Assembly (NCBI RefSeq): GCF_004343725.1
Contig: NZ_PTQW01000013.1
Span: forward strand, 1-64,000
From: Treponema sp. J25
GTDB lineage: Bacteria > Spirochaetota > Spirochaetia > Treponematales > Breznakiellaceae
Direction: 5' to 3'
Length of the DNA stretch: 64,000 bases
Below the pieces are notes generated by a model. It saw only the letters and a program-made list of their open reading frames with translations, did not search any database and had not been told where the DNA came from. Positions 1-64,000 of this stretch are shown in pieces. Position numbers and translations under genes: made by a program. The number at the start of each line of letters is the position of its first letter. Position 1 is the first letter of the stretch.

Positions 1-384
1 CGAGTTTTTAGAGGTGCCTTTAAATAAGTCAGCATGACAATCTAGTCACTGCTTGTTAATGATTTACCAAACAACTATGGTATGTAAACAGACACAGTAA
101 CCTTCGCCGCCTTAGCCTTAGGTCATCTCATATCATAGCTAATTTAGGTGACTGCCATTCTGGCAGAGCACACCCAATCAGCACTCTTTGCCACACCTAC
201 ATTCGAAATTGTAATTTCAGTCTATCCGGCTGTCAACCTTGGATTTAAAAATTTGTGTTCTGTAAACAGACATGGTACCCCGGGGCCTATCTCTATCCGT
301 TGGATGATGGGTTGCCCTGGGGAGGCCACGTATTTTTACATACCATGCCAAGGGAAAAAGCACCGATGACAACTACCAGAGGGG
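1..384. other. Left-edge region with no recognised gene
   Basis: No convincing coding sequence was found. A 73-codon open frame at 148-369 lacks a ribosome binding site and resembles no family I know. The region holds a perfect 6-bp hairpin at 152-166 (CTGCCA, loop TTC, TGGCAG) and two copies of TGTAAACAGACA. I tested it by eye for tmRNA, RNase P RNA, SRP RNA and tRNA signatures and found none. It could be a 3' gene remnant, an uncharacterised structured RNA or simply the upstream region of the sugar-sensing operon. A promoter for that operon could not be fixed. Confidence 0.5.
83..272. repeat. 12-bp direct repeat pair TGTAAACAGACA
   Basis: TGTAAACAGACA occurs at 83-94 and again at 261-272, 178 bp apart. 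Both copies lie near a GGTA motif. They could be binding half-sites upstream of the sensor operon or traces of an old duplication; the sequence alone does not decide. Confidence 0.55.
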
Positions 385-1407
385 ATGATACAATACCTTG
401 ATATGCGCCATGATCGACTGAGCCTTCTCGTGGTACTCCTTTTTGGAGTGCTCCTTATAGGGGCAAGCCTTTTGAATATCTATTTTATCAGTACCAGCCG
501 GGAAGAACTTACCAAAACGATTTTGTTAAACCCTTCTTCGGTAAAAAAGTACGATCACCTTATCATTGGGATCCTTCCCCAACCGAGCGATCCGTTTATC
601 GCAAACCTGTATAAGGGGATCCAGAGCACCGCAGAAAAATATCACCAGGCGCTCCAGTTTTTCACCTACGACATGGGTTCCACCGTATCTACCGTGCCCC
701 TAAGCCCTGAGGCCTATCGCTATTTTGAGATTGCCCTCAGGGTAAAGCCCGAGGGGATCATAATGTTTTTCCCCGCCGGAATGAACATTGGAGATTTTAT
801 TAACCAGGCCAGAGCAAAGGATATTCCCTTTGTTGGCGTGGCCATGGATGTGCCCCCTCTCCCAGAAGCCCGATTCATAACCAGCGATTCGGCCTCCCAT
901 GGAAAAGCCGCCACAATCCAGGCGCTCCAGACTCTGGGAACTCACGCCCGCCTCGGTATTATCCTCCCCTCCCGTTCCAGCGAGATTATCCAGGAGGACC
1001 CCTTCTTGCGGGGCGCCCTGGAGGCCATTCAAGAAACGGGCTATGGCCGTATCATCGCCACCGAACGAGAAGAAGAAAACATTCTGGCAGGAGAAGGAGC
1101 GGCCTCCCGCCTTTTGCAGGATCACCCGGAAATTAACGCGATCCTCTGTACCAGCGCTCGCAGCACCATCGGGGCCGCCCAGGTCCTTATCGATCGGGGG
1201 CTGGTGGGCAAAATCCTTATCATCGGCGCCGATGAAAACGAAGAAATAACCCGGCTCCTGGAAAAAGGAGTTGTGGCGGTAACCCTGGTTCGAGATGCCT
1301 TCCGGATGGGCACCCTTGCCATAGAAACCCTTACCTCTATAAAAAAGGGCACGTATCAAGGGGAAATCCTCCGGGTTACCACTAACATAAAGCGGCACGG
1401 GAACTAG
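385..1407 (+). CDS. Membrane-anchored sugar-binding sensor protein (XylFII-like)
   Basis: A periplasmic-binding-protein fold of the LacI/ribose-binding type (about residues 55-335) follows an N-terminal hydrophobic helix (about residues 12-35). There is no lipobox and no clear signal-peptidase site after the helix, so it is probably tethered in the inner membrane facing the periplasm. It is immediately followed by a LytS-type kinase and a YesN-type regulator. This matches the XylFII-LytS-YesN arrangement described in clostridia, where a binding protein reports extracellular D-xylose to the kinase. I infer a sensing rather than a transport role. The true sugar is not determinable from sequence. 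The start is uncertain: the GAGGGG at 378-383 lies only one base before the ATG at 385, and an ATG at 403 is an alternative. Confidence 0.8.
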   Translation: MIQYLDMRHDRLSLLVVLLFGVLLIGASLLNIYFISTSREELTKTILLNPSSVKKYDHLIIGILPQPSDPFIANLYKGIQSTAEKYHQALQFFTYDMGSTVSTVPLSPEAYRYFEIALRVKPEGIIMFFPAGMNIGDFINQARAKDIPFVGVAMDVPPLPEARFITSDSASHGKAATIQALQTLGTHARLGIILPSRSSEIIQEDPFLRGALEAIQETGYGRIIATEREEENILAGEGAASRLLQDHPEINAILCTSARSTIGAAQVLIDRGLVGKILIIGADENEEITRLLEKGVVAVTLVRDAFRMGTLAIETLTSIKKGTYQGEILRVTTNIKRHGN

Positions 1408-1411
1408 CGCT

Positions 1412-2878
1412 ATGAAGCACCATTTTCGCAACCGAATCGTTTCCAACTCTATAGTGATTATTTTTGTGCTTGGACTGGTAACCCTTTATACCACGTTTTC
1501 CACCATGGAATTGGTAAAGAGCGTGCAAATCCTTTTTAGCAAAAATGTGCTCCTTAAAACGATAGATGAGGACCTTAAAAAAACCCAACAACATCTCACT
1601 GAGTACTTACAGGCCAAGAATTCCGAGTCTCTGAAGGAATACATTAAAACCAGTTCCCGTCTTTTAGAATTCCAGAACCAATTAAACCGGGACATCCGGG
1701 AGGATCGCCTCCTCTTACTGGAACGGGACCTCCTTTTACTTATAGAAAACTATCTCACCTACAGTGAACAGGCGGTTCAAGCAAAACGGGGCCGGGACGT
1801 TACCACCTACGTAGCCGCCTACGAAGAGGCAAAGCGAAGCGAAAACAGCATCACCTTTATTCTTGAAAAATTGAATGGCCTGTATCTTGAACGGGCCCTG
1901 CAATCATTTTCGAAATACGAACAAAACATGGGGCTCATTGTTTCCCTCAACCTCCTGCTCATTTTCATTTCCTTTATTTTGAGCACCACCTTTACGCTCC
2001 GATATTCGCATATCATCACCGAACCGCTGGAAAAACTTTCCGGCGCGGTGGAAGCCATCAGCCGGGGAGCATACGATATAGAAATAGATACCTATACGGG
2101 GGATGATGAGATTGGCACCCTCAATCAGGCCTTTCGCAATATGCAACGAAGTATTTTAGAGGCCTTTGCAGAATTACGGAACAAGGCAGAATTGGAACGC
2201 CAGCTCTTTGAACAACAGATGCAGGTTCTGGACTATCAACATAAATTGAAAGATGCGGAACTGCTGGCCCTTCAATCTCAGATAAACCCCCATTTCTTGT
2301 ACAATACCCTTTCGGCAGGGTGGCAACTTGCCCTTTCTCAAGAGGATGAAATTACCGCGGAGTTCCTGGAAAAACTGGCCGACTTTATTCGATATGCTTT
2401 AAAGCCCACAAACCGTATGGTTCTGGTTTCAGAAGAAGTAGATTGCGCCCAAAAATACATCTGGCTTTTAAAACTTCGATTTAAAGACCGCTACCTTTTT
2501 GACATACAGGTTGATGAAGCAGCCCTGGCCCGAGAAAGCCCCGCCATGATTTTACAACCCCTTATTGAAAATGCCATTGCTCACGGGCTCCATGATGTAG
2601 AACAGGGAGGGACCGTTTTCATTCGGGTATGGACAGAACAACACCTGTTACAATACGAAGTACGTGATACGGGGAAAGGAATGGACCAGACAACCATCGA
2701 AAAAGCCCTGGCGGCCGCACAAGCGGAGGGAGTGCTTTCCTATGACCATATTGGGCTGCATAATGTCATTCGGCGGCTCCATCTATACACCGGAGGTAAA
2801 GAGAACATCACCATAGAAAGCGCCCCCGAAAAGGGCACCCGTATCGTAATCTCTATTCCCCAGGAGACACTGCCATGA
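1412..2878 (+). CDS. LytS/YesM-type sensor histidine kinase
   Basis: Residues 1-200 hold two membrane helices (about 10-35 and 175-200) flanking an extracytoplasmic helical segment. A HAMP domain (about 200-255), a His_kinase domain with the motif QINPHFLYNTL (phospho-acceptor about His294) and a HATPase_c domain with N-box IENAIAHGL and a GKGMD G-box follow. This is the LytS/YesM architecture, which signals to AraC-type response regulators. The gene starts 4 bp after the binding-protein gene and its last four bases (ATGA) overlap the start of the response regulator, so the three are very likely translationally coupled. I infer that it reads the sugar-loaded state of the upstream anchored binding protein. 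Confidence 0.9.
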   Translation: MKHHFRNRIVSNSIVIIFVLGLVTLYTTFSTMELVKSVQILFSKNVLLKTIDEDLKKTQQHLTEYLQAKNSESLKEYIKTSSRLLEFQNQLNRDIREDRLLLLERDLLLLIENYLTYSEQAVQAKRGRDVTTYVAAYEEAKRSENSITFILEKLNGLYLERALQSFSKYEQNMGLIVSLNLLLIFISFILSTTFTLRYSHIITEPLEKLSGAVEAISRGAYDIEIDTYTGDDEIGTLNQAFRNMQRSILEAFAELRNKAELERQLFEQQMQVLDYQHKLKDAELLALQSQINPHFLYNTLSAGWQLALSQEDEITAEFLEKLADFIRYALKPTNRMVLVSEEVDCAQKYIWLLKLRFKDRYLFDIQVDEAALARESPAMILQPLIENAIAHGLHDVEQGGTVFIRVWTEQHLLQYEVRDTGKGMDQTTIEKALAAAQAEGVLSYDHIGLHNVIRRLHLYTGGKENITIESAPEKGTRIVISIPQETLP

Positions 2879-4449
2879 GACGGGTTCTTATTGTAGATGA
2901 CGAAAGTCCTATTATTAGTGCGCTGGAACTTCTCATAAAACGCTACTTTTCTCAGGAATACCTGGTGGTAGGGGATGCCCACAATGGACGGGAGGCCATA
3001 GAGAAGGCCCGGGAACTGAATCCCGATATTATTCTTATCGATGTTCAGATGCCCGGCATCAATGGTCTTGAGGCGATTCGCAGTATTTCCCAAAGCGGTG
3101 GAACCAAAGCCTTTGTGCTGATTACCGCCTATGAACGTTTTGATATTGCCCGAGAGGCCCTCCGGCTCGGCGTATGCGATTACGTACTGAAACCTATTTC
3201 CCGGGAACGCCTTGAAATAGCCCTTCGGTCAGCAAGCTTATTCCTTGAGCGGCTCAGTTTAATAGAAGAAAAGGAGCTTGCCTTTCTGGAACGGGAACAA
3301 CAGTTTGCCGAGTATGTGCGAGAAGCCTTCTTTAATCATCTTCTGGAAGGACATTTGAGTCCTCAGGACCTTAAGGCCTTTCTTTCTGTATTCCACCTAT
3401 CGTGTACTCATGGGGCAGTGGGAATTCTGTACTTTCTTCCTGCTATTTCTCATAGCACAGGAGAACTGTACATCCAGGCTTCCCATACTATTCAGTATAA
3501 AACAACCGCTATCCTGGGCCCCCTGGTCCATCAGCGATACGCTCCTTTTTTCATTCCCCTTCCGAATAGCAACGAAACACCCCTACAGTCATTGGTAGAA
3601 CCTATCAAAAAAGAATTGGCAGGTCCCCTTGCCACCGGGGAAATTCAGATGCTTATCGGCTCTCCGGGTCCTCTTGCCGAGGTGGATCGCCTGTGGCAAA
3701 GGGTGTGGAACGAATTTTTACAAAGTCCTCAAGGACCCTCTTCCTCCGATGAGTATACGGGCGAAAGCAAACCAGATGAATTGTGGCCCTGGGTATTGGA
3801 CCACGAATACTATGAAGCTATCAGCCACCACTACTGGACGGTTGCCCAAAAACAGTTTGAGGAAATTATCATCAATCTTCAAAAATATCACACTATGAGT
3901 CCCCTGGGATTGTATCGATTGGTAAGTCTCTTAACCTATGGGATTACCGAGGCTATTCAAGAAGGGACCATTCCGCGGGAACGGGGGCACGCCCTCCTTT
4001 CTTTAGAAGGTCTTTTTTCTCTCTATCAGAAGGGGCTCTTTCAGGAACTAGGCACCTGGTGTCATACCCAATTCCAAAAACTTCTTCAAGAAGTTCATGT
4101 ACGTCGGGAATATTCACCGACGGTTCGGAAAATCCTTCAATACTTAGAAGAGCACTATCAGGAACCGATCAGCCTTGAATCGGTAGCTGACCTCATGGAT
4201 CTTTCACCCGTCACCGTATCCCGCATGCTCTCCGAAGAAGTAGGTCAGGGCTTTGCCCGAACCTTAATAGAAATTCGCCTTAAACGGGCGAAGGAACTCT
4301 TGCAAGAAGGGGACCTTTCAATAAAAGAAATCAGTCAGGCCTGTGGATATCAGGACCCCAATTATTTTGCTCGACTCTTTAAGAATTACACCGGTATGAC
4401 TCCCCGAGAGTACGGGGAAACAAAAAGGGAGGAAGCACATGGGACCTAA
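2875..4449 (+). CDS. YesN-type response regulator with AraC-type DNA-binding domain
   Basis: An N-terminal receiver domain (about 1-120) has the acidic pair at residues 8-9, phospho-acceptor Asp56 in IDVQMPG, and the conserved Lys in LKP. A long helical linker of about 290 residues leads to a C-terminal AraC/XylS double helix-turn-helix (about 420-520), including the usual signature ending in ...GYQDPNYFARLFKNYTGMTP. YesN-type regulators paired with LytS-type kinases normally activate nearby sugar-uptake operons. The likely target is the chvE promoter at about 5.7 kb, where two ATCTTTCCT repeats lie exactly 21 bp apart. The gene overlaps the kinase by 4 bp and the next lipoprotein gene by 11 bp. 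Confidence 0.9.
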   Translation: MRRVLIVDDESPIISALELLIKRYFSQEYLVVGDAHNGREAIEKARELNPDIILIDVQMPGINGLEAIRSISQSGGTKAFVLITAYERFDIAREALRLGVCDYVLKPISRERLEIALRSASLFLERLSLIEEKELAFLEREQQFAEYVREAFFNHLLEGHLSPQDLKAFLSVFHLSCTHGAVGILYFLPAISHSTGELYIQASHTIQYKTTAILGPLVHQRYAPFFIPLPNSNETPLQSLVEPIKKELAGPLATGEIQMLIGSPGPLAEVDRLWQRVWNEFLQSPQGPSSSDEYTGESKPDELWPWVLDHEYYEAISHHYWTVAQKQFEEIIINLQKYHTMSPLGLYRLVSLLTYGITEAIQEGTIPRERGHALLSLEGLFSLYQKGLFQELGTWCHTQFQKLLQEVHVRREYSPTVRKILQYLEEHYQEPISLESVADLMDLSPVTVSRMLSEEVGQGFARTLIEIRLKRAKELLQEGDLSIKEISQACGYQDPNYFARLFKNYTGMTPREYGETKREEAHGT

Positions 4450-5494
4450 AAAGGTGCGGGGATTTTTGTTTTTTTGTTGTATAGTCACTTGCGGGGTCGG
4501 TCTTTTAACAACGTGCCAGCGCTCCGACGCTTCTAGAGAGAACCGAAAGCCCCGGATTGGTCTTGCCCTGGATTCCCTCGTGGTAGAACGATGGCGCCGC
4601 GACATGGATAGTTTTGTCCGGGCAGCCCAGGATTTAAACGCCGAAGTACTCCTGCGGGTAGCAAACCAGGACGCAAGCACCCAAATCCAACAGGTAAAAG
4701 AGCTCGCCCAATCGGGCATCGACGTACTGGTACTCATTCCGAACGATGCGGAAAAACTGTCGGAGGTAGTAAAGCAGGTAAAACGAAAAAGAATTCCGGT
4801 CATTAGCTATGATCGACTCGTGCACAATGCCAACGTAGATCTCTACATCTCTTTTGATAACGAACGGGTTGGCTCCCTTATGGCAGAAAGCGCCGTGGCG
4901 GTAGCGCCACGGGGGAACTACGTTATTATCAATGGAGCTGTCACGGATAACAATTCGTACATGATTAACCGGGGCTTTCATAGCGTCCTTGACCCTCGCA
5001 TTGCTACAGGAGAAATCCGTCTTGTGGCAGAGATCTGGCCCAACGATTGGATTAGCGATGAGGTAAAACCCCGCTTTGAACAGCTTTTAGCCGAATTAAA
5101 AGATACTCCCCTCGATGTGGTCCTCTGTGGGAATGACATGCTCGCCGAAACAGTTATTTCTCTTTTATCCGAGAACCGCCGCATCCCCTATACAAAGGTT
5201 TTTGGGCAGGATGCGGAACTATCGGCCTGTCAGCGGATCGCCGAGGGAAGTCAATATGGAACCATCTACAAGCCTATTGAACCCCTGGCCCTGCGGGCCG
5301 CGGCCTTTGCGGTGATGCTTGCTAAAAAAGAGCCCATTACCACGGAACTAAAAATCTCTGATGGTACCTATCAGGTCCCCTATTTTAGACTGGAACCTAT
5401 CATGGTTACCCGAGAACGCCTGGCGGAAACGGTGATCAAAGACGGTTTCCATCGCTACGAAGAGGTTTTTCGTAACGTGCTAAAGGTGAAGTAG
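4439..5494 (+). CDS. Sugar-binding lipoprotein, XylF family
   Basis: The signal peptide ends in a lipobox-like LLTTC, which would make Cys26 the lipidated residue. The mature part is a complete type-I periplasmic binding protein of about 320 residues. Motifs such as SYDRLVHNANVDLYISFDN, the GQDAE segment and the ending VIKDGFH resemble E. coli XylF more than ChvE. It is translationally coupled to the response-regulator gene (11-bp overlap), not to the transporter genes, so its job may be in sensing or in delivering a second sugar to the downstream transporter. This is the second of three sugar-binding proteins in 7 kb. Family assignment is firm; substrate and role are inferred. Confidence 0.85.
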   Translation: MGPKKVRGFLFFCCIVTCGVGLLTTCQRSDASRENRKPRIGLALDSLVVERWRRDMDSFVRAAQDLNAEVLLRVANQDASTQIQQVKELAQSGIDVLVLIPNDAEKLSEVVKQVKRKRIPVISYDRLVHNANVDLYISFDNERVGSLMAESAVAVAPRGNYVIINGAVTDNNSYMINRGFHSVLDPRIATGEIRLVAEIWPNDWISDEVKPRFEQLLAELKDTPLDVVLCGNDMLAETVISLLSENRRIPYTKVFGQDAELSACQRIAEGSQYGTIYKPIEPLALRAAAFAVMLAKKEPITTELKISDGTYQVPYFRLEPIMVTRERLAETVIKDGFHRYEEVFRNVLKVK

Positions 5495-5564
5495 ACAGGA
5501 TAGACCTCCATAACACCTTTCCTTGATAAAAAGGGAACCAGGGGAAGCTTCTCAATAAAAAAGC

Positions 5565-5627
5565 CCATGAGGGCGAATTCAAAAGACGTTTATACTGCCC
5601 TTCATGGCCACCCATCTGGATTTTTTT
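5565..5627 (+). terminator. Candidate terminator after the sensor operon
   Basis: CCATGAGGGC at 5565-5574 pairs with GCCCTTCATGG at 5597-5607 with a single bulged T, and a run of seven T follows at 5621-5627. The distance between stem and T-run is longer than ideal, so this may be a weak or Rho-assisted terminator. Confidence 0.4.
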
Positions 5628-5681
5628 AACCATCCTTTTGTATCGATTTGTGCTATTTTATAGAAAAAGAACAATGATTAA

Positions 5682-5749
5682 ATCTTTCCTTTTTTAAGCT
5701 ACATCTTTCCTGATTACAAAATAAAAAACCTATTGGAAAATCCTATTCT
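5682..5749 (+). promoter_or_regulatory. Candidate YesN operator and activator-dependent chvE promoter
   Basis: ATCTTTCCT occurs at 5682-5690 and 5703-5711, a centre-to-centre distance of exactly 21 bp, the two-turn spacing typical of AraC-family direct-repeat sites. A -10-like TATTCT lies at 5744-5749, and the expected -35 position (about 5721-5726, ATAAAA) is poor, as in activator-dependent promoters. The repeats would fall about 45-75 bases upstream of the start of transcription. The regulator encoded at 2875-4449 is the obvious candidate ligand; this link is inferred. Confidence 0.5.
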
Positions 5750-5771
5750 GGTAAGGGTTCCGTACTCTTGC

Positions 5772-5792
5772 CCCATGGTTTTTTGCCATGGG
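5772..5792 (+). promoter_or_regulatory. Hairpin in the chvE 5' leader
   Basis: CCCATGG (5772-5778) and CCATGGG (5786-5792) form a perfect 7-bp stem around a T-rich loop, 25 bp before the chvE start codon and just before its strong AGGAGG site. It may stabilise the mRNA of this abundant binding protein. Confidence 0.45.
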
Positions 5793-5817
5793 AAAAAGTT
5801 CTTATTAGGAGGAAGCA

Positions 5818-6927
5818 ATGAAACTCGTCCGTGGATTGTTCATTGCACTACTTTCTGTAGCGGTTATCGGCGGTGTATTTGCCAGTGGACAGGGCGAAGC
5901 CGGTAAAACCCAGGTAGGGATTGTTCTTCCCACCAAGGATGAGCCCCGCTGGATCCAGGATCAGACCCGCTTTATGGACGCCCTTAAGGCCGCTGGATTT
6001 AGTGCAAAGGTTCTCTTTAGCCAGGGAGATTCGGCAAAAGAAAAGGCCAACGTGGAAGCCCTTATCAGCGAAGGGATTAAAGTACTCATCATTTGCCCCC
6101 ATGACGGAACCGCTGCTGCTGCCGCCGCCGAAGCGGCTGCTAAGGCTGGGGTAAAGGTTATCTCCTACGACCGACTTATCCGCGATACCACCGCGGTGGA
6201 TTACTACGTCACCTTTGATAGTTTCCAGGTTGGCGCCGCCTGGGGTAAGTACCTGAATCAGCAGGTTCCTGCCGGTTCCAAGGGGAACAACCTCTATATT
6301 TATACTGGTGCGGCCTCTGATAACAACGCCTTCATCTTCTTTGAAGGAGCCTGGAGCGAACTGCAGCCCAAGATCGCCGATGGAACCTACATCGTCCGCA
6401 ATTCCGATAAAGCGGTAGCTCTGAAGGACAAGGCAAAGCTCACCCGGGACGAAATGGCCCAGATCATTGGACAGACCACAACCAACTGGAACTTTAACGA
6501 TGCGAAAAGCAAGGCCGAAGCTAACCTTACCGCCGTCGGTCCTGAAGCGAAGGGAACCGTATATATCTGCGCGCCCAACGACGGAACCGCCCGGGCCATA
6601 GCCGATGCCTTTGCAGCTGATAAGGCCGTTACCAAGTACTACATCACCGGTCAGGATGCGGAAATCGCTTCTATCCAGTACATCATCGATGGGAAGCAAT
6701 CCATGACGGTGCTTAAGGATGTTCGCACCCTTGTAAAAGATGCTATTAACGCGGCAGTAGCTTACATGAAGGGCCAGACTCCTCCCGTTACTGCGTACTA
6801 CAACAACGGCAAGAAGGATGTCCCTGCAAAGCCGACCGCAATCATTACGGTAACCAAGGAAAACGTAAAGAAAGAAATTGTGGATTCCGGGTACTGGCCG
6901 GCTGACAAGTTCACAGGGCTTAAATAA
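5818..6927 (+). CDS. chvE: Multiple-monosaccharide ABC transporter binding protein
   Basis: A periplasmic sugar-binding protein of 369 residues with a cleavable signal peptide (hydrophobic core about 6-20, likely cut after VFA). The motif TGQDAE and the ending KKEIVDSGYW match ChvE-type proteins that bind glucose, xylose, arabinose or related sugars for MmsA/MmsB (GguA/GguB) transporters. An ideal AGGAGG site precedes the ATG. It is followed by an ATPase and a permease gene with strong hairpins between, which usually gives the binding protein higher expression. Its promoter region carries the 21-bp-spaced repeats. The sugar itself cannot be read from the sequence; xylose is a reasonable guess from the sensor locus. 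Confidence 0.9.
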   Translation: MKLVRGLFIALLSVAVIGGVFASGQGEAGKTQVGIVLPTKDEPRWIQDQTRFMDALKAAGFSAKVLFSQGDSAKEKANVEALISEGIKVLIICPHDGTAAAAAAEAAAKAGVKVISYDRLIRDTTAVDYYVTFDSFQVGAAWGKYLNQQVPAGSKGNNLYIYTGAASDNNAFIFFEGAWSELQPKIADGTYIVRNSDKAVALKDKAKLTRDEMAQIIGQTTTNWNFNDAKSKAEANLTAVGPEAKGTVYICAPNDGTARAIADAFAADKAVTKYYITGQDAEIASIQYIIDGKQSMTVLKDVRTLVKDAINAAVAYMKGQTPPVTAYYNNGKKDVPAKPTAIITVTKENVKKEIVDSGYWPADKFTGLK

Positions 6928-6956
6928 TTCTATAAGCGGTAGGCACCGGTCTTAAA

Positions 6957-7024
6957 AAAGGCGAGCGGAGGAGAACAATACTCCCCGCTCAGCCTTTTCA
7001 TAGGGCTCCCAAAATATGGGAGCC
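6957..7024 (+). terminator. Two strong hairpins between chvE and mmsA
   Basis: The first hairpin (about 6957-6998) pairs GGCGAGCGG-type sequence with CCGCTCAGCC and is flanked by A-rich and TTTT segments, like an intrinsic terminator. The second is a perfect 8-bp stem, GGCTCCCA (7004-7011) with TGGGAGCC (7017-7024). Together they probably act as a partial terminator and mRNA-stability barrier that sets chvE above mmsAB. About 100 more bases without other signals precede mmsA. Confidence 0.6.
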
Positions 7025-7128
7025 GCTGAGACTGGCAGAACACAATCTTTCATCGAAAAAAGTGAGGGAAGGGACCTGGTAAGGCCCCTTCTTGTGTTTT
7101 ACATTTTATATAAAGCAGGTAGAAGCCC

Positions 7129-8655
7129 ATGAGCGGATACATACTGGAAATGAAAAATATCGTGAAAACCTTCCCTGGGGTCCGGGCGTTAAGTGATGTC
7201 ACGTTCTCGGTCAAACAAGGAGAAATTCATTGTTTGGTCGGAGAAAATGGGGCAGGAAAATCGACGCTGATGAAAATTCTAAGTGGCGTATATCCCCACT
7301 CAGAATTTCAGGGCCAGATCTTTTTTGAAGGAAGGGAAGTAAAATTCAATCACATTCACGATAGTGAAGAAGCGGGAATCGGTATCATTTATCAGGAGCT
7401 CGCCCTGGTGCCCGAAATGATGGTGTACGAGAACGTCATGCTGGGCCATGAAAAAACCCGGGGGCTGACCATCGATATGTACGAAATGATCCGCGAAACA
7501 GAGGAACTCCTGAAACGGGTACATCTTAAAGTATCCCCTACGACTAAAATAAAGGACCTCGGCATTGGCAAACAACAACTTGTGGAAATTGCAAAAGCCC
7601 TGAGCCGCAACGTGAAACTCCTGATCCTTGACGAACCCACCGCAGCTCTTAACGAAGATGACTGCGAAAACCTCCTGAACATAATCCGGGAACTCAAGAG
7701 TCAGGGGGTGACCTGTATCATGATTTCCCACAAATTAAAAGAAGTACTCAGCATAGCCGATACCATTACGGTTTTACGGGATGGACGAACCATCTGCACC
7801 CTGGACCGACACAAGGATACCGTAAACGAACAGGTGCTTATTAAACACATGGTCGGTCGTTCCATTGAAAACATCTATCCACCCCGAGAACGATCCTACA
7901 CCGACGAAAAGGTTCTGGAGGTTCGGCACTGGAACGCCTTTGATCCCAAATTAGGACGTCCCGTTTTAAGGGATGTAAATTTTTATGTTCGAAAGGGAGA
8001 AGTGGTGGGTCTGGCAGGCCTGGTGGGATCTGGACGGACCGAATTAGCCCGAAGTCTCTTTGGAAATCCTGATGGCTACATTATTGAAGGAGAACTCATT
8101 TTTAAAGGGAAAAAAGAACGGTTTACCCACCCTCAACAGGCTATAAAAGCAGGCCTTGCATACGCAAGCGAAGACCGTAAGAAGAATGGGCTCGTCCTTA
8201 TTCAACCGATTCGCTCTAACATCACCATGGCAAACTTGGACGGAGTTGCATCTCGCCAGGGGGTGGTTATTGACGAAAAAGAAATCCAGGTGGCCAACGA
8301 GTACGTAAAAAACCTCACGATTAAAACTCCCAGTATTCAACAGCTTGTCTTGAATCTTTCGGGAGGGAATCAGCAAAAAGTCTCCGTGGCAAAATGGCTC
8401 TTTGTAAATCCCAGTTTACTTATTCTTGATGAACCTACGCGAGGGATCGATGTGGGAGCCAAGTACGAAATCTACACCATCATCAATAAATTAGTTAGCC
8501 AGGGTATGAGCATTTTGATGATATCCAGCGAGTTACCCGAGGTACTCGGCATGAGCGATCGGGTTTACGTCGTAGCAAATGGGCACATAACAGGGGAACT
8601 TTCTCGGGAAGAGGCTACCCAGGAAAAAGTCATGGAACTGGCAACCCAGTACTAG
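7129..8655 (+). CDS. mmsA: Sugar ABC transporter ATP-binding protein
   Basis: A tandem-ABC ATPase of 508 residues, the usual length of the MmsA/GguA/XylG family. The first domain has Walker A GENGAGKST, the Q-loop region and Walker B ILDEPTAALNEDD. The second domain has the degenerate Walker A GLVGSGRTE typical of this family, signature LSGGNQQK and Walker B LILDEPTRGID. It energises import of the sugar delivered by ChvE through the permease encoded 10 bp downstream. The two genes form one transcription unit downstream of chvE. Confidence 0.93.
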   Translation: MSGYILEMKNIVKTFPGVRALSDVTFSVKQGEIHCLVGENGAGKSTLMKILSGVYPHSEFQGQIFFEGREVKFNHIHDSEEAGIGIIYQELALVPEMMVYENVMLGHEKTRGLTIDMYEMIRETEELLKRVHLKVSPTTKIKDLGIGKQQLVEIAKALSRNVKLLILDEPTAALNEDDCENLLNIIRELKSQGVTCIMISHKLKEVLSIADTITVLRDGRTICTLDRHKDTVNEQVLIKHMVGRSIENIYPPRERSYTDEKVLEVRHWNAFDPKLGRPVLRDVNFYVRKGEVVGLAGLVGSGRTELARSLFGNPDGYIIEGELIFKGKKERFTHPQQAIKAGLAYASEDRKKNGLVLIQPIRSNITMANLDGVASRQGVVIDEKEIQVANEYVKNLTIKTPSIQQLVLNLSGGNQQKVSVAKWLFVNPSLLILDEPTRGIDVGAKYEIYTIINKLVSQGMSILMISSELPEVLGMSDRVYVVANGHITGELSREEATQEKVMELATQY

Positions 8656-8665
8656 GAGGAACAGG

Positions 8666-9850
8666 ATGGCATATAAAGAATTACGACTCATGATTAAAAA
8701 CAATATCCGAAACTATTCAATGTACATTGCATTCGTAGTCATTGCGGTAATATTTAATATTTTAAGTCGAGGGAACTTTCTTTCTTCCAGGAATATTGCA
8801 AATTTACTCAATCAGACAGGATACATCGCGGTTCTTGCTGTAGGGATGACGTTGATTATCGTAATCCGTCATATCGATCTTTCGGTAGGATTCCTTGCGG
8901 GATTTCTGGGAGCCGTAGCAGCGGTCCTCCTTACCCAGGCCCATTTCCCTGTATGGCTTACCATTATTCTCGTGCTCATTCTGGGAGCTGGCGCAGGACT
9001 CCTTACGGGGACACCAGTGGCTATCCTTGGTATTCCTGCTTTCGTGTCCTCCCTCGCAGGTTGGCTTATCTACCGGGGTGCCCTCATGCTCACCACCGCC
9101 GCAACGGGAACTATCATTATCCCCAATGAATCCTTTAATGCACTGGGAACTGGCTACATTCCAGAGCTATTTCCTTCGGAAACGTTCTTGCCAGGGATTC
9201 ATAAAACGACCCTTCTTATCGGATTTATTGTCGCTATCTTTGCGGTATATTCGATGATAGCCAACCGACGACGAAAAAAGGCATACAATTTCGAAGTTAT
9301 TCCCCCTTCCGCATTTGTCTTCCAGATTATTTTTGTATTGGCCATTCTGGCTTATATCACCTGGATTCTCAGCGGTTACAACGGTCTTTCCTGGACCTTT
9401 GTCATAATGATGCTGGTGGTCTTTGTCTATGACTTCATGACCCGCAAAACCATATTAGGGCGTCATATCTTTGCGGTTGGAGGCAATCCAGAGGCGGCAG
9501 AGCTGTCAGGGATTAATGTAAAACGGATTACCCTTTTTGTGTTTGCCTCCATGGGATTTCTAGCAGCCCTCTCGGGGATTCTTTTTACGGCCCGGCTCAA
9601 ATCGGCTACCCCCCAGGCGGGAACCCTCTTTGAAATGGACGCCATTTCAGCCTGTTACATCGGAGGGGTTTCTGCAGCCGGAGGGGTTGGTTCTATTACG
9701 GGGTCCCTGGTAGGAGCCCTGGTGTACATGTCCCTCATGAATGGAATGAACCTCCTGGGTACCGACATTTCCCTTCAATATATTATCCGAGGTATTGTCC
9801 TCGTAGGAGCCGTCATATTCGATGTGGTATCCCGCAAGCGGAGATCCTAG
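8666..9850 (+). CDS. mmsB: Sugar ABC transporter permease
   Basis: A very hydrophobic protein of 394 residues with about ten or eleven membrane helices, of the BPD_transp_2 family (XylH/GguB/MmsB). The conserved segments GGNPEAAELSGINVKR and the GG(V)SAAGGVGS(I)TG stretch near the C-terminus are characteristic. The cytoplasmic loop around residues 190-215 is basic and relatively long. A GGAGGAAC site precedes the ATG. A strong hairpin 85 bp downstream ends the operon. Confidence 0.92.
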   Translation: MAYKELRLMIKNNIRNYSMYIAFVVIAVIFNILSRGNFLSSRNIANLLNQTGYIAVLAVGMTLIIVIRHIDLSVGFLAGFLGAVAAVLLTQAHFPVWLTIILVLILGAGAGLLTGTPVAILGIPAFVSSLAGWLIYRGALMLTTAATGTIIIPNESFNALGTGYIPELFPSETFLPGIHKTTLLIGFIVAIFAVYSMIANRRRKKAYNFEVIPPSAFVFQIIFVLAILAYITWILSGYNGLSWTFVIMMLVVFVYDFMTRKTILGRHIFAVGGNPEAAELSGINVKRITLFVFASMGFLAALSGILFTARLKSATPQAGTLFEMDAISACYIGGVSAAGGVGSITGSLVGALVYMSLMNGMNLLGTDISLQYIIRGIVLVGAVIFDVVSRKRRS

Positions 9851-9935
9851 GTACGAGATTTTATTTAAGAAGGGCATACTAGAAGGGGTTACCCATATTA
9901 GGAATACCAGCAATTGGTGAGAAAAAATGAAAGCA

Positions 9936-9959
9936 CAAGGGCCCCGGGAGGGGCCCTTG
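9936..9959 (+). terminator. Terminator hairpin after the sugar transporter operon
   Basis: CAAGGGCCCC and GGGGCCCTTG form a perfect 10-bp GC-rich stem with a GGGA loop, between the convergent mmsB and the methyltransferase gene on the other strand. The T-run after it is weak on both strands, but the stem is very stable. Confidence 0.65.
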
Positions 9960-10004
9960 TCATAAAAACGAGCACAAAAATAAGAGCAGCCCTTACAAAG
10001 TGCC

Positions 10005-11294
10005 TCACGGGCCTTTTGCAGCATCCAGGGACACTACCGGTGCCCCTGTTTTTTGATCCCTCTCTTTTTTCATCATGGCCGGGGAAGCATCCAGGCGGTT
10101 CCCCGAAGTATAGGCGGCCATCGATGCCGGAGTGCCTCTGACTAACACGAGGCCACAGGAAGCACAACCGTAGCGCCCCAAAAGACCGGGCCCCAGAGAA
10201 AAGGCATCGGAGATCACCCGGATGGGTAAAGAAGAGGAGGAAAAAGAGCGGAGGGGGAAACCTTTCTTCCCGCCTCCCTGCAAATCCCGAGAAGAGTGGG
10301 GGCTCTCTTTCAACGTATTAGGGACGTTGCTTGCTTCGTTAAGGGCTATCTGACTGGCGAGGTCCACAGGCCCTGCGAAGATAAAGCTCATGGTGGCCCG
10401 TTCCTTTGGGATATGGGCCTTCCTGGACAGATCCTTGAGAGCGGTAGGAACTTCCGCGGTATCAAAGGCAAAGTGACACCACTTCTGGCGAGGGGGCCCG
10501 GGCATAGGGCAATCTTCCCTATGGAGACATGGTGCAAGGATAGACCGCCCCCTCTGAATAAAGTTTTCCCGCAACAAACTACAGAAATGGCCTGACCGGG
10601 GAATGCCCGGCTCCACCACAAGGATACTCCCATTTCTGGCACAAAGCCCATGGAGCCGCCGACTTTCTCTCTGCGCCAATACCGGGGCATCCTCGGCTTT
10701 TTTCCAGAACAATTCGTTGTACACATTTATCGCACAGACTAACGCCGGGGTAGGCCCCTTCAGTGGCACATCCAATCCACCTTTTATCGTATGAATGTGC
10801 CAGGGAAGGACCGCCACATCAGAGGTGCCATCCTGGGGCCCTAAGGTGGCGTGGACCAATGCGGTAAAAACTTTTTTCCCCGCCTCCATAATAGAGGGGG
10901 TATGATCAATACACTTGATATGAAGGGACATGGTTCGCAGTTCCGGCCGGGCAATCCATAATGCCAGGGTAAACGTAAGGGGCCCCGCCCCATAATCGAT
11001 GATGGTATCTTCTTCCTGGAAAGAAAGAGGAAGGGCAGACAGTAATTTAACCAAGCGGAACACATTCCAGGGCAAAAAATATCGGAGATAGGCCGATTGG
11101 AGGTGGGGCCTTCCTAAATACCCGCCCTCTCGCTCCGAACGATCCCGGGTTAGCAAGGCAGAAAGTTCTGCCACATGGCGGGGAAGTTCTTCTTTGAACC
11201 TGGCCGGCAAAGGAAGAGCCTTCTCAATAACACGAAGCAGAAGATCCAAATCATGGTTCTGTTGTGCTGTCAGTGGGGGAAAGAGGTTCATCAT
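10005..11294 (-). CDS. Rsm22/METTL17-like ribosomal small-subunit methyltransferase-like protein
   Basis: The SAM-binding fold appears as IIDYGAGPLT (about 99-108), followed by a CID motif near 128-130. The segment around 256-275 reads C-x5-C-x10-C-HF, and a final YGCASCG lies near 375-381. These cysteines match the iron-sulfur cluster motif known in Rsm22/METTL17, proteins that assist small-subunit assembly. A low-complexity insert (about 315-355) separates the last two cysteine groups. It is the last gene of the ptsI-der-merR unit: its start (AAGGAC site, ATGATG) lies inside the merR-like gene with a 44-bp overlap. Whether it methylates rRNA or acts as an assembly factor cannot be told from sequence. 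Confidence 0.75.
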   Translation of the reverse strand: MMNLFPPLTAQQNHDLDLLLRVIEKALPLPARFKEELPRHVAELSALLTRDRSEREGGYLGRPHLQSAYLRYFLPWNVFRLVKLLSALPLSFQEEDTIIDYGAGPLTFTLALWIARPELRTMSLHIKCIDHTPSIMEAGKKVFTALVHATLGPQDGTSDVAVLPWHIHTIKGGLDVPLKGPTPALVCAINVYNELFWKKAEDAPVLAQRESRRLHGLCARNGSILVVEPGIPRSGHFCSLLRENFIQRGRSILAPCLHREDCPMPGPPRQKWCHFAFDTAEVPTALKDLSRKAHIPKERATMSFIFAGPVDLASQIALNEASNVPNTLKESPHSSRDLQGGGKKGFPLRSFSSSSLPIRVISDAFSLGPGLLGRYGCASCGLVLVRGTPASMAAYTSGNRLDASPAMMKKERDQKTGAPVVSLDAAKGP

Positions 11295-11613
11295 CGTCCT
11301 TTGTCCACTTATGGACCATCATAAAAATTTGTAACAGTTCTGAACGGATCTCATCCACCTGGGCCAAAAGGTCCTGGGTTGGGCCAGAAAGTTCTCGCAA
11401 TAATTCTTCTCGGGCCCCTTCGATAGTATATCGCTTTTGGTACAAAAGGTGCTTAAGCCGTAAAAGGATCCGCACATCCCGGGAAGAATAGATCCGCCGG
11501 CCGTTGATATCCTTTCGGGGTTGAATCAGGGGAATTTCCCGTTCCCAGTAACGAAGCACATGGGCCTTTACCTGAAGAATTTTTTCCACATCCCCAATAG
11601 AATAGGAGGCCAT
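11251..11613 (-). CDS. MerR-family transcriptional regulator
   Basis: A protein of 120 residues with an N-terminal winged helix-turn-helix of the MerR type: YSIGDVEKILQVKAHVLRYW, then the basic wing ING(R)RIYSSRDV. A short coiled C-terminal region follows (about 75-105). There is no cysteine effector-binding loop as in metal-sensing MerR proteins, so the inducer is unknown. I placed the start at 11613 because AAGGGGTG precedes that ATG and an upstream extension would overlap der. It begins 8 bp after the der stop codon. Confidence 0.8.
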   Translation of the reverse strand: MASYSIGDVEKILQVKAHVLRYWEREIPLIQPRKDINGRRIYSSRDVRILLRLKHLLYQKRYTIEGAREELLRELSGPTQDLLAQVDEIRSELLQIFMMVHKWTKDDDEPLSPTDSTTEP

Positions 11614-11621
11614 GACACCCC

Positions 11622-12992
11622 TTATCCCCGATCTCGCTGGGTCCATTCTTTTCTGCTGGGCCGCAGTTCTATCTGAATGGGAATCATGGAATATCCTAAA
11701 TCCTTGCGGATTTTATTCTGCAGATAGGTTTGATAGGCAGCGCTAACCACCTGGGGGCGGGAAACAAAAAATACAAATTTCACCGGATTTGCAGAGGTCT
11801 GCACCGCATAGCGAATCTTAAAGTGGGTTTTGGGACCCACCGGGGGCGGATATTCCTCGAGCCAGCGCTGAAGGGCCTGATTAAGGGCCCCCGTTTCCAC
11901 TGTTTTGTGGAGCTGGCCATACATCCGCAGGGCCGTCTCCAGGAGTTTATCGATCCCTGTCCCTTCCTTCGCACTGATAGGCACAATAGGGGCATAGCTC
12001 ATCTGGCCAAAGAAAAAGTGGATCCTATCCACCGTAGCCTCAAAGGCGTTTTTTACCTTCGGCATGGTATCCCACTTATTAAGCACAAAAATGATTCCCC
12101 GCCCCCGCTCATGGGCTAAAGCGGCGATCTTTTTATCCTGGTCAGTCAGTCCTTCCTGGGCATCAATCAGTAAGAAAACAATATCCGCCTCATCCAGAGC
12201 TTTAATCGCCCGTTTAACCGAATAGTATTCTATATCTTCCTTTATTCGATTCTTTTTTCTAATCCCCGCCGTATCTAACACCACAAAATGATGATTCTTA
12301 TAGGAAAATTCTCCTTCCACCACATCCCGGGTAGTACCCGGAATATCGCTAACAATAGAAGCTTCAGTCCCCGTAAGCCGATTAGAAAGGGTGGATTTCC
12401 CCGTGTTAGGCTTCCCTACAATGGCTATTTTGATTTGCCGCAAGCCGGCTGCGTCTTCCACGGTGACCCGCGAAAAATCCAGATGCTTTACGATAGCCTC
12501 TTCCAGCTCTCGGATGTGGTCCCCATGTTCCGCTGATACGAGGTAGAGTTCCTTAAAACCATAGGAAAGAAGGTTCCACGCCTCGCTGGCCCGGCGCCCC
12601 CCTTCGGTTTTATTTACCGCCACAATCATCTTGTTCCAATAGGGCCGTAGATGCTCAATGAATTCTTCGTCTTCGGTAGTAATTTCCCCGGCTTCCATCA
12701 CAAGAACAATGAGATCCGCCCGCTGTACCATTTCCAGGGTTTTCTGAACCACCAGGTCTTCCAGCACCTCCCGTTCCAATTTGAACCCACCCGTATCCAC
12801 AAGTCGGAGGGGACAACCAGCAATAAAGGTTTGCACTTCCACAGGATCCCGGGTAACCCCCGGCGTTGGGTCCGTGATAGCCCGCCGTTGCTTTAAAAGA
12901 CGATTAAAAAGGGTCGATTTTCCCACATTGGGACGCCCCACTAATACCACGGTGGGGACATTGGTATAGCGCACGGTTACATCGAACTCCAT
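11622..12992 (-). CDS. der: Ribosome biogenesis GTPase Der (EngA)
   Basis: Two tandem Era-like GTPase domains and a C-terminal KH-like domain, 456 residues, the standard Der plan. Domain 1 has G1 GRPNVGKST, G3 DTGG and a G4 that reads NKTE rather than the usual NKxD. Domain 2 has G1 GKPNTGKST, G3 DTAG and G4 NKWD. Der acts in 50S subunit maturation in the cytoplasm. The Asp-to-Glu change in G4 of domain 1 is notable, since that Asp reads the guanine base. It lies 124 bp downstream of ptsI and just upstream of the merR-like gene, probably in one operon. Confidence 0.95.
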   Translation of the reverse strand: MEFDVTVRYTNVPTVVLVGRPNVGKSTLFNRLLKQRRAITDPTPGVTRDPVEVQTFIAGCPLRLVDTGGFKLEREVLEDLVVQKTLEMVQRADLIVLVMEAGEITTEDEEFIEHLRPYWNKMIVAVNKTEGGRRASEAWNLLSYGFKELYLVSAEHGDHIRELEEAIVKHLDFSRVTVEDAAGLRQIKIAIVGKPNTGKSTLSNRLTGTEASIVSDIPGTTRDVVEGEFSYKNHHFVVLDTAGIRKKNRIKEDIEYYSVKRAIKALDEADIVFLLIDAQEGLTDQDKKIAALAHERGRGIIFVLNKWDTMPKVKNAFEATVDRIHFFFGQMSYAPIVPISAKEGTGIDKLLETALRMYGQLHKTVETGALNQALQRWLEEYPPPVGPKTHFKIRYAVQTSANPVKFVFFVSRPQVVSAAYQTYLQNKIRKDLGYSMIPIQIELRPSRKEWTQRDRG

Positions 12993-13116
12993 AGTTTCCT
13001 CAATATCTTCTAGAATGGTTTTGCGTTATATTCGTTTTTTCTTACTCTTTTGGATTACGCTTTTAGACTATAATGTCGGTCAGGGGTTTTCAACCAGCCC
13101 AAATCACTACATACCA

Positions 13117-14859
13117 TCAGGAAAGATTGGGAAAATGCTCTTTCATCCAATCGTTTACCAGACGATTCACCTCTACATAGGAAGAACAGGCAAGGGCTTG
13201 AGTCGCCAAGGTTTCGCAGTCCCTTTTAGTCGTTCCCCGGATTATCTGTTTTACCAGGGGAATCGACGAGCCGGACATACTAAATTCATCTAACCCAAGA
13301 CCCAACAGGAGCGCCGTAGCCCGCACATTCCCCGCTAATTCGCCACACATGGCCGCGGGGATCCCCGCCTGATGGGCCGCATCGATGGTCTGTTTAATAA
13401 ACCGAAGCACCGCAGGATGAAAGGGCTGGGCAAGATAGGCCACCCGTTCATTCCCCCGATCTGCCGCAAGGGAATACTGTACCAGGTCATTCGTCCCAAT
13501 CGAAAAAAAGGCCGCCCGCCGGGCCAGGATATCGGCGGTCATAGCCGCAGAGGGAATTTCTATCATGGCGCCAATTTGAATGTCCTCTGAGTAGGGGGCC
13601 CCCTTCTTCTGGCATTCCCTTTTTGCCTCTTCCACCACCTCAAGGGCGGTTTCAAATTCCTCTATACCCGAAATCATGGGAAACATGATCCTGAGGTTCC
13701 CATGGACACTACAACGTAATAGGGCCCGCAGTTGATTCTTAAAAAGTTCCCGATGGGCAAGACAGAAACGAATAGCCCGCCAGCCCAGGAGGGGATTCTT
13801 TTCTTCTGTTGATTGCAGGTCCGGAATTATCTTGTCTCCGCCCACATCAAGGGTCCGGATGGTGACAGGCTTCCCCTCCATTGTCTCCACTACTTTGATA
13901 TAGGCGTGGTACTGTTCTTCTTCATCCGCCGATTGTCCCGGGGTAAGGAACAAGAACTCCGAACGATAGAGTCCAATTCCCTCTGCCCCATAGCGGTGCA
14001 CCAACTCGGCCTCTTCCGGCACTTCGATATTCACCTTAAGGCTTACCCGATGACCATCCTTCGTCTCAGCTGGCAAATCCCGCAATTGCTGTAATTCTTC
14101 AGAGATTTTCTTTAGCTGGAGGGTAACCTTTTTGTACCGCTCCAGCATGTGCACACCAGGACTTACCAGCACCTTCCCCGCGGTCCCATCGACGATAAGG
14201 AGTTCCCCATCGTTTATTTCTCTTGTCGCTGTAGAAAGGCCAAGCACCGCGGGGATTTCAAAGGCCCGGGCAAGAATCGCCGTATGAGACGTATTGCCGC
14301 CCATGTCCATCACAATGCCTTTTACCCACCGCTTGTTCATGGTAAGGGCATCGGAGGGGAGAAGGTTATGGGTCACCAATATCACCTCTTCCTGGATATC
14401 CGAAAGACTGAGCTTTTTTATGGAAAGAAGTTGATGCAACAATCGACGGGAAACATCATAAATGTCTACCGCCCGTTCTTTAAGATAGGGATCGGTGGAG
14501 GCGGATAATTTCTGTGTAAGCTCCCGGGAAATTTCCCAGAGCACCCATTCTATGTTGAACTGACTTGCGTGCAATCGATGCTGAATTTGTTCCTGCAAAT
14601 CTTCATCTGCCAGCATCAAAAGATGGGCTTCAAAGATTTTTGCCTGATCTTCTCCCATCTCTCGCTGGGCCCGATCACGAAGTTCCCGAACTTCCACCTC
14701 CGCGGCGATCACCGCTTCTCGAAACCGATTCCACTCGGCGTCCAGTTCGTCCTTCGAAAGAAAATACCGGGGGATCTGAGAAAATACATCATCTACATAT
14801 AAAAAGGCCTTCCCTATGGCCACACCCTGCGAAGCGGGGATTCCCGTAAGTTCTTTCAT
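13117..14859 (-). CDS. ptsI: Phosphotransferase system Enzyme I
   Basis: A full-length EI of 580 residues that takes phosphate from phosphoenolpyruvate and passes it to HPr. The phosphorylated histidine sits in GGNTSHTAILAR (His192), and the PEP-binding C-terminal barrel shows LYRSEFL and the conserved MCGELAG segment. HPr, HPr kinase and an EIIA-Ntr protein are encoded elsewhere in this window, but no EIIB/EIIC sugar permease is, which points to a mainly regulatory PTS. No Shine-Dalgarno site precedes the ATG; instead a sigma70-like promoter ends 8 bp upstream, so the mRNA is probably leaderless. Confidence 0.95.
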   Translation of the reverse strand: MKELTGIPASQGVAIGKAFLYVDDVFSQIPRYFLSKDELDAEWNRFREAVIAAEVEVRELRDRAQREMGEDQAKIFEAHLLMLADEDLQEQIQHRLHASQFNIEWVLWEISRELTQKLSASTDPYLKERAVDIYDVSRRLLHQLLSIKKLSLSDIQEEVILVTHNLLPSDALTMNKRWVKGIVMDMGGNTSHTAILARAFEIPAVLGLSTATREINDGELLIVDGTAGKVLVSPGVHMLERYKKVTLQLKKISEELQQLRDLPAETKDGHRVSLKVNIEVPEEAELVHRYGAEGIGLYRSEFLFLTPGQSADEEEQYHAYIKVVETMEGKPVTIRTLDVGGDKIIPDLQSTEEKNPLLGWRAIRFCLAHRELFKNQLRALLRCSVHGNLRIMFPMISGIEEFETALEVVEEAKRECQKKGAPYSEDIQIGAMIEIPSAAMTADILARRAAFFSIGTNDLVQYSLAADRGNERVAYLAQPFHPAVLRFIKQTIDAAHQAGIPAAMCGELAGNVRATALLLGLGLDEFSMSGSSIPLVKQIIRGTTKRDCETLATQALACSSYVEVNRLVNDWMKEHFPNLS

Positions 14860-14863
14860 TATA

Positions 14864-14892
14864 TTGAAGCATACCGCAAAGGATAGTAAACT
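14864..14892 (+). promoter_or_regulatory. Promoter for the small four-cysteine protein
   Basis: -35 TTGAAG (14864-14869), 17-bp spacer, -10 TAAACT (14887-14892). The predicted start of transcription (about 14899) leaves a leader of about 5 bases before the ATG at 14904. The elements overlap those of the divergent ptsI promoter on the opposite strand. Confidence 0.6.
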
Positions 14893-14897
14893 GTCAA
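14868..14897 (-). promoter_or_regulatory. Promoter of ptsI
   Basis: Read on the minus strand: -35 TTGACA (14892-14897), 18-bp spacer, -10 TATGCT (14868-14873). Eight bases separate the -10 from the ptsI ATG, so transcription would start one or two bases before the start codon. It overlaps the divergent plus-strand promoter almost completely, so the two should exclude each other. Confidence 0.65.
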
Positions 14898-14903
14898 ACG
14901 ACT

Positions 14904-15125
14904 ATGATTGATCCGATGCAGGAAGGGGCTAGTGGATCCCCCCAGAGAGGAGAACGGGCCCCCAATTGTCTTAAATGTGTACATTTCCGCGTCTCCTGGG
15001 ATCCCGCATTTCCTCGCAGTTGTACGGTGTTCGGTATTAAAAGCCGCAATCTTCCTTCTATGGAAGTGTTCCTTGCCACCGGCCATCATTGTCCCTCTTT
15101 TGAACTCAAGGCAGGGCTCAAGTGA
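14904..15125 (+). CDS. Small conserved four-cysteine protein
   Basis: A protein of 73 residues with four cysteines, Cys22, Cys25, Cys40 and Cys63, in the pattern CLKC...RSCTVFGIKS...GHHCPSFE. The run WDPAFPRSC-x-FG-x-KS-x-x-LPS is recognisable from small bacterial proteins of unknown function, sometimes labelled uracil-DNA glycosylase by transfer, which this is not. The cysteines could bind zinc. Its TGA stop overlaps the GTG start of the radical SAM gene (GTGA), so the two are co-translated. An internal ATG at 14916 is an alternative start. Confidence 0.7.
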   Translation: MIDPMQEGASGSPQRGERAPNCLKCVHFRVSWDPAFPRSCTVFGIKSRNLPSMEVFLATGHHCPSFELKAGLK

Positions 15126-17692
15126 TACTGCTTATTCAGCCACCCTTTGTGCAATTAAACACCCCCTATCCTTCTCTGTACTACCTGCGCTCTTTTCTAC
15201 AAAACGAAGGGGAGGAAGTGATTGTTGAGGATCACTCTATAGAACTTTTCCTTGAGATTTTTAGCTCCCGGGGGCTTACCAGGATTTTTCAAGATGCCCG
15301 TTCCTTATTAGAACAGCCCGATTTTTCTCATGCCCCACTCCTCAAAGATACCCCCATCCTTGAGACCGCCCGATCGTTCCTGTCTCAGAAAGAACGATGG
15401 ATTAATGTGATCGATGATCTTATCGCGTTTTTGCAGGGGAACCGGAGCGAATTCGCCCATCGGCTTACCCTTGCCAATGGGACCCTCCCCTGGGGACCAC
15501 GAACAGCCGCCTTTATTGCAGACCGGGAAGGGACGGTGTTACCCGACGAAGCGAAGCACGTGGCAAGTCAGATGCTGGCAGATCTGGCAGATTTCATTCA
15601 GGTAGTCCTGGACCCTTCTTTTTCTCTTGTTAAGTATGGGGATCAACTTACGGCCAGCATCCGTTCCTTTCAGGAAGTAGAGAAAGGGCTTTCAGGATAT
15701 ATAATTCGCTCTTTTTACGAGCCTTTTTTACAACGACGATGGACCGCCCTTGCAAGACCCGAATTGTTGGGTCTTACGATTCCCTTCCCGGGCTGTCTTG
15801 TGGGAGCCCTCTCCTGCGCCCGCTCAGCAAAGGCCTATTTTGGGAAGGACCTTCCCGTCGTGGCCGGCGGAGGTTATGTAAACACCGAACTTCGCCACAT
15901 CCAGGCGGCCCGCTTCTTTGAGTATATCGATTTTCTCTGCTTTGACCGGGGATACGGGGCACTCACCCAGGTACTCTCCCGGGTTCGGCAAAAAAAGAGA
16001 CATGAACAAGTTCCCCCTCTTCTCTATAAAACCATGTATTGTGATACAGAAAAAAAGATTCTTTCTGGTTTAAAGGAGTCCTCTTTTGTGGCGGTCCCAG
16101 GAAGAACGGGTGGTACGGACGGCCCACAGGGCCCCAGCGGCACCGAGGGCTCGCAAAACCACCCTTCCTCTGGTGAAGTTTCCCATCTCGAAAAAACAAA
16201 GACCGCCCTTTGTTTCCCCGATTATGGGGGAATAGATTTTTCCCGGTACATCACTCCGGTAGATGATACTAACCCGATGCACCGTCTCTGGACAGAGGGC
16301 AAGTGGCTTAAGGCCTATCTGGCCCACGGCTGCTACTGGCATGCCTGTGGCTTCTGCGATGTACAGCTCGATTATATTCGAAGCTACCAGCCGGTGAACA
16401 TCGAAGCGTTTTTCCAGCATTTCCTGAAACAGGCCCATAAAACCGGCATTCGGGGCATTCACCTGGTAGACGAAGCGGCCCCGGTCTCTGCGTTAATCCG
16501 CCTGGCAGAGCTGAACCTGGCCGCAGGGAGCCCCCTCTTTTTTTGGGGGAATATCCGTTTCGAAAGGGATTTTACCCGGGATGTGGCGGCCCTTCTTGCC
16601 GCAGGAGGTCTCGTAGGGGTCTCCGGAGGGATAGAAGTGGCCACCGAGCGGGGCTTTAAGCGGATGGGGAAGGGCATCACCCTCAAAGAGGTGGTTGCGT
16701 CCTGTGCAGCTTTTAAAGAATCGGGCATTTTAACCCATGCCTATCTAATCTACGGGTACTGGGACCAGGAAGATCAGGACATCATCGATTCGGCAGAATT
16801 GCTCCGGCAACTCTTTGCGGAGGGGCTCTTAGACTCGGCCTTCTGGCATAAATTCGTGCTTACCCGCCATTCCCGTTTTTATCGGGAAAAATGCCAGGGC
16901 AGACATCCTGATTTAGTACTCCGGGAAGGGCCAACTCCATCCGACTATTTTGCGGATAACGATATTCCCTTCGAAGGGGAAGAACGATTCAACAGGTACA
17001 CCATCCCCCTGGATACCATGCTCCATGACTGGATGAAGGGGAAAACAGATATACCGGTGACCCGGTATTTTTCGTTTAAGGTTCCCCGCCCACAGGTGGA
17101 ACCAGAGCGGGTACCCGGCTTACTACAGGAATATCTTACAAAAGAAGAAGCAAAAAATCGCTGGTCTCCTGCGGGCACCCATGCTTCTCAAGCAAAGGGT
17201 TCCTTCCAGGACCTTGAAGTTGTTGCGGCCCTACAAAAACAGAGCCCGCCGGGGGCACCCCAATTTTCTCAGGCCAGGGCTGGGGAAGCCCAGCCCAACT
17301 CCTCCGTCGCTGCCAGTTCCGGCCCTGCGCAGGAGGCCAGAGAATGGGGCCTTTTTCTGGGAAGCGAGCCCCTTCTTTTCGCCGACCCATCGGGCGGCCC
17401 GCAGGAACTTCGGTGGTGGTACCGCTATCAAGCATACCACCTCCGTCTTTCTCCCCGGGACGGACGGAAAAATCCTGGAAGCCAAAAAGACACCCCCCTG
17501 GCAACACTTCACAGCCTTCTTTCCCGCGCCCACACCCCCCGGACCATATCCAGGAAAGAACTACTTCAGCACCTGACTTCCCTCGCCGAACCTTCGGAGC
17601 TATCCCGCATATATCGAACCTTAAGGGAAGGGGGCCTTATCTTCTACCCGGCTCCCAAGGAAGCGCCCGAGAACATTCCAGAAGACCGCTAG
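15122..17692 (+). CDS. B12-binding-type radical SAM protein
   Basis: A large protein of 856 residues. The N-terminal part (about 1-300) resembles the Rossmann-like cobalamin-binding domain of B12-type radical SAM enzymes, with the usual opening ILLIQPPF. The radical SAM core starts near 395. Its cluster motif is C404-x4-C409-x2-C412 (HGCYWHACGFCD), one residue longer than the classical C-x3-C-x2-C. A Gly/Ser-rich insert (about 320-360) separates the domains. The C-terminal 180 residues contain Pro/Ala-rich low-complexity stretches. The substrate is unknown. It starts with GTG overlapping the small cysteine protein and ends 4 bp inside the convergent MATE gene. Confidence 0.8.
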   Translation: MILLIQPPFVQLNTPYPSLYYLRSFLQNEGEEVIVEDHSIELFLEIFSSRGLTRIFQDARSLLEQPDFSHAPLLKDTPILETARSFLSQKERWINVIDDLIAFLQGNRSEFAHRLTLANGTLPWGPRTAAFIADREGTVLPDEAKHVASQMLADLADFIQVVLDPSFSLVKYGDQLTASIRSFQEVEKGLSGYIIRSFYEPFLQRRWTALARPELLGLTIPFPGCLVGALSCARSAKAYFGKDLPVVAGGGYVNTELRHIQAARFFEYIDFLCFDRGYGALTQVLSRVRQKKRHEQVPPLLYKTMYCDTEKKILSGLKESSFVAVPGRTGGTDGPQGPSGTEGSQNHPSSGEVSHLEKTKTALCFPDYGGIDFSRYITPVDDTNPMHRLWTEGKWLKAYLAHGCYWHACGFCDVQLDYIRSYQPVNIEAFFQHFLKQAHKTGIRGIHLVDEAAPVSALIRLAELNLAAGSPLFFWGNIRFERDFTRDVAALLAAGGLVGVSGGIEVATERGFKRMGKGITLKEVVASCAAFKESGILTHAYLIYGYWDQEDQDIIDSAELLRQLFAEGLLDSAFWHKFVLTRHSRFYREKCQGRHPDLVLREGPTPSDYFADNDIPFEGEERFNRYTIPLDTMLHDWMKGKTDIPVTRYFSFKVPRPQVEPERVPGLLQEYLTKEEAKNRWSPAGTHASQAKGSFQDLEVVAALQKQSPPGAPQFSQARAGEAQPNSSVAASSGPAQEAREWGLFLGSEPLLFADPSGGPQELRWWYRYQAYHLRLSPRDGRKNPGSQKDTPLATLHSLLSRAHTPRTISRKELLQHLTSLAEPSELSRIYRTLREGGLIFYPAPKEAPENIPEDR

Positions 17693-19080
17693 GTAAGCCG
17701 TTTTTCCATCCACCGCTTACTCTTCCAGCGTCCCAGCATTACCAGGCCCCGGAGGGTTTCATCGGTTCCGATAGCAAGCCATACCGCCACAAGGCCTAAT
17801 CCTGCTTTGTACCCAAAAAGATAGGCCCCTAACACCATGATGCACCACATAGAGAATATGCCGTACCCCACGGGGAAACGGACGTCCCCTGCTCCTTTAA
17901 GCGCAGAGATAGTAATAAGGTTGATAGAACGGCCAAATTCAATGTAGTACGAATACAGTAACAGCGTACTTGTGGTGGCTAAAATCGCCGGGTCGTGGGT
18001 GAAAATGGTGATTATCGGCTTTTTTACAAACTGGAGAAGGGTAATAATCCCCATCGCAATAACCGTACCTATCAGTTGATAGCGATACAGACGGTTATAG
18101 GCCTCTTCAAACTTCTTAGCACCTACCAGGTATCCTACCTTTATTTGAACCCCCGCGCCAATTGACATAGGAAGGATAAACACAAACCGGACGATAGTCT
18201 GGGCATATACCACCGACGAAACAGCGGCCGTACCAAAGGTGGTTATCAGGGCCATAATCACAATCTGGGCCACATTATAGGAAAGAGATTCCCCCGCCGA
18301 AGGGAGCCCTATTTGAATAATCGTCTTGAATATAGAAGAGGGAATATTTCTCCAGTGGGAAAGACGGAACCGTACTTCTGGATACTGTCTAATTCTCCAG
18401 GCAAGAATACCACAGGCTGCTATCTGGGAGATAACCGATGAAGCGGCAACGCCGGTTACCCCTAAAATGGGCAAGCCAAAGGGCCCATACAGGGAGATGG
18501 CATTCCCAATCACATTGATACCATTTGCAATAAAGGTGACCACCATGGTATCCCGGGTATAGCCATAGGCCCGAAGGACCGTTCCCTGCAACATGTTAAA
18601 GGCCACAAAAAAAGACCCAAAACCGCCAAATATTTTTAAGTACGTAATGGCATAGGACCGTACTGCAGGCTCCGCTTTGTACAGAGAAAGGAGAGGTCCC
18701 GCTCCCACCAAAATAAGAATCAACAATCCCCCGGCCAGGGCGCCCACTAACAGAATACTTCCCTGAATCACCTGGCTTGCTTCGGTGTGACGTTTAGCCC
18801 CCAGGTACTGGGCCAGAACAATACTGGTCCCAATACATACAATGTTAAACAGAAGCTGAATAAAAAAGATGTACTGATTGACAATTCCTACCCCCGCCAC
18901 CGCTTCCTGGGAGTAGCCGCTGAGCATAAAAATATCGATGGAAGAAATAAAAATCCTAAATAGATTTTCTAGAACAATGGGCACCGTTAACGCAAACAGA
19001 GAAAGGGAAGCCCTTTCCTGGGCACCGGCTCGACGAATAAAGCTTAATTTCATTTGTTGTATTTTATCAAAAAAGCCCAT
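17689..19080 (-). CDS. MATE-family efflux transporter
   Basis: A protein of about 463 residues with twelve predicted membrane helices and the two-fold repeat of the MATE family (LTVPIVLENLF...DIFMLSGYSQEAVAGVG; internal repeat near QIGLPSAGESLSYNVAQ). Such proteins export cationic drugs or metabolites using a sodium or proton gradient; the substrate is not predictable. Neither candidate start (ATG at 19080 or 19053) has a good ribosome binding site. A TAAAAT seven bases before the ATG at 19053 would suit a leaderless mRNA, so that start may be the real one. Confidence 0.85.
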   Translation of the reverse strand: MGFFDKIQQMKLSFIRRAGAQERASLSLFALTVPIVLENLFRIFISSIDIFMLSGYSQEAVAGVGIVNQYIFFIQLLFNIVCIGTSIVLAQYLGAKRHTEASQVIQGSILLVGALAGGLLILILVGAGPLLSLYKAEPAVRSYAITYLKIFGGFGSFFVAFNMLQGTVLRAYGYTRDTMVVTFIANGINVIGNAISLYGPFGLPILGVTGVAASSVISQIAACGILAWRIRQYPEVRFRLSHWRNIPSSIFKTIIQIGLPSAGESLSYNVAQIVIMALITTFGTAAVSSVVYAQTIVRFVFILPMSIGAGVQIKVGYLVGAKKFEEAYNRLYRYQLIGTVIAMGIITLLQFVKKPIITIFTHDPAILATTSTLLLYSYYIEFGRSINLITISALKGAGDVRFPVGYGIFSMWCIMVLGAYLFGYKAGLGLVAVWLAIGTDETLRGLVMLGRWKSKRWMEKRLT

Positions 19081-19208
19081 CTCAAAGCTATATCTTTTCT
19101 GGCAAGGTCCCTTTTTTATTTTCCTGTCTCCTCTATTTTTCTCCTCTATTTTCTCGCCGGGCCCCGTCCCCAACATACCAATATATGACCGATTTTTATT
19201 TCCCCACC

Positions 19209-19245
19209 TTGTCGAAATCACCAAATATGACTATTATTGTCATAT
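19209..19245 (+). promoter_or_regulatory. suf operon promoter with overlapping operator palindrome
   Basis: -35 TTGTCG (19209-19214), 17-bp spacer, -10 TATTAT (19232-19237). The -10 lies in the spacer of a perfect 7-bp inverted repeat, ATATGAC (19225-19231) and GTCATAT (19239-19245). A protein bound there would block RNA polymerase, so this is a likely repressor site for the iron-sulfur assembly operon. No suf repressor gene is present in the window. Confidence 0.6.
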
Positions 19246-19262
19246 ATAACGAGAGAGGACAC

Positions 19263-20051
19263 ATGAATACACTGGTTATAGAAAACCTGCATGCAAGTAT
19301 CGAAGGCAAGGAGATACTCAAGGGGGTCTCCCTTAGCCTGGGAGCAGGAGAAGTGGTGGCCCTTATGGGTCCTAACGGGAACGGCAAAAGCACCCTGGGT
19401 AACGTGCTCATGGGGGACCCTCGCTACGAAATTTCAGAGGGCACCATCGTTTTTGATGGGAAAGACCTTCTTTCTCTACCAGCCTATGAACGGGCTCGCC
19501 TAGGACTTTTCATGGCCTTTCAGTACCCCGTAGAGCTACCGGGGATTCGGGTATCCCAGTTCCTTTTCCGCATCGCCGAACTGCGACGGAATCCCCCATC
19601 AGGGTATGCCGCCTTTTACCGGGAACTTAAGGAATACCTGGAAATTCTCCATATGGATCCTGCCTTTCTAGACCGTTCGGTAAACGAAGGATTCTCAGGA
19701 GGTGAAAAAAAACGGCTCGAAATTCTCCAATTGTTAGTGATTCAACCCCGCTGCGCTATTTTTGATGAGGTTGATTCGGGACTTGATGTGGATGCCCTGC
19801 GCCTCGTAGCCCAGGGAATAAACCGCATGCGGGGCTCCCATTTTTCGGCCCTGATCATTACCCACTACCGTCGTTTGTTGGATCTCATTCCGATAGACCG
19901 GGTGTACATCATGGAACAGGGACGTATTACCCGGAGCGGAGACTTTAGTCTGGTGGAAGCCCTGGAACGGGAAGGCTTTGGGGCTTTCAAAGAGCAAGAT
20001 CCCGCGGCTCCTCGGGCACAGGAAGGAATCTATGCAGCACGAAGTACTTAA
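19263..20051 (+). CDS. sufC: Fe-S cluster assembly ATPase SufC
   Basis: A soluble ABC ATPase of 262 residues: Walker [11 protein letters not shown]-loop in MAFQYP, signature FSGGEKKR and Walker [11 protein letters not shown], all in the form specific to SufC. It powers the SufBCD scaffold that builds iron-sulfur clusters. I chose the ATG at 19263 because GAGAGAGGA precedes it and the next upstream starts lie in the promoter. The 3' end overlaps sufB by 20 bp. Confidence 0.95.
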
Positions 20052-21441
20052 AGAAATTGGCCAGGGGTATACAGAACGCTTTGGGTTTTCCATGCCCGAA
20101 CGGTCCGTATTCACTACCGGCAAGGGCCTTACGGAAGAAACGGTGCGGGCCATCAGCGCTTCTAAAAACGAACCAGCCTGGATGCTTACCTTTCGGCTAA
20201 AAGCCCTGGAATACTTCCAGAGTAAACCCCTTCCCGCCTGGGGGCCAGACCTGTCGGCCATCAATTTTGATGAGATTACCTATTACACAAAACCTACCGA
20301 AACGCCGGGGACCTCCTGGGAAGAGCTCCCACCGGAAATAAAAGAAACCTATGACCGGCTTGGGCTCCCGGAGGCAGAACAAAAGTGGCTTGCCGGTGTG
20401 GGAGCCCAGTACGATTCGGAAATGGTGTACCACAACATCCGGGAAGATCTAAAAAAACGGGGGGTTATCTTTACCGATGTGGAGACCGCAGTAAAGGAAC
20501 ATCCAGAACTGGTCCAGCGATATTTTGCCACCGTGGTGCCCCCCAACGATAACAAGTTTGCCGCCCTTAACAGCGCCGTTTGGTCCGGGGGTTCCTTTGT
20601 GTATGTTCCACCGGGGGTTCAGCTGGAAATCCCTTTGCAGGCCTACTTTAGGGTAAACACCCAATCCTTCGGCCAATTTGAGCGAACCCTGATTATCGCC
20701 GATGAAGGTTCCTTTGTTCATTATATTGAAGGGTGCACCGCACCGGTATTCTCAAAGGATAGCCTCCACGCGGCGGTGGTAGAAATCATCGCCCTGAAGG
20801 GAGCCCGGATTCGCTATTCTACCGTGCAAAACTGGTCCACCAACATGTACAACCTGGTTACCAAGCGGGCCGTAGTGTACGACGGTGGTCTTATGGAATG
20901 GGTTGATGGCAACATTGGCTCCAAGGTGACCATGAAATATCCCGCCATTTTTCTGAAAGGGCCGGGAGCCCGGGGCGAAGTTCTTTCTATCGCCTTTGCC
21001 GGAACAGGACAGCACCAGGACACGGGGGCTAAAATAATTCACCTGGCCGATGATACGTCCAGTGTGGTTACCTCCAAATCCATATCCCGGGGAGGGGGAA
21101 TTTCCAGCTATCGGGGGCTTGTGATGGCAAAGCCGGGACTCAAAAACATTAAAACCAAGGTGGAATGCGACGCCCTTATTCTGGACGGCAATTCCGTATC
21201 AAATACCTATCCTCGCATCGATATCCGAAGTAGCGGGGCAACCATAGAACATGAAGCCCGGGTTTCCCGGATCAGTGAAGACCAACTGTTCTACCTTATG
21301 AGTCGGGGAATCGATGAGAAAGAAGCGGCCGCCATGATCGTTAACGGCTTTGTGGCGCCCCTCGTAAAGGAACTTCCCATGGAATACGCCGTCGAACTAA
21401 ACCGCCTTATCGAACTGGAAATGGAGGGCTCCGTCGGATGA
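20032..21441 (+). CDS. sufB: Fe-S cluster assembly scaffold SufB
   Basis: A SufB protein of 469 residues with the right-handed beta-helix core and conserved stretches such as [25 protein letters not shown] and [22 protein letters not shown]. SufB with SufC and SufD forms the scaffold on which clusters are assembled. The start is at ATG 20032 after GGAAGGAATCT; an upstream in-frame ATG would add an unrelated tail inside sufC. Its last four bases overlap sufD (ATGA). Confidence 0.95.
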
Positions 21442-22283
21442 ACACATCAACAATACCACAGCAAAGGACCGTCTCTCTGGAAAATCCTGCCCCGGCGGAT
21501 GTGATTCACGTTCAGGCGTACCAGGAACAGGAAATCCTGTTACCCCCGCAGGGAGGGGAGGTTCCGACCCATCGGGAGATCCATCTCCACAAAGGGGCCC
21601 GTCTCAGGGTGCTTTCCCTCGGGATACCCCCGCAGAATATTGTATCGGTGCAGGAGACCCCTGCCTCGGGAGCCCATCCCCATATATTTCACCATTTTGT
21701 ATTAGAAGAGGATTCCCAGCTTTTTTTAACCGAGGTGGTTTTTCACAGCCTCTTCAGTCAGCATCAGACTGTCATAGAACTTCAAGGTCCAGGGAGCAAA
21801 GTCGATGTGGTAGGCATATACGGAGGATGGGGAATAGCAGAGCAACATCATTCTTACATTGTGCACCATCACGTTCCCCACACAACCAGCACCAGCCACT
21901 TTCGGTCCGTTGTGACAGGGACCGCCCATCTTGTATTTCAAGATCGAATTCACATTGCCCCAGGGGCCCCTAAATCGGATGGTATTCTCTCTATCCGTAA
22001 TCTTATTTTGAACGATGGGGCCCACGCAGAGGCTTACCCAGAACTTGAAATAGAAAACAACGATGTGTCCTGCAGTCATGGGGCCACCACTGGCGGCATT
22101 GATCCCCACCAGGCCTACTATCTCCAGAGCCGGGGTATTTCGCCAGAAGAAAGCCGGGCCTTTTTAGTACTGGCCCACATGGCCCCCGCTTTTCCACGTC
22201 TCCCTGAGCTCTACCAGGAACAGATTCGGCGCCTTGTTCTGGAACACCTTGCCTACCCGAAAGAAGGAGGGACCCCCCAATGA
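21438..22283 (+). CDS. sufD: Fe-S cluster assembly protein SufD
   Basis: A shorter SufB/SufD-family protein of 281 residues, retaining the C-terminal beta-helix and the pattern [34 protein letters not shown], with HGATTG as the family hallmark. SufD heterodimerises with SufB; typical SufD is about 400 residues, so this one lacks most of the N-terminal helical domain. It overlaps both neighbours by 4 bp (ATGA junctions), indicating tight translational coupling. Confidence 0.88.
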
Positions 22284-23713
22284 AACAGCCCTTCGTTGCC
22301 CCTAAAGGAACGCCCCTATCTTCCGACTTCCAAGGGGGCCCCGCACCGATCCTCTCTTCTCCGTCGATAGCTCTTCCTCAAAAAGATGGTATTTCCTTTG
22401 CGGCATCATCCGTTCCCCAAACAGAAAATACAATTCCCTCCTCTGTGTCCCCTTCTCCCCCCTCAGAGGATAGTTCCCTCACCGCCCTATCTCAGGAAGC
22501 CCATCGGCTTCGGCAGGAGTTTCCCCTCTTACGGGCCAATCCTCAGTTAGCGTACCTGGATAATGCGGCCACCACCCAGAAACCTCAGGTTGTCCTGGAG
22601 GCGGAAACGGCCTTTTACTCCGAAGCCTGTGCGAATGTCCATCGGGCCATTTACAGCCTCGGAGAAGCCGCAACCGAGCAGTATGAGGCAGCCCGGCGTC
22701 GCGTGGCGGCTTTTATCGGTGTCCGACCGGAAGAAGTGATCTTTACCCGGGGCACCACCGAAGGGTTTAACCTCCTGGCCCACAGTCTTGGGGAACTCCT
22801 TGCCCCCGGCGATGAAATCATCCTCTCAGAAATGGAACATCACGCCAATATAGTGCCCTGGCAGCTTCTAGCTCAACGACGGGGAGTGGTGCTCCGTTTC
22901 ATCCCCCTGACCGATGAGGGGCTCTTAGATCTTGCAGCCTACGAGAAGCTCCTTTCCCCCAGAACCCGCCTGGTATCGGTGACCCTGGTGTCCAACGTCC
23001 TTGGCACCATAAATCCGGTATCCCGCATAGGAGAATTGGCCCATGAGGCAGGGGCCCTCCTGGCGGTAGATGCAGCCCAGGCGGCGCCTATCATGAAACT
23101 GGATGTGCCAACCCTGGGGGCGGATTTTCTTGCCTTTTCGGGCCACAAAATGTACGGTCCCTTCGGCATCGGGGTCCTCTATGGGCGACAGGAACTTTTA
23201 GAGAAGCTCCCTCCCTTTTTAGGAGGCGGCGACATGATTCGGGAAGTCCGGCTCGATGGGTTCACACCCGCAGAGCCCCCGTACAAGTTTGAAGCGGGGA
23301 CTCCCCCCATCAGTCAGGCCGTTGCCCTGGCGACAGCAATAGAGTGGCTTGACCGGCACGGCCCTGATCGGTTCGGCCATTACGAGGCCCTCCTCGGCAA
23401 ACGGCTCTACGAAGGGTTACGAACTATTCCGGGGGTTCGCATCCTGGGCCCCGACTATTCTACCCTCCACCGGTCCTCCTTTAAACGGGCAGGAATTGTA
23501 AGCTTTACCCTGGAAGGCATCCACGCCCACGATCTTTCGGCCTATCTGGATACAAAGGGGTTTGCCCTGCGGGCGGGGCATCACTGCGCCCATCCCCTGG
23601 CCCGGCGGTTTGGGGTTGTCTCAAGCCTCCGGGCAAGTTTTGGAGCCTATAACACCATCGAAGAAGTAGATGCCCTTCTTGAAGCCCTCGAGGCAGCCCG
23701 GGAAGAATTGTAA
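22280..23713 (+). CDS. sufS: Cysteine desulfurase SufS with N-terminal extension
   Basis: A PLP-dependent class-V aminotransferase fold that takes sulfur from cysteine. The PLP lysine is Lys290 in SGHKMYGPFG and the catalytic cysteine is Cys436 in RAGHHCAHPL. The family normally starts near the segment EFPLL...AYLDNAATTQKP, which here begins about residue 80. The first 75 residues are a Pro/Ser/Thr-rich tail with no recognised domain. The start is fixed by the ATGA overlap with sufD, though a later start cannot be excluded. Sulfur should pass to the SufU protein encoded 12 bp downstream. Confidence 0.93.
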   Translation: MKQPFVAPKGTPLSSDFQGGPAPILSSPSIALPQKDGISFAASSVPQTENTIPSSVSPSPPSEDSSLTALSQEAHRLRQEFPLLRANPQLAYLDNAATTQKPQVVLEAETAFYSEACANVHRAIYSLGEAATEQYEAARRRVAAFIGVRPEEVIFTRGTTEGFNLLAHSLGELLAPGDEIILSEMEHHANIVPWQLLAQRRGVVLRFIPLTDEGLLDLAAYEKLLSPRTRLVSVTLVSNVLGTINPVSRIGELAHEAGALLAVDAAQAAPIMKLDVPTLGADFLAFSGHKMYGPFGIGVLYGRQELLEKLPPFLGGGDMIREVRLDGFTPAEPPYKFEAGTPPISQAVALATAIEWLDRHGPDRFGHYEALLGKRLYEGLRTIPGVRILGPDYSTLHRSSFKRAGIVSFTLEGIHAHDLSAYLDTKGFALRAGHHCAHPLARRFGVVSSLRASFGAYNTIEEVDALLEALEAAREEL

Positions 23714-23725
23714 GGGAGCATTGCT

Positions 23726-24154
23726 ATGAACGATCCTCAACTCTACGAAACTATAATCCGCAGCCATTACAAGCATCCCACAAAAAGAAAGCCCCTGGAA
23801 GGCGTGCCCTACGTGGAAAACCCTTCCTGTGGCGATAAGGTCCGCATTGCCCTTTCGGTAACTCCCGAAGGACTCATCCAGGAAGCCTTTTTTGATGGAA
23901 CGGGCTGTTCCATTTCCATGAGTTCGGCGGATATCCTTGCCCAACTCCTGGAAGGGAAATCCCTTCAAGAGGCCCACTCCCTTATCACTACCTTTCTGGG
24001 AGTTCTCCGGGGAGAGGCGCCTCTTGAAAGCCTGGAAGACATGGGAGATGCGGTAGCCTTTTCCGGGGTGGCGCGATTACCCGTGCGAGTTAAATGTGCG
24101 GCCCTGGCCTGGCGGGCCGCTCTGGAACAGGTGGAACAGTTAGAAAAGCAATAG
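23726..24154 (+). CDS. sufU: SufU sulfur-transfer scaffold-like protein
   Basis: A protein of 142 residues of the IscU/NifU-like SufU family. Three conserved cysteines, Cys35 in NPSCGD, Cys61 in GTGCSIS and Cys124 in RVKCAALAW, with Asp37, form the zinc site that in Bacillus SufU takes persulfide from SufS. The GDAVAFSGV insertion between the second and third cysteine is typical of SufU rather than IscU. It closes the sufCBDSU operon; no SufE gene is present, in keeping with SufU doing its job. Confidence 0.92.
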   Translation: MNDPQLYETIIRSHYKHPTKRKPLEGVPYVENPSCGDKVRIALSVTPEGLIQEAFFDGTGCSISMSSADILAQLLEGKSLQEAHSLITTFLGVLRGEAPLESLEDMGDAVAFSGVARLPVRVKCAALAWRAALEQVEQLEKQ

Positions 24155-24355
24155 AGAATATGAACAGGGGCCACGGAACGGTTCTGCGCGGTTGTGCCTT
24201 CCAGAAAAGGGGTGCCCTTTAGTGTAACCTGAGAAAAACAGCCCCTTTCTATTCTGGAGTTTTCCCTTGCCACCCTTCTCATTTCTTAGTATTTTTTTAC
24301 TGATAAACAGCCATAGTCATTTTTTACCTCATGGTACAAAGGAGCAGCTACGCCC

Positions 24356-26215
24356 ATGTCACAACATCAATTTCAAACCGAAGTAAGTCAATTACTCCAC
24401 CTTATTATTCACTCCCTCTATTCTAATCGGGAAATATTCCTGCGGGAACTCGTCTCTAACGCTTCCGATGCCCTGGACAAGCTTAAGTATCTTACCGTCG
24501 CCAACGATGCGTATAAGGGTATTGTCTTTGATCCCCGCATAGATATTTCCTTTAGCAAACAGGAAAAGACCCTTACAGTCTCTGATAACGGTATTGGGAT
24601 GAATGAAACCGACCTGATTGAATCCCTGGGGACCATCGCTCGGTCGGGGACCCGGGCTTTTCTGGAACAGCTTTCTGCGGAGGCCCGCAAGGATTCAAAC
24701 CTTATCGGCCAGTTTGGGGTGGGTTTCTATTCGGCCTTCATGGTGGCCGATCGCATCGAAGTAATCACCCGGAAAGCCGGGGAAGAGGCCGCCTGGAAGT
24801 GGTCCAGCGATGGAAAAGAAACCTACACCATCGAACCAGCCCAGCGGGATTCCCAGGGGACCACGGTCATCCTCCATCTCAATGAAGAAGGCCTGGAGTT
24901 TGCCAACCGATGGACCATCGAAGAGATTATCAAAAAATATTCTAACCATGTGGCCTTCCCCATCTATCTTACCTACGAAGAAAAAGAATACGACAAGGAT
25001 GGTAAAGAAAAGGGGAGCAAAGCCAAAACAGAACGGATTAATGCGGCCACAGCCATTTGGCGCCAATCAAAAAACGAACTTAAAGAAGAGGATTACCATG
25101 AATTCTACAAACAAATAGCCCACGATTCGGATGATCCTCTCTTCTATGTGCATACTAAAGCCGAAGGAACCCTGGAATACATCACCCTCTTCTATGTACC
25201 CAAAAAGGCCCCCTTCGACATGTACCATGCGGACTACAAGCCGGGGGTTAAATTGTATGTAAAACGGGTCTTTATCACCGACGACGACAAGGAACTTTTG
25301 CCCACCTGGCTCCGCTTTATTCGAGGGATTATCGATTCAGAGGACCTGCCCCTCAATGTCAGCCGGGAGATACTCCAGCAAAACCGGATCCTTCAAAACA
25401 TCCGCAATGCTTCCGTTAAGAAACTGCTGGCCGAATTTAAGGCTCTGGCGGACAATAACAAAGAAAAGTGGGAAACCTTTATTTCCCAGTACAACCGGCC
25501 CCTCAAAGAAGGGCTGTACCAGGACTACAGTAACCGGGAGGCCCTCCTCGAACTGGTTCGCTTTAAGAGCAGTGCCGTGGAAGGGTGGACCAGTCTGGCC
25601 GACTATGTTTCCCGCATGAAGAGCGACCAGAAGGCTATCTATTACATCACGGGGGGAGATGAGAAAACCCTTAAGGCCTCGCCGCTCCTCGAAGCCTATC
25701 GGGCCAAGGGCATCGAAGTTCTTATCATGGATGATGAAATTGACGACATCGTCATCCCCGCCGTTGGTCGATACAAGGACTACGACCTTAAAGCGGTAAA
25801 CCGGGCCGGTGCAGACGAAGAACTGGGCACCGAAAAAGACAAGGACCAGGAGAAGGCCTTAAAACCGGTACTCGAAAAGATTAAGAAAGCCCTCGGATCC
25901 CAGGTAAAAGACGTAAAACTTTCCCGCCGGCTTCAGGAATCCCCTTCCTGTATTGTGGCAGATGAGCACGATCCGAGCATTCAGTTTGCCCAGCTTCTTA
26001 AGGCCATGGGACAGACAGAAATACCCGATATTCAACCTATTCTGGAAGTTAATGGGAACCATCCGCTGGTACAGAGCCTTAAAGACCGGGACGATGAGGA
26101 ATACATCGCCGATGTTGCCACGGTTCTGCTCGATCAGGCCCTTCTCGTGGAAGGGGTTAAGCTTAAGGATCCCGCCGACTTTGTAAAACGGCTGAACCGG
26201 CTGCTGGTAAAATAG
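24356..26215 (+). CDS. htpG: Molecular chaperone HtpG (Hsp90 family)
   Basis: A complete bacterial Hsp90 of 619 residues: N-terminal GHKL ATPase domain with LRELVSNASDALDKL, DNGIGM and GQFGVGFYS; middle domain with GIIDSEDLPLNVSRE; and a C-terminal dimerisation domain. It refolds client proteins under stress. An AAGGAG lies 12 bases before the ATG. No CIRCE operator was seen in the 200 bp upstream. It lies after sufU but with its own leader, so co-regulation with suf is not implied. Confidence 0.97.
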   Translation: MSQHQFQTEVSQLLHLIIHSLYSNREIFLRELVSNASDALDKLKYLTVANDAYKGIVFDPRIDISFSKQEKTLTVSDNGIGMNETDLIESLGTIARSGTRAFLEQLSAEARKDSNLIGQFGVGFYSAFMVADRIEVITRKAGEEAAWKWSSDGKETYTIEPAQRDSQGTTVILHLNEEGLEFANRWTIEEIIKKYSNHVAFPIYLTYEEKEYDKDGKEKGSKAKTERINAATAIWRQSKNELKEEDYHEFYKQIAHDSDDPLFYVHTKAEGTLEYITLFYVPKKAPFDMYHADYKPGVKLYVKRVFITDDDKELLPTWLRFIRGIIDSEDLPLNVSREILQQNRILQNIRNASVKKLLAEFKALADNNKEKWETFISQYNRPLKEGLYQDYSNREALLELVRFKSSAVEGWTSLADYVSRMKSDQKAIYYITGGDEKTLKASPLLEAYRAKGIEVLIMDDEIDDIVIPAVGRYKDYDLKAVNRAGADEELGTEKDKDQEKALKPVLEKIKKALGSQVKDVKLSRRLQESPSCIVADEHDPSIQFAQLLKAMGQTEIPDIQPILEVNGNHPLVQSLKDRDDEEYIADVATVLLDQALLVEGVKLKDPADFVKRLNRLLVK

Positions 26216-26230
26216 GTTTTTTTTGCGACA

Positions 26231-26326
26231 AGGGCTAAACATCTCTGTTTGGCCCTTCGACATAAAAAGTTTTTTCTTCCCACCGTGAAGCACATAAAAA
26301 CAACACGTGGTTGTTGCCTTTTTTTA
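26231..26326 (+). terminator. Two successive terminators after htpG
   Basis: AGGGCTAAACA (26231-26241) pairs over 11 bp, with one G-T wobble, with TGTTTGGCCCT (26246-26256) around a TCTC loop. A second stem, AACAAC (26299-26304) with GTTGTT (26310-26315), is followed by a run of seven T. Together they should stop htpG transcription before the convergent R-M genes. Confidence 0.65.
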
Positions 26327-26417
26327 TTCTAAAAAAACAGTAGACAGTGCCGGGTATGGTTCTTATGCAAAGGAATCTTTCCCTCTTCAGTGTTTATAAA
26401 AGGGAAAAGAGCATGAG

Positions 26418-26434
26418 TGGTTACCCTCTAACCA
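26418..26434 (-). terminator. Candidate terminator for the R-M operon
   Basis: TGGTTA (26418-26423) and TAACCA (26429-26434) form a 6-bp stem, with an outer ATGAG/CTCAT pairing further out. On the minus strand the sequence beyond is T-rich but not a clean T-run. It is the only hairpin just downstream of the methyltransferase gene. Confidence 0.35.
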
Positions 26435-26475
26435 GCTTTCTCTCATTCTCTAATAAAAGCCCTACTAAACTCAAA

Positions 26476-27372
26476 CTAAGATAAAAGAAGAGGTTGATCC
26501 CTTATCACTTTAATTCGTTCTTGGGCGAGGGTAACATATTCTTCAACAATTTCGTATCCTACAAAATCTCTGCTGCTTTTTAATGCTGCTACAGCGGTAG
26601 TCCCCGACCCCATAAAAGGATCAAGTATAATATCACCCTTAAAAGAGTACAGTTGAATAAGCCGATACGGCAACTCTTCAGGGAATGGGGCTGGATGCCC
26701 AATTCTTTTTGCACTTTCAGCATTTATAGTCCAAACCGATTTTGTCCATTCCATGAATTGTTCCCGGGTGATTGTATCTTCTTTTTCTCCTTTTTCCCTA
26801 CTATAATCCCCCTTAGAAAAAACAAGGATATATTCATGAATATCTCGAAGGGTAGGGTTGGCTGCACTTTGCCAACTTCCCCAAGCGGTTGAAGGACTCG
26901 CACTAGATGCTTTATTCCAGATAATCTCGCCTCGCATTAAAAAGCCTATATCTATCATAATACGAGAAACATAATCTGAAAGAGGAATATATGGTTTTCT
27001 TCCTAAATTAGCAATGTTAATACAGGCTCTACCACCATACACTAATACTCTATAGGTTTCCCGAAAAACTCGCTCCAGAAAAGAAAGATACTCTGTAAGG
27101 GTAAGATCCTGATCATATTCTTTATTAGCATTATAAGGCGGAGAAGTAATCATAAGGTGCACCGAATTGTCGGGGATCTCTTGCATATTTTCGGAAGACC
27201 CTAGGATGATAGTATTACGATATTCTTCTGGGAAGGAATTTTCTTCACCTATTTCTTCATTTTTTAGCTTCAGTTCTTTATACATCCTACTATTGTAAAA
27301 TTTTGAACTATCGTGATTTATTCTACCACTAACACCAAAAGCACTGGTTTCCGTACCGATCTTTCTTTTCAT
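26476..27372 (-). CDS. Type II DNA methyltransferase, probably N4-cytosine specific
   Basis: A protein of 298 residues with the catalytic motif SPPY (77-80) ahead of the SAM-binding motif DPFMGSGTT (about 255-265), the beta-class order. SPPY is the form usual in N4-cytosine methyltransferases. It protects host DNA against the endonuclease encoded just upstream. The AT-rich base composition and codon use differ from the flanking genes, suggesting acquisition. The ribosome binding site GAGGGA lies in the second copy of a tandem 11-bp repeat at the junction with the endonuclease gene. Confidence 0.88.
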   Translation of the reverse strand: MKRKIGTETSAFGVSGRINHDSSKFYNSRMYKELKLKNEEIGEENSFPEEYRNTIILGSSENMQEIPDNSVHLMITSPPYNANKEYDQDLTLTEYLSFLERVFRETYRVLVYGGRACINIANLGRKPYIPLSDYVSRIMIDIGFLMRGEIIWNKASSASPSTAWGSWQSAANPTLRDIHEYILVFSKGDYSREKGEKEDTITREQFMEWTKSVWTINAESAKRIGHPAPFPEELPYRLIQLYSFKGDIILDPFMGSGTTAVAALKSSRDFVGYEIVEEYVTLAQERIKVIRDQPLLLS

Positions 27373-27394
27373 ATTATTCCCTCATTATTCCCTC
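27373..27394 (-). repeat. Tandem 11-bp repeat at the endonuclease-methyltransferase junction
   Basis: ATTATTCCCTC (plus-strand reading) occurs twice without a gap, 27373-27383 and 27384-27394. On the coding strand this gives GAGGGAATAAT twice: the first copy holds the endonuclease stop codon and the second supplies the Shine-Dalgarno site of the methyltransferase. A three-codon mini-frame lies between them. Confidence 0.85.
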
Positions 27395-28251
27395 AGAAGC
27401 GCTAAGAATTTCTCTGCCCGTTCAATATCTGTACTTTCTTTACTGGCAATTGCGATAATACGTCCCAGTTCCTTCTTAGTTTTCATAGATGAAAAATAAA
27501 AAAAAGGAGTACTTAATAAGGAAAAACATGCTTTTTCTAATTCTTCATAATTCTCAAAAGTTAAAAATCCTTTTTTAGGCGTCCGTTTAAGGAAACTTTT
27601 ACTTTCAGAAGGATACGGATTAAGCGACCAGAATCCTTGAATAACTCCTGATTCCTTTAAAAAATCCACTTTTTCTATATAACTTTCCGTAATAGGGCTA
27701 TTGCCGATCACTAGTAAAGGTATACCAGAGGCTTTATCTCCAGAAACCCGGATATTGATAGCCTTTCCTATAGCTTTAAGCATAGAATCGGATCTTAACA
27801 GAGAAGGATTACCCTGATGTGTAGTATAATCACCATAATAGGAAATAGTCCTAGTTTGCACATCGTATCTATAATTAGACACAATACTCATTTTAATCTC
27901 AAAAATTAACTTTACGTTTTTCGCTTCCTGTTCAGCAACAGGAGTAGTACAAAAGGCTACATCAGCCGGAGATTGCCTTGTAAGAGCTATATCTTCACAT
28001 ATAACTCCTTGAACTGCATGGAGTCCCAATTTATGGGCAATTGGGGCCAAAATTTTCTGGCACCATTTTTCCGTGTAATGACCTATCAATGAGTTTCTGC
28101 TCTGAAGAACCTGTCCCTTTGCAGAAAAACCTTTTGGAATATATGCATAATATGTATCTTCTAGCTTGTAAAAAAGCTGCTCGGGCGAAGCAAAGCTTTT
28201 CAATGTATCCAGAAAAAAATTTTTCTCCCTTTCTCTATCCCAGAGATCCAT
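27385..28251 (-). CDS. Putative Type II restriction endonuclease (PD-(D/E)XK type)
   Basis: A protein of 288 residues. PAD97 followed about 20 residues later by FE118-I-K120 matches the PD...(D/E)xK nuclease core, on a beta-strand-like KLIFEIKMS. Its position 12 bp upstream of a stand-alone SPPY methyltransferase supports the restriction role. I do not recognise the recognition-site family. It is AT-rich like its partner and begins 12 bp after the DUF2721 gene, so the pair appears attached to the end of a host operon. No controller (C) protein gene is visible. Confidence 0.75.
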   Translation of the reverse strand: MDLWDREREKNFFLDTLKSFASPEQLFYKLEDTYYAYIPKGFSAKGQVLQSRNSLIGHYTEKWCQKILAPIAHKLGLHAVQGVICEDIALTRQSPADVAFCTTPVAEQEAKNVKLIFEIKMSIVSNYRYDVQTRTISYYGDYTTHQGNPSLLRSDSMLKAIGKAINIRVSGDKASGIPLLVIGNSPITESYIEKVDFLKESGVIQGFWSLNPYPSESKSFLKRTPKKGFLTFENYEELEKACFSLLSTPFFYFSSMKTKKELGRIIAIASKESTDIERAEKFLALLRE

Positions 28252-28263
28252 ACCTTGCCCATC

Positions 28264-28653
28264 CTATCCCTTTATCCGCTCTATTTCAAGCTTAAGGGCT
28301 CCAATGGATAAAAAGAGTTCCTGCAGAGAAAAAAGGAGAGAGACAAAGAGGCTCACCAGGCTGGCCCCAAAGAACCATTTGGCCAGGGTCTCGTCATGAA
28401 CAAAGATGATAAACATACTGATGACACAAAGAAGGAAACTTAAAACCGCAAAGATCTGGGTATACTTTATTATCTTAAGGCGCCGGTAAAAATTGTGAAT
28501 TTGCGCAAGGGTATTTGGGTCTTTCTTTTCTTCATAGAGGGCCACATGCTGACGAATAAGGGTTGCAAGGCTTAAAAAGCGATTAGTAAAAGCGAGCATA
28601 AAAAGTGAAATCGCCGAAAATAGCAACGCCGGCGTACTCAGATTAAATTCCAT
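28264..28653 (-). CDS. DUF2721 family membrane protein
   Basis: A membrane protein of 129 residues with three hydrophobic helices (about 8-28, 62-85 and 92-112). The TPALLFSAISLFMLAFTNRF opening followed by a conserved arginine-rich amphipathic stretch matches DUF2721. The function is unknown. It lies 3 bp after the response-regulator gene, as part of the 29-30.6 kb minus-strand unit. Confidence 0.7.
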   Translation of the reverse strand: MEFNLSTPALLFSAISLFMLAFTNRFLSLATLIRQHVALYEEKKDPNTLAQIHNFYRRLKIIKYTQIFAVLSFLLCVISMFIIFVHDETLAKWFFGASLVSLFVSLLFSLQELFLSIGALKLEIERIKG

Positions 28654-28656
28654 GGT

Positions 28657-29058
28657 TTAGCTTGCTTTTTGTAGTATATCATCGATGGCTGCAATAAGAT
28701 CCTGACTACGCCAGGGTTTTTTTAGACAGGTCGATATTTTTGCCTGCTGGATAGCCCGCTCAATGGCCCCATCATCGGCCTGACCGGTTACCATGATAAG
28801 ACCAATCTGGGGATATTTGTCGTGCACCCGGATAAGGAATTCGTCTCCCTTCATCCCCGGCATGAGCCAGTCCGAAATAACCACCACCACTTCGATTCCC
28901 TGTCCCACAAGATCATCAATTATTTCCAGAGCTTCCTCCGCATCGAGGGCTGTTTCGTACACAAAACGCCCCCCATAGTGCCGTTTCAGCTCCTGTTTCA
29001 TGGCAAAAACGATAATGGCCTCATCATCCACACATAAAATAGCTTCTTTTGTGGTCAT
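28657..29058 (-). CDS. Single-domain response regulator
   Basis: A stand-alone receiver domain of 133 residues: acidic pair in CVDDE (residues 10-12), phospho-acceptor in ISDWLMPGMKG (about Asp62), conserved Thr in MVTGQ and Lys in CLKKPW. No output domain is present, so it must act by protein contact, as CheY-like proteins do. The start overlaps the end of the long coiled-coil membrane protein gene by 4 bp (ATGA), which suggests that the two proteins work together. A kinase gene is not adjacent. Confidence 0.88.
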   Translation of the reverse strand: MTTKEAILCVDDEAIIVFAMKQELKRHYGGRFVYETALDAEEALEIIDDLVGQGIEVVVVISDWLMPGMKGDEFLIRVHDKYPQIGLIMVTGQADDGAIERAIQQAKISTCLKKPWRSQDLIAAIDDILQKAS

Positions 29059-30581
29059 TTTCCCATTACCTCATCTTTTTGTTCTAAAAATCTCTTGGTA
29101 CTACTTTCAAACTGATTCAACTCTTCATATCCTGCTTTAAGGTCCTGGATATACCGACGAAGTTCCTCCGCCGTATGGTCCACCTGTTCGATAGACCCTT
29201 TCTGGCTGGCCCCAGCAAGACTTATTAAACGAGCCACATCGAGACGCATTTGCTGGAGCGCCGTGAAGGAAGAACGGATCTTTATTTCCATGAGCTCCTT
29301 TTCATCCTGCAATTCCCGCAAGGAACGCTCCTGTTTTTCGATATTCGCAAGGGCCCGTTGGTACTCTTCTCGTAACATGGCCGACGTCTCGGTCGATTCC
29401 AGCTTTTTCTTCAAGAGCACCTTATCCTGCTGTAAAGTTCCAACAGGTATCATCTCTATAATTGTAGCAATTTCTCGCCGTTTATCAACTAATGATGCTA
29501 TTTCTTCCACATATAAATCTAACAAGGGTAAAAATTCTTCGGTCCCGGGAAGAGGCTGGGGAGGGCCTTTCCGAGAATGAGCGGTGCCTTGTATCATTTC
29601 CCGGATTGCGTCCCGTAATGAGCGGGCATCCAGAACTATTTGCTCATAGGGATCAGACACCTTCTCCTCGGAACGACGGACGGGCATATCAACGCCTCTC
29701 CTCGAGGTCATCCCGCCCTTTTGGAGAGCATTCTTCAAGGTCCGTTCAAGCTCCGTAATCTCCCCCCTTTTTGAGAAGAAACCAGTGAGCCCTCCTATAA
29801 CCATGCCCCCAATAGGGATAAGGCTCCACATGAAACCAGGGGTGGTTATCATGTTGATCATGTACAGGAAAAGACTTGTAGGAACAAGAGCGGCCACCTC
29901 TTCGGAGTGTTCATCCTTTTTTTTCTGAAGCTTTTTAAACAATTCAAGAGCTTCTTCTCTCAGGGGCGGCAATTTTTCCAGCTCCTTTAGCTTCTCCTTT
30001 TTTCTAAAAGCTTTTACAAGGTCCGTTAAAAGCCCGATCCCCCAGCCTCCAAAGGGGAAGAGGGCCCAGGGGAAACCGGGAGTAACGAGCATATTAAGGG
30101 CCATTAGCCCCGCATTAACCACCACAAAAGAAACCAAATGTCCCCAGAATTCCCCCGGAGAACGATGGGCTTCTCGCTGGATTTTCTCGTAATAGAGAGA
30201 GTAGGCTTCGAAAGATTCCGACTCATCCAGCGGAGAATATGAAGGTTCGCTATTTTCTGCTTCATCCTCGATCTGATGTCGTACCCGTTGTCTCACCTTT
30301 TTTTTAAGAATCTTTTCTACCTTCCGAGCATCCTTTAACTCCATTCCATTGCCATTCGATTTTCTATATTCCTCTTTTACTATTACCAGCGCTTCCGTAA
30401 AGGCATCCTTCACTTCCCGGATAGCCTCGCCTACTTCTCTGGCCGCCATGGTAAATTCCTCCGAGAATTGGCTCCGCCGGGGCACACGGTTCTTTTCTCT
30501 TTCCTGGTGAAGGGGATTTTCTTTCCTTTCTTCTTTTTCGTTATCCTTTTCCATAGTATTCTGGTGGTTTCTCCATCCCAT
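29055..30581 (-). CDS. Coiled-coil protein with two tandem 2TM membrane segments
   Basis: A protein of 508 residues without a recognised enzymatic domain. A charged N-terminus (1-140) precedes two similar membrane units near 155-195 and 240-275. Both contain the pattern NM-x2-TPGF-x-W-x-L-x-P-x-GG-x2-IG-x-LT, as in 2TM domains, so an internal duplication is clear. The C-terminal 200 residues form predicted coiled coils. Co-translation with a receiver-only response regulator suggests a membrane signalling or positioning complex; this is inferred. The start is uncertain: an ATG at 30554 is the alternative. Confidence 0.65.
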   Translation of the reverse strand: MGWRNHQNTMEKDNEKEERKENPLHQEREKNRVPRRSQFSEEFTMAAREVGEAIREVKDAFTEALVIVKEEYRKSNGNGMELKDARKVEKILKKKVRQRVRHQIEDEAENSEPSYSPLDESESFEAYSLYYEKIQREAHRSPGEFWGHLVSFVVVNAGLMALNMLVTPGFPWALFPFGGWGIGLLTDLVKAFRKKEKLKELEKLPPLREEALELFKKLQKKKDEHSEEVAALVPTSLFLYMINMITTPGFMWSLIPIGGMVIGGLTGFFSKRGEITELERTLKNALQKGGMTSRRGVDMPVRRSEEKVSDPYEQIVLDARSLRDAIREMIQGTAHSRKGPPQPLPGTEEFLPLLDLYVEEIASLVDKRREIATIIEMIPVGTLQQDKVLLKKKLESTETSAMLREEYQRALANIEKQERSLRELQDEKELMEIKIRSSFTALQQMRLDVARLISLAGASQKGSIEQVDHTAEELRRYIQDLKAGYEELNQFESSTKRFLEQKDEVMGK

Positions 30582-30623
30582 TCTCTTAAAATATAACGGC
30601 GGGTAAATTCTGTTTAAAGCTTA

Positions 30624-30647
30624 AAGAAGCTTGCTTCTAAGCTTCTT
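30624..30647. repeat. Inverted repeat in the radA upstream region
   Basis: AAGAAGCTT (30624-30632) and AAGCTTCTT (30639-30647) form a perfect 9-bp inverted repeat around six bases, 20 bp upstream of the radA -35 element, between divergent genes. It may be an operator. A further AAGCTT lies just upstream. Confidence 0.55.
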
Positions 30648-30666
30648 CCAGGACTTTTCAATCAAC

Positions 30667-30695
30667 TTACATAAACCGCTTCTATACGGTATTAT
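30667..30695 (+). promoter_or_regulatory. radA promoter
   Basis: -35 TTACAT (30667-30672), 17-bp spacer, -10 TATTAT (30690-30695). Transcription would start near 30702, which rules out the in-frame ATG at 30699 as the start codon and leaves a leader of about 120 bases before the ATG at 30822. Confidence 0.6.
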
Positions 30696-30821
30696 ACCAT
30701 GAAAGGGATTGCTCATCCTATTCCTTACTTAAGAGCATATAGCAATCCCACTAAAAGCACAACCATAAGAAGAGGGAAAATCCGTTTTGTATCTGTCATT
30801 ACCATGGAAAGGACCGGTCCT

Positions 30822-32213
30822 ATGAAAGCAAAGAAATCCCGGACAGTTATCTTTCGTTGCAGCGTTTGTGGACACGAAGAGCCGAAATGGCTTGGGCGCT
30901 GCCCCGAATGCGGCGCCTGGAACACCCTCGAAGAAAGAATGGTCCATGATACGAGAGAACCGCTTGCATCCCATGCTTCCCATCCACCGCTCTCTTCTCT
31001 TCCCCTTTCGGTAATAGACCCCCATGAGGGAAATCGAATTTCCACAGGAATTGCAGAACTTGACCGTGTCCTCGGTGGGGGTATGATGAAACGTTCCACC
31101 ATCCTGGTAGGAGGAGAACCGGGCATCGGGAAATCCACCCTGCTACTCCAGGCGGCAGCCACCAGCCAATGCACTGGTCGGGTTCTCTATATTTCAGGAG
31201 AAGAATCGGCGGGCCAAATTCGGATGCGGGCCGACCGATTAGGAGTTACCAGCGATAAGATTGAGCTATTATGCACCGGTCACATGGAAGAGATTTTCCC
31301 TGTTCTGGATGCGGTAAAACCCATCTTGATTATCATCGATTCCATTCAGACCCTGTATACCACCGAACTCGGCCAGGTACCAGGCACCATCAACCAGATA
31401 AAATATTGTACCTATGAACTTATCGATTGGGTAAAGAATCATGATGCGATTCTGTTTTTGGTGGCCCACGTAACCAAAGATGGCCTTATCTCTGGACCCA
31501 AAAGTATAGAGCACATGGTAGACACGGTTTTATATTTTGAACAAAACGATACGGAATATCGCTTTGTGCGGGCCGCCAAAAATCGGTTCGGGTCTATCGA
31601 CGAAATTGGAATTTTTTCCATGACCGAAGGGGGTATGCTGGCAGTGGAAGATCCTTCCCGGCTTTTTCTTGTCCCCCGAGATGGGCCCCTCCCCGCGGGG
31701 GTTGCAAAGGCGGCCGTAGTAGAAGGCAGCCGGGTGCTCCTCGTAGAGATTCAAGCCCTCATGGTAGAATCTAAGGGGGCCATAAGTCGCGTCTTCTCTG
31801 ACCGAATCGATACTAATCGGGTTTCCCGATTGGCCGCCACCATCGAAAAACATCTTAATCTCCGACTCTCCGACCAGGATATATACATAAATGTGGCCGG
31901 AGGCATACGGCTCACCGATGTGGGAGCCGATCTCCCGATCGCTGCGGCCCTTTACTCTGCCAGGACAGGGATTCCTATTCCTGATTCCAGCATTATGGCA
32001 GGAGAACTGACGCTGGCCGGGGAAATACGGCCAGTTCGCCGAGCCCTGGTACGATACAAAACGGCAACCAGTCTGGGATTCCAGTCGTATTTTGGTCCCA
32101 AAATCGAGGGGAAAGAGACCTCCCCAGAGGTTTTTACTTCAGAAATGGGGGCGTACCATACCATACAGGATCTAAAATCCCTGATCCCTGAACTTTTTGC
32201 GCAAATAAAATAA
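30822..32213 (+). CDS. radA: DNA repair protein RadA (Sms)
   Basis: A RadA of 463 residues, the usual length. It has a four-cysteine zinc finger (CSVCG...CPECGAW, residues 11-29), a RecA-like ATPase with Walker A GEPGIGKST, the RadA-specific KNRFGS motif and a C-terminal Lon-like domain. It is a branch-migration helicase in recombinational repair. I chose the ATG at 30822 because GGAAAGGA sits 8 bases upstream, the zinc finger follows at once, and the promoter lies at 30667-30695. Confidence 0.95.
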   Translation: MKAKKSRTVIFRCSVCGHEEPKWLGRCPECGAWNTLEERMVHDTREPLASHASHPPLSSLPLSVIDPHEGNRISTGIAELDRVLGGGMMKRSTILVGGEPGIGKSTLLLQAAATSQCTGRVLYISGEESAGQIRMRADRLGVTSDKIELLCTGHMEEIFPVLDAVKPILIIIDSIQTLYTTELGQVPGTINQIKYCTYELIDWVKNHDAILFLVAHVTKDGLISGPKSIEHMVDTVLYFEQNDTEYRFVRAAKNRFGSIDEIGIFSMTEGGMLAVEDPSRLFLVPRDGPLPAGVAKAAVVEGSRVLLVEIQALMVESKGAISRVFSDRIDTNRVSRLAATIEKHLNLRLSDQDIYINVAGGIRLTDVGADLPIAAALYSARTGIPIPDSSIMAGELTLAGEIRPVRRALVRYKTATSLGFQSYFGPKIEGKETSPEVFTSEMGAYHTIQDLKSLIPELFAQIK

Positions 32214-32252
32214 AAAAAAGAATTAAAAATTCATTATTTTGAATTTTCAGGC

Positions 32253-32505
32253 TTGACGTCTCCTCAAAGATAGGATACGCTTTGAATTGATAAGTGGGAA
32301 TTAGTTGTATAGTAGACGGTTATTTAGAAGATTGTGTGATTCCGCATTTCTGGCTCATCGATCCTTGCTTCCGGTTCTATCAATTCCCTCTCATGTAATT
32401 GTATCCAGGACCCTTTCGTAGAGAGGGCATGGAAACGCGAAGGTTTGTATCTTCGCGGAGTATATAGCGCACCCAGGCGCTTATCTGGGAGAAGGAATTT
32501 TCTCG
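32253..32505 (+). promoter_or_regulatory. Long structured leader upstream of the RRM gene
   Basis: About 290 bp separate radA from the RRM gene. Promoter elements are weak: TTGACG (32253-32258) with TACGCT 17 bp on, or a TATAGT at 32308-32313. The leader holds a perfect hairpin, CGCGAAG (32436-32442) with CTTCGCG (32451-32457), and a smaller GCGC/GCGC stem at 32467-32480, close to the GGAGAAGGA ribosome binding site. Long leaders with such stems are common for cold- or autoregulated RNA-binding proteins. This part is inferred. Confidence 0.5.
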
Positions 32506-32793
32506 ATGGCCAAGAAACTGTATGTGGGTAACTTATCCTACAACACGTCGGAAGAAAGTCTGCGGACCTTGTTCTCTAATTTCGGTAATGTGGCATCCGC
32601 CAAGATTGTGTTTGACCGTGAAACCGGCAATTCTAAAGGTTTTGGTTTTGTAGAAATGAGCAGCGACGAAGAGGCGAGCGCTGCTATTGCAGGAATCAAT
32701 GGGCGAGAGTTCGAAGGACGACAATTGCGGGTAAATGAAGCCATGGACAAACCCCGCCGGGACCGAGACGATCGGGGCTACGGTCGCTGGTAA
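32506..32793 (+). CDS. RNA-binding protein with one RRM domain
   Basis: A protein of 95 residues made of a single RRM (about 3-80), with RNP2 KLYVGNLSY and RNP1 KGFGFVEM intact, and a short Arg/Asp-rich tail ending in YGRW. Small glycine/arginine-tailed RRM proteins occur in cyanobacteria, spirochaetes and other bacteria, often as cold-shock or RNA-stability factors. The gene is monocistronic with a long leader. The RNA target is unknown. Confidence 0.93.
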   Translation: MAKKLYVGNLSYNTSEESLRTLFSNFGNVASAKIVFDRETGNSKGFGFVEMSSDEEASAAIAGINGREFEGRQLRVNEAMDKPRRDRDDRGYGRW

Positions 32794-32803
32794 ACCATAA
32801 AAA

Positions 32804-32824
32804 AAGCCGGCCTCGTGCCGGCTT
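32804..32824 (-). terminator. Terminator hairpin shared by convergent genes
   Basis: AAGCCGGC (32804-32811) and GCCGGCTT (32817-32824) form a perfect 8-bp stem with a CTCGT loop. On the minus strand it is followed by a run of seven T, a classic terminator for the gene at 32966-33376. On the plus strand it follows the RRM gene by 11 bp but lacks a T-run. Confidence 0.8.
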
Positions 32825-32889
32825 GTCCGTGTTCTCACCCGGCGCCCCGACCATTAGCTCGGGGAACAGGGATGAACAACCGTTCATTC

Positions 32890-32906
32890 GGGCTTTTTAA
32901 AAGCCC
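32890..32906. repeat. Palindrome GGGCTTTT-T-AAAAGCCC
   Basis: A perfect 8-bp inverted repeat around one base, between the shared terminator and the 3' end of the gene at 32966. It probably adds to termination of the minus-strand gene. Confidence 0.4.
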
Positions 32907-32965
32907 TATCCATTCTTCAATATAAAATTTATCCTTACCTTTGCTAAAAATCAAGAAGAAAAAAG

Positions 32966-33376
32966 TTAAAAATATCCTTTTTCAACAAAGAAGTTATATA
33001 ATTCGGTAAGGACCCCTATATCTATTTCATCGGCGGCACTATCAAGGGTAAGTCGTATCTCTTCAAAATCTTGAACCGAAAGGGGCATGGTGCTTTCTTC
33101 ATATTCTCTGCAAAGGAAAGCCGTCAGATAGCCCAACATCAGCCACTGAGGGGGCTCCCGTACACCATAGGTATCTTTCCAATATGAAAACAATTCATCC
33201 ACCACAACAGATCCGAACGTACTCTTTAAAAGGGCCGCACATTGTTCATACACCCACCGCAGGTTCTTTTCGGTGAAGGACCCTTTCTGCTGTTCCAGAC
33301 GATGCAATTCGGATAAAAAATGTTCCACCCCTGTCATAGTATCATCATACTGCATTGCTATTTTATGTACAACCAT
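32966..33376 (-). CDS. Hypothetical protein, unrecognised
   Basis: A protein of up to 136 residues with no family I recognise. It is acidic and mainly helical by inspection, with aromatic-rich stretches (ELFSYWKDTYGV, PPQWLMLGYLTAFL) and no signal peptide or membrane helix. The start is uncertain because neither the ATG at 33376 nor internal ATGs at about 33355 and 33337 have a ribosome binding site. The gene is divergent from ptsN with only 54 bp between, and a perfect terminator follows it, which supports a real transcript. Confidence 0.55.
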   Translation of the reverse strand: MVVHKIAMQYDDTMTGVEHFLSELHRLEQQKGSFTEKNLRWVYEQCAALLKSTFGSVVVDELFSYWKDTYGVREPPQWLMLGYLTAFLCREYEESTMPLSVQDFEEIRLTLDSAADEIDIGVLTELYNFFVEKGYF

Positions 33377-33395
33377 TGCAAAATTACGAAAAACC

Positions 33396-33424
33396 TTGAC
33401 TTTTCCGCCAAGGGATTCTAAACT
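33396..33424 (+). promoter_or_regulatory. ptsN promoter giving a leaderless mRNA
   Basis: -35 TTGACT (33396-33401), 17-bp spacer, -10 TAAACT (33419-33424). Six bases separate the -10 from the ATG at 33431, which puts the expected start of transcription on the A of the start codon. No Shine-Dalgarno site is present. Confidence 0.65.
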
Positions 33425-33430
33425 ATTACT

Positions 33431-33877
33431 ATGAACCTCAAGACAGTGCTTAACAAGGATCTCATCCGTCTCAACCTCAAAGGAACCACAAAGGAAGAGA
33501 TAATCAACGAGCTCTTAGACATCCTCGTACAAAATGGGAAAATAAAGGACCGGGAAGCTGCATACACCGCCATCATGGAGCGGGAACAGAAAATGTCCAC
33601 CGGCATGAAGCACGGCATTGCGATTCCCCATGGGAAGTCACCGACTATTCAGGAATTGGTTGCCTGCATTGGAATTTCAGAAAAGCCCGTTGATTTTGAT
33701 GCCCTTGACCACGAACCCTGCAGAATTTTTATCATGACCCTTTCTCCGATAGACAAAACGGGGCCCCATCTTCAGTTTCTAGCTGAAATAAGCCTACTTT
33801 TTAAGAGTTCAGAAAAACGAGCCCAAATCCTGGCAGCCAAGACTCCGGAAGAAGTAGTCCGTATCTTAACAGAATAA
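33431..33877 (+). CDS. ptsN: PTS EIIA-Ntr-type regulatory protein
   Basis: An EIIA of the fructose/nitrogen class, 148 residues. The phosphorylated histidine is His67 in AIPHGKS, and the N-terminal TTKEEIINELLDIL helix is typical. It receives phosphate from HPr; with ptsI, ptsH and hprK elsewhere in the window and no EIIB/EIIC, a regulatory role is likely. It has its own promoter that ends six bases before the start codon. It could also serve a fructose-type permease encoded elsewhere. Confidence 0.88.
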   Translation: MNLKTVLNKDLIRLNLKGTTKEEIINELLDILVQNGKIKDREAAYTAIMEREQKMSTGMKHGIAIPHGKSPTIQELVACIGISEKPVDFDALDHEPCRIFIMTLSPIDKTGPHLQFLAEISLLFKSSEKRAQILAAKTPEEVVRILTE

Positions 33878-33916
33878 AAACGGTTTCCTCTGACAGCTTC
33901 TTGAATGCACCTGAGG

Positions 33917-33943
33917 GCACCTCTTCATAAAATGAGGAGGTGC
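33917..33943 (+). terminator. Terminator after ptsN
   Basis: GCACCTCTTCAT (33917-33928) pairs with ATGAGGAGGTGC (33932-33943) over 12 bp with one wobble, around AAA. The T-run after it is weak. The rest of the 250-bp gap up to 34131 shows no other clear signal. Confidence 0.6.
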
Positions 33944-34131
33944 ATCCTCTATCATTTCCCAGATTCGGGGCGCCTAAAAATTTTCTCCCTTTTTTGAAGG
34001 GGAAAAAGATCTCCCCGAGGGAAATCCTACCAGCGGCGGGAGCTTTTATCCCCCGCCATTTCCTTCATTAATCTTTCCACTTTTTTATTACTATTCGATT
34101 CAAAAGAGAAATCACCCTTTTTAAAAATGCA

Positions 34132-35307
34132 CTACTTTATATTCCCTAGGGCTTCCTTTGCCAGGTTCTTAACCGCATCTGTCCAATCCACAAACTCCAC
34201 CTGTTGCAATGCGGGGCGCACAATGGATTTTCCTGTCTTTCCTAAGGCGGGAATCAAGGCCCGAACCATCCGTTCGTCCTCAGCGGTTATCAGGTTACTC
34301 CGACGCTTGGTATTCATCTCCATTAAGAAAGCGGCCAAGAGACGAGCCGCATCATCGCTTCCCATACCCGCCAAAACTTCCACAGCCCCTACCCGTTCTT
34401 CAAAATCTATACCCTCTTTGTAAGAACGTTCAAGGGAAGCTAATAAAGCGGTATCGCTGGTACCATAGCGCCGCAGCATCGTCAGGGCCATTTTTCGCAT
34501 ATTACCAAGCTGAACCCGCTGTTTTACATCCTGGGTTACGGCCTTCCAGGCTTGCTGCAGAGCAAGGGCTGCGACCCGGGATTTAGAAGCCCCTGGGGCC
34601 GCCGATTCGTCCATTTTCTTAAGCGCCAGAGACTGAACTTCATACGAATAGCCCGGGGACTGAATCACCGAAGAGAGGGGCGCCTCGGGATTTTCGGCAA
34701 TCAGCGGCAAAGAACGTTCTGCCTGGTTACGAACCCGCTGGGTATACCAACCAATAGAAGCAAAGAATACGGGCAAATACCCTTCTAGGCGCTGATATTT
34801 TTCCAGAGCTAAAATAGCCCCATAGGCAATCTTCTCCCCTGCCTCAGGGTCTGGCGGGACCTGGGTATTCAGGTCCTGTAAGGTTCGAACAACCTGTTCA
34901 AAGTATTCATTTGCCCGGATGCGTCCCAGGGCGATCAAAGCGTCCGCCTTTACCAGGGGATTTGAAAAAGATTGTACCGTTTTCCAGAGATCCGCCGCAG
35001 CTCCTCCATACTTGGCATCTCCCAACATCTGAACAATAAGCCGGACAGATTCCTCCGTAGCCTGTCGTTCCGCGGCGGTCCTCAGGTTTGGCACATCAAG
35101 AAGAATTCTAGAAAGGGCTGTGGCATAAAGTTGTCCTGCCCCTTGAATCCTCGCTTCGGCCACATTCTTCAGTATTCCGAGCCGTTCCTGAGGTGAGGTC
35201 GCCTGTTCGTACATATAGGTGTACACATCCAATTCTTCGGCCGCAAACAAAACTCCCCCCACCAGCATAGCCATGACAAGAGGAATCCAACCTTGGCGTT
35301 TCATCAT
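34132..35307 (-). CDS. Exported HEAT-repeat protein
   Basis: A protein of 391 residues with a signal peptide (hydrophobic core about 8-22, ending LFAAEE). The mature part is a series of helical pairs of the HEAT/armadillo kind, including units such as SFSNPLVKADALIALGRIRANE and FEERVGAVEVLAGMGSDDAARLL. HEAT repeats are protein-binding scaffolds. It is the second gene of a two-gene unit with the lipoprotein at 35347-36234, 39 bp apart. A periplasmic adaptor role is plausible; no partner is known. Confidence 0.7.
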   Translation of the reverse strand: MMKRQGWIPLVMAMLVGGVLFAAEELDVYTYMYEQATSPQERLGILKNVAEARIQGAGQLYATALSRILLDVPNLRTAAERQATEESVRLIVQMLGDAKYGGAAADLWKTVQSFSNPLVKADALIALGRIRANEYFEQVVRTLQDLNTQVPPDPEAGEKIAYGAILALEKYQRLEGYLPVFFASIGWYTQRVRNQAERSLPLIAENPEAPLSSVIQSPGYSYEVQSLALKKMDESAAPGASKSRVAALALQQAWKAVTQDVKQRVQLGNMRKMALTMLRRYGTSDTALLASLERSYKEGIDFEERVGAVEVLAGMGSDDAARLLAAFLMEMNTKRRSNLITAEDERMVRALIPALGKTGKSIVRPALQQVEFVDWTDAVKNLAKEALGNIK

Positions 35308-35346
35308 AAATTACCTATCTCCTTACTCCACAGAATCAATACCAAC

Positions 35347-36234
35347 CTACTTCACCACTTTTTGATCCTGTCGATAGACGTACTCGTATTCAAAAACTTG
35401 CTGAGAACGGGCTTGCCGATCGTCCACCGTTTTCTTGAGGACCTCCCCGTGAGACCCGTATTCATAACTAACAATTTGCAATATTTGTCCACCCGCCGTG
35501 GTCCGTTCTTCTTTTACCAGTCGATTATTCAGGTAAGTAAATCGCTCAATCCGGGTAACCGCGCCTCCGGCGTTGTAATAGGTGATACTCTTCAACGTAC
35601 CCTCAGGGGTGTATTCATAAAAACTTGCCCCTGTTTTTTTACCCGTTCCATCCCGAAGCTCCGCATTACGCAGGACAGAACCATCATAGATATAGACGGT
35701 TTCGGCCACAAGGCTATTGTTTCCATCCAGAATCTTCCAGCGGATTTTGTTTCCCGCCCCATCATACCCATATTCAAAGGCGGAAAGCTGTTTTCCATTT
35801 CCATCCAGGAGGATTTCCTGAACCACCTGGCCCTTTGCATCATAACCATAGTTGCGAACCGAAAGAATTTTCCCTTCCCCATCCTTTATGGTTTTGGAGA
35901 CCAAACGATTGCCATTGTAGGCATATTCCGCCTGTTCTAAGAGACTTCCCGAGGCAGAGAACTTCTTTTGGTTCCGGAGAAACTGCAACTTTTCATCATA
36001 CTCAGAGACTGAGTATTCATCCACCGCTCCATTAGCAAAACGGGTAATCACCTTCTTTTCTAGAGGCACTGTGACGGTTACCGTTTTGGGGGCCGAAACT
36101 TTTTGTTCTTTTTCCACAACTACCGGGACGGACTCCCCAGGACTTTTTTCTTCCTTTGAAACCGATGGGGGTACATTCGCACAAGAAGAAAAGACGAGGC
36201 CCATAATCAAAATTAAAAAAAAGAGATTCCTCAT
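35347..36234 (-). CDS. Repeat-containing lipoprotein
   Basis: The signal peptide ends in a lipobox-like FSSC, giving a lipidated Cys18. The mature protein (about 275 residues) has repeated 20-residue units with Y-x-Y-(D/N)-x-x-G-x-x-(V/I)-x-x-x-x-L/I-x-D-G, for example around YGYDAKGQVV and YGYDGAGNKI. This resembles YD-type beta repeats. AGGAGG precedes the ATG. It is probably displayed in the periplasm or on the outer membrane; the function is unknown. Confidence 0.7.
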   Translation of the reverse strand: MRNLFFLILIMGLVFSSCANVPPSVSKEEKSPGESVPVVVEKEQKVSAPKTVTVTVPLEKKVITRFANGAVDEYSVSEYDEKLQFLRNQKKFSASGSLLEQAEYAYNGNRLVSKTIKDGEGKILSVRNYGYDAKGQVVQEILLDGNGKQLSAFEYGYDGAGNKIRWKILDGNNSLVAETVYIYDGSVLRNAELRDGTGKKTGASFYEYTPEGTLKSITYYNAGGAVTRIERFTYLNNRLVKEERTTAGGQILQIVSYEYGSHGEVLKKTVDDRQARSQQVFEYEYVYRQDQKVVK

Positions 36235-36264
36235 GTATGCATCCTCCTGAAAACGGGTTATACT

Positions 36265-36292
36265 ATTATCTAAAATTTCTCCATTTTCTCAA
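36265..36292 (-). promoter_or_regulatory. Candidate promoter of the lipoprotein gene
   Basis: Minus strand: -35 TTGAGA (36287-36292), 16-bp spacer, -10 GATAAT (36265-36270), about 30 bp before the AGGAGG and ATG. Confidence 0.45.
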
Positions 36293-36311
36293 TAGTAAAA
36301 CGGAGTAGATT

Positions 36312-38180
36312 ATGCAAATTTTTATTAAGAAGAGCAACCTCTATGATGAAGAGGGGAGGCAAATACTGTTACGGGGATGTAATCTCGGTGGGAGTTCTAA
36401 GGTTCCCACCACTCCCAATGGCGCGACCTGGCGAAAGGATTCTCTTGAAAACCCCAGGGCGGTCTCCTTTGTGGGACGCCCCTTTCCTTTAGAAGAAGCG
36501 GACATGCATGTAGACCGGCTTGCTTCATGGGGTTTTAACTGCGTCCGTTTTATCGTTACCTGGGAAGGAATCGAGCACGAAGGCCCCGGTATATACGATG
36601 AAGCATACCTGGCGTACCTGCGTAAAATTATCAAAAAACTGGAAAACCGCAACATAGGGGTATACATGGATCCTCACCAGGATGTATGGAGCCGCTGGAC
36701 CGGTGGCGACGGGGCACCGGCCTGGGTTTTCGATATCCTGGGCATCGACATTGGCCGGCTTTCAATAACCGGAGCTGCCCTTACGCATCAGGAAAAGGGA
36801 GATCCCTTTCCTAAAATGGTCTGGCCCACTAATTACAACCGATATGGCGCAGCCACCCTTTTTACCCTCTTTTTTGGGGGGAATGTCTATGCCCCCCACT
36901 GTATGGTAGAAGGGACCCCCATTCAGGAATTCCTGCAGCAGAAATACATTGCCGCTATGCGGCACTGCTATCGACGCCTTAAGGATTGTAAGAACATTAT
37001 CGGCTGGGGTACCATGAACGAGCCCCATCCCGGCTACATTGGGTACCAGAATCTAGAAAACCTCGAAAACAATTCCATCGCCCTGGGCCCCATCCCCTCG
37101 GCCTTTCAATCGATGGTGGCGGCCTCAGGGTATACCGTAGAAGTTCCGGTGTACAAAACAGGAATTCTGGGAACCCGCGTAATCGGAAAAGAAACTATCA
37201 ATCCAGAAAAGGCCTCTCTTTTTAAAGAAGGCTTTTCATGTCCCTGGAAGAAAGAGGGAGTCTGGACAGATGAAGGGGGCGTTCCCCGGCTTTTGAAAAA
37301 AGACTATTTCGCTTACATTGAAGGCAGACCCGTTCGCTTCGTCGATGATTTTCTAAAACCTTTTATGAAAAAATTCATAGCATCCCTTTCAGAGGTGCAG
37401 GAAAAATGTCTTTTCTTTATCGAAGGGGTCCCCAATGGAGACCATCCCTCCTGGGATAAAAACGATGGAGACCGGTGCATCAATGCCTTCCATTGGTATG
37501 ATGGGGCAACCCTTTTTTCCAAGAAATTTTTCCCCTGGGTTTCGGTTCGCTCCGATAATCGGCAACTGGTAGTGGGGAAACGACGGGTTCTGGAAAGTTT
37601 TATCGATCAACTCTACGAAGACATCCGCTGGACCCAGGAACACATGAATAACATGCCCTGCCTTCTCGGAGAATTTGGCCTTCCCTTTGATTTGTTTAAT
37701 AAAAAGGCCTATAAAACAGGGGATTATTCGCTCCACGAAATTGCCCTGGATATGTATTACTCGGCGATTGAGGCACTCAGGCTCCACGCCACAATCTGGA
37801 ACTACACCGCCGATAACAACCATGAACGGGGAGATCAATGGAATGACGAAGATCTTTCCATTGTGGGACCAGAGGGTCCCCGGGCAATGAGAGGATGGCT
37901 CCGCCCCTATCCCAGGGCCATTGCAGGGGAACTGCTCTTTTATCACTGGGACTACAAAAAACGCTTCTTTTCTTTCCGCTATGAGGCGAATCCCCACATT
38001 ACAGCCCCGACGGAAGTATATCTTCCAGCCACCTGCATAGGGTCCAGACCTCACATCCTTGTGGTATATAACCGGAAGCAAAGCCTCCCCTTTACCTGGG
38101 ATTCAGAAAAGGGGCTTCTTCTTATCACCACCCCAAAAGAAGGGGGGAGCATAGAAGTAACTGTACAAGGGGAAGACTAG
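36312..38180 (+). CDS. GH5 family glycosidase resembling endoglycoceramidase/glucosylceramidase (GH5_12-like)
   Basis: A protein of 622 residues with the GH5 barrel: the segment IGVYMDPHQDVWSRWTGGDGAPAW is typical of endoglycoceramidase-related GH5 enzymes, the acid/base glutamate is Glu237 in GTMNEPHPGY, and the nucleophile is Glu454 in LLGEFGLPFD. A C-terminal beta-sandwich (about 540-622) follows. There is no signal peptide, so it probably acts in the cytoplasm. Subfamily placement by motif is good; the true substrate (a glucosyl lipid, steryl glucoside or oligosaccharide) is not known. GGAG lies six bases before the ATG. It ends 4 bp inside the convergent transglycosylase gene. Confidence 0.8.
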   Translation: MQIFIKKSNLYDEEGRQILLRGCNLGGSSKVPTTPNGATWRKDSLENPRAVSFVGRPFPLEEADMHVDRLASWGFNCVRFIVTWEGIEHEGPGIYDEAYLAYLRKIIKKLENRNIGVYMDPHQDVWSRWTGGDGAPAWVFDILGIDIGRLSITGAALTHQEKGDPFPKMVWPTNYNRYGAATLFTLFFGGNVYAPHCMVEGTPIQEFLQQKYIAAMRHCYRRLKDCKNIIGWGTMNEPHPGYIGYQNLENLENNSIALGPIPSAFQSMVAASGYTVEVPVYKTGILGTRVIGKETINPEKASLFKEGFSCPWKKEGVWTDEGGVPRLLKKDYFAYIEGRPVRFVDDFLKPFMKKFIASLSEVQEKCLFFIEGVPNGDHPSWDKNDGDRCINAFHWYDGATLFSKKFFPWVSVRSDNRQLVVGKRRVLESFIDQLYEDIRWTQEHMNNMPCLLGEFGLPFDLFNKKAYKTGDYSLHEIALDMYYSAIEALRLHATIWNYTADNNHERGDQWNDEDLSIVGPEGPRAMRGWLRPYPRAIAGELLFYHWDYKKRFFSFRYEANPHITAPTEVYLPATCIGSRPHILVVYNRKQSLPFTWDSEKGLLLITTPKEGGSIEVTVQGED

Positions 38181-38950
38181 CGCAGGCCCCCTTTAAAAGA
38201 AGGGAATAGGGCTAATCGAGTTTCAGAAGAAGATGCTTTTTCAGAAGCGGCTTTTACCGTACCATCGGCAATAATCCAACGGGGAGCTATTTCGCGACTA
38301 AAAAGGTCTTCTACCCCATCTCGAAACGCCTGAACCCGGGCGATGTAATCGAGGGTTTTTTTCGGCGTGTTATCGGCTCGTACCCGGGTGGTACCGGCGT
38401 TATACATGGCAAGGCCGGCAACCTCGCTTCCCCCTAAATCAAGGCACCACCGAAGATGGGCAATTCCATACCGGGCATTGAGATCGGGGTTAAAAAAGTC
38501 CTGCTCTTTAAGATTGGGGAAGGCCTTCGAATTCAACTGGAAAAGCCCCCTATCGACGCTTCCCTTGTTGGTGTTTACCGCCCGGGGATTAAAACGACTC
38601 TCTTCCCAGGCAAGCGCAAAGGCAAGACTCGGGGGAACTTCAAACTGGTCACAATAGGCCAGGATACTCTCTGCCAGGGCTCGAGAGTGGGTAAGGGCCT
38701 CAAAGAAAGAAACAACCGATTCCCGGGAAAGGGGATCCCGATAGAGGGTCAAAATAGTATTTTTGGGGCTATCCTTAAAGGTAAGAACCGCAGCCCGGTA
38801 TTCGCTGGGGTGAAGGGCCACCCACTCGGGAGAAATATTCTCAAGGGCCGATACAGTAAAAGCATTATGTACATGCAGATACAGGGCAGGAATAAGCAGT
38901 AGACTACTGAGACAAAAGGGAATACCTAAAAAGAAAAATCTTCGCATCAT
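38177..38950 (-). CDS. Lytic transglycosylase (SLT family)
   Basis: A protein of 257 residues with an N-terminal hydrophobic signal or anchor (about 5-25). The SLT domain (about 100-215) has the catalytic glutamate in LAWEESRFNP (about Glu117), followed by GLFQLN and GLAMYNAG motifs. It cleaves peptidoglycan glycan strands in the periplasm. It is on the strand opposite to the GH5 gene, so no operon is implied. The 214-bp gap to serA shows only weak GC-rich pairing. Confidence 0.88.
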   Translation of the reverse strand: MMRRFFFLGIPFCLSSLLLIPALYLHVHNAFTVSALENISPEWVALHPSEYRAAVLTFKDSPKNTILTLYRDPLSRESVVSFFEALTHSRALAESILAYCDQFEVPPSLAFALAWEESRFNPRAVNTNKGSVDRGLFQLNSKAFPNLKEQDFFNPDLNARYGIAHLRWCLDLGGSEVAGLAMYNAGTTRVRADNTPKKTLDYIARVQAFRDGVEDLFSREIAPRWIIADGTVKAASEKASSSETRLALFPSFKGGLR

Positions 38951-39164
38951 GCTGGACGATCAACTCCATTTCCATAAGTATTCATACCTCGCAAAGGATG
39001 TAAAACAATGAAGTAAAGCGCATAATATAGAAATATTTTCTATCATTCAAGGGGAGAAAACCGGGGCACCCAAGGATTTACCCGGGGCCCCGCTAATCCA
39101 GCATTTTTTGTAGATAGAAAGGGGTCAAAAAGAACTTCTTATTCCTCCTAATCAGAGAAAGACA

Positions 39165-40337
39165 TTATTTTTTTTCTATCACCCTCACACGAATAATACC
39201 TTCTACCGCCTGGATTTTTTGTATAAGGTAATCCGGGATAGGGCTCTCGGTATCAATGATATTGTAGGCGTACTTATCCTTATGGTGATTTATGAGATCA
39301 GTAATATTGATGTTCCCCTCCGCAAGGATGGTCGTTATCTGTCCTACCATGTTAGGTACGTTTCTATTGGCCACCAATAACCGATAGGGAGAACGTTGTT
39401 CCAGTTTACAATGGGGAAAATTCACCGAATTCTTGATATTCCCCGCTTCAAGATAATCCCGCAATTGGAGGACCGCCATTTCCGCGCAGTTTTCCTCTGC
39501 CTCCGGGGTAGAGGCCCCAAGGTGGGGAATACAGAGGACCCGTTCTTGCTTAAGCAGTTCCGCATTCGGGAAATCCGTTACATAACAGTTGATCTTCCCC
39601 TCCTGTAGCGCCTGAATAAGGTCCGCATCATTCACAAGCCCGCCTCGAGCAAGATTGATAAGTCGAACCCCCTTTTTCATGAGGCGGATTTTTTCCATAT
39701 CAATCATACCTTTAGTGGCATCCATAAGAGGCACATGGAGGGTGATATAATCTGCCACCCGCAATAGACCTTCGAGGGTCTCAGCCTTTTTTACTTCCCG
39801 GGAAAGATTCCAGGCCGCATCTACCGAAATATAGGGATCATACCCTATTACGTCCATCCCCAGGTTTACCGCATCGTTGGCAACCATCACCCCGATCGCC
39901 CCAAGACCAATTACGCCGAGGGTTTTACCTTTGATTTCCGGTCCTTCAAACTGGCTTTTCCCTTTTTCCACCAGGTCGGGGACCTCATCGCCCTTTTCGA
40001 TAAGGGTTTTACACCAGGCAATTCCTTCCACAATTTTTCGGGAAGAAAGGAGTAATCCCGCTATTGCCAATTCTTTTACCGCATTGGCATTGGCACCAGG
40101 GGTATTAAACACCACGATACCCCGCTCACTACAAAGATCTACCGGGATATTGTTGACCCCCGCTCCCGCCCGGGCAATCGCCTTTACCGAAGAAGGAATT
40201 TCCACCGAATGGAGATCTGCGCTCCGAACAAGGATTGCATCAGGGTTTGGAATCTCGCTTGCGATTTCATACATGTCCCGGGGAAAGAGATCGAGCCCCC
40301 GGGGAGAAATTTTGTTGGCCGTTAAAATCCGAAACAT
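39165..40337 (-). CDS. serA: Phosphoglycerate dehydrogenase
   Basis: A D-isomer-specific 2-hydroxyacid dehydrogenase of 390 residues with a C-terminal ACT domain (about 315-390), the form that oxidises 3-phosphoglycerate in serine synthesis. The NAD site is GVIGLGAIGV, the catalytic residues sit in NLARGG and in the CIPHLGAST histidine. I moved the start to 40337 because an AGGGGG site precedes that ATG and it abuts the serC stop codon (TAGAATG), indicating co-translation. Confidence 0.93.
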   Translation of the reverse strand: MFRILTANKISPRGLDLFPRDMYEIASEIPNPDAILVRSADLHSVEIPSSVKAIARAGAGVNNIPVDLCSERGIVVFNTPGANANAVKELAIAGLLLSSRKIVEGIAWCKTLIEKGDEVPDLVEKGKSQFEGPEIKGKTLGVIGLGAIGVMVANDAVNLGMDVIGYDPYISVDAAWNLSREVKKAETLEGLLRVADYITLHVPLMDATKGMIDMEKIRLMKKGVRLINLARGGLVNDADLIQALQEGKINCYVTDFPNAELLKQERVLCIPHLGASTPEAEENCAEMAVLQLRDYLEAGNIKNSVNFPHCKLEQRSPYRLLVANRNVPNMVGQITTILAEGNINITDLINHHKDKYAYNIIDTESPIPDYLIQKIQAVEGIIRVRVIEKK

Positions 40338-40338
40338 T

Positions 40339-41433
40339 CTAGTGCCCCCTATTTTTCGCTTCAAATTCTTTCATAAAGTCTATCAGGGCCTGTACCCCTT
40401 CAATAGGCATGGCGTTGTAGATGCTTGCCCGCATACCCCCTACCAGGCGATGCCCCGCCAAATTCACCAGGCCCGCGGCGGCGGCCTCCTGCACAAAACG
40501 GGCTTCCACATCAGGGTCTCCGTGGACAAAGGGGACATTCATGAGGCTCCGATCCCGTTTTTCCACGGGGGAACGGAAAAAGCTCGACGAATCAAGATAG
40601 TTATACAAAAGGGCCGCCTTTTCCTGGTTTCGCTTATAGATAACCTCAAGACCACCCTGGGCTTCCATCCAGTCAAGAACAAGACCAATCATGTAGATCC
40701 CGTAGCAGGGCGGGGTATTATACATGGAACCTTCTTTTGCATGGATCTCATACCGCAACATGGTGGGTACCCAGTCCGGGACCTTCTGGATAAGATCTTC
40801 CCGAACGATCACCACCGTGACCCCCGCGGGCCCCAGGTTTTTCTGAGCCCCCGCATACAACACCCCAAAGCGACTCACATCCAGGGGTTCCGAAAGGATA
40901 CAGCTTGAAATATCTGCCACCAGGGGAACATTCCCTGTATCGGGCAGGGTGGTCCAGCGGGTTCCTACAATCGTGTTGTTCAAGGTAATATGGTAGTAGG
41001 CATCCTCTGGATCCGGAGCAGGAGCGGCAGGAATATAGGTGTAGGCCCGATCCTTCGAGGAAGCGGCAACCCGGACTTCCACATATTTGGAGGCCTCTTC
41101 TGCCGCCTTGGAGGCCCAAATACCCGTATCTACGTAGGTAGCTTTCCGTTTTTTCCCATCCACCGGGGGAGCAAGATTCAGGGGAACCATGGCAAACTGG
41201 AGAGAAGCGCCACCCTGCAGAAAGAGCACCTTGTAATTGTTGGGAATGCCCATCAATTTTCGGAGCATCGCCTCTGCATGGTCGATGATAGGTTTAAAAT
41301 CCTTTGAACGGTGACTCATTTCCATCACCGACTGACCGGTCCCCCGGGCATCGGTCATTTCTGCTGCGGCCCTCTGAAGCACCTCCAGGGGTAACATAGA
41401 CGGCCCCGCCGAGAAGTTGTAGACCCGTTTCAT
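40339..41433 (-). CDS. serC: Phosphoserine aminotransferase
   Basis: A class-V aminotransferase of 364 residues that makes phosphoserine from phosphohydroxypyruvate. It has the N-terminal NFSAGPSMLP signature and the PLP lysine in GAQKNLGPAG. AAGGAGG precedes the ATG. It is the first gene of the serC-serA unit; a phosphoserine phosphatase gene is not in the window. Confidence 0.95.
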   Translation of the reverse strand: MKRVYNFSAGPSMLPLEVLQRAAAEMTDARGTGQSVMEMSHRSKDFKPIIDHAEAMLRKLMGIPNNYKVLFLQGGASLQFAMVPLNLAPPVDGKKRKATYVDTGIWASKAAEEASKYVEVRVAASSKDRAYTYIPAAPAPDPEDAYYHITLNNTIVGTRWTTLPDTGNVPLVADISSCILSEPLDVSRFGVLYAGAQKNLGPAGVTVVIVREDLIQKVPDWVPTMLRYEIHAKEGSMYNTPPCYGIYMIGLVLDWMEAQGGLEVIYKRNQEKAALLYNYLDSSSFFRSPVEKRDRSLMNVPFVHGDPDVEARFVQEAAAAGLVNLAGHRLVGGMRASIYNAMPIEGVQALIDFMKEFEAKNRGH

Positions 41434-41469
41434 ATAGCCTCCTTAATCGCCCCTTGTTCAGCGGGCGTT

Positions 41470-42117
41470 CTATTCATTTTTCCCGGGAATCCCCGGCTCA
41501 GTTCCTTTTTTGCTGCTTAAGCGAGCCGCCAGGGCTCGCAGCCCATCTACCACGTACAGGTTTTCTACCGCCACCGTCGGCGGAACCGTTAACACCACCG
41601 GCGCAAAATTAAGAATGCCCCGGATTCCTGCGGCAACCAGTTTTTCTGCGCTCCTCTGGGCTTCCGAGGCAGGAACACAAAGCAGGGCCAGTTCAATCTG
41701 AAAACGGGAAATCACCTCCGCCATTTTATAGGTTGGATAGAGGGGAACCGGCGAGCGGAGTATCTCGATGCGGTTCACGCTTGAATCAAAACCTGCCACA
41801 AGGTGAAACCCTTCCTGCTCAAACCCTGTAAAATTGAGAAAGGCCGAGCCAAGCCGTCCGAGGCCCACAATACAAATCCGGCGTCCCTCCGTAAGCCCCA
41901 GGGTTTCCCGGATTACCTCTTTAAGCCGTCCCACCTCATAGCCGGCGGTTCCCGCAGAAATTCCTTCCAGATAGGAAATATCCTTCCGGACGGTGGCACT
42001 GGACCATCCGGTATAGTCTTCTATCTCGGAAGATGTGATAAATTGAACATCAAGCCGCTCCAGAAAGCGGAGCAAATGGAGAAGCCGTTCGATTGCAGGA
42101 CCAGGAATTTGATTCAT
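41470..42117 (-). CDS. rex: Redox-sensing repressor Rex
   Basis: A Rex protein of about 215 residues: an N-terminal winged helix (about 10-80, SSATVRKDISYL) and a Rossmann NAD(H) domain with CIVGLGRLGSAF. It senses the NADH/NAD ratio and represses fermentation and respiration genes. I prefer the ATG at 42117, eight bases after AGGTGG; ATG 42123 and GTG 42129 are alternatives. A perfect Rex-like palindrome overlaps its own start of transcription, which points to autoregulation. The downstream serC gene lies 36 bp on and may be co-transcribed. Confidence 0.93.
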   Translation of the reverse strand: MNQIPGPAIERLLHLLRFLERLDVQFITSSEIEDYTGWSSATVRKDISYLEGISAGTAGYEVGRLKEVIRETLGLTEGRRICIVGLGRLGSAFLNFTGFEQEGFHLVAGFDSSVNRIEILRSPVPLYPTYKMAEVISRFQIELALLCVPASEAQRSAEKLVAAGIRGILNFAPVVLTVPPTVAVENLYVVDGLRALAARLSSKKGTEPGIPGKNE

Positions 42118-42129
42118 CCACATCACCAC

Positions 42130-42147
42130 CTGTGATATTTTTCACAG
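42130..42147. promoter_or_regulatory. Rex operator
   Basis: CTGTGATATTTTTCACAG is a perfect 6-bp inverted repeat with a 6-bp spacer. It differs from the Rex consensus TTGTGA-N6-TCACAA by one base in each half. It covers the predicted transcription start of rex. Confidence 0.75.
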
Positions 42148-42149
42148 AA

Positions 42150-42178
42150 ACTATAGCAAAGGTTCTAAAAACTGTCAA
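42150..42178 (-). promoter_or_regulatory. rex promoter
   Basis: Minus strand: -35 TTGACA (42173-42178), 17-bp spacer, -10 TATAGT (42150-42155), a near-ideal sigma70 promoter. The start of transcription falls near 42143, inside the Rex box. Confidence 0.75.
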
Positions 42179-42207
42179 TTGTTTTTTTCTCGTAATTGGT
42201 TTATTAT
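42179..42207 (+). promoter_or_regulatory. hprK promoter giving a leaderless mRNA
   Basis: -35 TTGTTT (42179-42184), 17-bp spacer, -10 TATTAT (42202-42207). Six bases separate the -10 from the ATG at 42214, placing the start of transcription on the start codon. A TATAAT at 42205-42210 has no matching -35. The -35 directly abuts that of the divergent rex promoter. Confidence 0.55.
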
Positions 42208-42213
42208 AATTCC

Positions 42214-43203
42214 ATGGCCGTAAAACGATTCACCGTCCTGGATCTCATCGATATGGACCTGAAAGAGCACAACGCCTTGAATCTGCGGTGTATCGGTGGA
42301 AGAAAAGGGCTTTCTCGGGTCATCGATATCCCCGATCTGAACCGGCCAGGGCTTGCCCTCTCAGGCTTTTATGACTCCTTCGCCTATCAGCGAATCCAGA
42401 TTTTCGGCCGAGGCGAGGTGGCCTATCTCCGAAAGCTTGCCTCAGAACACAAGACCGACACCATCCAGAAAATGTTTGAATACCCTATCCCCTGCTGTAT
42501 TTTTACCCACAGTCTGCTTCCTGACTCGGGTTTCTTTGAAATTGCCGAAAAGGCCCAATGCCCTATTTTGCAAACCGATCTCCCTTCTTCTGAATTTTCG
42601 TCCCGCTTGCTTCGGGTGCTTTCTACTATCTTTGCTCCACAAAAAAGCATGCACGGCGTTCTGGTGGAAGTGTACGGCATTGGGGTACTCATATTGGGCG
42701 ATTCGGGGGTTGGGAAAAGCGAGGCCGCCCTGGAATTAATCGAACGGGGACACCGTCTTGTGGCTGACGATGTGGTAGATATCCGCTGCGTCAACGGAAA
42801 CATCCTTATGGGTTCGGGGGCTAATAAAATCATTGGCCATCATATGGAAATCCGGGGATTGGGCATCATCAATATTACCCATCTTTTTGGGGTAGGGGCG
42901 ATCCGGGACAAGAAACAGATTCAACTAGTGGTAGAGCTGGAAGAATGGAACCCCGAAAAAATGTACGACCGACTGGGCACGACTGATCTTACAATAGATA
43001 TCCTGGGAGTGAAGGTGCCCAAGCTAGAGATCCCCGTGAAACCGGGACGAAACATCCCCATCATTATAGAAACGGCGGCCATGAATGAACGCTTAAAGAA
43101 AATGGGGTATTATTCGGCAAAAGAGTTTAACCAGAACATCCTTAAATGGATTGAAAGTGATTCTGCCCGTTCAGTGTATTATGGGCAGGATGACTTTATT
43201 TGA
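42214..43203 (+). CDS. hprK: HPr kinase/phosphorylase
   Basis: A protein of 329 residues that phosphorylates HPr on Ser46 and removes the phosphate, linking carbon status to gene control. The P-loop GDSGVGKS (162-169) and the HprK signature MEIRGLGIINITHLFGVGAIRD are intact. I placed the start at 42214, where homologues begin; there is no Shine-Dalgarno site, in keeping with a leaderless mRNA. It heads an unbroken series that includes ptsH, a two-component pair, lexA and holA. Confidence 0.93.
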   Translation: MAVKRFTVLDLIDMDLKEHNALNLRCIGGRKGLSRVIDIPDLNRPGLALSGFYDSFAYQRIQIFGRGEVAYLRKLASEHKTDTIQKMFEYPIPCCIFTHSLLPDSGFFEIAEKAQCPILQTDLPSSEFSSRLLRVLSTIFAPQKSMHGVLVEVYGIGVLILGDSGVGKSEAALELIERGHRLVADDVVDIRCVNGNILMGSGANKIIGHHMEIRGLGIINITHLFGVGAIRDKKQIQLVVELEEWNPEKMYDRLGTTDLTIDILGVKVPKLEIPVKPGRNIPIIIETAAMNERLKKMGYYSAKEFNQNILKWIESDSARSVYYGQDDFI

Positions 43204-43236
43204 AATATTTCGATATAACAATTAAGGAAAAATATC

Positions 43237-43503
43237 ATGATAGAACAGATGGTCACCATCAAAAATCGAGCAGGGATTCACGCCCGACCGGCGGCTCTCC
43301 TGGTACAGACGGCAAACAAATATAAATCTAAAATTTACATAGAAAAAGACAACGATAGAGTGAATGGCAAATCTATTATGGGTATCATTACCCTTGGCGC
43401 AGGGTATAACACCAGTCTTAAAATCATTGCGGATGGGGAAGACGAACAAGAAGCCCTAGCAGCATTGATCCATTTGTTTGATTCAAAGTTTGAAGAAGAA
43501 TAA
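43237..43503 (+). CDS. ptsH: Phosphocarrier protein HPr
   Basis: A full HPr of 88 residues. His15 in RAGIHARPAA takes phosphate from Enzyme I and Ser46 in NGKSIMGI is the target of HprK. Having both residues next to hprK indicates a working HPr-Ser-P control loop. It starts 33 bp after hprK, after an AAGGAAAA site. Confidence 0.95.
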   Translation: MIEQMVTIKNRAGIHARPAALLVQTANKYKSKIYIEKDNDRVNGKSIMGIITLGAGYNTSLKIIADGEDEQEALAALIHLFDSKFEEE

Positions 43504-43521
43504 ACGGACGAGCCCTATGCG

Positions 43522-45273
43522 ATGAGAAGGCTATCCCTTTCAAGAAACACGGTTTTTTCTCCTCTGGGCGCTTTTTTTATCTATGGATTACTCAGTATCG
43601 TCATACTTCTTTTTTGGAGCAGCTTTCTAACAGAAAATTTTACTGAAACAAAAAGCAATGACCTCTATTTCCTTGTTCTTATAGGGATTGAGGGGTGCAT
43701 CATCGTTTTTTTAGGCATCATGCTTGCCGGATTCATGCGAGACATCCTTGGACAGCAAGCGGGTGCCGTGTTAAGACTGAAAATCTTTGCCTACTTTATG
43801 GCCAGTCTTCTTTCACTCATGATACCGGTTACTTTTATCCATACCACCACTATTCGTCAGATTCTGCGGACCTGGCAAGAGGCACAGCTTACCACTGCCC
43901 TGGAGGATGCCCAGTGGTTTTCTCTTGACGCCTACCAGTTTCGTCTTTTTTACCTTGAAAAGCTGGCCCAGGACCCTGTTTTGCAAACCGCCCGGACAGG
44001 GACCATAGCGCTTTCAGAGATTCACGATGACCTATTGGGACTCCAGGAATTCATCTCGGGACCTAAAGGGGAGTGGAAAAGTTCCTTCTTCAAAGGAGAA
44101 TCCATCGCGTATCTTAGCATGCCTCCCAGCACAAAGAGTGGTTTCGTTCCCCGACGCCCAGAACAAAAGGAACCCTTCATTCGGTACACCATTAAAAAGG
44201 ATACACGGACCCTGTGGACTATCACCTTTTCGCTGGGCCCCCATTTTGATGAGCGAATCGAACGGCTTGATCGAGCCCAAGCTACTCTTACTACTATTCA
44301 GGCTTTTCAACAAAAATTACCTTCCTTCTTTTTTATCCTTTATGGGCTTTCCACGTTCCCCCTCTTTCTTCTTGCCACCATTGTGGCGGCAAACATAAGC
44401 GACCGCATAACCCAGCCCCTGGTTGCCCTTTCTCAGGCTGCCCATCAGGTTGCCGAAGGAGATCTTTCGGTTCGTCTGCTTGCCCATCCTAAAGACGAAT
44501 TACGCGCTCTTATCGATGCCTTTAATCACATGATCCGGGAACTGGAAAAGGCCCAGCGGAAGGCCCTGGAAAACGAAAAGGTGAACCTCTGGCAGGACCT
44601 GGCCCAGCGGCTTGCCCACGAAATAAAAAATCCCCTTACCCCCATTCGGCTTTCAGCCGAACGGGTCCTCCGAAAATGGGAACAGAACCCTCAAGCCATT
44701 GGAGAGGTCCTTCAGGACTCTATGAAGGCTATCATTCGAGAAACCGATAACCTTACCTCCCTGTTAACCGAATTCCGGGCATTTTCTCGGTTACCTCCTC
44801 CACAACTGGAACGAATTGCCATCCAACCCCTGGTAGAAGAAGTAATGTGTATGTATCGAAATTCCTATCCTCAGATCAATTTTATAGTCCAGGTTCATCA
44901 TCCTCAGATGGAAGTAAAGGCAGATCGAAAACAAATTCATCAAATTTTTAACAATTTATTTACCAACGCTATTGATGCGATGCAAGAAAAAGGGGAACTT
45001 TCTATCAGCCTCGACCTTGTCAAAAAGGAAGATTCTAGTTATTGTAGAATAAGCATTAAAGATACTGGTTGTGGCATAGCGGCAGAACATCAAAGCCACG
45101 TGTTTACCCCCTACTTTACCACAAAAACTGCCGGTACCGGTCTGGGTCTTTCGATTGTGGAACGAATAGTATATGAACACGGGGGGGCCATCTGGTTCCA
45201 TTCTCGGGAGGGAAGTGGGACCACTTTCTATGTAGATTTACCCCTTTTTGAGGAATCGAGTCGCAAACGATGA
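43522..45273 (+). CDS. NtrY-like sensor histidine kinase
   Basis: A protein of 583 residues with four predicted membrane helices (about 15-35, 50-70, 90-110 and 272-292), an extracytoplasmic stretch between the third and fourth, a HAMP domain (about 295-345), a HisKA domain with His366 in LAHEIKNPLTPIRLSAERVLRKW and a HATPase domain. The H-box and layout match the NtrY branch of nitrogen-type kinases. It lies 18 bp after ptsH and overlaps its response-regulator gene by 4 bp. Which signal it reads is unknown; PTS genes next to an NtrYX-like pair invite a link between carbon status and this pathway. Confidence 0.88.
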   Translation: MRRLSLSRNTVFSPLGAFFIYGLLSIVILLFWSSFLTENFTETKSNDLYFLVLIGIEGCIIVFLGIMLAGFMRDILGQQAGAVLRLKIFAYFMASLLSLMIPVTFIHTTTIRQILRTWQEAQLTTALEDAQWFSLDAYQFRLFYLEKLAQDPVLQTARTGTIALSEIHDDLLGLQEFISGPKGEWKSSFFKGESIAYLSMPPSTKSGFVPRRPEQKEPFIRYTIKKDTRTLWTITFSLGPHFDERIERLDRAQATLTTIQAFQQKLPSFFFILYGLSTFPLFLLATIVAANISDRITQPLVALSQAAHQVAEGDLSVRLLAHPKDELRALIDAFNHMIRELEKAQRKALENEKVNLWQDLAQRLAHEIKNPLTPIRLSAERVLRKWEQNPQAIGEVLQDSMKAIIRETDNLTSLLTEFRAFSRLPPPQLERIAIQPLVEEVMCMYRNSYPQINFIVQVHHPQMEVKADRKQIHQIFNNLFTNAIDAMQEKGELSISLDLVKKEDSSYCRISIKDTGCGIAAEHQSHVFTPYFTTKTAGTGLGLSIVERIVYEHGGAIWFHSREGSGTTFYVDLPLFEESSRKR

Positions 45274-46661
45274 ATAGTATCCTTATTGTAGATGACGAGG
45301 CAGGTATTCGCACCACCCTTTCTTCTGTCCTGGAAGACGAAGGCTATCGGGTTACTACCGCCGAAGATGCCATAGAAGCCCTTCGTATCCTGGAAGAAGG
45401 GTCAATAGATCTGGTATTCCTTGATGTCCTGCTCCCCCGAATGGGAGGACTTGAGGCTCTTGGGACTATCAAAAAATCCTGGTCGGACATAGAAGTTATC
45501 ATGATTTCCGGCCACGCCAATGTGGATATGGCGGTTCGGGCGGTAAAACAGGGGGCCTTTGATTTTCTTGAAAAACCCCTCTCGTTAGATAAAATTCTTA
45601 CGGTAACCAAAAACGCCCTGGCCCTTAAAAAACTAAAGCACGAAAATCTCCAGCTAAAACAGCAACAAAAGATAGTCCTCCAGGACATCGTAGGGAACAG
45701 CGGGGCCCTTCAAAAGGTTAAAGAGCTAATCCATCAGGCAGCCAATACGGAGGCCCGGGTGCTTATCACAGGAGAAAATGGTACGGGAAAAGAACTCGTC
45801 GCCCGGGCCATTCACGGTCTTTCTAGCCGTCAGGGTGGGCCCTTTGTCACGGTGAACTGCGCGGCTATCCCGGAAACCCTCATAGAAAGCGAATTGTTTG
45901 GTCACGAGAAAGGGGCCTTTACCGATGCGATTTCCAGCCGCAAAGGGCGTTTTGAGCAGGCCCATGGGGGCACCCTCTTTTTGGATGAAATAGGGGACAT
46001 GTCCCTGGCAGCCCAGGCGAAAGTGTTACGGGCTATTCAGGAACAAAAAATTGAACGATTAGGTGGAGAGGGCTCTATTACGGTAGACGTGCGGATCATC
46101 GCTGCCACCAACAAGGATCTCGAACAGGCCTGCAAAGAAGGAACCTTCCGGGAGGATCTGTTTTTCCGCCTAAACGTTATTCCCATCCATTTGCCTCCCC
46201 TGCGGGATCGGCCGGAGGATATTCCCCTTTTGCTCCATCATTTTTTAAAGGAGCTTCACGCCACGCCACCGCAACTGAGTTCAGAGGCGCTGGAAACGCT
46301 CCAAACCTATTCATGGCCAGGCAATATTCGGGAGCTTAAAAATTTTGCGGAACGGCTCGCCATCTTTTCTCAGAAAGGGGTCCTCAGTAAAGAAGAAATT
46401 CTCTCGCTGTTACAACCCGCGGGACCTCAAAAAACACCGCAAAAAGAACTTATGGCGGCACCTCAAAACCGAGCTACTCTAGCAGAGGATCTCTTTTCCC
46501 TTCCTTACAATGAAGCGAAAGAGGCCTTTGAAAAACACTATTTAGAGTACCATCTTGCCCAAAATCAGTATATAATAGCAAAGACCGCTGAGGCCATTGG
46601 GATATATCCCAGTAATCTCCATGCAAAGATCAAAAAGCATGGTATAAGGACCGAGCCATGA
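45270..46661 (+). CDS. Sigma54-dependent response regulator, NtrX/NtrC type
   Basis: A protein of 463 residues: receiver (1-120, Asp in FLDVLLPRMGG), AAA+ sigma54-interaction domain (about 145-375, GENGTGKE Walker A, FLDEIGD Walker B) and a C-terminal Fis-type helix-turn-helix (IIAKTAEAIGIYPSNLHAKIKKHGI). The sigma54-contact loop reads GAFTDA instead of GAFTGA, which may alter or abolish activation through sigma54, as reported for some NtrX/NtrC variants. It overlaps both the kinase and lexA by 4 bp. Confidence 0.9.
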   Translation: MNSILIVDDEAGIRTTLSSVLEDEGYRVTTAEDAIEALRILEEGSIDLVFLDVLLPRMGGLEALGTIKKSWSDIEVIMISGHANVDMAVRAVKQGAFDFLEKPLSLDKILTVTKNALALKKLKHENLQLKQQQKIVLQDIVGNSGALQKVKELIHQAANTEARVLITGENGTGKELVARAIHGLSSRQGGPFVTVNCAAIPETLIESELFGHEKGAFTDAISSRKGRFEQAHGGTLFLDEIGDMSLAAQAKVLRAIQEQKIERLGGEGSITVDVRIIAATNKDLEQACKEGTFREDLFFRLNVIPIHLPPLRDRPEDIPLLLHHFLKELHATPPQLSSEALETLQTYSWPGNIRELKNFAERLAIFSQKGVLSKEEILSLLQPAGPQKTPQKELMAAPQNRATLAEDLFSLPYNEAKEAFEKHYLEYHLAQNQYIIAKTAEAIGIYPSNLHAKIKKHGIRTEP

Positions 46662-47266
46662 AGGACCTGACCCAACGACAACAGGAAGTTCTCTCCTTCA
46701 TCAGTGGTTTTACTGCAGAACATTCCTATCCCCCTACCATCAGGGAAATAGCGCAACACTTTTCGATTTCCGTAAAAGGAGCCTATGATCATCTTAATGC
46801 CTTAAAAAAGAAAGGGTTCCTGCGTCTCGAGGACAAACGATCCCGCACGATCGGAATCATTCAACCTCCCAGAGAGGAAGAGCCCCATACGGTGTGCATT
46901 CCCATTCTGGGGACCGTTGCGGCGGGCAAGCCTATCCTGGCGGAAGAAAACTGGGAAGGGACGGTGGAAGTGCCCCGGAGCATGCTCAAAGCTCAGAAGG
47001 AATATTTTGCCCTCCAGGTGCGGGGGGACTCGATGATAGAAGCGGGAATCCTTGATGGAGACACGGCAATCATAGAAAAAAGCCCCATAGCCCATAATGG
47101 AGAAATTGTGGTTGCCCTGGTAGACGAAGCGGTAACGCTGAAACGTTTTTTCAAAGAGGCCAATCGTATCCGTCTGCAACCCGAAAATCCCCATTTTTCT
47201 CCGATATATAGCCAGAATGTTCAGATTCTGGGTCGACTGCATAGCATTATTCGCTATTATCACTAG
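46658..47266 (+). CDS. lexA: LexA repressor
   Basis: A protein of 202 residues with an N-terminal winged helix-turn-helix and a C-terminal autoprotease: the Ala89-Gly90 cleavage site in VAAGKP, the nucleophile Ser125 in GDSMIEAG and the general base Lys162 in AVTLKRF. It represses SOS genes until RecA filaments trigger self-cleavage. It is translationally coupled (ATGA) to the response-regulator gene, which is unusual for lexA, normally under its own promoter. A TATAAT at 46571-46576 could be an internal promoter but has no good -35. Confidence 0.95.
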   Translation: MKDLTQRQQEVLSFISGFTAEHSYPPTIREIAQHFSISVKGAYDHLNALKKKGFLRLEDKRSRTIGIIQPPREEEPHTVCIPILGTVAAGKPILAEENWEGTVEVPRSMLKAQKEYFALQVRGDSMIEAGILDGDTAIIEKSPIAHNGEIVVALVDEAVTLKRFFKEANRIRLQPENPHFSPIYSQNVQILGRLHSIIRYYH

Positions 47267-47283
47267 CACAGTAAGGTACAGGC

Positions 47284-48243
47284 ATGGCTAAGGGAGAAGT
47301 ATATATTTTTACGGGCCCCGAGATTGGAGAACGCCAGGAGGCGCTTAACGAACTACGGGCCCGTATTACCAAAAACACAGGCATGCCACCGGAGGAGCAA
47401 TCCTTTTATATCGGCGAAACACCCATTGGGGACATTCTTTCAATTATTCGGAATGGGTCTCTTTTTTCAGAGGTTCGGCTGTTTATTCTTAAGAATTGTG
47501 AGAATCTGAAAAAAAAAGACGAAGTCGATCCCCTTGCGAAATACTGCGAACATCCCCACGAGGATACCTACCTTGTTTTGTTATCCGACGAAATAAGCAT
47601 CGATAGGAATATTGAAAACGCGGTGAGCCGGGATCATCGTCGGGTTTTCTGGGAACTTTTTGAAAATCGTAAACACGAATGGGTCCAGACCTTCTTTCGG
47701 CGAGAGGGCTTTTCTATTGAGCCCGCCGCCATTGAAACCATTCTTGAACTGGTAGAAAACAATACGGACGCCCTCAGGCAGGAGTGTTCCCGCCTATGTC
47801 TGGTACTTGATAAAAACCAGCCTATCACGGCAGAACAGGTAGAAAGTTACCTGACCCACAATAAAGAAGAATCCCCCTTTACCCTCTTTTCTCACCTTGC
47901 CCGGCGTAACCTGGGAAAAAGTTTGGAAACGCTACACACCCTGCTAAACTCAAAGGAAAGTGTGCAGGCCCTGCTCGCAGGGCTTCTGTGGTGTTTTAGA
48001 AAATTGGAGAGTTATCTGGTTCTGGAACAACAGGGGCTTTTATCAGAGATGGAATTAAAAAAGATAGGCCTGGGTTCCCGTAAAGCCCAGGAAGATTACC
48101 GGCAGGCAAGCAGGACGTTTACCCTGTCTCAGGTGCATCATAGTATTGCATTGTTGGCCAAAACGGACGTGGAAATCCGTATGGCCGGTTCAGCCATGGA
48201 AAGCCTCTTGATGGAACTTTTGCTCTATAGCATACTTAAGTAG
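47284..48243 (+). CDS. holA: DNA polymerase III subunit delta
   Basis: A protein of 319 residues of the HolA family, the clamp-loader subunit that opens the sliding clamp. The N-terminal AAA-like region (VYIFTGPEIGERQEAL) lacks a full Walker A, as usual for delta. The middle and C-terminal domains show the conserved pattern LFSHLARRNLGKSLETLHTLL. It follows lexA by 17 bp, likely in the same transcript. Confidence 0.85.
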   Translation: MAKGEVYIFTGPEIGERQEALNELRARITKNTGMPPEEQSFYIGETPIGDILSIIRNGSLFSEVRLFILKNCENLKKKDEVDPLAKYCEHPHEDTYLVLLSDEISIDRNIENAVSRDHRRVFWELFENRKHEWVQTFFRREGFSIEPAAIETILELVENNTDALRQECSRLCLVLDKNQPITAEQVESYLTHNKEESPFTLFSHLARRNLGKSLETLHTLLNSKESVQALLAGLLWCFRKLESYLVLEQQGLLSEMELKKIGLGSRKAQEDYRQASRTFTLSQVHHSIALLAKTDVEIRMAGSAMESLLMELLLYSILK

Positions 48244-48271
48244 AATAGTAATAATCTCGCAAGGAGTCGAT

Positions 48272-50293
48272 ATGGCAGACAATAAGCACATACTCATTAT
48301 CGGTGGAGGTTATGGAGGAATCGAAGCGGCCAAACGTCTTGCTAAGACCTTTAAAAAAGATACTCATATCACTATTACCTTGATAGATAAACGGCCCTAT
48401 CACACATTGATGACCGAACTCCACGAGGTGGCAGGCCACCGGGTGGAAGGAGATTCCGTTCGGGTACCCTATGCCAAGATATTCGGTGGTTCTAAGGTAC
48501 AGGTGGTACTCGACACCATTGAATCCATCGATTTCGCAAAGCAGGAAGCCCGTTCAAAAAGCGCAGTATATACCTACGATTACCTTGTCCTGGGAACCGG
48601 AGCGGAGCCAGACTTCTTTGGCATCCCCGGTACCAAAGAAAATGCCCTGACCCTCTGGTCCTACGAAGATGCCGTTCGCATCCGGCACCATATTGAATCG
48701 ATGTTTGAGCAGGCCGTTGCAATTCAGGATCCAGCACTGAGAAGAAAGATGCTTACCTTTGTGGTAGCAGGGGCCGGTTTTACGGGCATTGAAATGGCGG
48801 GGGAACTCCTGGAATGGCGGGACGCGATGTGCGCCAAATGGCTGGTTTCTCCCGAAGAGGTTCGCATTGTGGTCGTAGAGGCCCTTCCCTCCATCCTTCC
48901 GATGCTGGAAGAGGATCTCCGAAAAAAAGTAGAGCGGTATCTTCAGAAAAAGAAGGTAGAGGTCCTTACCCAGACCCCCATCGTAGGGGCCGACGCTGGT
49001 CTCGTAAAACTGCAAAATGGTTCTACCATCGAAACGGCAACGTTTATCTGGACCTGTGGGGTTCAGGGAAGCCAATTTGGCGGCACCCTTGCATTAGAAA
49101 AGGGAAAACGCAACAGAATTCAGGTTACCCCTGAAATGAATGCGCCCCAATATCCCAACGTGTTCCTGACAGGGGATATGGTGTGGTTCCTCGAGAACGA
49201 AAAACCCCTCCCGCAGGTAGTAGAAACGGCCCTTCAAACCGCAGACGTGGTGGCCCATAACATCGCAGCGGCTATCAAGGGGGGCGAAACAAAACAGTTT
49301 AAATCCAATTATCATGGTTTTATGGTTTCCGTGGGAAGCAAGTACGGCGTATCCAATGCGGGGGGCATCAAACTCTCGGGGTTCTTTGCCATTGCCATGA
49401 AACACCTTGTAAATCTCCATTATCTTTTTGGGGTAGCGGGAATAAACCAATGCTGGGAATACCTCAAACATGAATTTCTTAACATGGACAGTGGTCGTTC
49501 CATCCTCCGGGGTTTTGGGGCCTACAAAACCAGGGGTTACTGGATCCTTCCCCTCCGTCTTTGGCTAGGCCTTATGTGGGTGATGGAAGGGGTCAATAAA
49601 ATAGGAGAAGGCTGGCTTGCCTGGAGTAGTGGAAGCAAATCATGGTGGATGTTCAGTCCCGGCGTTATCCAGGCGGGAGTAACCAAAGCCGCAGAGACCC
49701 TTCAGAATGGGGCAGCGGAGGCAGTTTCTGCCGCATCTGAAGCAGCAACCGAAGGGGCGGCCGCCGCCACGCAGGCAGTTGCCGAAGCAGTAAGTGCCGC
49801 ATCCGATGCGGGAACCTGGGATGCCGCCGGTACCGCGGCGACCCAGGCGGCGGAGCAAACCGCAAAGGCCTTCGGGAAAATCTGGGATTTGAGTAAACCC
49901 ATATTCGACGTTAATGGTCCCGTCGCAACCTGGTTTAGAACCACCTTAATGGATGGCATTGCGGCCCACATTCCTTTCCAGATTTTTCAGCTCATGGTAG
50001 TCCTTACGGAGATTGCCATTGGGTTAGCGCTGATGGGAGGGCTATTTACCTGGCTGGCGGCGGCCGCATCCATTGCAATGTGTATCGTGTTCACCCTTTC
50101 AGGCATGTTTGCCTGGGACCAGGTGTGGTTTGTTTTTGCGGCGTTCTTAATGCTGGGTGGAGCAGGAAGGGCCTTTGGTCTTGATTGCTGGGTAGTTCCC
50201 TTCTTTAAGAAGTGGTGGAACGGGATTCCCTTTGTACAGCGCCACCATCTGTATCTGGACAATCCGAGCCGCAAAACTACGTCCAAAAAATAA
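48272..50293 (+). CDS. NDH-2-like NADH dehydrogenase fused to a DoxX-like membrane domain
   Basis: A protein of 673 residues. Residues 1-410 are a type-II NADH dehydrogenase: FAD site GGGYGG (11-16), NADH site GAGFTGIEMAGEL (about 164-176) and FLTGDM. A DoxX-like membrane region follows: helix about 423-445 (WILPLRLWLGLMWVMEGV), a 60-residue Ala-rich linker (about 470-531) with a repeated (E)AVSAAS(E/D)A unit, then three helices between 565 and 645. NDH-2 proteins pass electrons to quinone; the next gene, a polyprenyl diphosphate synthase, could supply quinone side chains. A good AAGGAG site precedes the ATG. Family assignment of the N-terminal part is firm; the DoxX assignment is by pattern. 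Confidence 0.85.
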   Translation: MADNKHILIIGGGYGGIEAAKRLAKTFKKDTHITITLIDKRPYHTLMTELHEVAGHRVEGDSVRVPYAKIFGGSKVQVVLDTIESIDFAKQEARSKSAVYTYDYLVLGTGAEPDFFGIPGTKENALTLWSYEDAVRIRHHIESMFEQAVAIQDPALRRKMLTFVVAGAGFTGIEMAGELLEWRDAMCAKWLVSPEEVRIVVVEALPSILPMLEEDLRKKVERYLQKKKVEVLTQTPIVGADAGLVKLQNGSTIETATFIWTCGVQGSQFGGTLALEKGKRNRIQVTPEMNAPQYPNVFLTGDMVWFLENEKPLPQVVETALQTADVVAHNIAAAIKGGETKQFKSNYHGFMVSVGSKYGVSNAGGIKLSGFFAIAMKHLVNLHYLFGVAGINQCWEYLKHEFLNMDSGRSILRGFGAYKTRGYWILPLRLWLGLMWVMEGVNKIGEGWLAWSSGSKSWWMFSPGVIQAGVTKAAETLQNGAAEAVSAASEAATEGAAAATQAVAEAVSAASDAGTWDAAGTAATQAAEQTAKAFGKIWDLSKPIFDVNGPVATWFRTTLMDGIAAHIPFQIFQLMVVLTEIAIGLALMGGLFTWLAAAASIAMCIVFTLSGMFAWDQVWFVFAAFLMLGGAGRAFGLDCWVVPFFKKWWNGIPFVQRHHLYLDNPSRKTTSKK

Positions 50294-50304
50294 GCACCTC
50301 CTCG

Positions 50305-51276
50305 ATGTTGTCTTTTTTTAAGAACTATCCGGCCCTGGCTGCGGATCTGCAGGTGGTCCAGGGCCGCATTCTCGAGGTCTGTAGCTCTTCCAACCCCTTA
50401 ATCCAGGAGGCGGTAAAGGTCCTCTTTGACAACCAGGGAAAGATGCTCCGCCCCGCCCTGCTCATCATCGGTTCCTGGTATGGGAAAGAGCCGAATCGGG
50501 AGAAAATTATCAACCTCTCTGCAGCCCTGGAACTGCTCCACGTGGCAACCCTCGTGCACGATGATGTCATTGATGATGCGCCACTGCGCCGGGGGAATCC
50601 CACGGTGCACAGCCGCTTTGGACAGAAAGACGCCGTTCTGGTGGGGGATTTTCTTTTGTCCCGCTGTTTTATCCTTGCATCAGAATACACTTCCCCTGAG
50701 AATGCCCGGTACATTGCCCGAGCCATGAGTGTCATTTGTTCTATGGAAATCGAACAGGACACCCATCGTTTTCAGGCAAGCCTTTCTATCCGGTCGTACC
50801 TCCGCAAAATCATCGGGAAAACCACTATTCTTTTTGGGTCGGCCCTTTTTGTCGGGGCTAGTGAAAGCAAGGCACCCCGCCGAATTCAGGAAATTTTAAG
50901 AAGAATTGGATATAACCTCGGGATGGCCTTTCAAATTATTGATGATATCCTGGATTACACCGGCGATCCGGAGGTGATAAAAAAACCCCGCGGGAGCGAC
51001 CTTCGTTCAGGGCTCGTAACCCTGCCCCTTATCCTGGCCCTGCACAAAGACAGGACGGGAAAACTTCATCAACTGGTGGCTCCTGGTCAGTTCGAAAAAG
51101 CCGATCCCCTTGAAATTATCGAACTCTGTGAAAAACTTGGCGGTATCGAAGAGGCCCGTCATGTAGCTCATTCCTATACACAGCGGGCCCTGTTCCTTAT
51201 TGATACCCTTCCCCAAAGCAGCCCTACCCCCATGCTGCGGGAACTCACCACCCAGCTCTTATACCGGAAGTATTAA
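50305..51276 (+). CDS. Polyprenyl diphosphate synthase
   Basis: A trans-prenyltransferase of 323 residues with both aspartate-rich motifs: HDDVIDDAPLRRG and IIDDILDYTGD. It extends isoprenoid chains from isopentenyl diphosphate, here probably for a quinone side chain (all-trans), given the NDH-2 fusion 11 bp upstream. Product length cannot be read by eye. No Shine-Dalgarno site precedes the ATG at 50305, so it may be translated by coupling to the upstream gene. Confidence 0.88.
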   Translation: MLSFFKNYPALAADLQVVQGRILEVCSSSNPLIQEAVKVLFDNQGKMLRPALLIIGSWYGKEPNREKIINLSAALELLHVATLVHDDVIDDAPLRRGNPTVHSRFGQKDAVLVGDFLLSRCFILASEYTSPENARYIARAMSVICSMEIEQDTHRFQASLSIRSYLRKIIGKTTILFGSALFVGASESKAPRRIQEILRRIGYNLGMAFQIIDDILDYTGDPEVIKKPRGSDLRSGLVTLPLILALHKDRTGKLHQLVAPGQFEKADPLEIIELCEKLGGIEEARHVAHSYTQRALFLIDTLPQSSPTPMLRELTTQLLYRKY

Positions 51277-51405
51277 TTAAAGAAGGGGCTTTCAAAGGCC
51301 CCGGTGGGGCATCGCCGGTATCACCCTGGTATTTGAGGAACGGTGCCGTGAGGGTTCGTCCACCATTTATTCACCCCTGTCCGTTGTATCGAGGTATGCC
51401 CAGGG

Positions 51406-51453
51406 GGTACTATTCTGTTTACAGAAAAGGGTAGGCCCAGCGGGCTAGGTACC
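51406..51453 (+). promoter_or_regulatory. Possible three-way-junction RNA upstream of mntP
   Basis: GGTAC (51406-51410) can pair with GTACC (51449-51453), enclosing TTCTG-TTTA-CAGAA (51413-51426) and GCCC-AGC-GGGC (51435-51445). The conserved core of the manganese-sensing yybP-ykoY riboswitch was looked for and not found. A GGGGC/GCCCC stem also lies near 51283-51300. No promoter could be fixed in this 237-bp gap; TATGCT at 51497-51502 is the best -10. Confidence 0.4.
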
Positions 51454-51513
51454 TATCACAATCATTGTCTGTTTTTATTGAACAATGTTTTAGAAATATG
51501 CTAGGGTACTTCA

Positions 51514-52101
51514 ATGCTACAGGTTTTTCTCATCGCCCTTGGTCTTTCGATGGATGCCTTCGCAGTTTCCGTTTCTGCGGGGATATGCATTGCCCAGCTT
51601 CAGTGGCCCTACATTCTCCGAGGGGCCTTTTCGTTCGGTTTTTTCCAATTTCTAATGCCCCTTATAGGATGGACTGCGGGCCTATATTTTCGAAATCAAA
51701 TTCAAAACTATGACCATTGGGTGGCCTTTGCCCTTCTTGTCTTTATCGGGGGCAAGATGTTGCTAGAAAGCTTCGGAGAAAAAGATCCCTCTTGCCCGGA
51801 TGACTCAGAAAATCAAATGAGGTCATCCCATGTGGATATCAGGAATATCCGCATTTTATTGTTGCTTTCCCTTGCCACAAGCATCGATGCCCTGGCCGTA
51901 GGTCTTTCGTTTAGTTTCCTCGGCTATTCAATTGTGGATGCGGCTCTACTTATCGGCCTCATTACCCTGGGGGTATGTCTTCTGGGCTTTGAATTCGGGA
52001 AACGGCTCGGCCATCTTATCGAGAAACGGGCAGAACAATTGGGTGGCATCATCCTGGTAGGTATTGGGATTAAAATTCTTTTAGAACATCTCCTGAAGTA
52101 A
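51514..52101 (+). CDS. mntP: Manganese efflux pump MntP
   Basis: A protein of 195 residues with six membrane helices in two repeats, each with the conserved aspartate: LSMDAFAVSVSAG in the first and SIDALAVGLSF in the second. A short His/Asp-containing loop lies between. The family exports excess manganese. The gene stands alone with a long leader; mntP is often riboswitch-controlled, but the known motif is not evident. Confidence 0.92.
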   Translation: MLQVFLIALGLSMDAFAVSVSAGICIAQLQWPYILRGAFSFGFFQFLMPLIGWTAGLYFRNQIQNYDHWVAFALLVFIGGKMLLESFGEKDPSCPDDSENQMRSSHVDIRNIRILLLLSLATSIDALAVGLSFSFLGYSIVDAALLIGLITLGVCLLGFEFGKRLGHLIEKRAEQLGGIILVGIGIKILLEHLLK

Positions 52102-52261
52102 CTCATGAGAAACGTTCTGGAACCCGAGGCCCCCGGCATGCCCTATCTTTGCCAGGTAAAGCAAAGAGCAAGAGGTTGCACATTAACAACCCTACGACGC
52201 CCAATGCCCAGGGGAGGGGAAAACCCCTTCCTTTTCACGTAGCTCAATCGGTAAAAAAGAC

Positions 52262-52293
52262 GGCCCCTTTTTTACGTACCCTAAAAAGGGGCC
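52262..52293 (-). terminator. Terminator of the ppx-ppk-rlmI operon
   Basis: GGCCCCTTTTT (52262-52272) pairs over 11 bp with AAAAAGGGGCC (52283-52293). On the minus strand the stem is followed, after GTC, by six T. This ends the minus-strand unit after rlmI. Confidence 0.7.
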
Positions 52294-52321
52294 CCGCATC
52301 TTCAATTCAGCAACCGGGATT

Positions 52322-53680
52322 TTACAGAACCTGATAGATACCACACTTCAAATAGAGGGACTCATCATATCCTACTAAAATAGGATGATCAATGCTTTGA
52401 TAACGGAATTCCACCAATCGAAGACGCCGATCCGCTTCGGCGGCGGCCATTTCTATCATCTCTTTAAATTTATCTTCCGTCATGGCCTGACTGCAGGAAC
52501 AGGTAAACAGAAATCCCCCCCGTTTAAGCACCAGAAGGGCATGCCGATTAATGTCCCGATAACCCCGAAGTGCGCCGGCGAGGGCGGTCTTTGTTTTTGC
52601 GAAGGCCGGGGGATCTAACACGATACAATCAAATTGTCGACGCTCTTGAACAAGATTTCTGAGTACCTCAAAGACATCCCCTTCCAGGGTCTGAATCCGC
52701 TCGGAGACCCCATTTATCCGGGCATTGAGATGGAGCATTGCGAGGGCATCCTTTGACACATCTACCGCAAGCACCTCCTGAGCTCCATAGCGGGCCGCGT
52801 GGATGCTAAAACCTCCCGTATGACAACAGAGGTCCAGAACAGTTCCCCCTTTGACAAAGGGTTCAAGCCGGGCCCGGTTTTCCCGCTGATCCAGGAAGTG
52901 CCCCGTCTTTTGACCGCCCAAAAGGTCTACCACAAAGGGGAACTGGTTTTCAAAAACGCAAATACCCTTTTCCGGCCACGTTCCCTGTAAAAGCCCCGCC
53001 CGAGGGGTAAGACCTTCCAGGCTTCGAACCGGCGTATCATCCCGCTCGATAATACCTTTCGCTTTTCCCAAAAGATTTTCCAGGGCTTCTAGCACAAGGG
53101 AACGTCGCTGGTCCATCCCGTAGGAAAGAAACTGCACCGCATACCACACGCCGGGGGAACCCAATCGTTCCTGCAGCAGATCGAAAGTAAGCGGGCGCCT
53201 TTGGGCATCGGCATTGCCTTCAAAGGCCTCCCCCGGATTTCCTACACCATCGTTTTTTGTGGTTTGTGCCCCATCGTACATCGATAGAACCTGTTCCAAG
53301 GGCCACCCCACAAAACGGTCCACAATAAGCCCAGGCAAGCCATCGGCCTCTCCAAAAACAAGACGGACCGACGTAGTATCCAGGTTATACCAGCGACGGC
53401 GCCATTCCAGGGCTTTCCGTAAACGGTGGATAAAAAAACCCCGGTCTATGCCTTCCTTTGAAGGGCTATAGAGACGGGCGATAATCTTTGAATGGGGATT
53501 TGCCAGGGCCCGCCCCACATAGGTTTTGCGAGAACTTTCCACATCTACCAGTTCCCCCGGCTCAAGAGAGACCAGGTCCCCCTTTGGATCCACAATGGCG
53601 GCCACCTCATTATCAAATACCCACGGATGACCCCGCAAAAGACGATATTCTTCTCCCGCCTTTAGAATAATACGTTTCAT
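52322..53680 (-). CDS. RlmI-family rRNA cytosine methyltransferase
   Basis: A protein of 452 residues with an N-terminal PUA domain (about 1-70, GHPWVFDNEV) and a class-I SAM methyltransferase domain (about 240-440): VLDLCCHTGGFS as motif I and LDPPAFAKTK as motif IV. This is the RlmI family, which makes 5-methylcytosine in 23S rRNA. A low-complexity insert of about 45 residues (about 140-185) makes it longer than E. coli RlmI. The ATG at 53680 is chosen for its GAGGAGAG site and because it follows ppk by 11 bp. Confidence 0.85.
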   Translation of the reverse strand: MKRIILKAGEEYRLLRGHPWVFDNEVAAIVDPKGDLVSLEPGELVDVESSRKTYVGRALANPHSKIIARLYSPSKEGIDRGFFIHRLRKALEWRRRWYNLDTTSVRLVFGEADGLPGLIVDRFVGWPLEQVLSMYDGAQTTKNDGVGNPGEAFEGNADAQRRPLTFDLLQERLGSPGVWYAVQFLSYGMDQRRSLVLEALENLLGKAKGIIERDDTPVRSLEGLTPRAGLLQGTWPEKGICVFENQFPFVVDLLGGQKTGHFLDQRENRARLEPFVKGGTVLDLCCHTGGFSIHAARYGAQEVLAVDVSKDALAMLHLNARINGVSERIQTLEGDVFEVLRNLVQERRQFDCIVLDPPAFAKTKTALAGALRGYRDINRHALLVLKRGGFLFTCSCSQAMTEDKFKEMIEMAAAEADRRLRLVEFRYQSIDHPILVGYDESLYLKCGIYQVL

Positions 53681-53691
53681 TCTCTCCTCTT

Positions 53692-55863
53692 TTATTGCCC
53701 GGGGGCCTTCCGTCGAACCACCAATTCCTGCAGGGCCAGGTTTTCTGCGGATACCGCTTCTTTCCTGATTTTTTCGTATATCCAGTATTGGGCTCGAAAC
53801 GGTTCTTCCGTGGCCCCTGCGAGTGACGAGACAGGAAGCCACCTACCATCCCTTTGTAGCCGATGAGCATGGGTAGTATCTCTAAAATAGGCAAAGAGAA
53901 AGCTCTTTATCTCTTCTTTTATATCCACATCCACAATCGGGAAAAGTAATTCTATTCGTCGTTCTAGGTTTCGCGGCATCCAATCTGCACTCGAAAGGTA
54001 GACTTCCTCGGCCCCCCCATTCATAAAATATAGGATCCGGGCATGTTCGAGGTAGCGATCGATAACACTCACCACCTCAATAGTAGAAGACAAGCCGGGC
54101 ACGCCTGGCACAAGCATACAGATACCCCGAACATTCAGCTGAATCTGAACCCCTGCCTGGCTTGCCCGATACAACGCTTCTATGACCTCTGGATCAGAGA
54201 GGGAATTCAATTTGGCGACAATTTTACCGGGATATCCTTGACTTGCCCGTCTTGTTTCCCGATCTATCAATTCTAAAAGTCGCTGTTTAAGGTTGATAGG
54301 GGCCACAGAAAAGAGTTTCATCGATTGAACGATAGAATATCCCGTAATCATGTTAAAAAACAGGGTCACATCCTGGGCATATTCTTCGTAAGCGGTAAGC
54401 AAGCCCACATCGGCATACAGGCGAGCGGTCTTATCATTATAGTTTCCCGTAGAAAGATGCACATACCGAACCATGGAATCCTCTTCCCGGCGCACAATAA
54501 GACATACCTTGGCATGCACCTTTAAACGGGCAAGGCCATACACCACGATGGCCCCCGCTTCTTCGAGCCGATTTGCCCAGGTGATATTCTGTTCCTCATC
54601 AAACCGGGCTTTAAGTTCCACTACGGCGGTAACATGTTTACCATTCCGCGCTGCCTGCTCTAAGGCCCGAACTATCGGCGAATCCCCACTGGTACGGTAC
54701 AGGGTAATCTTTATCGCCACCACCCGGGGATCCGTCGCCGCATCTTGCAGGAGCCGCACCACCGGATCAAAAGAATGATACGGATGATACAAGAGAACAT
54801 CCGATTGGCGAATCCGATCCCACAGGGGCCCTTCTTCAGGTAAAGCCGGTGGCCAGTAATGGGTCCAGGCTTCATATTTCAATCCTTCAAAGCCCTTCAC
54901 ATGAATGAGGGGCATCAGGGCCGGTATATCGATGGGATGGGGGGTAACATAGACATCCTCATCTCCAAGGGCAAGAAGATCCTGGATGATAGCACGTAAG
55001 CTTGTACTTGTAGAAGAGCAAACCATCCTCACAGGAGCAGACCGTTCCCGGTTCCGAAGCACCTCCGCCATAGCCTCGATAAAATCCTCATCCCGCTCTT
55101 CATCTACCGAGATATCCGCATCCCGGGTAATCCGAAACAGCATTGATTCCCGAATAGCATACCCCGGGAAAAGGAGATATCCCCAGCGGAGAAGCACCTC
55201 ATCCAGCAAGGTGCATTGGCGGACCCCCTCTTTACTGGGGGGAAGCCAGATAAGGCGCTCAATGCTCGAAGGAATCTGGACTATCACCGGGAGGGGTTCG
55301 GATGTTTCATCAGCCATGGCCGAACCATTTTCCGACGGTCCTGGCTTAGATGAGGCGGCCACAGTTTCCTGGGGGACCAGCAGAAAAGCTCCATGCAGTT
55401 TAAGATTTCCTATGGTGGGCACCTCTTCTCCCGCCTTCATCCTCAGGGGTGTTAGCGCAGGATACACTTGATTCATAAAGAGGTGTTCCAGATACTGGGC
55501 CTGTTCCTCTGAGTACTCTTCGGCTCGAAGCAATTCTAAGCCTGAACGAACAAGGGCGGGCAAAATCTCTTCCTGTAAACAGACATATTGTCGTTCCACA
55601 ATAGATTGGATTTTTTCCCTCGCCCGGCGCAATTGTTCTTCTATGGAAAGCCCCGAAATATCGGGCCCCGCCCCTGACCGCAGAGCCCGTTTTAGGGTCG
55701 CAATACGAATCATAAAAAATTCGTCAAAATTAGAGGAAACGATGATAAGATACTTGAGTCGCTCCAGAAGGGGCACATCTTTTCGTAAGGCTTCATAGAG
55801 AACCCGTTCGTTAAAATCAATCCAGGATAAGTCCCGACTAAAAAAAACATTCTTCTCTTCCAT
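53692..55863 (-). CDS. ppk1: Polyphosphate kinase 1
   Basis: A PPK1 of 723 residues, standard length, with the N-terminal helical, head and two phospholipase-D-like catalytic domains: LSWIDFNERVLYEA, YHPYHSFDPV, the catalytic-histidine segment KVHAKVCLI and the NYNDKTARLYADVGL stretch. It makes polyphosphate from ATP. An exopolyphosphatase gene lies upstream on the same strand, so polymer synthesis and breakdown are encoded together. Confidence 0.95.
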   Translation of the reverse strand: MEEKNVFFSRDLSWIDFNERVLYEALRKDVPLLERLKYLIIVSSNFDEFFMIRIATLKRALRSGAGPDISGLSIEEQLRRAREKIQSIVERQYVCLQEEILPALVRSGLELLRAEEYSEEQAQYLEHLFMNQVYPALTPLRMKAGEEVPTIGNLKLHGAFLLVPQETVAASSKPGPSENGSAMADETSEPLPVIVQIPSSIERLIWLPPSKEGVRQCTLLDEVLLRWGYLLFPGYAIRESMLFRITRDADISVDEERDEDFIEAMAEVLRNRERSAPVRMVCSSTSTSLRAIIQDLLALGDEDVYVTPHPIDIPALMPLIHVKGFEGLKYEAWTHYWPPALPEEGPLWDRIRQSDVLLYHPYHSFDPVVRLLQDAATDPRVVAIKITLYRTSGDSPIVRALEQAARNGKHVTAVVELKARFDEEQNITWANRLEEAGAIVVYGLARLKVHAKVCLIVRREEDSMVRYVHLSTGNYNDKTARLYADVGLLTAYEEYAQDVTLFFNMITGYSIVQSMKLFSVAPINLKQRLLELIDRETRRASQGYPGKIVAKLNSLSDPEVIEALYRASQAGVQIQLNVRGICMLVPGVPGLSSTIEVVSVIDRYLEHARILYFMNGGAEEVYLSSADWMPRNLERRIELLFPIVDVDIKEEIKSFLFAYFRDTTHAHRLQRDGRWLPVSSLAGATEEPFRAQYWIYEKIRKEAVSAENLALQELVVRRKAPGQ

Positions 55864-55923
55864 AAAATTATTTTCCCTTTATATCCAGAAGTCCCGTATA
55901 TCCATCCGTTGCATATAAAGAAA

Positions 55924-55940
55924 GGAGCCGTCCTTGCTCC
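55924..55940 (-). terminator. Candidate terminator after ppx
   Basis: Minus strand: GGAGC, 7-base loop, GCTCC, then TTTCTTT (hairpin at 55924-55940). It begins 10 bp after the ppx stop codon. It may reduce read-through into ppk1. Confidence 0.5.
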
Positions 55941-55949
55941 CCTTCACTT

Positions 55950-57467
55950 TCAGGCCAACAACACCCGGTACCCATATACATTCATAAAAAGGTCCGCCTT
56001 TTCTTCTATCCCTATTCGTTCCATGGTTATGTCCTGTTCGTCAGAAAGCCGAATAAGGATCGTATCATCCCGTATTTCCAGGGTAAAGTCCCGGATTCGC
56101 TGGGCATGGCCCCGATCGAGGGCATCCGCAATCCGAAGGATGGCCGCCAATTTAAGCACCAGGATCCGCTCTTCTCGCTGAAGGGCCAGATAGGCAATAT
56201 GGGTTGAATTAGGGGGAGCCTTACGGTGATACCGCACCACATTAGAAATGATATTAAGTTCATCCTGGTGCAACCCAAAGATCTCCGAATTGGCAATAAT
56301 GTACTGACTATGTTTATGGTGCCCCGAACTCCGAATAAACATACCGATATCATGGAGCAGGGCCCCTATTTCCAGAAAGAGCCGGGAACGGCGTTCCAGC
56401 CCATGGATAGGCCGCAGTTCATCAAAGAGGCGAAGCGCAAGCATCCGCACATGACGGGCATGTTCTTCATCAAAACGGTATTTTCGACCGAGGTTGATCG
56501 CCGAGGCAATAATCTGAGAAAAAAATTCTTCCTGCAGATCGCTTTCTATCCCCGAGGCCAGGGTAATCAGCATTCCTTCCCGAATAGAAGCATTGGGAAC
56601 GATCACCTCGGTGGCACTGGTTTGCTCAAGAAAAAGCTTGTATGTCAACAGCCCCGGAATAATGCCTTCCGCTTCTGCATAGGGGATCCTGAGTTTTTGT
56701 ACACATTCTTCTACCGAATAATTTTCGATCCGATCCACAAAATCGATGAATACCTGGCGACCAATAATCCAGCAGTTTTTATTTATCTCAAGGCCAAAGC
56801 GATTCGCCACAAAACGGGCATCAGAACCGGCCACAATGAAGGTCCGCACATGCCGGAGGTCCATCTCTTTGGTGAGGGATTCACAGGTATTCAACACACA
56901 TTCTGTCAGATACCGTTTAAGATAATGGGGGGTTCCAAAGGATTGACGAACCTGCTGATCTATAAGAATGGTCCCCAGTCGCAAACTGTGGGCCGCCACC
57001 ATTTTCCCCCGGCGCAAGAGCATGAGTTCCGTAGAACCCCCACCAACTTCGATGATCACCGAGTTGGATCGATTAAATTGAGGGCGATCGTGCCCCAGGG
57101 CCCATTTCACAGCCACGTACATGAGCCGGTTTTCTTCTATGCCTTCTACCACATTTATGGTAAAGCCGGTTTGCAAAAAAACCCGGTCAATAAACATATC
57201 CCGGTTCCGGGCTTCCCGCAGGGCACTCGTAGCAATTACATGGACATCTCCATCTTTAATGCCCCACCCGTTTATAAGTTCTTTATAGCTTTTTAGAACC
57301 GCAATAGAATTTAAAAGGGTTTCGCGACTGATATTTCCATCGGTAAACACATCCCGTCCCAGGGAAACAGGCTTACTCGCCCGATCCACCACCTGCCACT
57401 GTCCATTCTTAAAGAGTTCTGCCACGAGCAAACGAATACCGGTGGATCCAATTTCGATGATAGCCAT
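55950..57467 (-). CDS. Exopolyphosphatase (Ppx/GppA family) with HD-type C-terminus
   Basis: A protein of about 505 residues. The N-terminal ASKHA phosphatase domain (about 1-300) shows IEIGSTGIRLL and IEVGGGSTELM. The C-terminal domain (about 310-500) has an HD-like ALLHDIGMF and VVRYHRK. The family hydrolyses polyphosphate or pppGpp; ppk1 next door favours polyphosphate. Two starts are possible, ATG 57467 (used here because the conserved fold begins at once) and ATG 57491; neither has a clear ribosome binding site. A TACACT six bases before ATG 57491 would suit a leaderless start. Confidence 0.88.
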   Translation of the reverse strand: MAIIEIGSTGIRLLVAELFKNGQWQVVDRASKPVSLGRDVFTDGNISRETLLNSIAVLKSYKELINGWGIKDGDVHVIATSALREARNRDMFIDRVFLQTGFTINVVEGIEENRLMYVAVKWALGHDRPQFNRSNSVIIEVGGGSTELMLLRRGKMVAAHSLRLGTILIDQQVRQSFGTPHYLKRYLTECVLNTCESLTKEMDLRHVRTFIVAGSDARFVANRFGLEINKNCWIIGRQVFIDFVDRIENYSVEECVQKLRIPYAEAEGIIPGLLTYKLFLEQTSATEVIVPNASIREGMLITLASGIESDLQEEFFSQIIASAINLGRKYRFDEEHARHVRMLALRLFDELRPIHGLERRSRLFLEIGALLHDIGMFIRSSGHHKHSQYIIANSEIFGLHQDELNIISNVVRYHRKAPPNSTHIAYLALQREERILVLKLAAILRIADALDRGHAQRIRDFTLEIRDDTILIRLSDEQDITMERIGIEEKADLFMNVYGYRVLLA

Positions 57468-57507
57468 AAGCCGATACGAAACACTTGCCATACGTTTAGT
57501 GTATAAA

Positions 57508-57536
57508 AAAGGGGGCCCTTCGTAAAAGCCCCCTTT
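57508..57536 (-). terminator. Terminator of the glycosidase gene
   Basis: AAAGGGGGC (57508-57516) pairs perfectly with GCCCCCTTT (57528-57536). On the minus strand the stem is followed by a T-run, a strong intrinsic terminator for the gene at 57611-59050. It sits just upstream of ppx, which must then have its own promoter very close by. Confidence 0.8.
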
Positions 57537-57610
57537 CGGTTAAATTTTGATGAAAAACGGGGTCCCCACCACTCAAAAAGAGCGCCCTTCTTTGCTGATT
57601 TCTATGCTTT

Positions 57611-59050
57611 TTACAGTTTATCTATCAGCATCGAACATTTCCCTGAGGGAATCGGAAGGGTTTTTTTCTTCTTCCCTAAAATGTTGATAGTAAAATAATA
57701 AAGTTTTTCACTTTCCATGTGGATTTCCCAACCCCGACCACTTTTATTAGAAAGGATGGTGATCATGTTTCGTTTTAAGGAAAGATTTTCTATTCCCATG
57801 ATTTCCAGGTTGGGAATATACCAATCTACCGTTTTGCGGGGCAAAGAAATCTCGAGTCCAATAACATTTTCGATGGTAAGACAAATGGTAGACAGGGCGG
57901 CAAAGGCAAGATAGTTGGGCCGGGGGAAAAAGGACTTTCCTTCCCACATGGCAGGCCCTTCCTTCTTGGGGAGATAGGCTTCCCAGAGATTCCCCTTGTG
58001 ATGATTACCATCGGGGTTCATGGAATCCAGTACAAAATACAGATGCCGGATGCTACATTCCCGGGCAAGATCCCAGCGCTGATACTTCTGGAGCCCCTTT
58101 ATCACCATAAAGGTAAGGTAGGGGAACACGCTGCCCCGGTAACCATTTCCCCGTTCTTCAAAGGATGGCTCATTTAAAGCCACTGTGGGAAAGGGATGGG
58201 GACTCCCAAAAAAGGTGGGGTCCGTAAGTTTTTCAATAAGCTTTTCCGCCTTATCGTCATTGGGTAATTCGGCGAGCAAGGGCCAGTAACCCGCGATGGT
58301 CTTTACTTTTATTCGCTGCTCATTCTTATCCAGATCATAATAAAACCCATCATCCCCATCCCACATAAGAGAATTGATCCGGGTCTTAAGCCCAAAGTAC
58401 TGCCGCTTATACTGAAAGCTCGCCTCCTTATCATTCAAGATATCCGCCAGGGCCGACATGTACAGGGCATTTACCGCCATCATGGTATTAAAATCTACCA
58501 GGTAATAGGCTTCTTGACGGGGAGCATTTTCCATGAGGGTTGCCGACAGGGGTACGGCATACAAACCATTGGGTTGCTTAAACCGGCTATCGATCCATTC
58601 CATGTATCGATGGAGAACGGGGACCACTTCCTTAACTCGCTTTTTGTTAGCCGACTTGTGGTACAGGTTAAACTCGGCCCAGGCAAAGAGGGGAAGCCCC
58701 AGACCCTCGGGATTTTCAGGAGCAGTGACCGGCGTCCCCGTCATGATGTCATAGGCACAGCGAATTGCCCCCGACGGTTCTTGCCGTTCATAAAAAATAT
58801 CAAGGGTGGGATGGGCCTGGAAAACCCGATTCGAATAGACCAGAAAAAAAGAGGAAAAAATGGCCTCATGCTGTTCCACCACCGTACTGGAAGGGTAGGC
58901 AAAAAATTTTCCTTTAATCGGACTCTTTTCTACCTCCCGCCAGGAGTCCTGTATCCATGCCCAGGTTCTATCATAAATATCTACAAAATCCTGATCATAA
59001 AAATGAATTCTTGGAAAATCCCTTTTAAGCACAAATTCTCCCTTATACAT
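57611..59050 (-). CDS. Alpha/alpha-barrel glycoside hydrolase (GH63/trehalase-like)
   Basis: A protein of 479 residues with the repeated helical pairs of an (alpha/alpha)6 barrel and motifs seen in GH63/GH37-related proteins: LMWDGDDGFYYDLD, KTIAGYWPLLAEL and RGSVFPYLTFMVIKGL. No signal peptide is present. Related enzymes act on mannosyl- or glucosylglycerate, trehalose or similar alpha-glycosides; the substrate here is unknown. Acidic residues suited to catalysis are present, for instance in WDGDDG and NLWEAY. The gene is monocistronic, with a perfect terminator and a divergent neighbour. Confidence 0.72.
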   Translation of the reverse strand: MYKGEFVLKRDFPRIHFYDQDFVDIYDRTWAWIQDSWREVEKSPIKGKFFAYPSSTVVEQHEAIFSSFFLVYSNRVFQAHPTLDIFYERQEPSGAIRCAYDIMTGTPVTAPENPEGLGLPLFAWAEFNLYHKSANKKRVKEVVPVLHRYMEWIDSRFKQPNGLYAVPLSATLMENAPRQEAYYLVDFNTMMAVNALYMSALADILNDKEASFQYKRQYFGLKTRINSLMWDGDDGFYYDLDKNEQRIKVKTIAGYWPLLAELPNDDKAEKLIEKLTDPTFFGSPHPFPTVALNEPSFEERGNGYRGSVFPYLTFMVIKGLQKYQRWDLARECSIRHLYFVLDSMNPDGNHHKGNLWEAYLPKKEGPAMWEGKSFFPRPNYLAFAALSTICLTIENVIGLEISLPRKTVDWYIPNLEIMGIENLSLKRNMITILSNKSGRGWEIHMESEKLYYFTINILGKKKKTLPIPSGKCSMLIDKL

Positions 59051-59096
59051 AACCCTACAAAATTAGCCTATGCGGCCAGAAATGTCAAATATGGTA

Positions 59097-59125
59097 TTGA
59101 CAGGCCTGGAACGGGAACGCATAGT
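59097..59125 (+). promoter_or_regulatory. Promoter of the GatB-asparaginase fusion gene
   Basis: -35 TTGACA (59097-59102), 17-bp spacer, -10 CATAGT (59120-59125). Transcription would start near 59132, 26 bases before the GTG start codon, and the leader contains AGAAGGAAGGG as a ribosome binding site. Confidence 0.65.
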
Positions 59126-59157
59126 ATTTTATCCACCTTAGAGAAGGAAGGGCGGGC

Positions 59158-61551
59158 GTGTTAAAATCTTACATTTTTTTAGAAGTCCGGGTATTGCTCC
59201 TTTCCGGAGTAAAGGCTTTCTGTCCTTGCACGTATCAAGCCGATGGGGTTCCCCAATCGTGTCCTGTTTGCCGGGGAGAAACGGGGGCCATCCCCCAACT
59301 GAATCCTCTGGCAGCCCAAAAAGCATATACCATCGCACGTTCTCTGGGATGCACCCTTATCCCAGCGCCTCGGTACGAAAAAAACACCACCACCCCTGAG
59401 CTGCCCCCTACCTATCATCTCTCGCAACTGTCCTTAAAGATTGGGACCGACGGCTTCATGGATATAGTATTTCATCGTCGCAAAAAACGAATTCGGATCA
59501 CTGAAATCCGCATCGAAGAAGACGCGGGTCGCCTGACCCATTCGGGCGGAGAAACCCGGATGGATTATTCTACCGCCGGGATGCCAAGCCTTCGGATCCG
59601 TACCGAAGCGGACTTTGAAATTGGAGAAGAAGCGGAGGTTTTCCTTTCCGATCTGCGGTGCCGAATTCAGTATCTGGAACTGATATCGGGGGTTCCCGTG
59701 GAAAGCGTGATTCGCTGTAACGCCCATGTGGCCCTCGCCCCGTATCCCGAGTATCCCCGTTCATTTGTTAAACTGCGCAACCTGAACTCCTTTAATTTTG
59801 TACGAAAGGCTATCAATGTAGAACTAAGCAGGCAAGAAGAGATTATCACCAATGGTGGCACGGTGCTTCCCGAAAGCCGCCTCTGGAATGAAACAAAGAA
59901 CGCCACCGAATCCTTCCAGAAGAGAAAACAGGAAGCCAAAGCACGTTTCGTGGCCCTTGAAGGGATTCCCCCCTATACCCCGGGTCCGGAAGTTCTGCAG
60001 GTCCTGGAAAATCTTACCGTAGAACTCCCTGAAAGCAGACGGAATCGCTTTATAGAACAGTATGGGCTTTCCCTTCCTCTGGCAGAATTCATTTGTGACG
60101 AAAAAAGTCGGGCCGATTATTTTGAAGCGGTTACTGCCCTGGGAGTGGAGCCCCGGGACCTTGCCCAGTGGATGAGTTCGTACATCGTAAAAGAATTCCG
60201 CCGACTCGGCACCACACCCTTTGAATCGGCCCTCACCCCCGAGCGTTTAGCCAGCATTTTTAAAATGCTCCGAGAAAAACGGATTCACGGGGGCATAGCA
60301 AAACAGACCATTACGGCGGTTTTAGAAGAAAAAAAGGACCCCGAAGCTATCATTGGTGAGCGGGGATGGGAACAACTTACCGATAAAGAAATCATTAGCA
60401 CTATTGTAGATAAGGTTATTCAGGATAATCCTCAAGAAGTTCGACGGGTTCGGGAAGGAGACGCAAGACCCATTCGGTTCCTAACGGGGCGCATCATGCG
60501 CGAATCGGGGGGGCTTGCGGAGCCAACCCTTGTTAAGGAAATCCTCAAAGAAAAATTATCCGTCTCATTAGTGTACGTTCTTTCCATGGGGGGGGCCATT
60601 TCAGGGAAAACCAGTGAAGACGGCACTGTGGAAAGCGGGGACGAACGAATTCTGCGGGAACTATTGAGTGATAAAATCAGGGACTCCCGCATCCGTTTTG
60701 AATCAATCCAGGTGGGACGGATCCTCTCAGAAGAGATAATCCCTTCCGACTGGGCGGCCCTTATCACCACCATTTCAGAACGAATCAATTCCGGAACCGC
60801 CAATGGGATAGTGGTGGCCCATGGGACCGATACCCTTCCCTATACGGCGGCTCTTTTGTACTGGCTCTTTGCGGATGCGGGAGTCCCGATTGTTCTGGCC
60901 GCATCTTCTACTTCGCCGGACCGCTCACCCGAAGCGGCCCAAACCATGGGAAAGGCTATCCAGCTCGCCATGGAGAAAGAACGGGGGGTGTATGTGGTCT
61001 ACGGCGGGACGGTCCTTTCACCCCTCAACCTGAAGTTTGAACGAATTGGTTCCGATGGATTTCGCAACTGGAACATGCGGAGCCCCATCTTCAGTGGTTC
61101 ATCATTGCTTACCGGCCCCCTTGAAGCCGATCAGTACGTTATCACCCAGCTGCTGGAAGAAGCGGTTAATTCCATGTGCATTATCAAAATTTACCCTGGT
61201 CTTCGTTCAGATTATCTTACCGTACTGATGGACCAGGGGGTACGAACTTTCTTTTTGGAACTCTACGATACAGGTACTGCGGGTTTCCGGGAAGGGCCCT
61301 ATTCTTTACGGCGGGCCCTTACTATCGGCCGAAAAAAACAGGTTCGTTTTTATTGTACCAGTCAGCAGGAAGGGCTGGTTGATTTTTCAGGATACAGTAC
61401 CTCCCGAGAATTGTGGAAAGAAGGGGCGGTCCCCATGGGCGCATACACGACCGAATCAGTGGTAGCCCGGTATCTTGCGGCAAGCATCATCGCCGACAGC
61501 GACGAAGAACGGGCAGAACTTATGGAACAGGCAGGACCCGAACTCCTGTAA
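59158..61551 (+). CDS. Fusion of a diverged GatB/GatE-like protein and an L-asparaginase/GatD-like domain
   Basis: A protein of 797 residues. Residues 1-466 match the tRNA-dependent amidotransferase B subunit along its length: zinc cysteines in FCPC...SCPVCRG, ...EEDAGRLTHSGG, KLRNLNSFNFVRKA, and a YqeY-like helical tail ending LVKEILKEKL. Residues 467-797 are a complete L-asparaginase fold with AHGTDTLPYT and a YGGTVLSP...LKFERIGSDGF segment. Key residues differ: the GLEVH signature reads FLEVR (His to Arg), and the asparaginase TGGTIA reads MGGAIS, losing the nucleophilic Thr. Domain order and fusion recall archaeal GatD plus GatE, in one chain. It starts at GTG 59158 with its own promoter. 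The activity is unknown. Confidence 0.8.
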   Translation: MLKSYIFLEVRVLLLSGVKAFCPCTYQADGVPQSCPVCRGETGAIPQLNPLAAQKAYTIARSLGCTLIPAPRYEKNTTTPELPPTYHLSQLSLKIGTDGFMDIVFHRRKKRIRITEIRIEEDAGRLTHSGGETRMDYSTAGMPSLRIRTEADFEIGEEAEVFLSDLRCRIQYLELISGVPVESVIRCNAHVALAPYPEYPRSFVKLRNLNSFNFVRKAINVELSRQEEIITNGGTVLPESRLWNETKNATESFQKRKQEAKARFVALEGIPPYTPGPEVLQVLENLTVELPESRRNRFIEQYGLSLPLAEFICDEKSRADYFEAVTALGVEPRDLAQWMSSYIVKEFRRLGTTPFESALTPERLASIFKMLREKRIHGGIAKQTITAVLEEKKDPEAIIGERGWEQLTDKEIISTIVDKVIQDNPQEVRRVREGDARPIRFLTGRIMRESGGLAEPTLVKEILKEKLSVSLVYVLSMGGAISGKTSEDGTVESGDERILRELLSDKIRDSRIRFESIQVGRILSEEIIPSDWAALITTISERINSGTANGIVVAHGTDTLPYTAALLYWLFADAGVPIVLAASSTSPDRSPEAAQTMGKAIQLAMEKERGVYVVYGGTVLSPLNLKFERIGSDGFRNWNMRSPIFSGSSLLTGPLEADQYVITQLLEEAVNSMCIIKIYPGLRSDYLTVLMDQGVRTFFLELYDTGTAGFREGPYSLRRALTIGRKKQVRFYCTSQQEGLVDFSGYSTSRELWKEGAVPMGAYTTESVVARYLAASIIADSDEERAELMEQAGPELL

Positions 61552-61661
61552 GAAAAGTAGAGACATCCTTGATCCGTCACAAAAGGCCCCTCATACCGAT
61601 CTTTCTAAAAGCAGAAATGTTTGAGGACAACTCGTACAAAACCCTTTCTTCTTTTAGGTAC

Positions 61662-62408
61662 TTATTCGAGGGGGCTGTCAAGCTCCAGCCACGAGAGGAG
61701 CGCAAAAGAAGGGCTCACCGGTTCTATCCGGCAACGATACAGACCTACATTATGGATCGGTAAAAGGGGAAACCAGGAACGATATCCAAAGGTCACCTTG
61801 ACGAGCCATTGGAGCATTCCCCCATGGGTGATACAGATAAGGGCCCGAGGAAGAAGGGCCGCGGAAGAATCTTGAGAATCCGCCCCCACTTTTCCCTGCG
61901 CCACAGCGCTGAGGTGGGCCCACACCGCGAGGGCCCGGTTATAGAGGGAATCGATCTTTTCTGCCCCAGGCACCCCTTCCCAACTCATATGGCGAAATTG
62001 CTCCCATTGCTCCTTTTCTTCTTCCTTTATTCGGCGTATCTGTTGTCCCGTCCAGATTCCCACATCCAGTTCCATAAGGGCATCCAGCACCTCCGGCGGA
62101 TTAAACCTACAGGTCTCAGAAATAATTTCCGCCGTTTGTCGGGCCCGAGCAAGGGGAGAGGTAAAAACCCGCACCCGTTCCGGCGTCTTATACCAGGGAT
62201 ACTTTTCAAAAGAAGCGGCCCGCCGACGGGCCTGTTCTCGACCTCGCTGAGTAAGAGAATAGTCGCGCCGTCCCTGAAAAATTCCCTCCTGGTTCCCTTC
62301 GCTTTCTCCATGCCGAATAAAAAGACACTCCACCGGTTCTAAAAGACCGGCAAACCAATGGCCATCTACCACCATTTGGGGCGAGGTAACACCTGAGGAA
62401 TTCACCAT
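61662..62408 (-). CDS. Histidine phosphatase (phosphoglycerate-mutase-like) protein
   Basis: A protein of 248 residues of the histidine phosphatase superfamily, with the catalytic RHGESEGN near residue 32, the second histidine late in ICITHGG, and TSPLARARQTAEII between. Members dephosphorylate sugar phosphates, nucleotides or cell-wall precursors; the motif alone does not say which. I start at ATG 62408 after AAGGAAC; an upstream extension would overlap the next gene. It follows the gene at 62429-64000 by 20 bp and is probably co-transcribed with it. Confidence 0.82.
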   Translation of the reverse strand: MVNSSGVTSPQMVVDGHWFAGLLEPVECLFIRHGESEGNQEGIFQGRRDYSLTQRGREQARRRAASFEKYPWYKTPERVRVFTSPLARARQTAEIISETCRFNPPEVLDALMELDVGIWTGQQIRRIKEEEKEQWEQFRHMSWEGVPGAEKIDSLYNRALAVWAHLSAVAQGKVGADSQDSSAALLPRALICITHGGMLQWLVKVTFGYRSWFPLLPIHNVGLYRCRIEPVSPSFALLSWLELDSPLE

Positions 62409-62428
62409 TAGTTCCTTCAATTTCAATT

Positions 62429-64000
62429 TTAATAATAAATCCGAATATATTCGGTATTTGTCCGGTGTTTCATTTTCACAAGAAGGGTCTGTTCCGATTC
62501 TGAATAGGCCCATCCAGAAGAATCATAGCGTTCAAAACGGGGATCGGTACGATAATCGATGTTATACAGCTGAAGCTTCGTAAAGGACCTGATACCCCGA
62601 ATAAGCATATAATGGGTTTCTCCTTCGGGAAAATTTACCGCTATGGAGAGTACATTCCCTTCGTAGCTGGCCCGCAGGCTCCCGCCACCAGTCCAGGCCC
62701 AGATTCCCCCTACAGGGAGCCCCGGGAAGGCAACCCGTCGTGGATAGTACACATCCTGATCCACCACATAGGGATAGAGACGGGCATACCGCAGTTGGCC
62801 CTCTCCTCCGCTCAGGGACATCTCTCCAGAAGCAGGAAGCGGAAACACGGCGGCTATAAAAGAACCTATCTTACTATTTTTTAATACGGAGGCTAAAATA
62901 CTGGAACCTATATCTGACCATTCTCGCAAACCAGAACTATTTCCATAATTAACAAGGGCCTTGCCAAGGCGACAGTTAAAAAGGATGTCTATCTTTTTGT
63001 CCCTTTCGGCAAATACCATGTCAGTTCCCACTTTTACAAGAGCGCCGGCCACAACAAAACGGGCCTGATCAAGCAAGCGCTCGAAGGGATTTTCCCCTCC
63101 TGCTTCAAATAGAACACGATTCATATCACCATCAGCAAAGGTTTTCCAATCTACCCATCCTTCAAGAATTCCGCAAGCAAGGGGAAGAGTAATAGAGGGG
63201 GGATCTATACTTTTGGCAATGGTAGCCACATCAGAAAGAAGAGCCCGGTTCCCCCGCAGGGCAAGTTGATACACAACGCGCTCTTCTGATAAGAGGTCCG
63301 ACGATTTTTCGTTTGCAAGCCGGGAAATTTTACTTAAATAGTCCCGTTCATAGGCTGAAAGGGAACGCAAACCTGCATCCAGACGTCCCAAGAATGCACT
63401 AGAACGGTAGGTCCTTGCAGTTCCTTCAAGAAACAGGGGCGATATGGTGGCAACCGCTTGCCGATATGTACCGCGTTGCACCGATTCGGTAACGTACGCC
63501 AGTACGGTATCCTCATCAGGATTTTCTCCCATCATCCGTTCCCACTGGGTCATCCAGCTATTTACTACCTGGCCCCGCAGGGCGTTAAAAAGATTTTTAT
63601 CTATCCCTTCTGCTATCGTGAATTCTTGCGGATTAAATCCCTTCCGTTCCGGCAACACCCCATAAAGCGCCAGGGGATCATTTCGTCGAAGGCTCAGTAA
63701 TCGCTTGCCATAGTCAACCGCTCCCCTGCTAAACACATAGGTTTTTTCACCCTGTTTCACCAGCATGGTGCCCCGTTCACCCGAAACGAGATGGGCTGAA
63801 CGAATTACCCTAAAGGGGATACGAACCTCCGTATACCCTTCAGGTAAGGTCCCTTGAATAGAAAGAGAAGGAACTCCACTGGAATACACACTCTTAAATC
63901 GAATTTCTCCGCCCCTGGTAAGGCCGATTCGAACGTCATCCTCTCCAAGGGTCATGGTTGTTGCCACAAGATCCTGTAATTTTCCCTGTCCATCAAAGCC
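62429..64000 (-). CDS. Large protein of unknown function, truncated by the window edge
   Basis: The reading frame runs open from 62429 to the end of the window, so the start codon lies outside; the visible part is 523 residues. I recognise no family. The visible sequence has beta-rich stretches at both ends (EVRIPFRVIRS; HYMLIRGI; TLLVKMKHRTNTEYIRIYY) and a helical middle (about 110-330 of the visible part), with no cysteine pattern and no clear membrane helix. A GTG at 63967 is in frame but has no ribosome binding site. Exported or periplasmic location is possible but unproven. Confidence 0.6.
   Translation of the reverse strand, partial: GFDGQGKLQDLVATTMTLGEDDVRIGLTRGGEIRFKSVYSSGVPSLSIQGTLPEGYTEVRIPFRVIRSAHLVSGERGTMLVKQGEKTYVFSRGAVDYGKRLLSLRRNDPLALYGVLPERKGFNPQEFTIAEGIDKNLFNALRGQVVNSWMTQWERMMGENPDEDTVLAYVTESVQRGTYRQAVATISPLFLEGTARTYRSSAFLGRLDAGLRSLSAYERDYLSKISRLANEKSSDLLSEERVVYQLALRGNRALLSDVATIAKSIDPPSITLPLACGILEGWVDWKTFADGDMNRVLFEAGGENPFERLLDQARFVVAGALVKVGTDMVFAERDKKIDILFNCRLGKALVNYGNSSGLREWSDIGSSILASVLKNSKIGSFIAAVFPLPASGEMSLSGGEGQLRYARLYPYVVDQDVYYPRRVAFPGLPVGGIWAWTGGGSLRASYEGNVLSIAVNFPEGETHYMLIRGIRSFTKLQLYNIDYRTDPRFERYDSSGWAYSESEQTLLVKMKHRTNTEYIRIYY

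Follow-up and report, generated by a model that had tools for sequence, protein, structure and literature searches.

The locus at positions 59158-61551 (+) of the window, the whole stretch of 64,000 nucleotides from Treponema sp. J25 analysed here, raises the question of what a protein might do in which a GatB-type and an asparaginase-type domain are joined in one chain and the active sites of both appear altered. The gene, designated gatB::ansL (class R), is a single open frame without internal stop which starts with GTG and codes for 797 amino acids. It is preceded by a good ribosome-binding site (AAGGAAGG, 59144-59151, +) and a promoter-like element, TTGACA-17-CATAGT (59097-59125, +); in a scan, such sites were no commoner than in shuffles. 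According to Pfam, the protein is composed of a GatB core-like domain with altered active site (PF02934, GatB_N; residues 6-273, 3e-41; 59173-59976, +), a GatB tail or YqeY domain (PF02637, GatB_Yqey; residues 320-467, 6e-35; 60115-60558, +), and a type I/GatD-like asparaginase domain that has lost the nucleophile, designated AnsL (PF00710; Asparaginase match at residues 472-624, 1e-24; 60568-61527, +). The preliminary description had proposed such a single-chain fusion with two changed and two retained motifs, and all of these features were found in the protein: FLEVR (residues 7-11) in place of GLEVH, MGGAIS (residues 477-482) in place of TGGTIA, HGTDT (residues 555-559), and four cysteines at positions 22, 24, 35, and 38.

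The body of the protein is that of bacterial GatB, with core and tail homology in Pfam, and the earlier designation as GatE-like was not borne out: it scored 318 bits against the NCBIfam GatB model, slightly below the curated cut-off of 338 bits, and 74.6 bits against the GatE model, for which the cut-off is 456, so that a GatE identity was rejected. For the C-terminal part, NCBIfam matched type I asparaginase and GatD, and both homology and predicted fold are those of an asparaginase. The fusion shares with GatB of bacterial GatCAB the same core and tail domains and fold at about 30 % identity to solved GatB, from which it differs by the additional C-terminal domain. Archaeal GatDE likewise unites domains of the GatB and asparaginase families, and AnsL is similar to GatD both in its sequence and in its fold; unlike GatDE, however, the fusion is one chain, has GatB rather than GatE followed by asparaginase, and lacks the nucleophile.

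The gene is carried by many treponemes and related spirochaetes. Full-length fusions with 42-77 % identity to the window protein are present in related and named GTDB genomes, including the complete chromosomes of Breznakiella homolactica and Treponema vincentii, and a sequencing error, a frameshift, or joined frames can therefore be rejected. Spirochaete names stood on all of the best 80 fusion loci, and the fusion is old and, within the reach of the searches, confined to Spirochaetota. No plasmid record covered 80 % of the query. In the open-access literature searched, no account of a GatB-asparaginase fusion was found; a paper on signatures of Spirochaetes names GatB only for a Brachyspira insert.

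An alignment of 85 distinct fusion copies revealed two classes, designated H (n = 11 with the start covered) and R (n = 67), the latter including the window protein. Residues of GatB are numbered here as in the Staphylococcus protein, by way of the alignment; H12, H122, and E150, together with E10 and E125, are counted among the metal/ATP-site residues. Class H, which the preliminary description had not anticipated, combines a canonical GatB site and a gatCAB-aspS operon with a nucleophile-less asparaginase domain: it keeps GLEIH/GLEVH, FYPD, HLEEDAGK, E150, RCDANVS, and RYFPEPD, that is, all motifs of bacterial GatB that were checked, and its set of E10, H12, E125, and E150 is complete. In class R, the window protein included, this set is broken by arginines. 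R11 (59188-59190, +) replaces H12 in 67/67 copies, the residue being His in 11/11 of class H; R118 (59509-59511, +) replaces H122 in 67/67; and R146 (59593-59595, +) replaces E150 in 66/67. FYPD, RYFPEPD, and the neighbouring gatA and gatC genes are also missing from class R. Since E124 and E125 are unaltered, the three substitutions represent a patterned change rather than random decay. At each of the four cysteine positions (C22, C24, C35, and C38; 59221-59271, +), Cys is kept by 50 of the 67 copies of class R.

In the asparaginase-like half, the position of the nucleophile Thr12, occupied by M477 in the window protein (60586-60588, +), is Met, Leu, or Phe in 84/84 copies of both classes and never Thr, and neither class has Tyr at the Tyr25 position. 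The roles of the catalytic and substrate residues of asparaginases have been reviewed (PMC8948990). In these two positions AnsL differs from type I L-asparaginases such as that of Pyrococcus furiosus (4q0m), with which it shares the fold and the equivalents of Ser58, Thr89, Asp90, and Lys162. The substrate-binding Ser58 equivalent, S524 (60727-60729, +), is invariant; within HGTDT (60820-60834, +), which contains T557 and D558 as the counterparts of Thr89 and Asp90, the Asp is invariant and the Thr nearly so; and the Lys162 equivalent, K626 (61033-61035, +), is Lys in 79/85 copies. A few class-R copies have an altered Thr89 or Lys162 equivalent. Judged by these residues, class R is predicted to have lost both active sites. 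The close relatives of the window protein, in which canonical residues might have pointed to an error in the window sequence, show the same substitutions. The fusion is the sole PF00710 gene of the window genome.

In a GatB tree rooted with an outgroup, every fusion falls into one clade (99/98), in which class R is monophyletic (100/100) and branches from within class H (98/84, 99/88). The fusion clade also contains unfused GatBs from three lineages, so the asparaginase domain has probably been lost in about three lineages, and it was evidently dispensable in these operon GatBs. The fused asparaginase domains likewise group together (100/100), separately from the standalone enzymes. One genome (G016) encodes both a class-H fusion within a gatA-gatB-aspS operon (L266, C53) and a class-R fusion (L005, C70) and is a possible intermediate; its operon fusion is sister to the unfused GatBs of its family in the GatB tree and stands apart from its class-R gene in the asparaginase-domain tree. 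A single duplication within the treponemal order as the source of both class R and the operon GatB of f1 was weakly rejected by the AU test (p 0.036), and a position of class R just outside class H was not rejected (p 0.07), so that support for the order of events is no more than moderate. In Treponema family f3 (L027-L029, L155-L166), GatB is unfused, branches outside the fusion clade, and was perhaps acquired as a replacement from elsewhere.

Where the class-H operon could be read, its order is gatC-gatA-fusion-aspS, with aspS coding for a non-discriminating aspartate--tRNA(Asn) ligase. In ten class-H genomes the fusion is the only GatB match, and two further genomes are fragmentary. Unlike in GatDE, ammonia would presumably be supplied by the GatA encoded beside the class-H fusion. 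Next to class-R genes, the window locus included, gatC, gatA, and aspS are absent, and neither the linkage to gatA and gatC expected of a functional GatB nor the gatC-gatA-gatB-aspS cluster of class H is seen there. On one side of the window fusion lie the genes for a glycosidase, ppx/gppA, and ppk, and on the other side that for a histidine phosphatase. The divergently oriented MGH1/trehalase-like glycoside hydrolase gene (57611-59050, -) has homologues flanking loci of both classes; of 81 loci compared, 57 have it conserved near the fusion or its gatCAB ancestor, which places the class-R gene at the ancestral gatCAB locus. The genes ppk (53692-55863, -) and ppx/gppA (55950-57491, -) lie in line with the glycosidase gene, divergent to the fusion, and the order ppk-ppx-glycosidase-fusion recurs in about 18 class-R loci; that polyphosphate or ppGpp is tied to the arginine site of class R is a guess. 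Downstream, a conserved protein without Pfam match is encoded at 62429-63967 (-), with homologues in 34 loci.

A search of the window genome for canonical gatCAB genes identified, at another locus (C3), a separate gatA-gatB-aspS operon with an unfused GatB. AsnRS, GlnRS, AsnA, and an AsnB-like match are also encoded, and the fusion is therefore not needed as GatB. Deinococcus and Thermus possess an archaeal-type AspRS and GatCAB for tRNA-dependent Asn synthesis (PMC4206432). The window genome has the same pair of non-discriminating AspRS and GatCAB beside AsnRS and GlnRS, whereas here gatCAB and aspS are in one operon and the GatB of class H bears a nucleophile-less asparaginase domain. Of 15 distinct class-R genomes examined, 14 have a second GatB; the remaining one is an assembly of 88 % completeness. 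In certain Treponema genomes that retain class R, no match like non-discriminating AspRS was found, so that the role of class R cannot be limited to tRNA-dependent Asn synthesis.

Both halves of class R are under purifying selection. In 14 close pairs, in one of which dS is saturated, dN/dS reached at most 0.22 for the GatB half and 0.11 for the AnsL half, and dN of AnsL was below that of the GatB half in every pair. The better-conserved half is AnsL in 98 % of class-R pairs versus 2 % of class-H pairs, 98 % of the latter having GatB as the better-conserved half. Of the individual arguments that class R has been kept for its asparaginase-like domain, this reversal is the strongest. AlphaFold predicted each half with confidence, both for class R (pLDDT 84.7, pTM 0.70) and for class H (pLDDT 84.1, pTM 0.58), and the relative placement of the halves with less confidence. 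With Foldseek, the class-R model matched GatB of GatCAB and asparaginases; the matches include nucleophile-mutant asparaginases crystallised with Asn (5dnc, T19A; 7c8x, T13A), a precedent for binding without hydrolysis.

Both active sites appear to be dead in all close relatives, yet the gene is strongly conserved, which points to an enzyme that has broken down and become a regulator or sensor rather than to a new enzyme. Our leading reading, held tentatively and with rather less than even confidence, is that class R is a double pseudoenzyme, derived from the GatB of the Asn-tRNA pathway, which probably acts as a ligand-sensing regulator; of the functions proposed earlier, a sensing regulator and a catalytically dead partner are the ones supported. 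The ancestor would have been a GatB of GatCAB that worked with a non-discriminating AspRS and already bore a nucleophile-less C-terminal asparaginase domain. The copy that stayed at the ancestral locus in treponemal lineages would have lost its neighbours gatC, gatA, and aspS; its metal/ATP-site residues have been replaced by the three conserved arginines, and the asparaginase domain, now the better-conserved half, has retained the pocket Ser, Thr, Asp, and Lys. AnsL may then bind a small molecule such as Asn or Asp without hydrolysis, the arginine-lined former GatB site may bind a negatively charged group, namely a nucleotide, a phosphate, or the end of a tRNA, and the bound ligand may alter how the protein meets a partner. 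Several points count against this reading: Met, Leu, or Phe, bulkier than Thr, could fill the AnsL pocket; the Thr89 or Lys162 equivalent is altered in the few class-R copies mentioned above; the pocket residues could have been retained for folding; and AnsL was dispensable in the operon-GatB lineages.

The main rival, which we regard as possible but less probable than a sensing regulator, is that AnsL is a structural scaffold which serves dimerisation, as GatD does in GatDE, or docking, would hold together a transamidosome in class H and another complex in class R, and senses no small molecule. Dimers of asparaginase domains underlie the structure of both asparaginases and GatDE, AnsL lacks the nucleophile even where GatB is intact, and the operon shared with aspS suggests a multi-subunit complex; a pure scaffold does not account, however, for the invariance of the Ser58 and Asp90 equivalents, the near-invariance of those of Thr89 and Lys162, or the patterned arginines of class R. 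It is unlikely that class R is a catalyst of a new kind which performs new amide or phosphate chemistry, either with the retained Thr89-Asp90-Lys162 set, by direct attack of water, or at a rebuilt GatB site. The conserved second catalytic set and the strong selection would fit this, and direct displacement has been argued for asparaginases by some authors (PMC8948990), but the nucleophile and the Tyr25 equivalent are both missing, arginine occupies three GatB active-site positions, and class-R genomes keep ordinary GatB and Asn enzymes; with gatA and gatC not adjacent either, the same observations speak against the tRNA-dependent amidotransferase of a new kind considered in the preliminary description. 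Still less probable is a decoy or modulator of GatCAB, which would pair with GatA/GatC or tRNA and tune canonical amidation: the retained GatB fold and tail domain and the second GatB of most class-R genomes examined would suit it, but class R is also kept in Treponema family f3, whose working GatB belongs to a distant lineage, and in genomes that yielded no non-discriminating AspRS. A decaying relic or assembly artefact, to which the two altered active sites and one copy broken by a stop (L012, G037) might point, is highly improbable and is refuted for the family by the dozens of species with full-length open frames, by dN/dS values well below 1, and by conserved synteny.

To our knowledge, no sensor domain has been described for GatCAB. 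It is conceivable, though we consider it doubtful, that the pseudo-asparaginase of class H senses Asn and feeds back on Asn-tRNA formation and that the treponemal class R, released from tRNA amidation, is a stand-alone regulator which senses Asn and an anion and has a rebuilt former GatB site lined with arginines. If the double-pseudoenzyme reading is true, a subunit of a translation enzyme gained a dead metabolic enzyme as a domain, and one lineage then lost the translation activity and kept the dead domain, which would leave two pseudoenzymes in one chain. The fusion makes amino-acid feedback on tRNA-dependent Asn synthesis directly testable, and it draws attention to a widespread, apparently unstudied treponemal gene which automated annotation is liable to label GatB or asparaginase.
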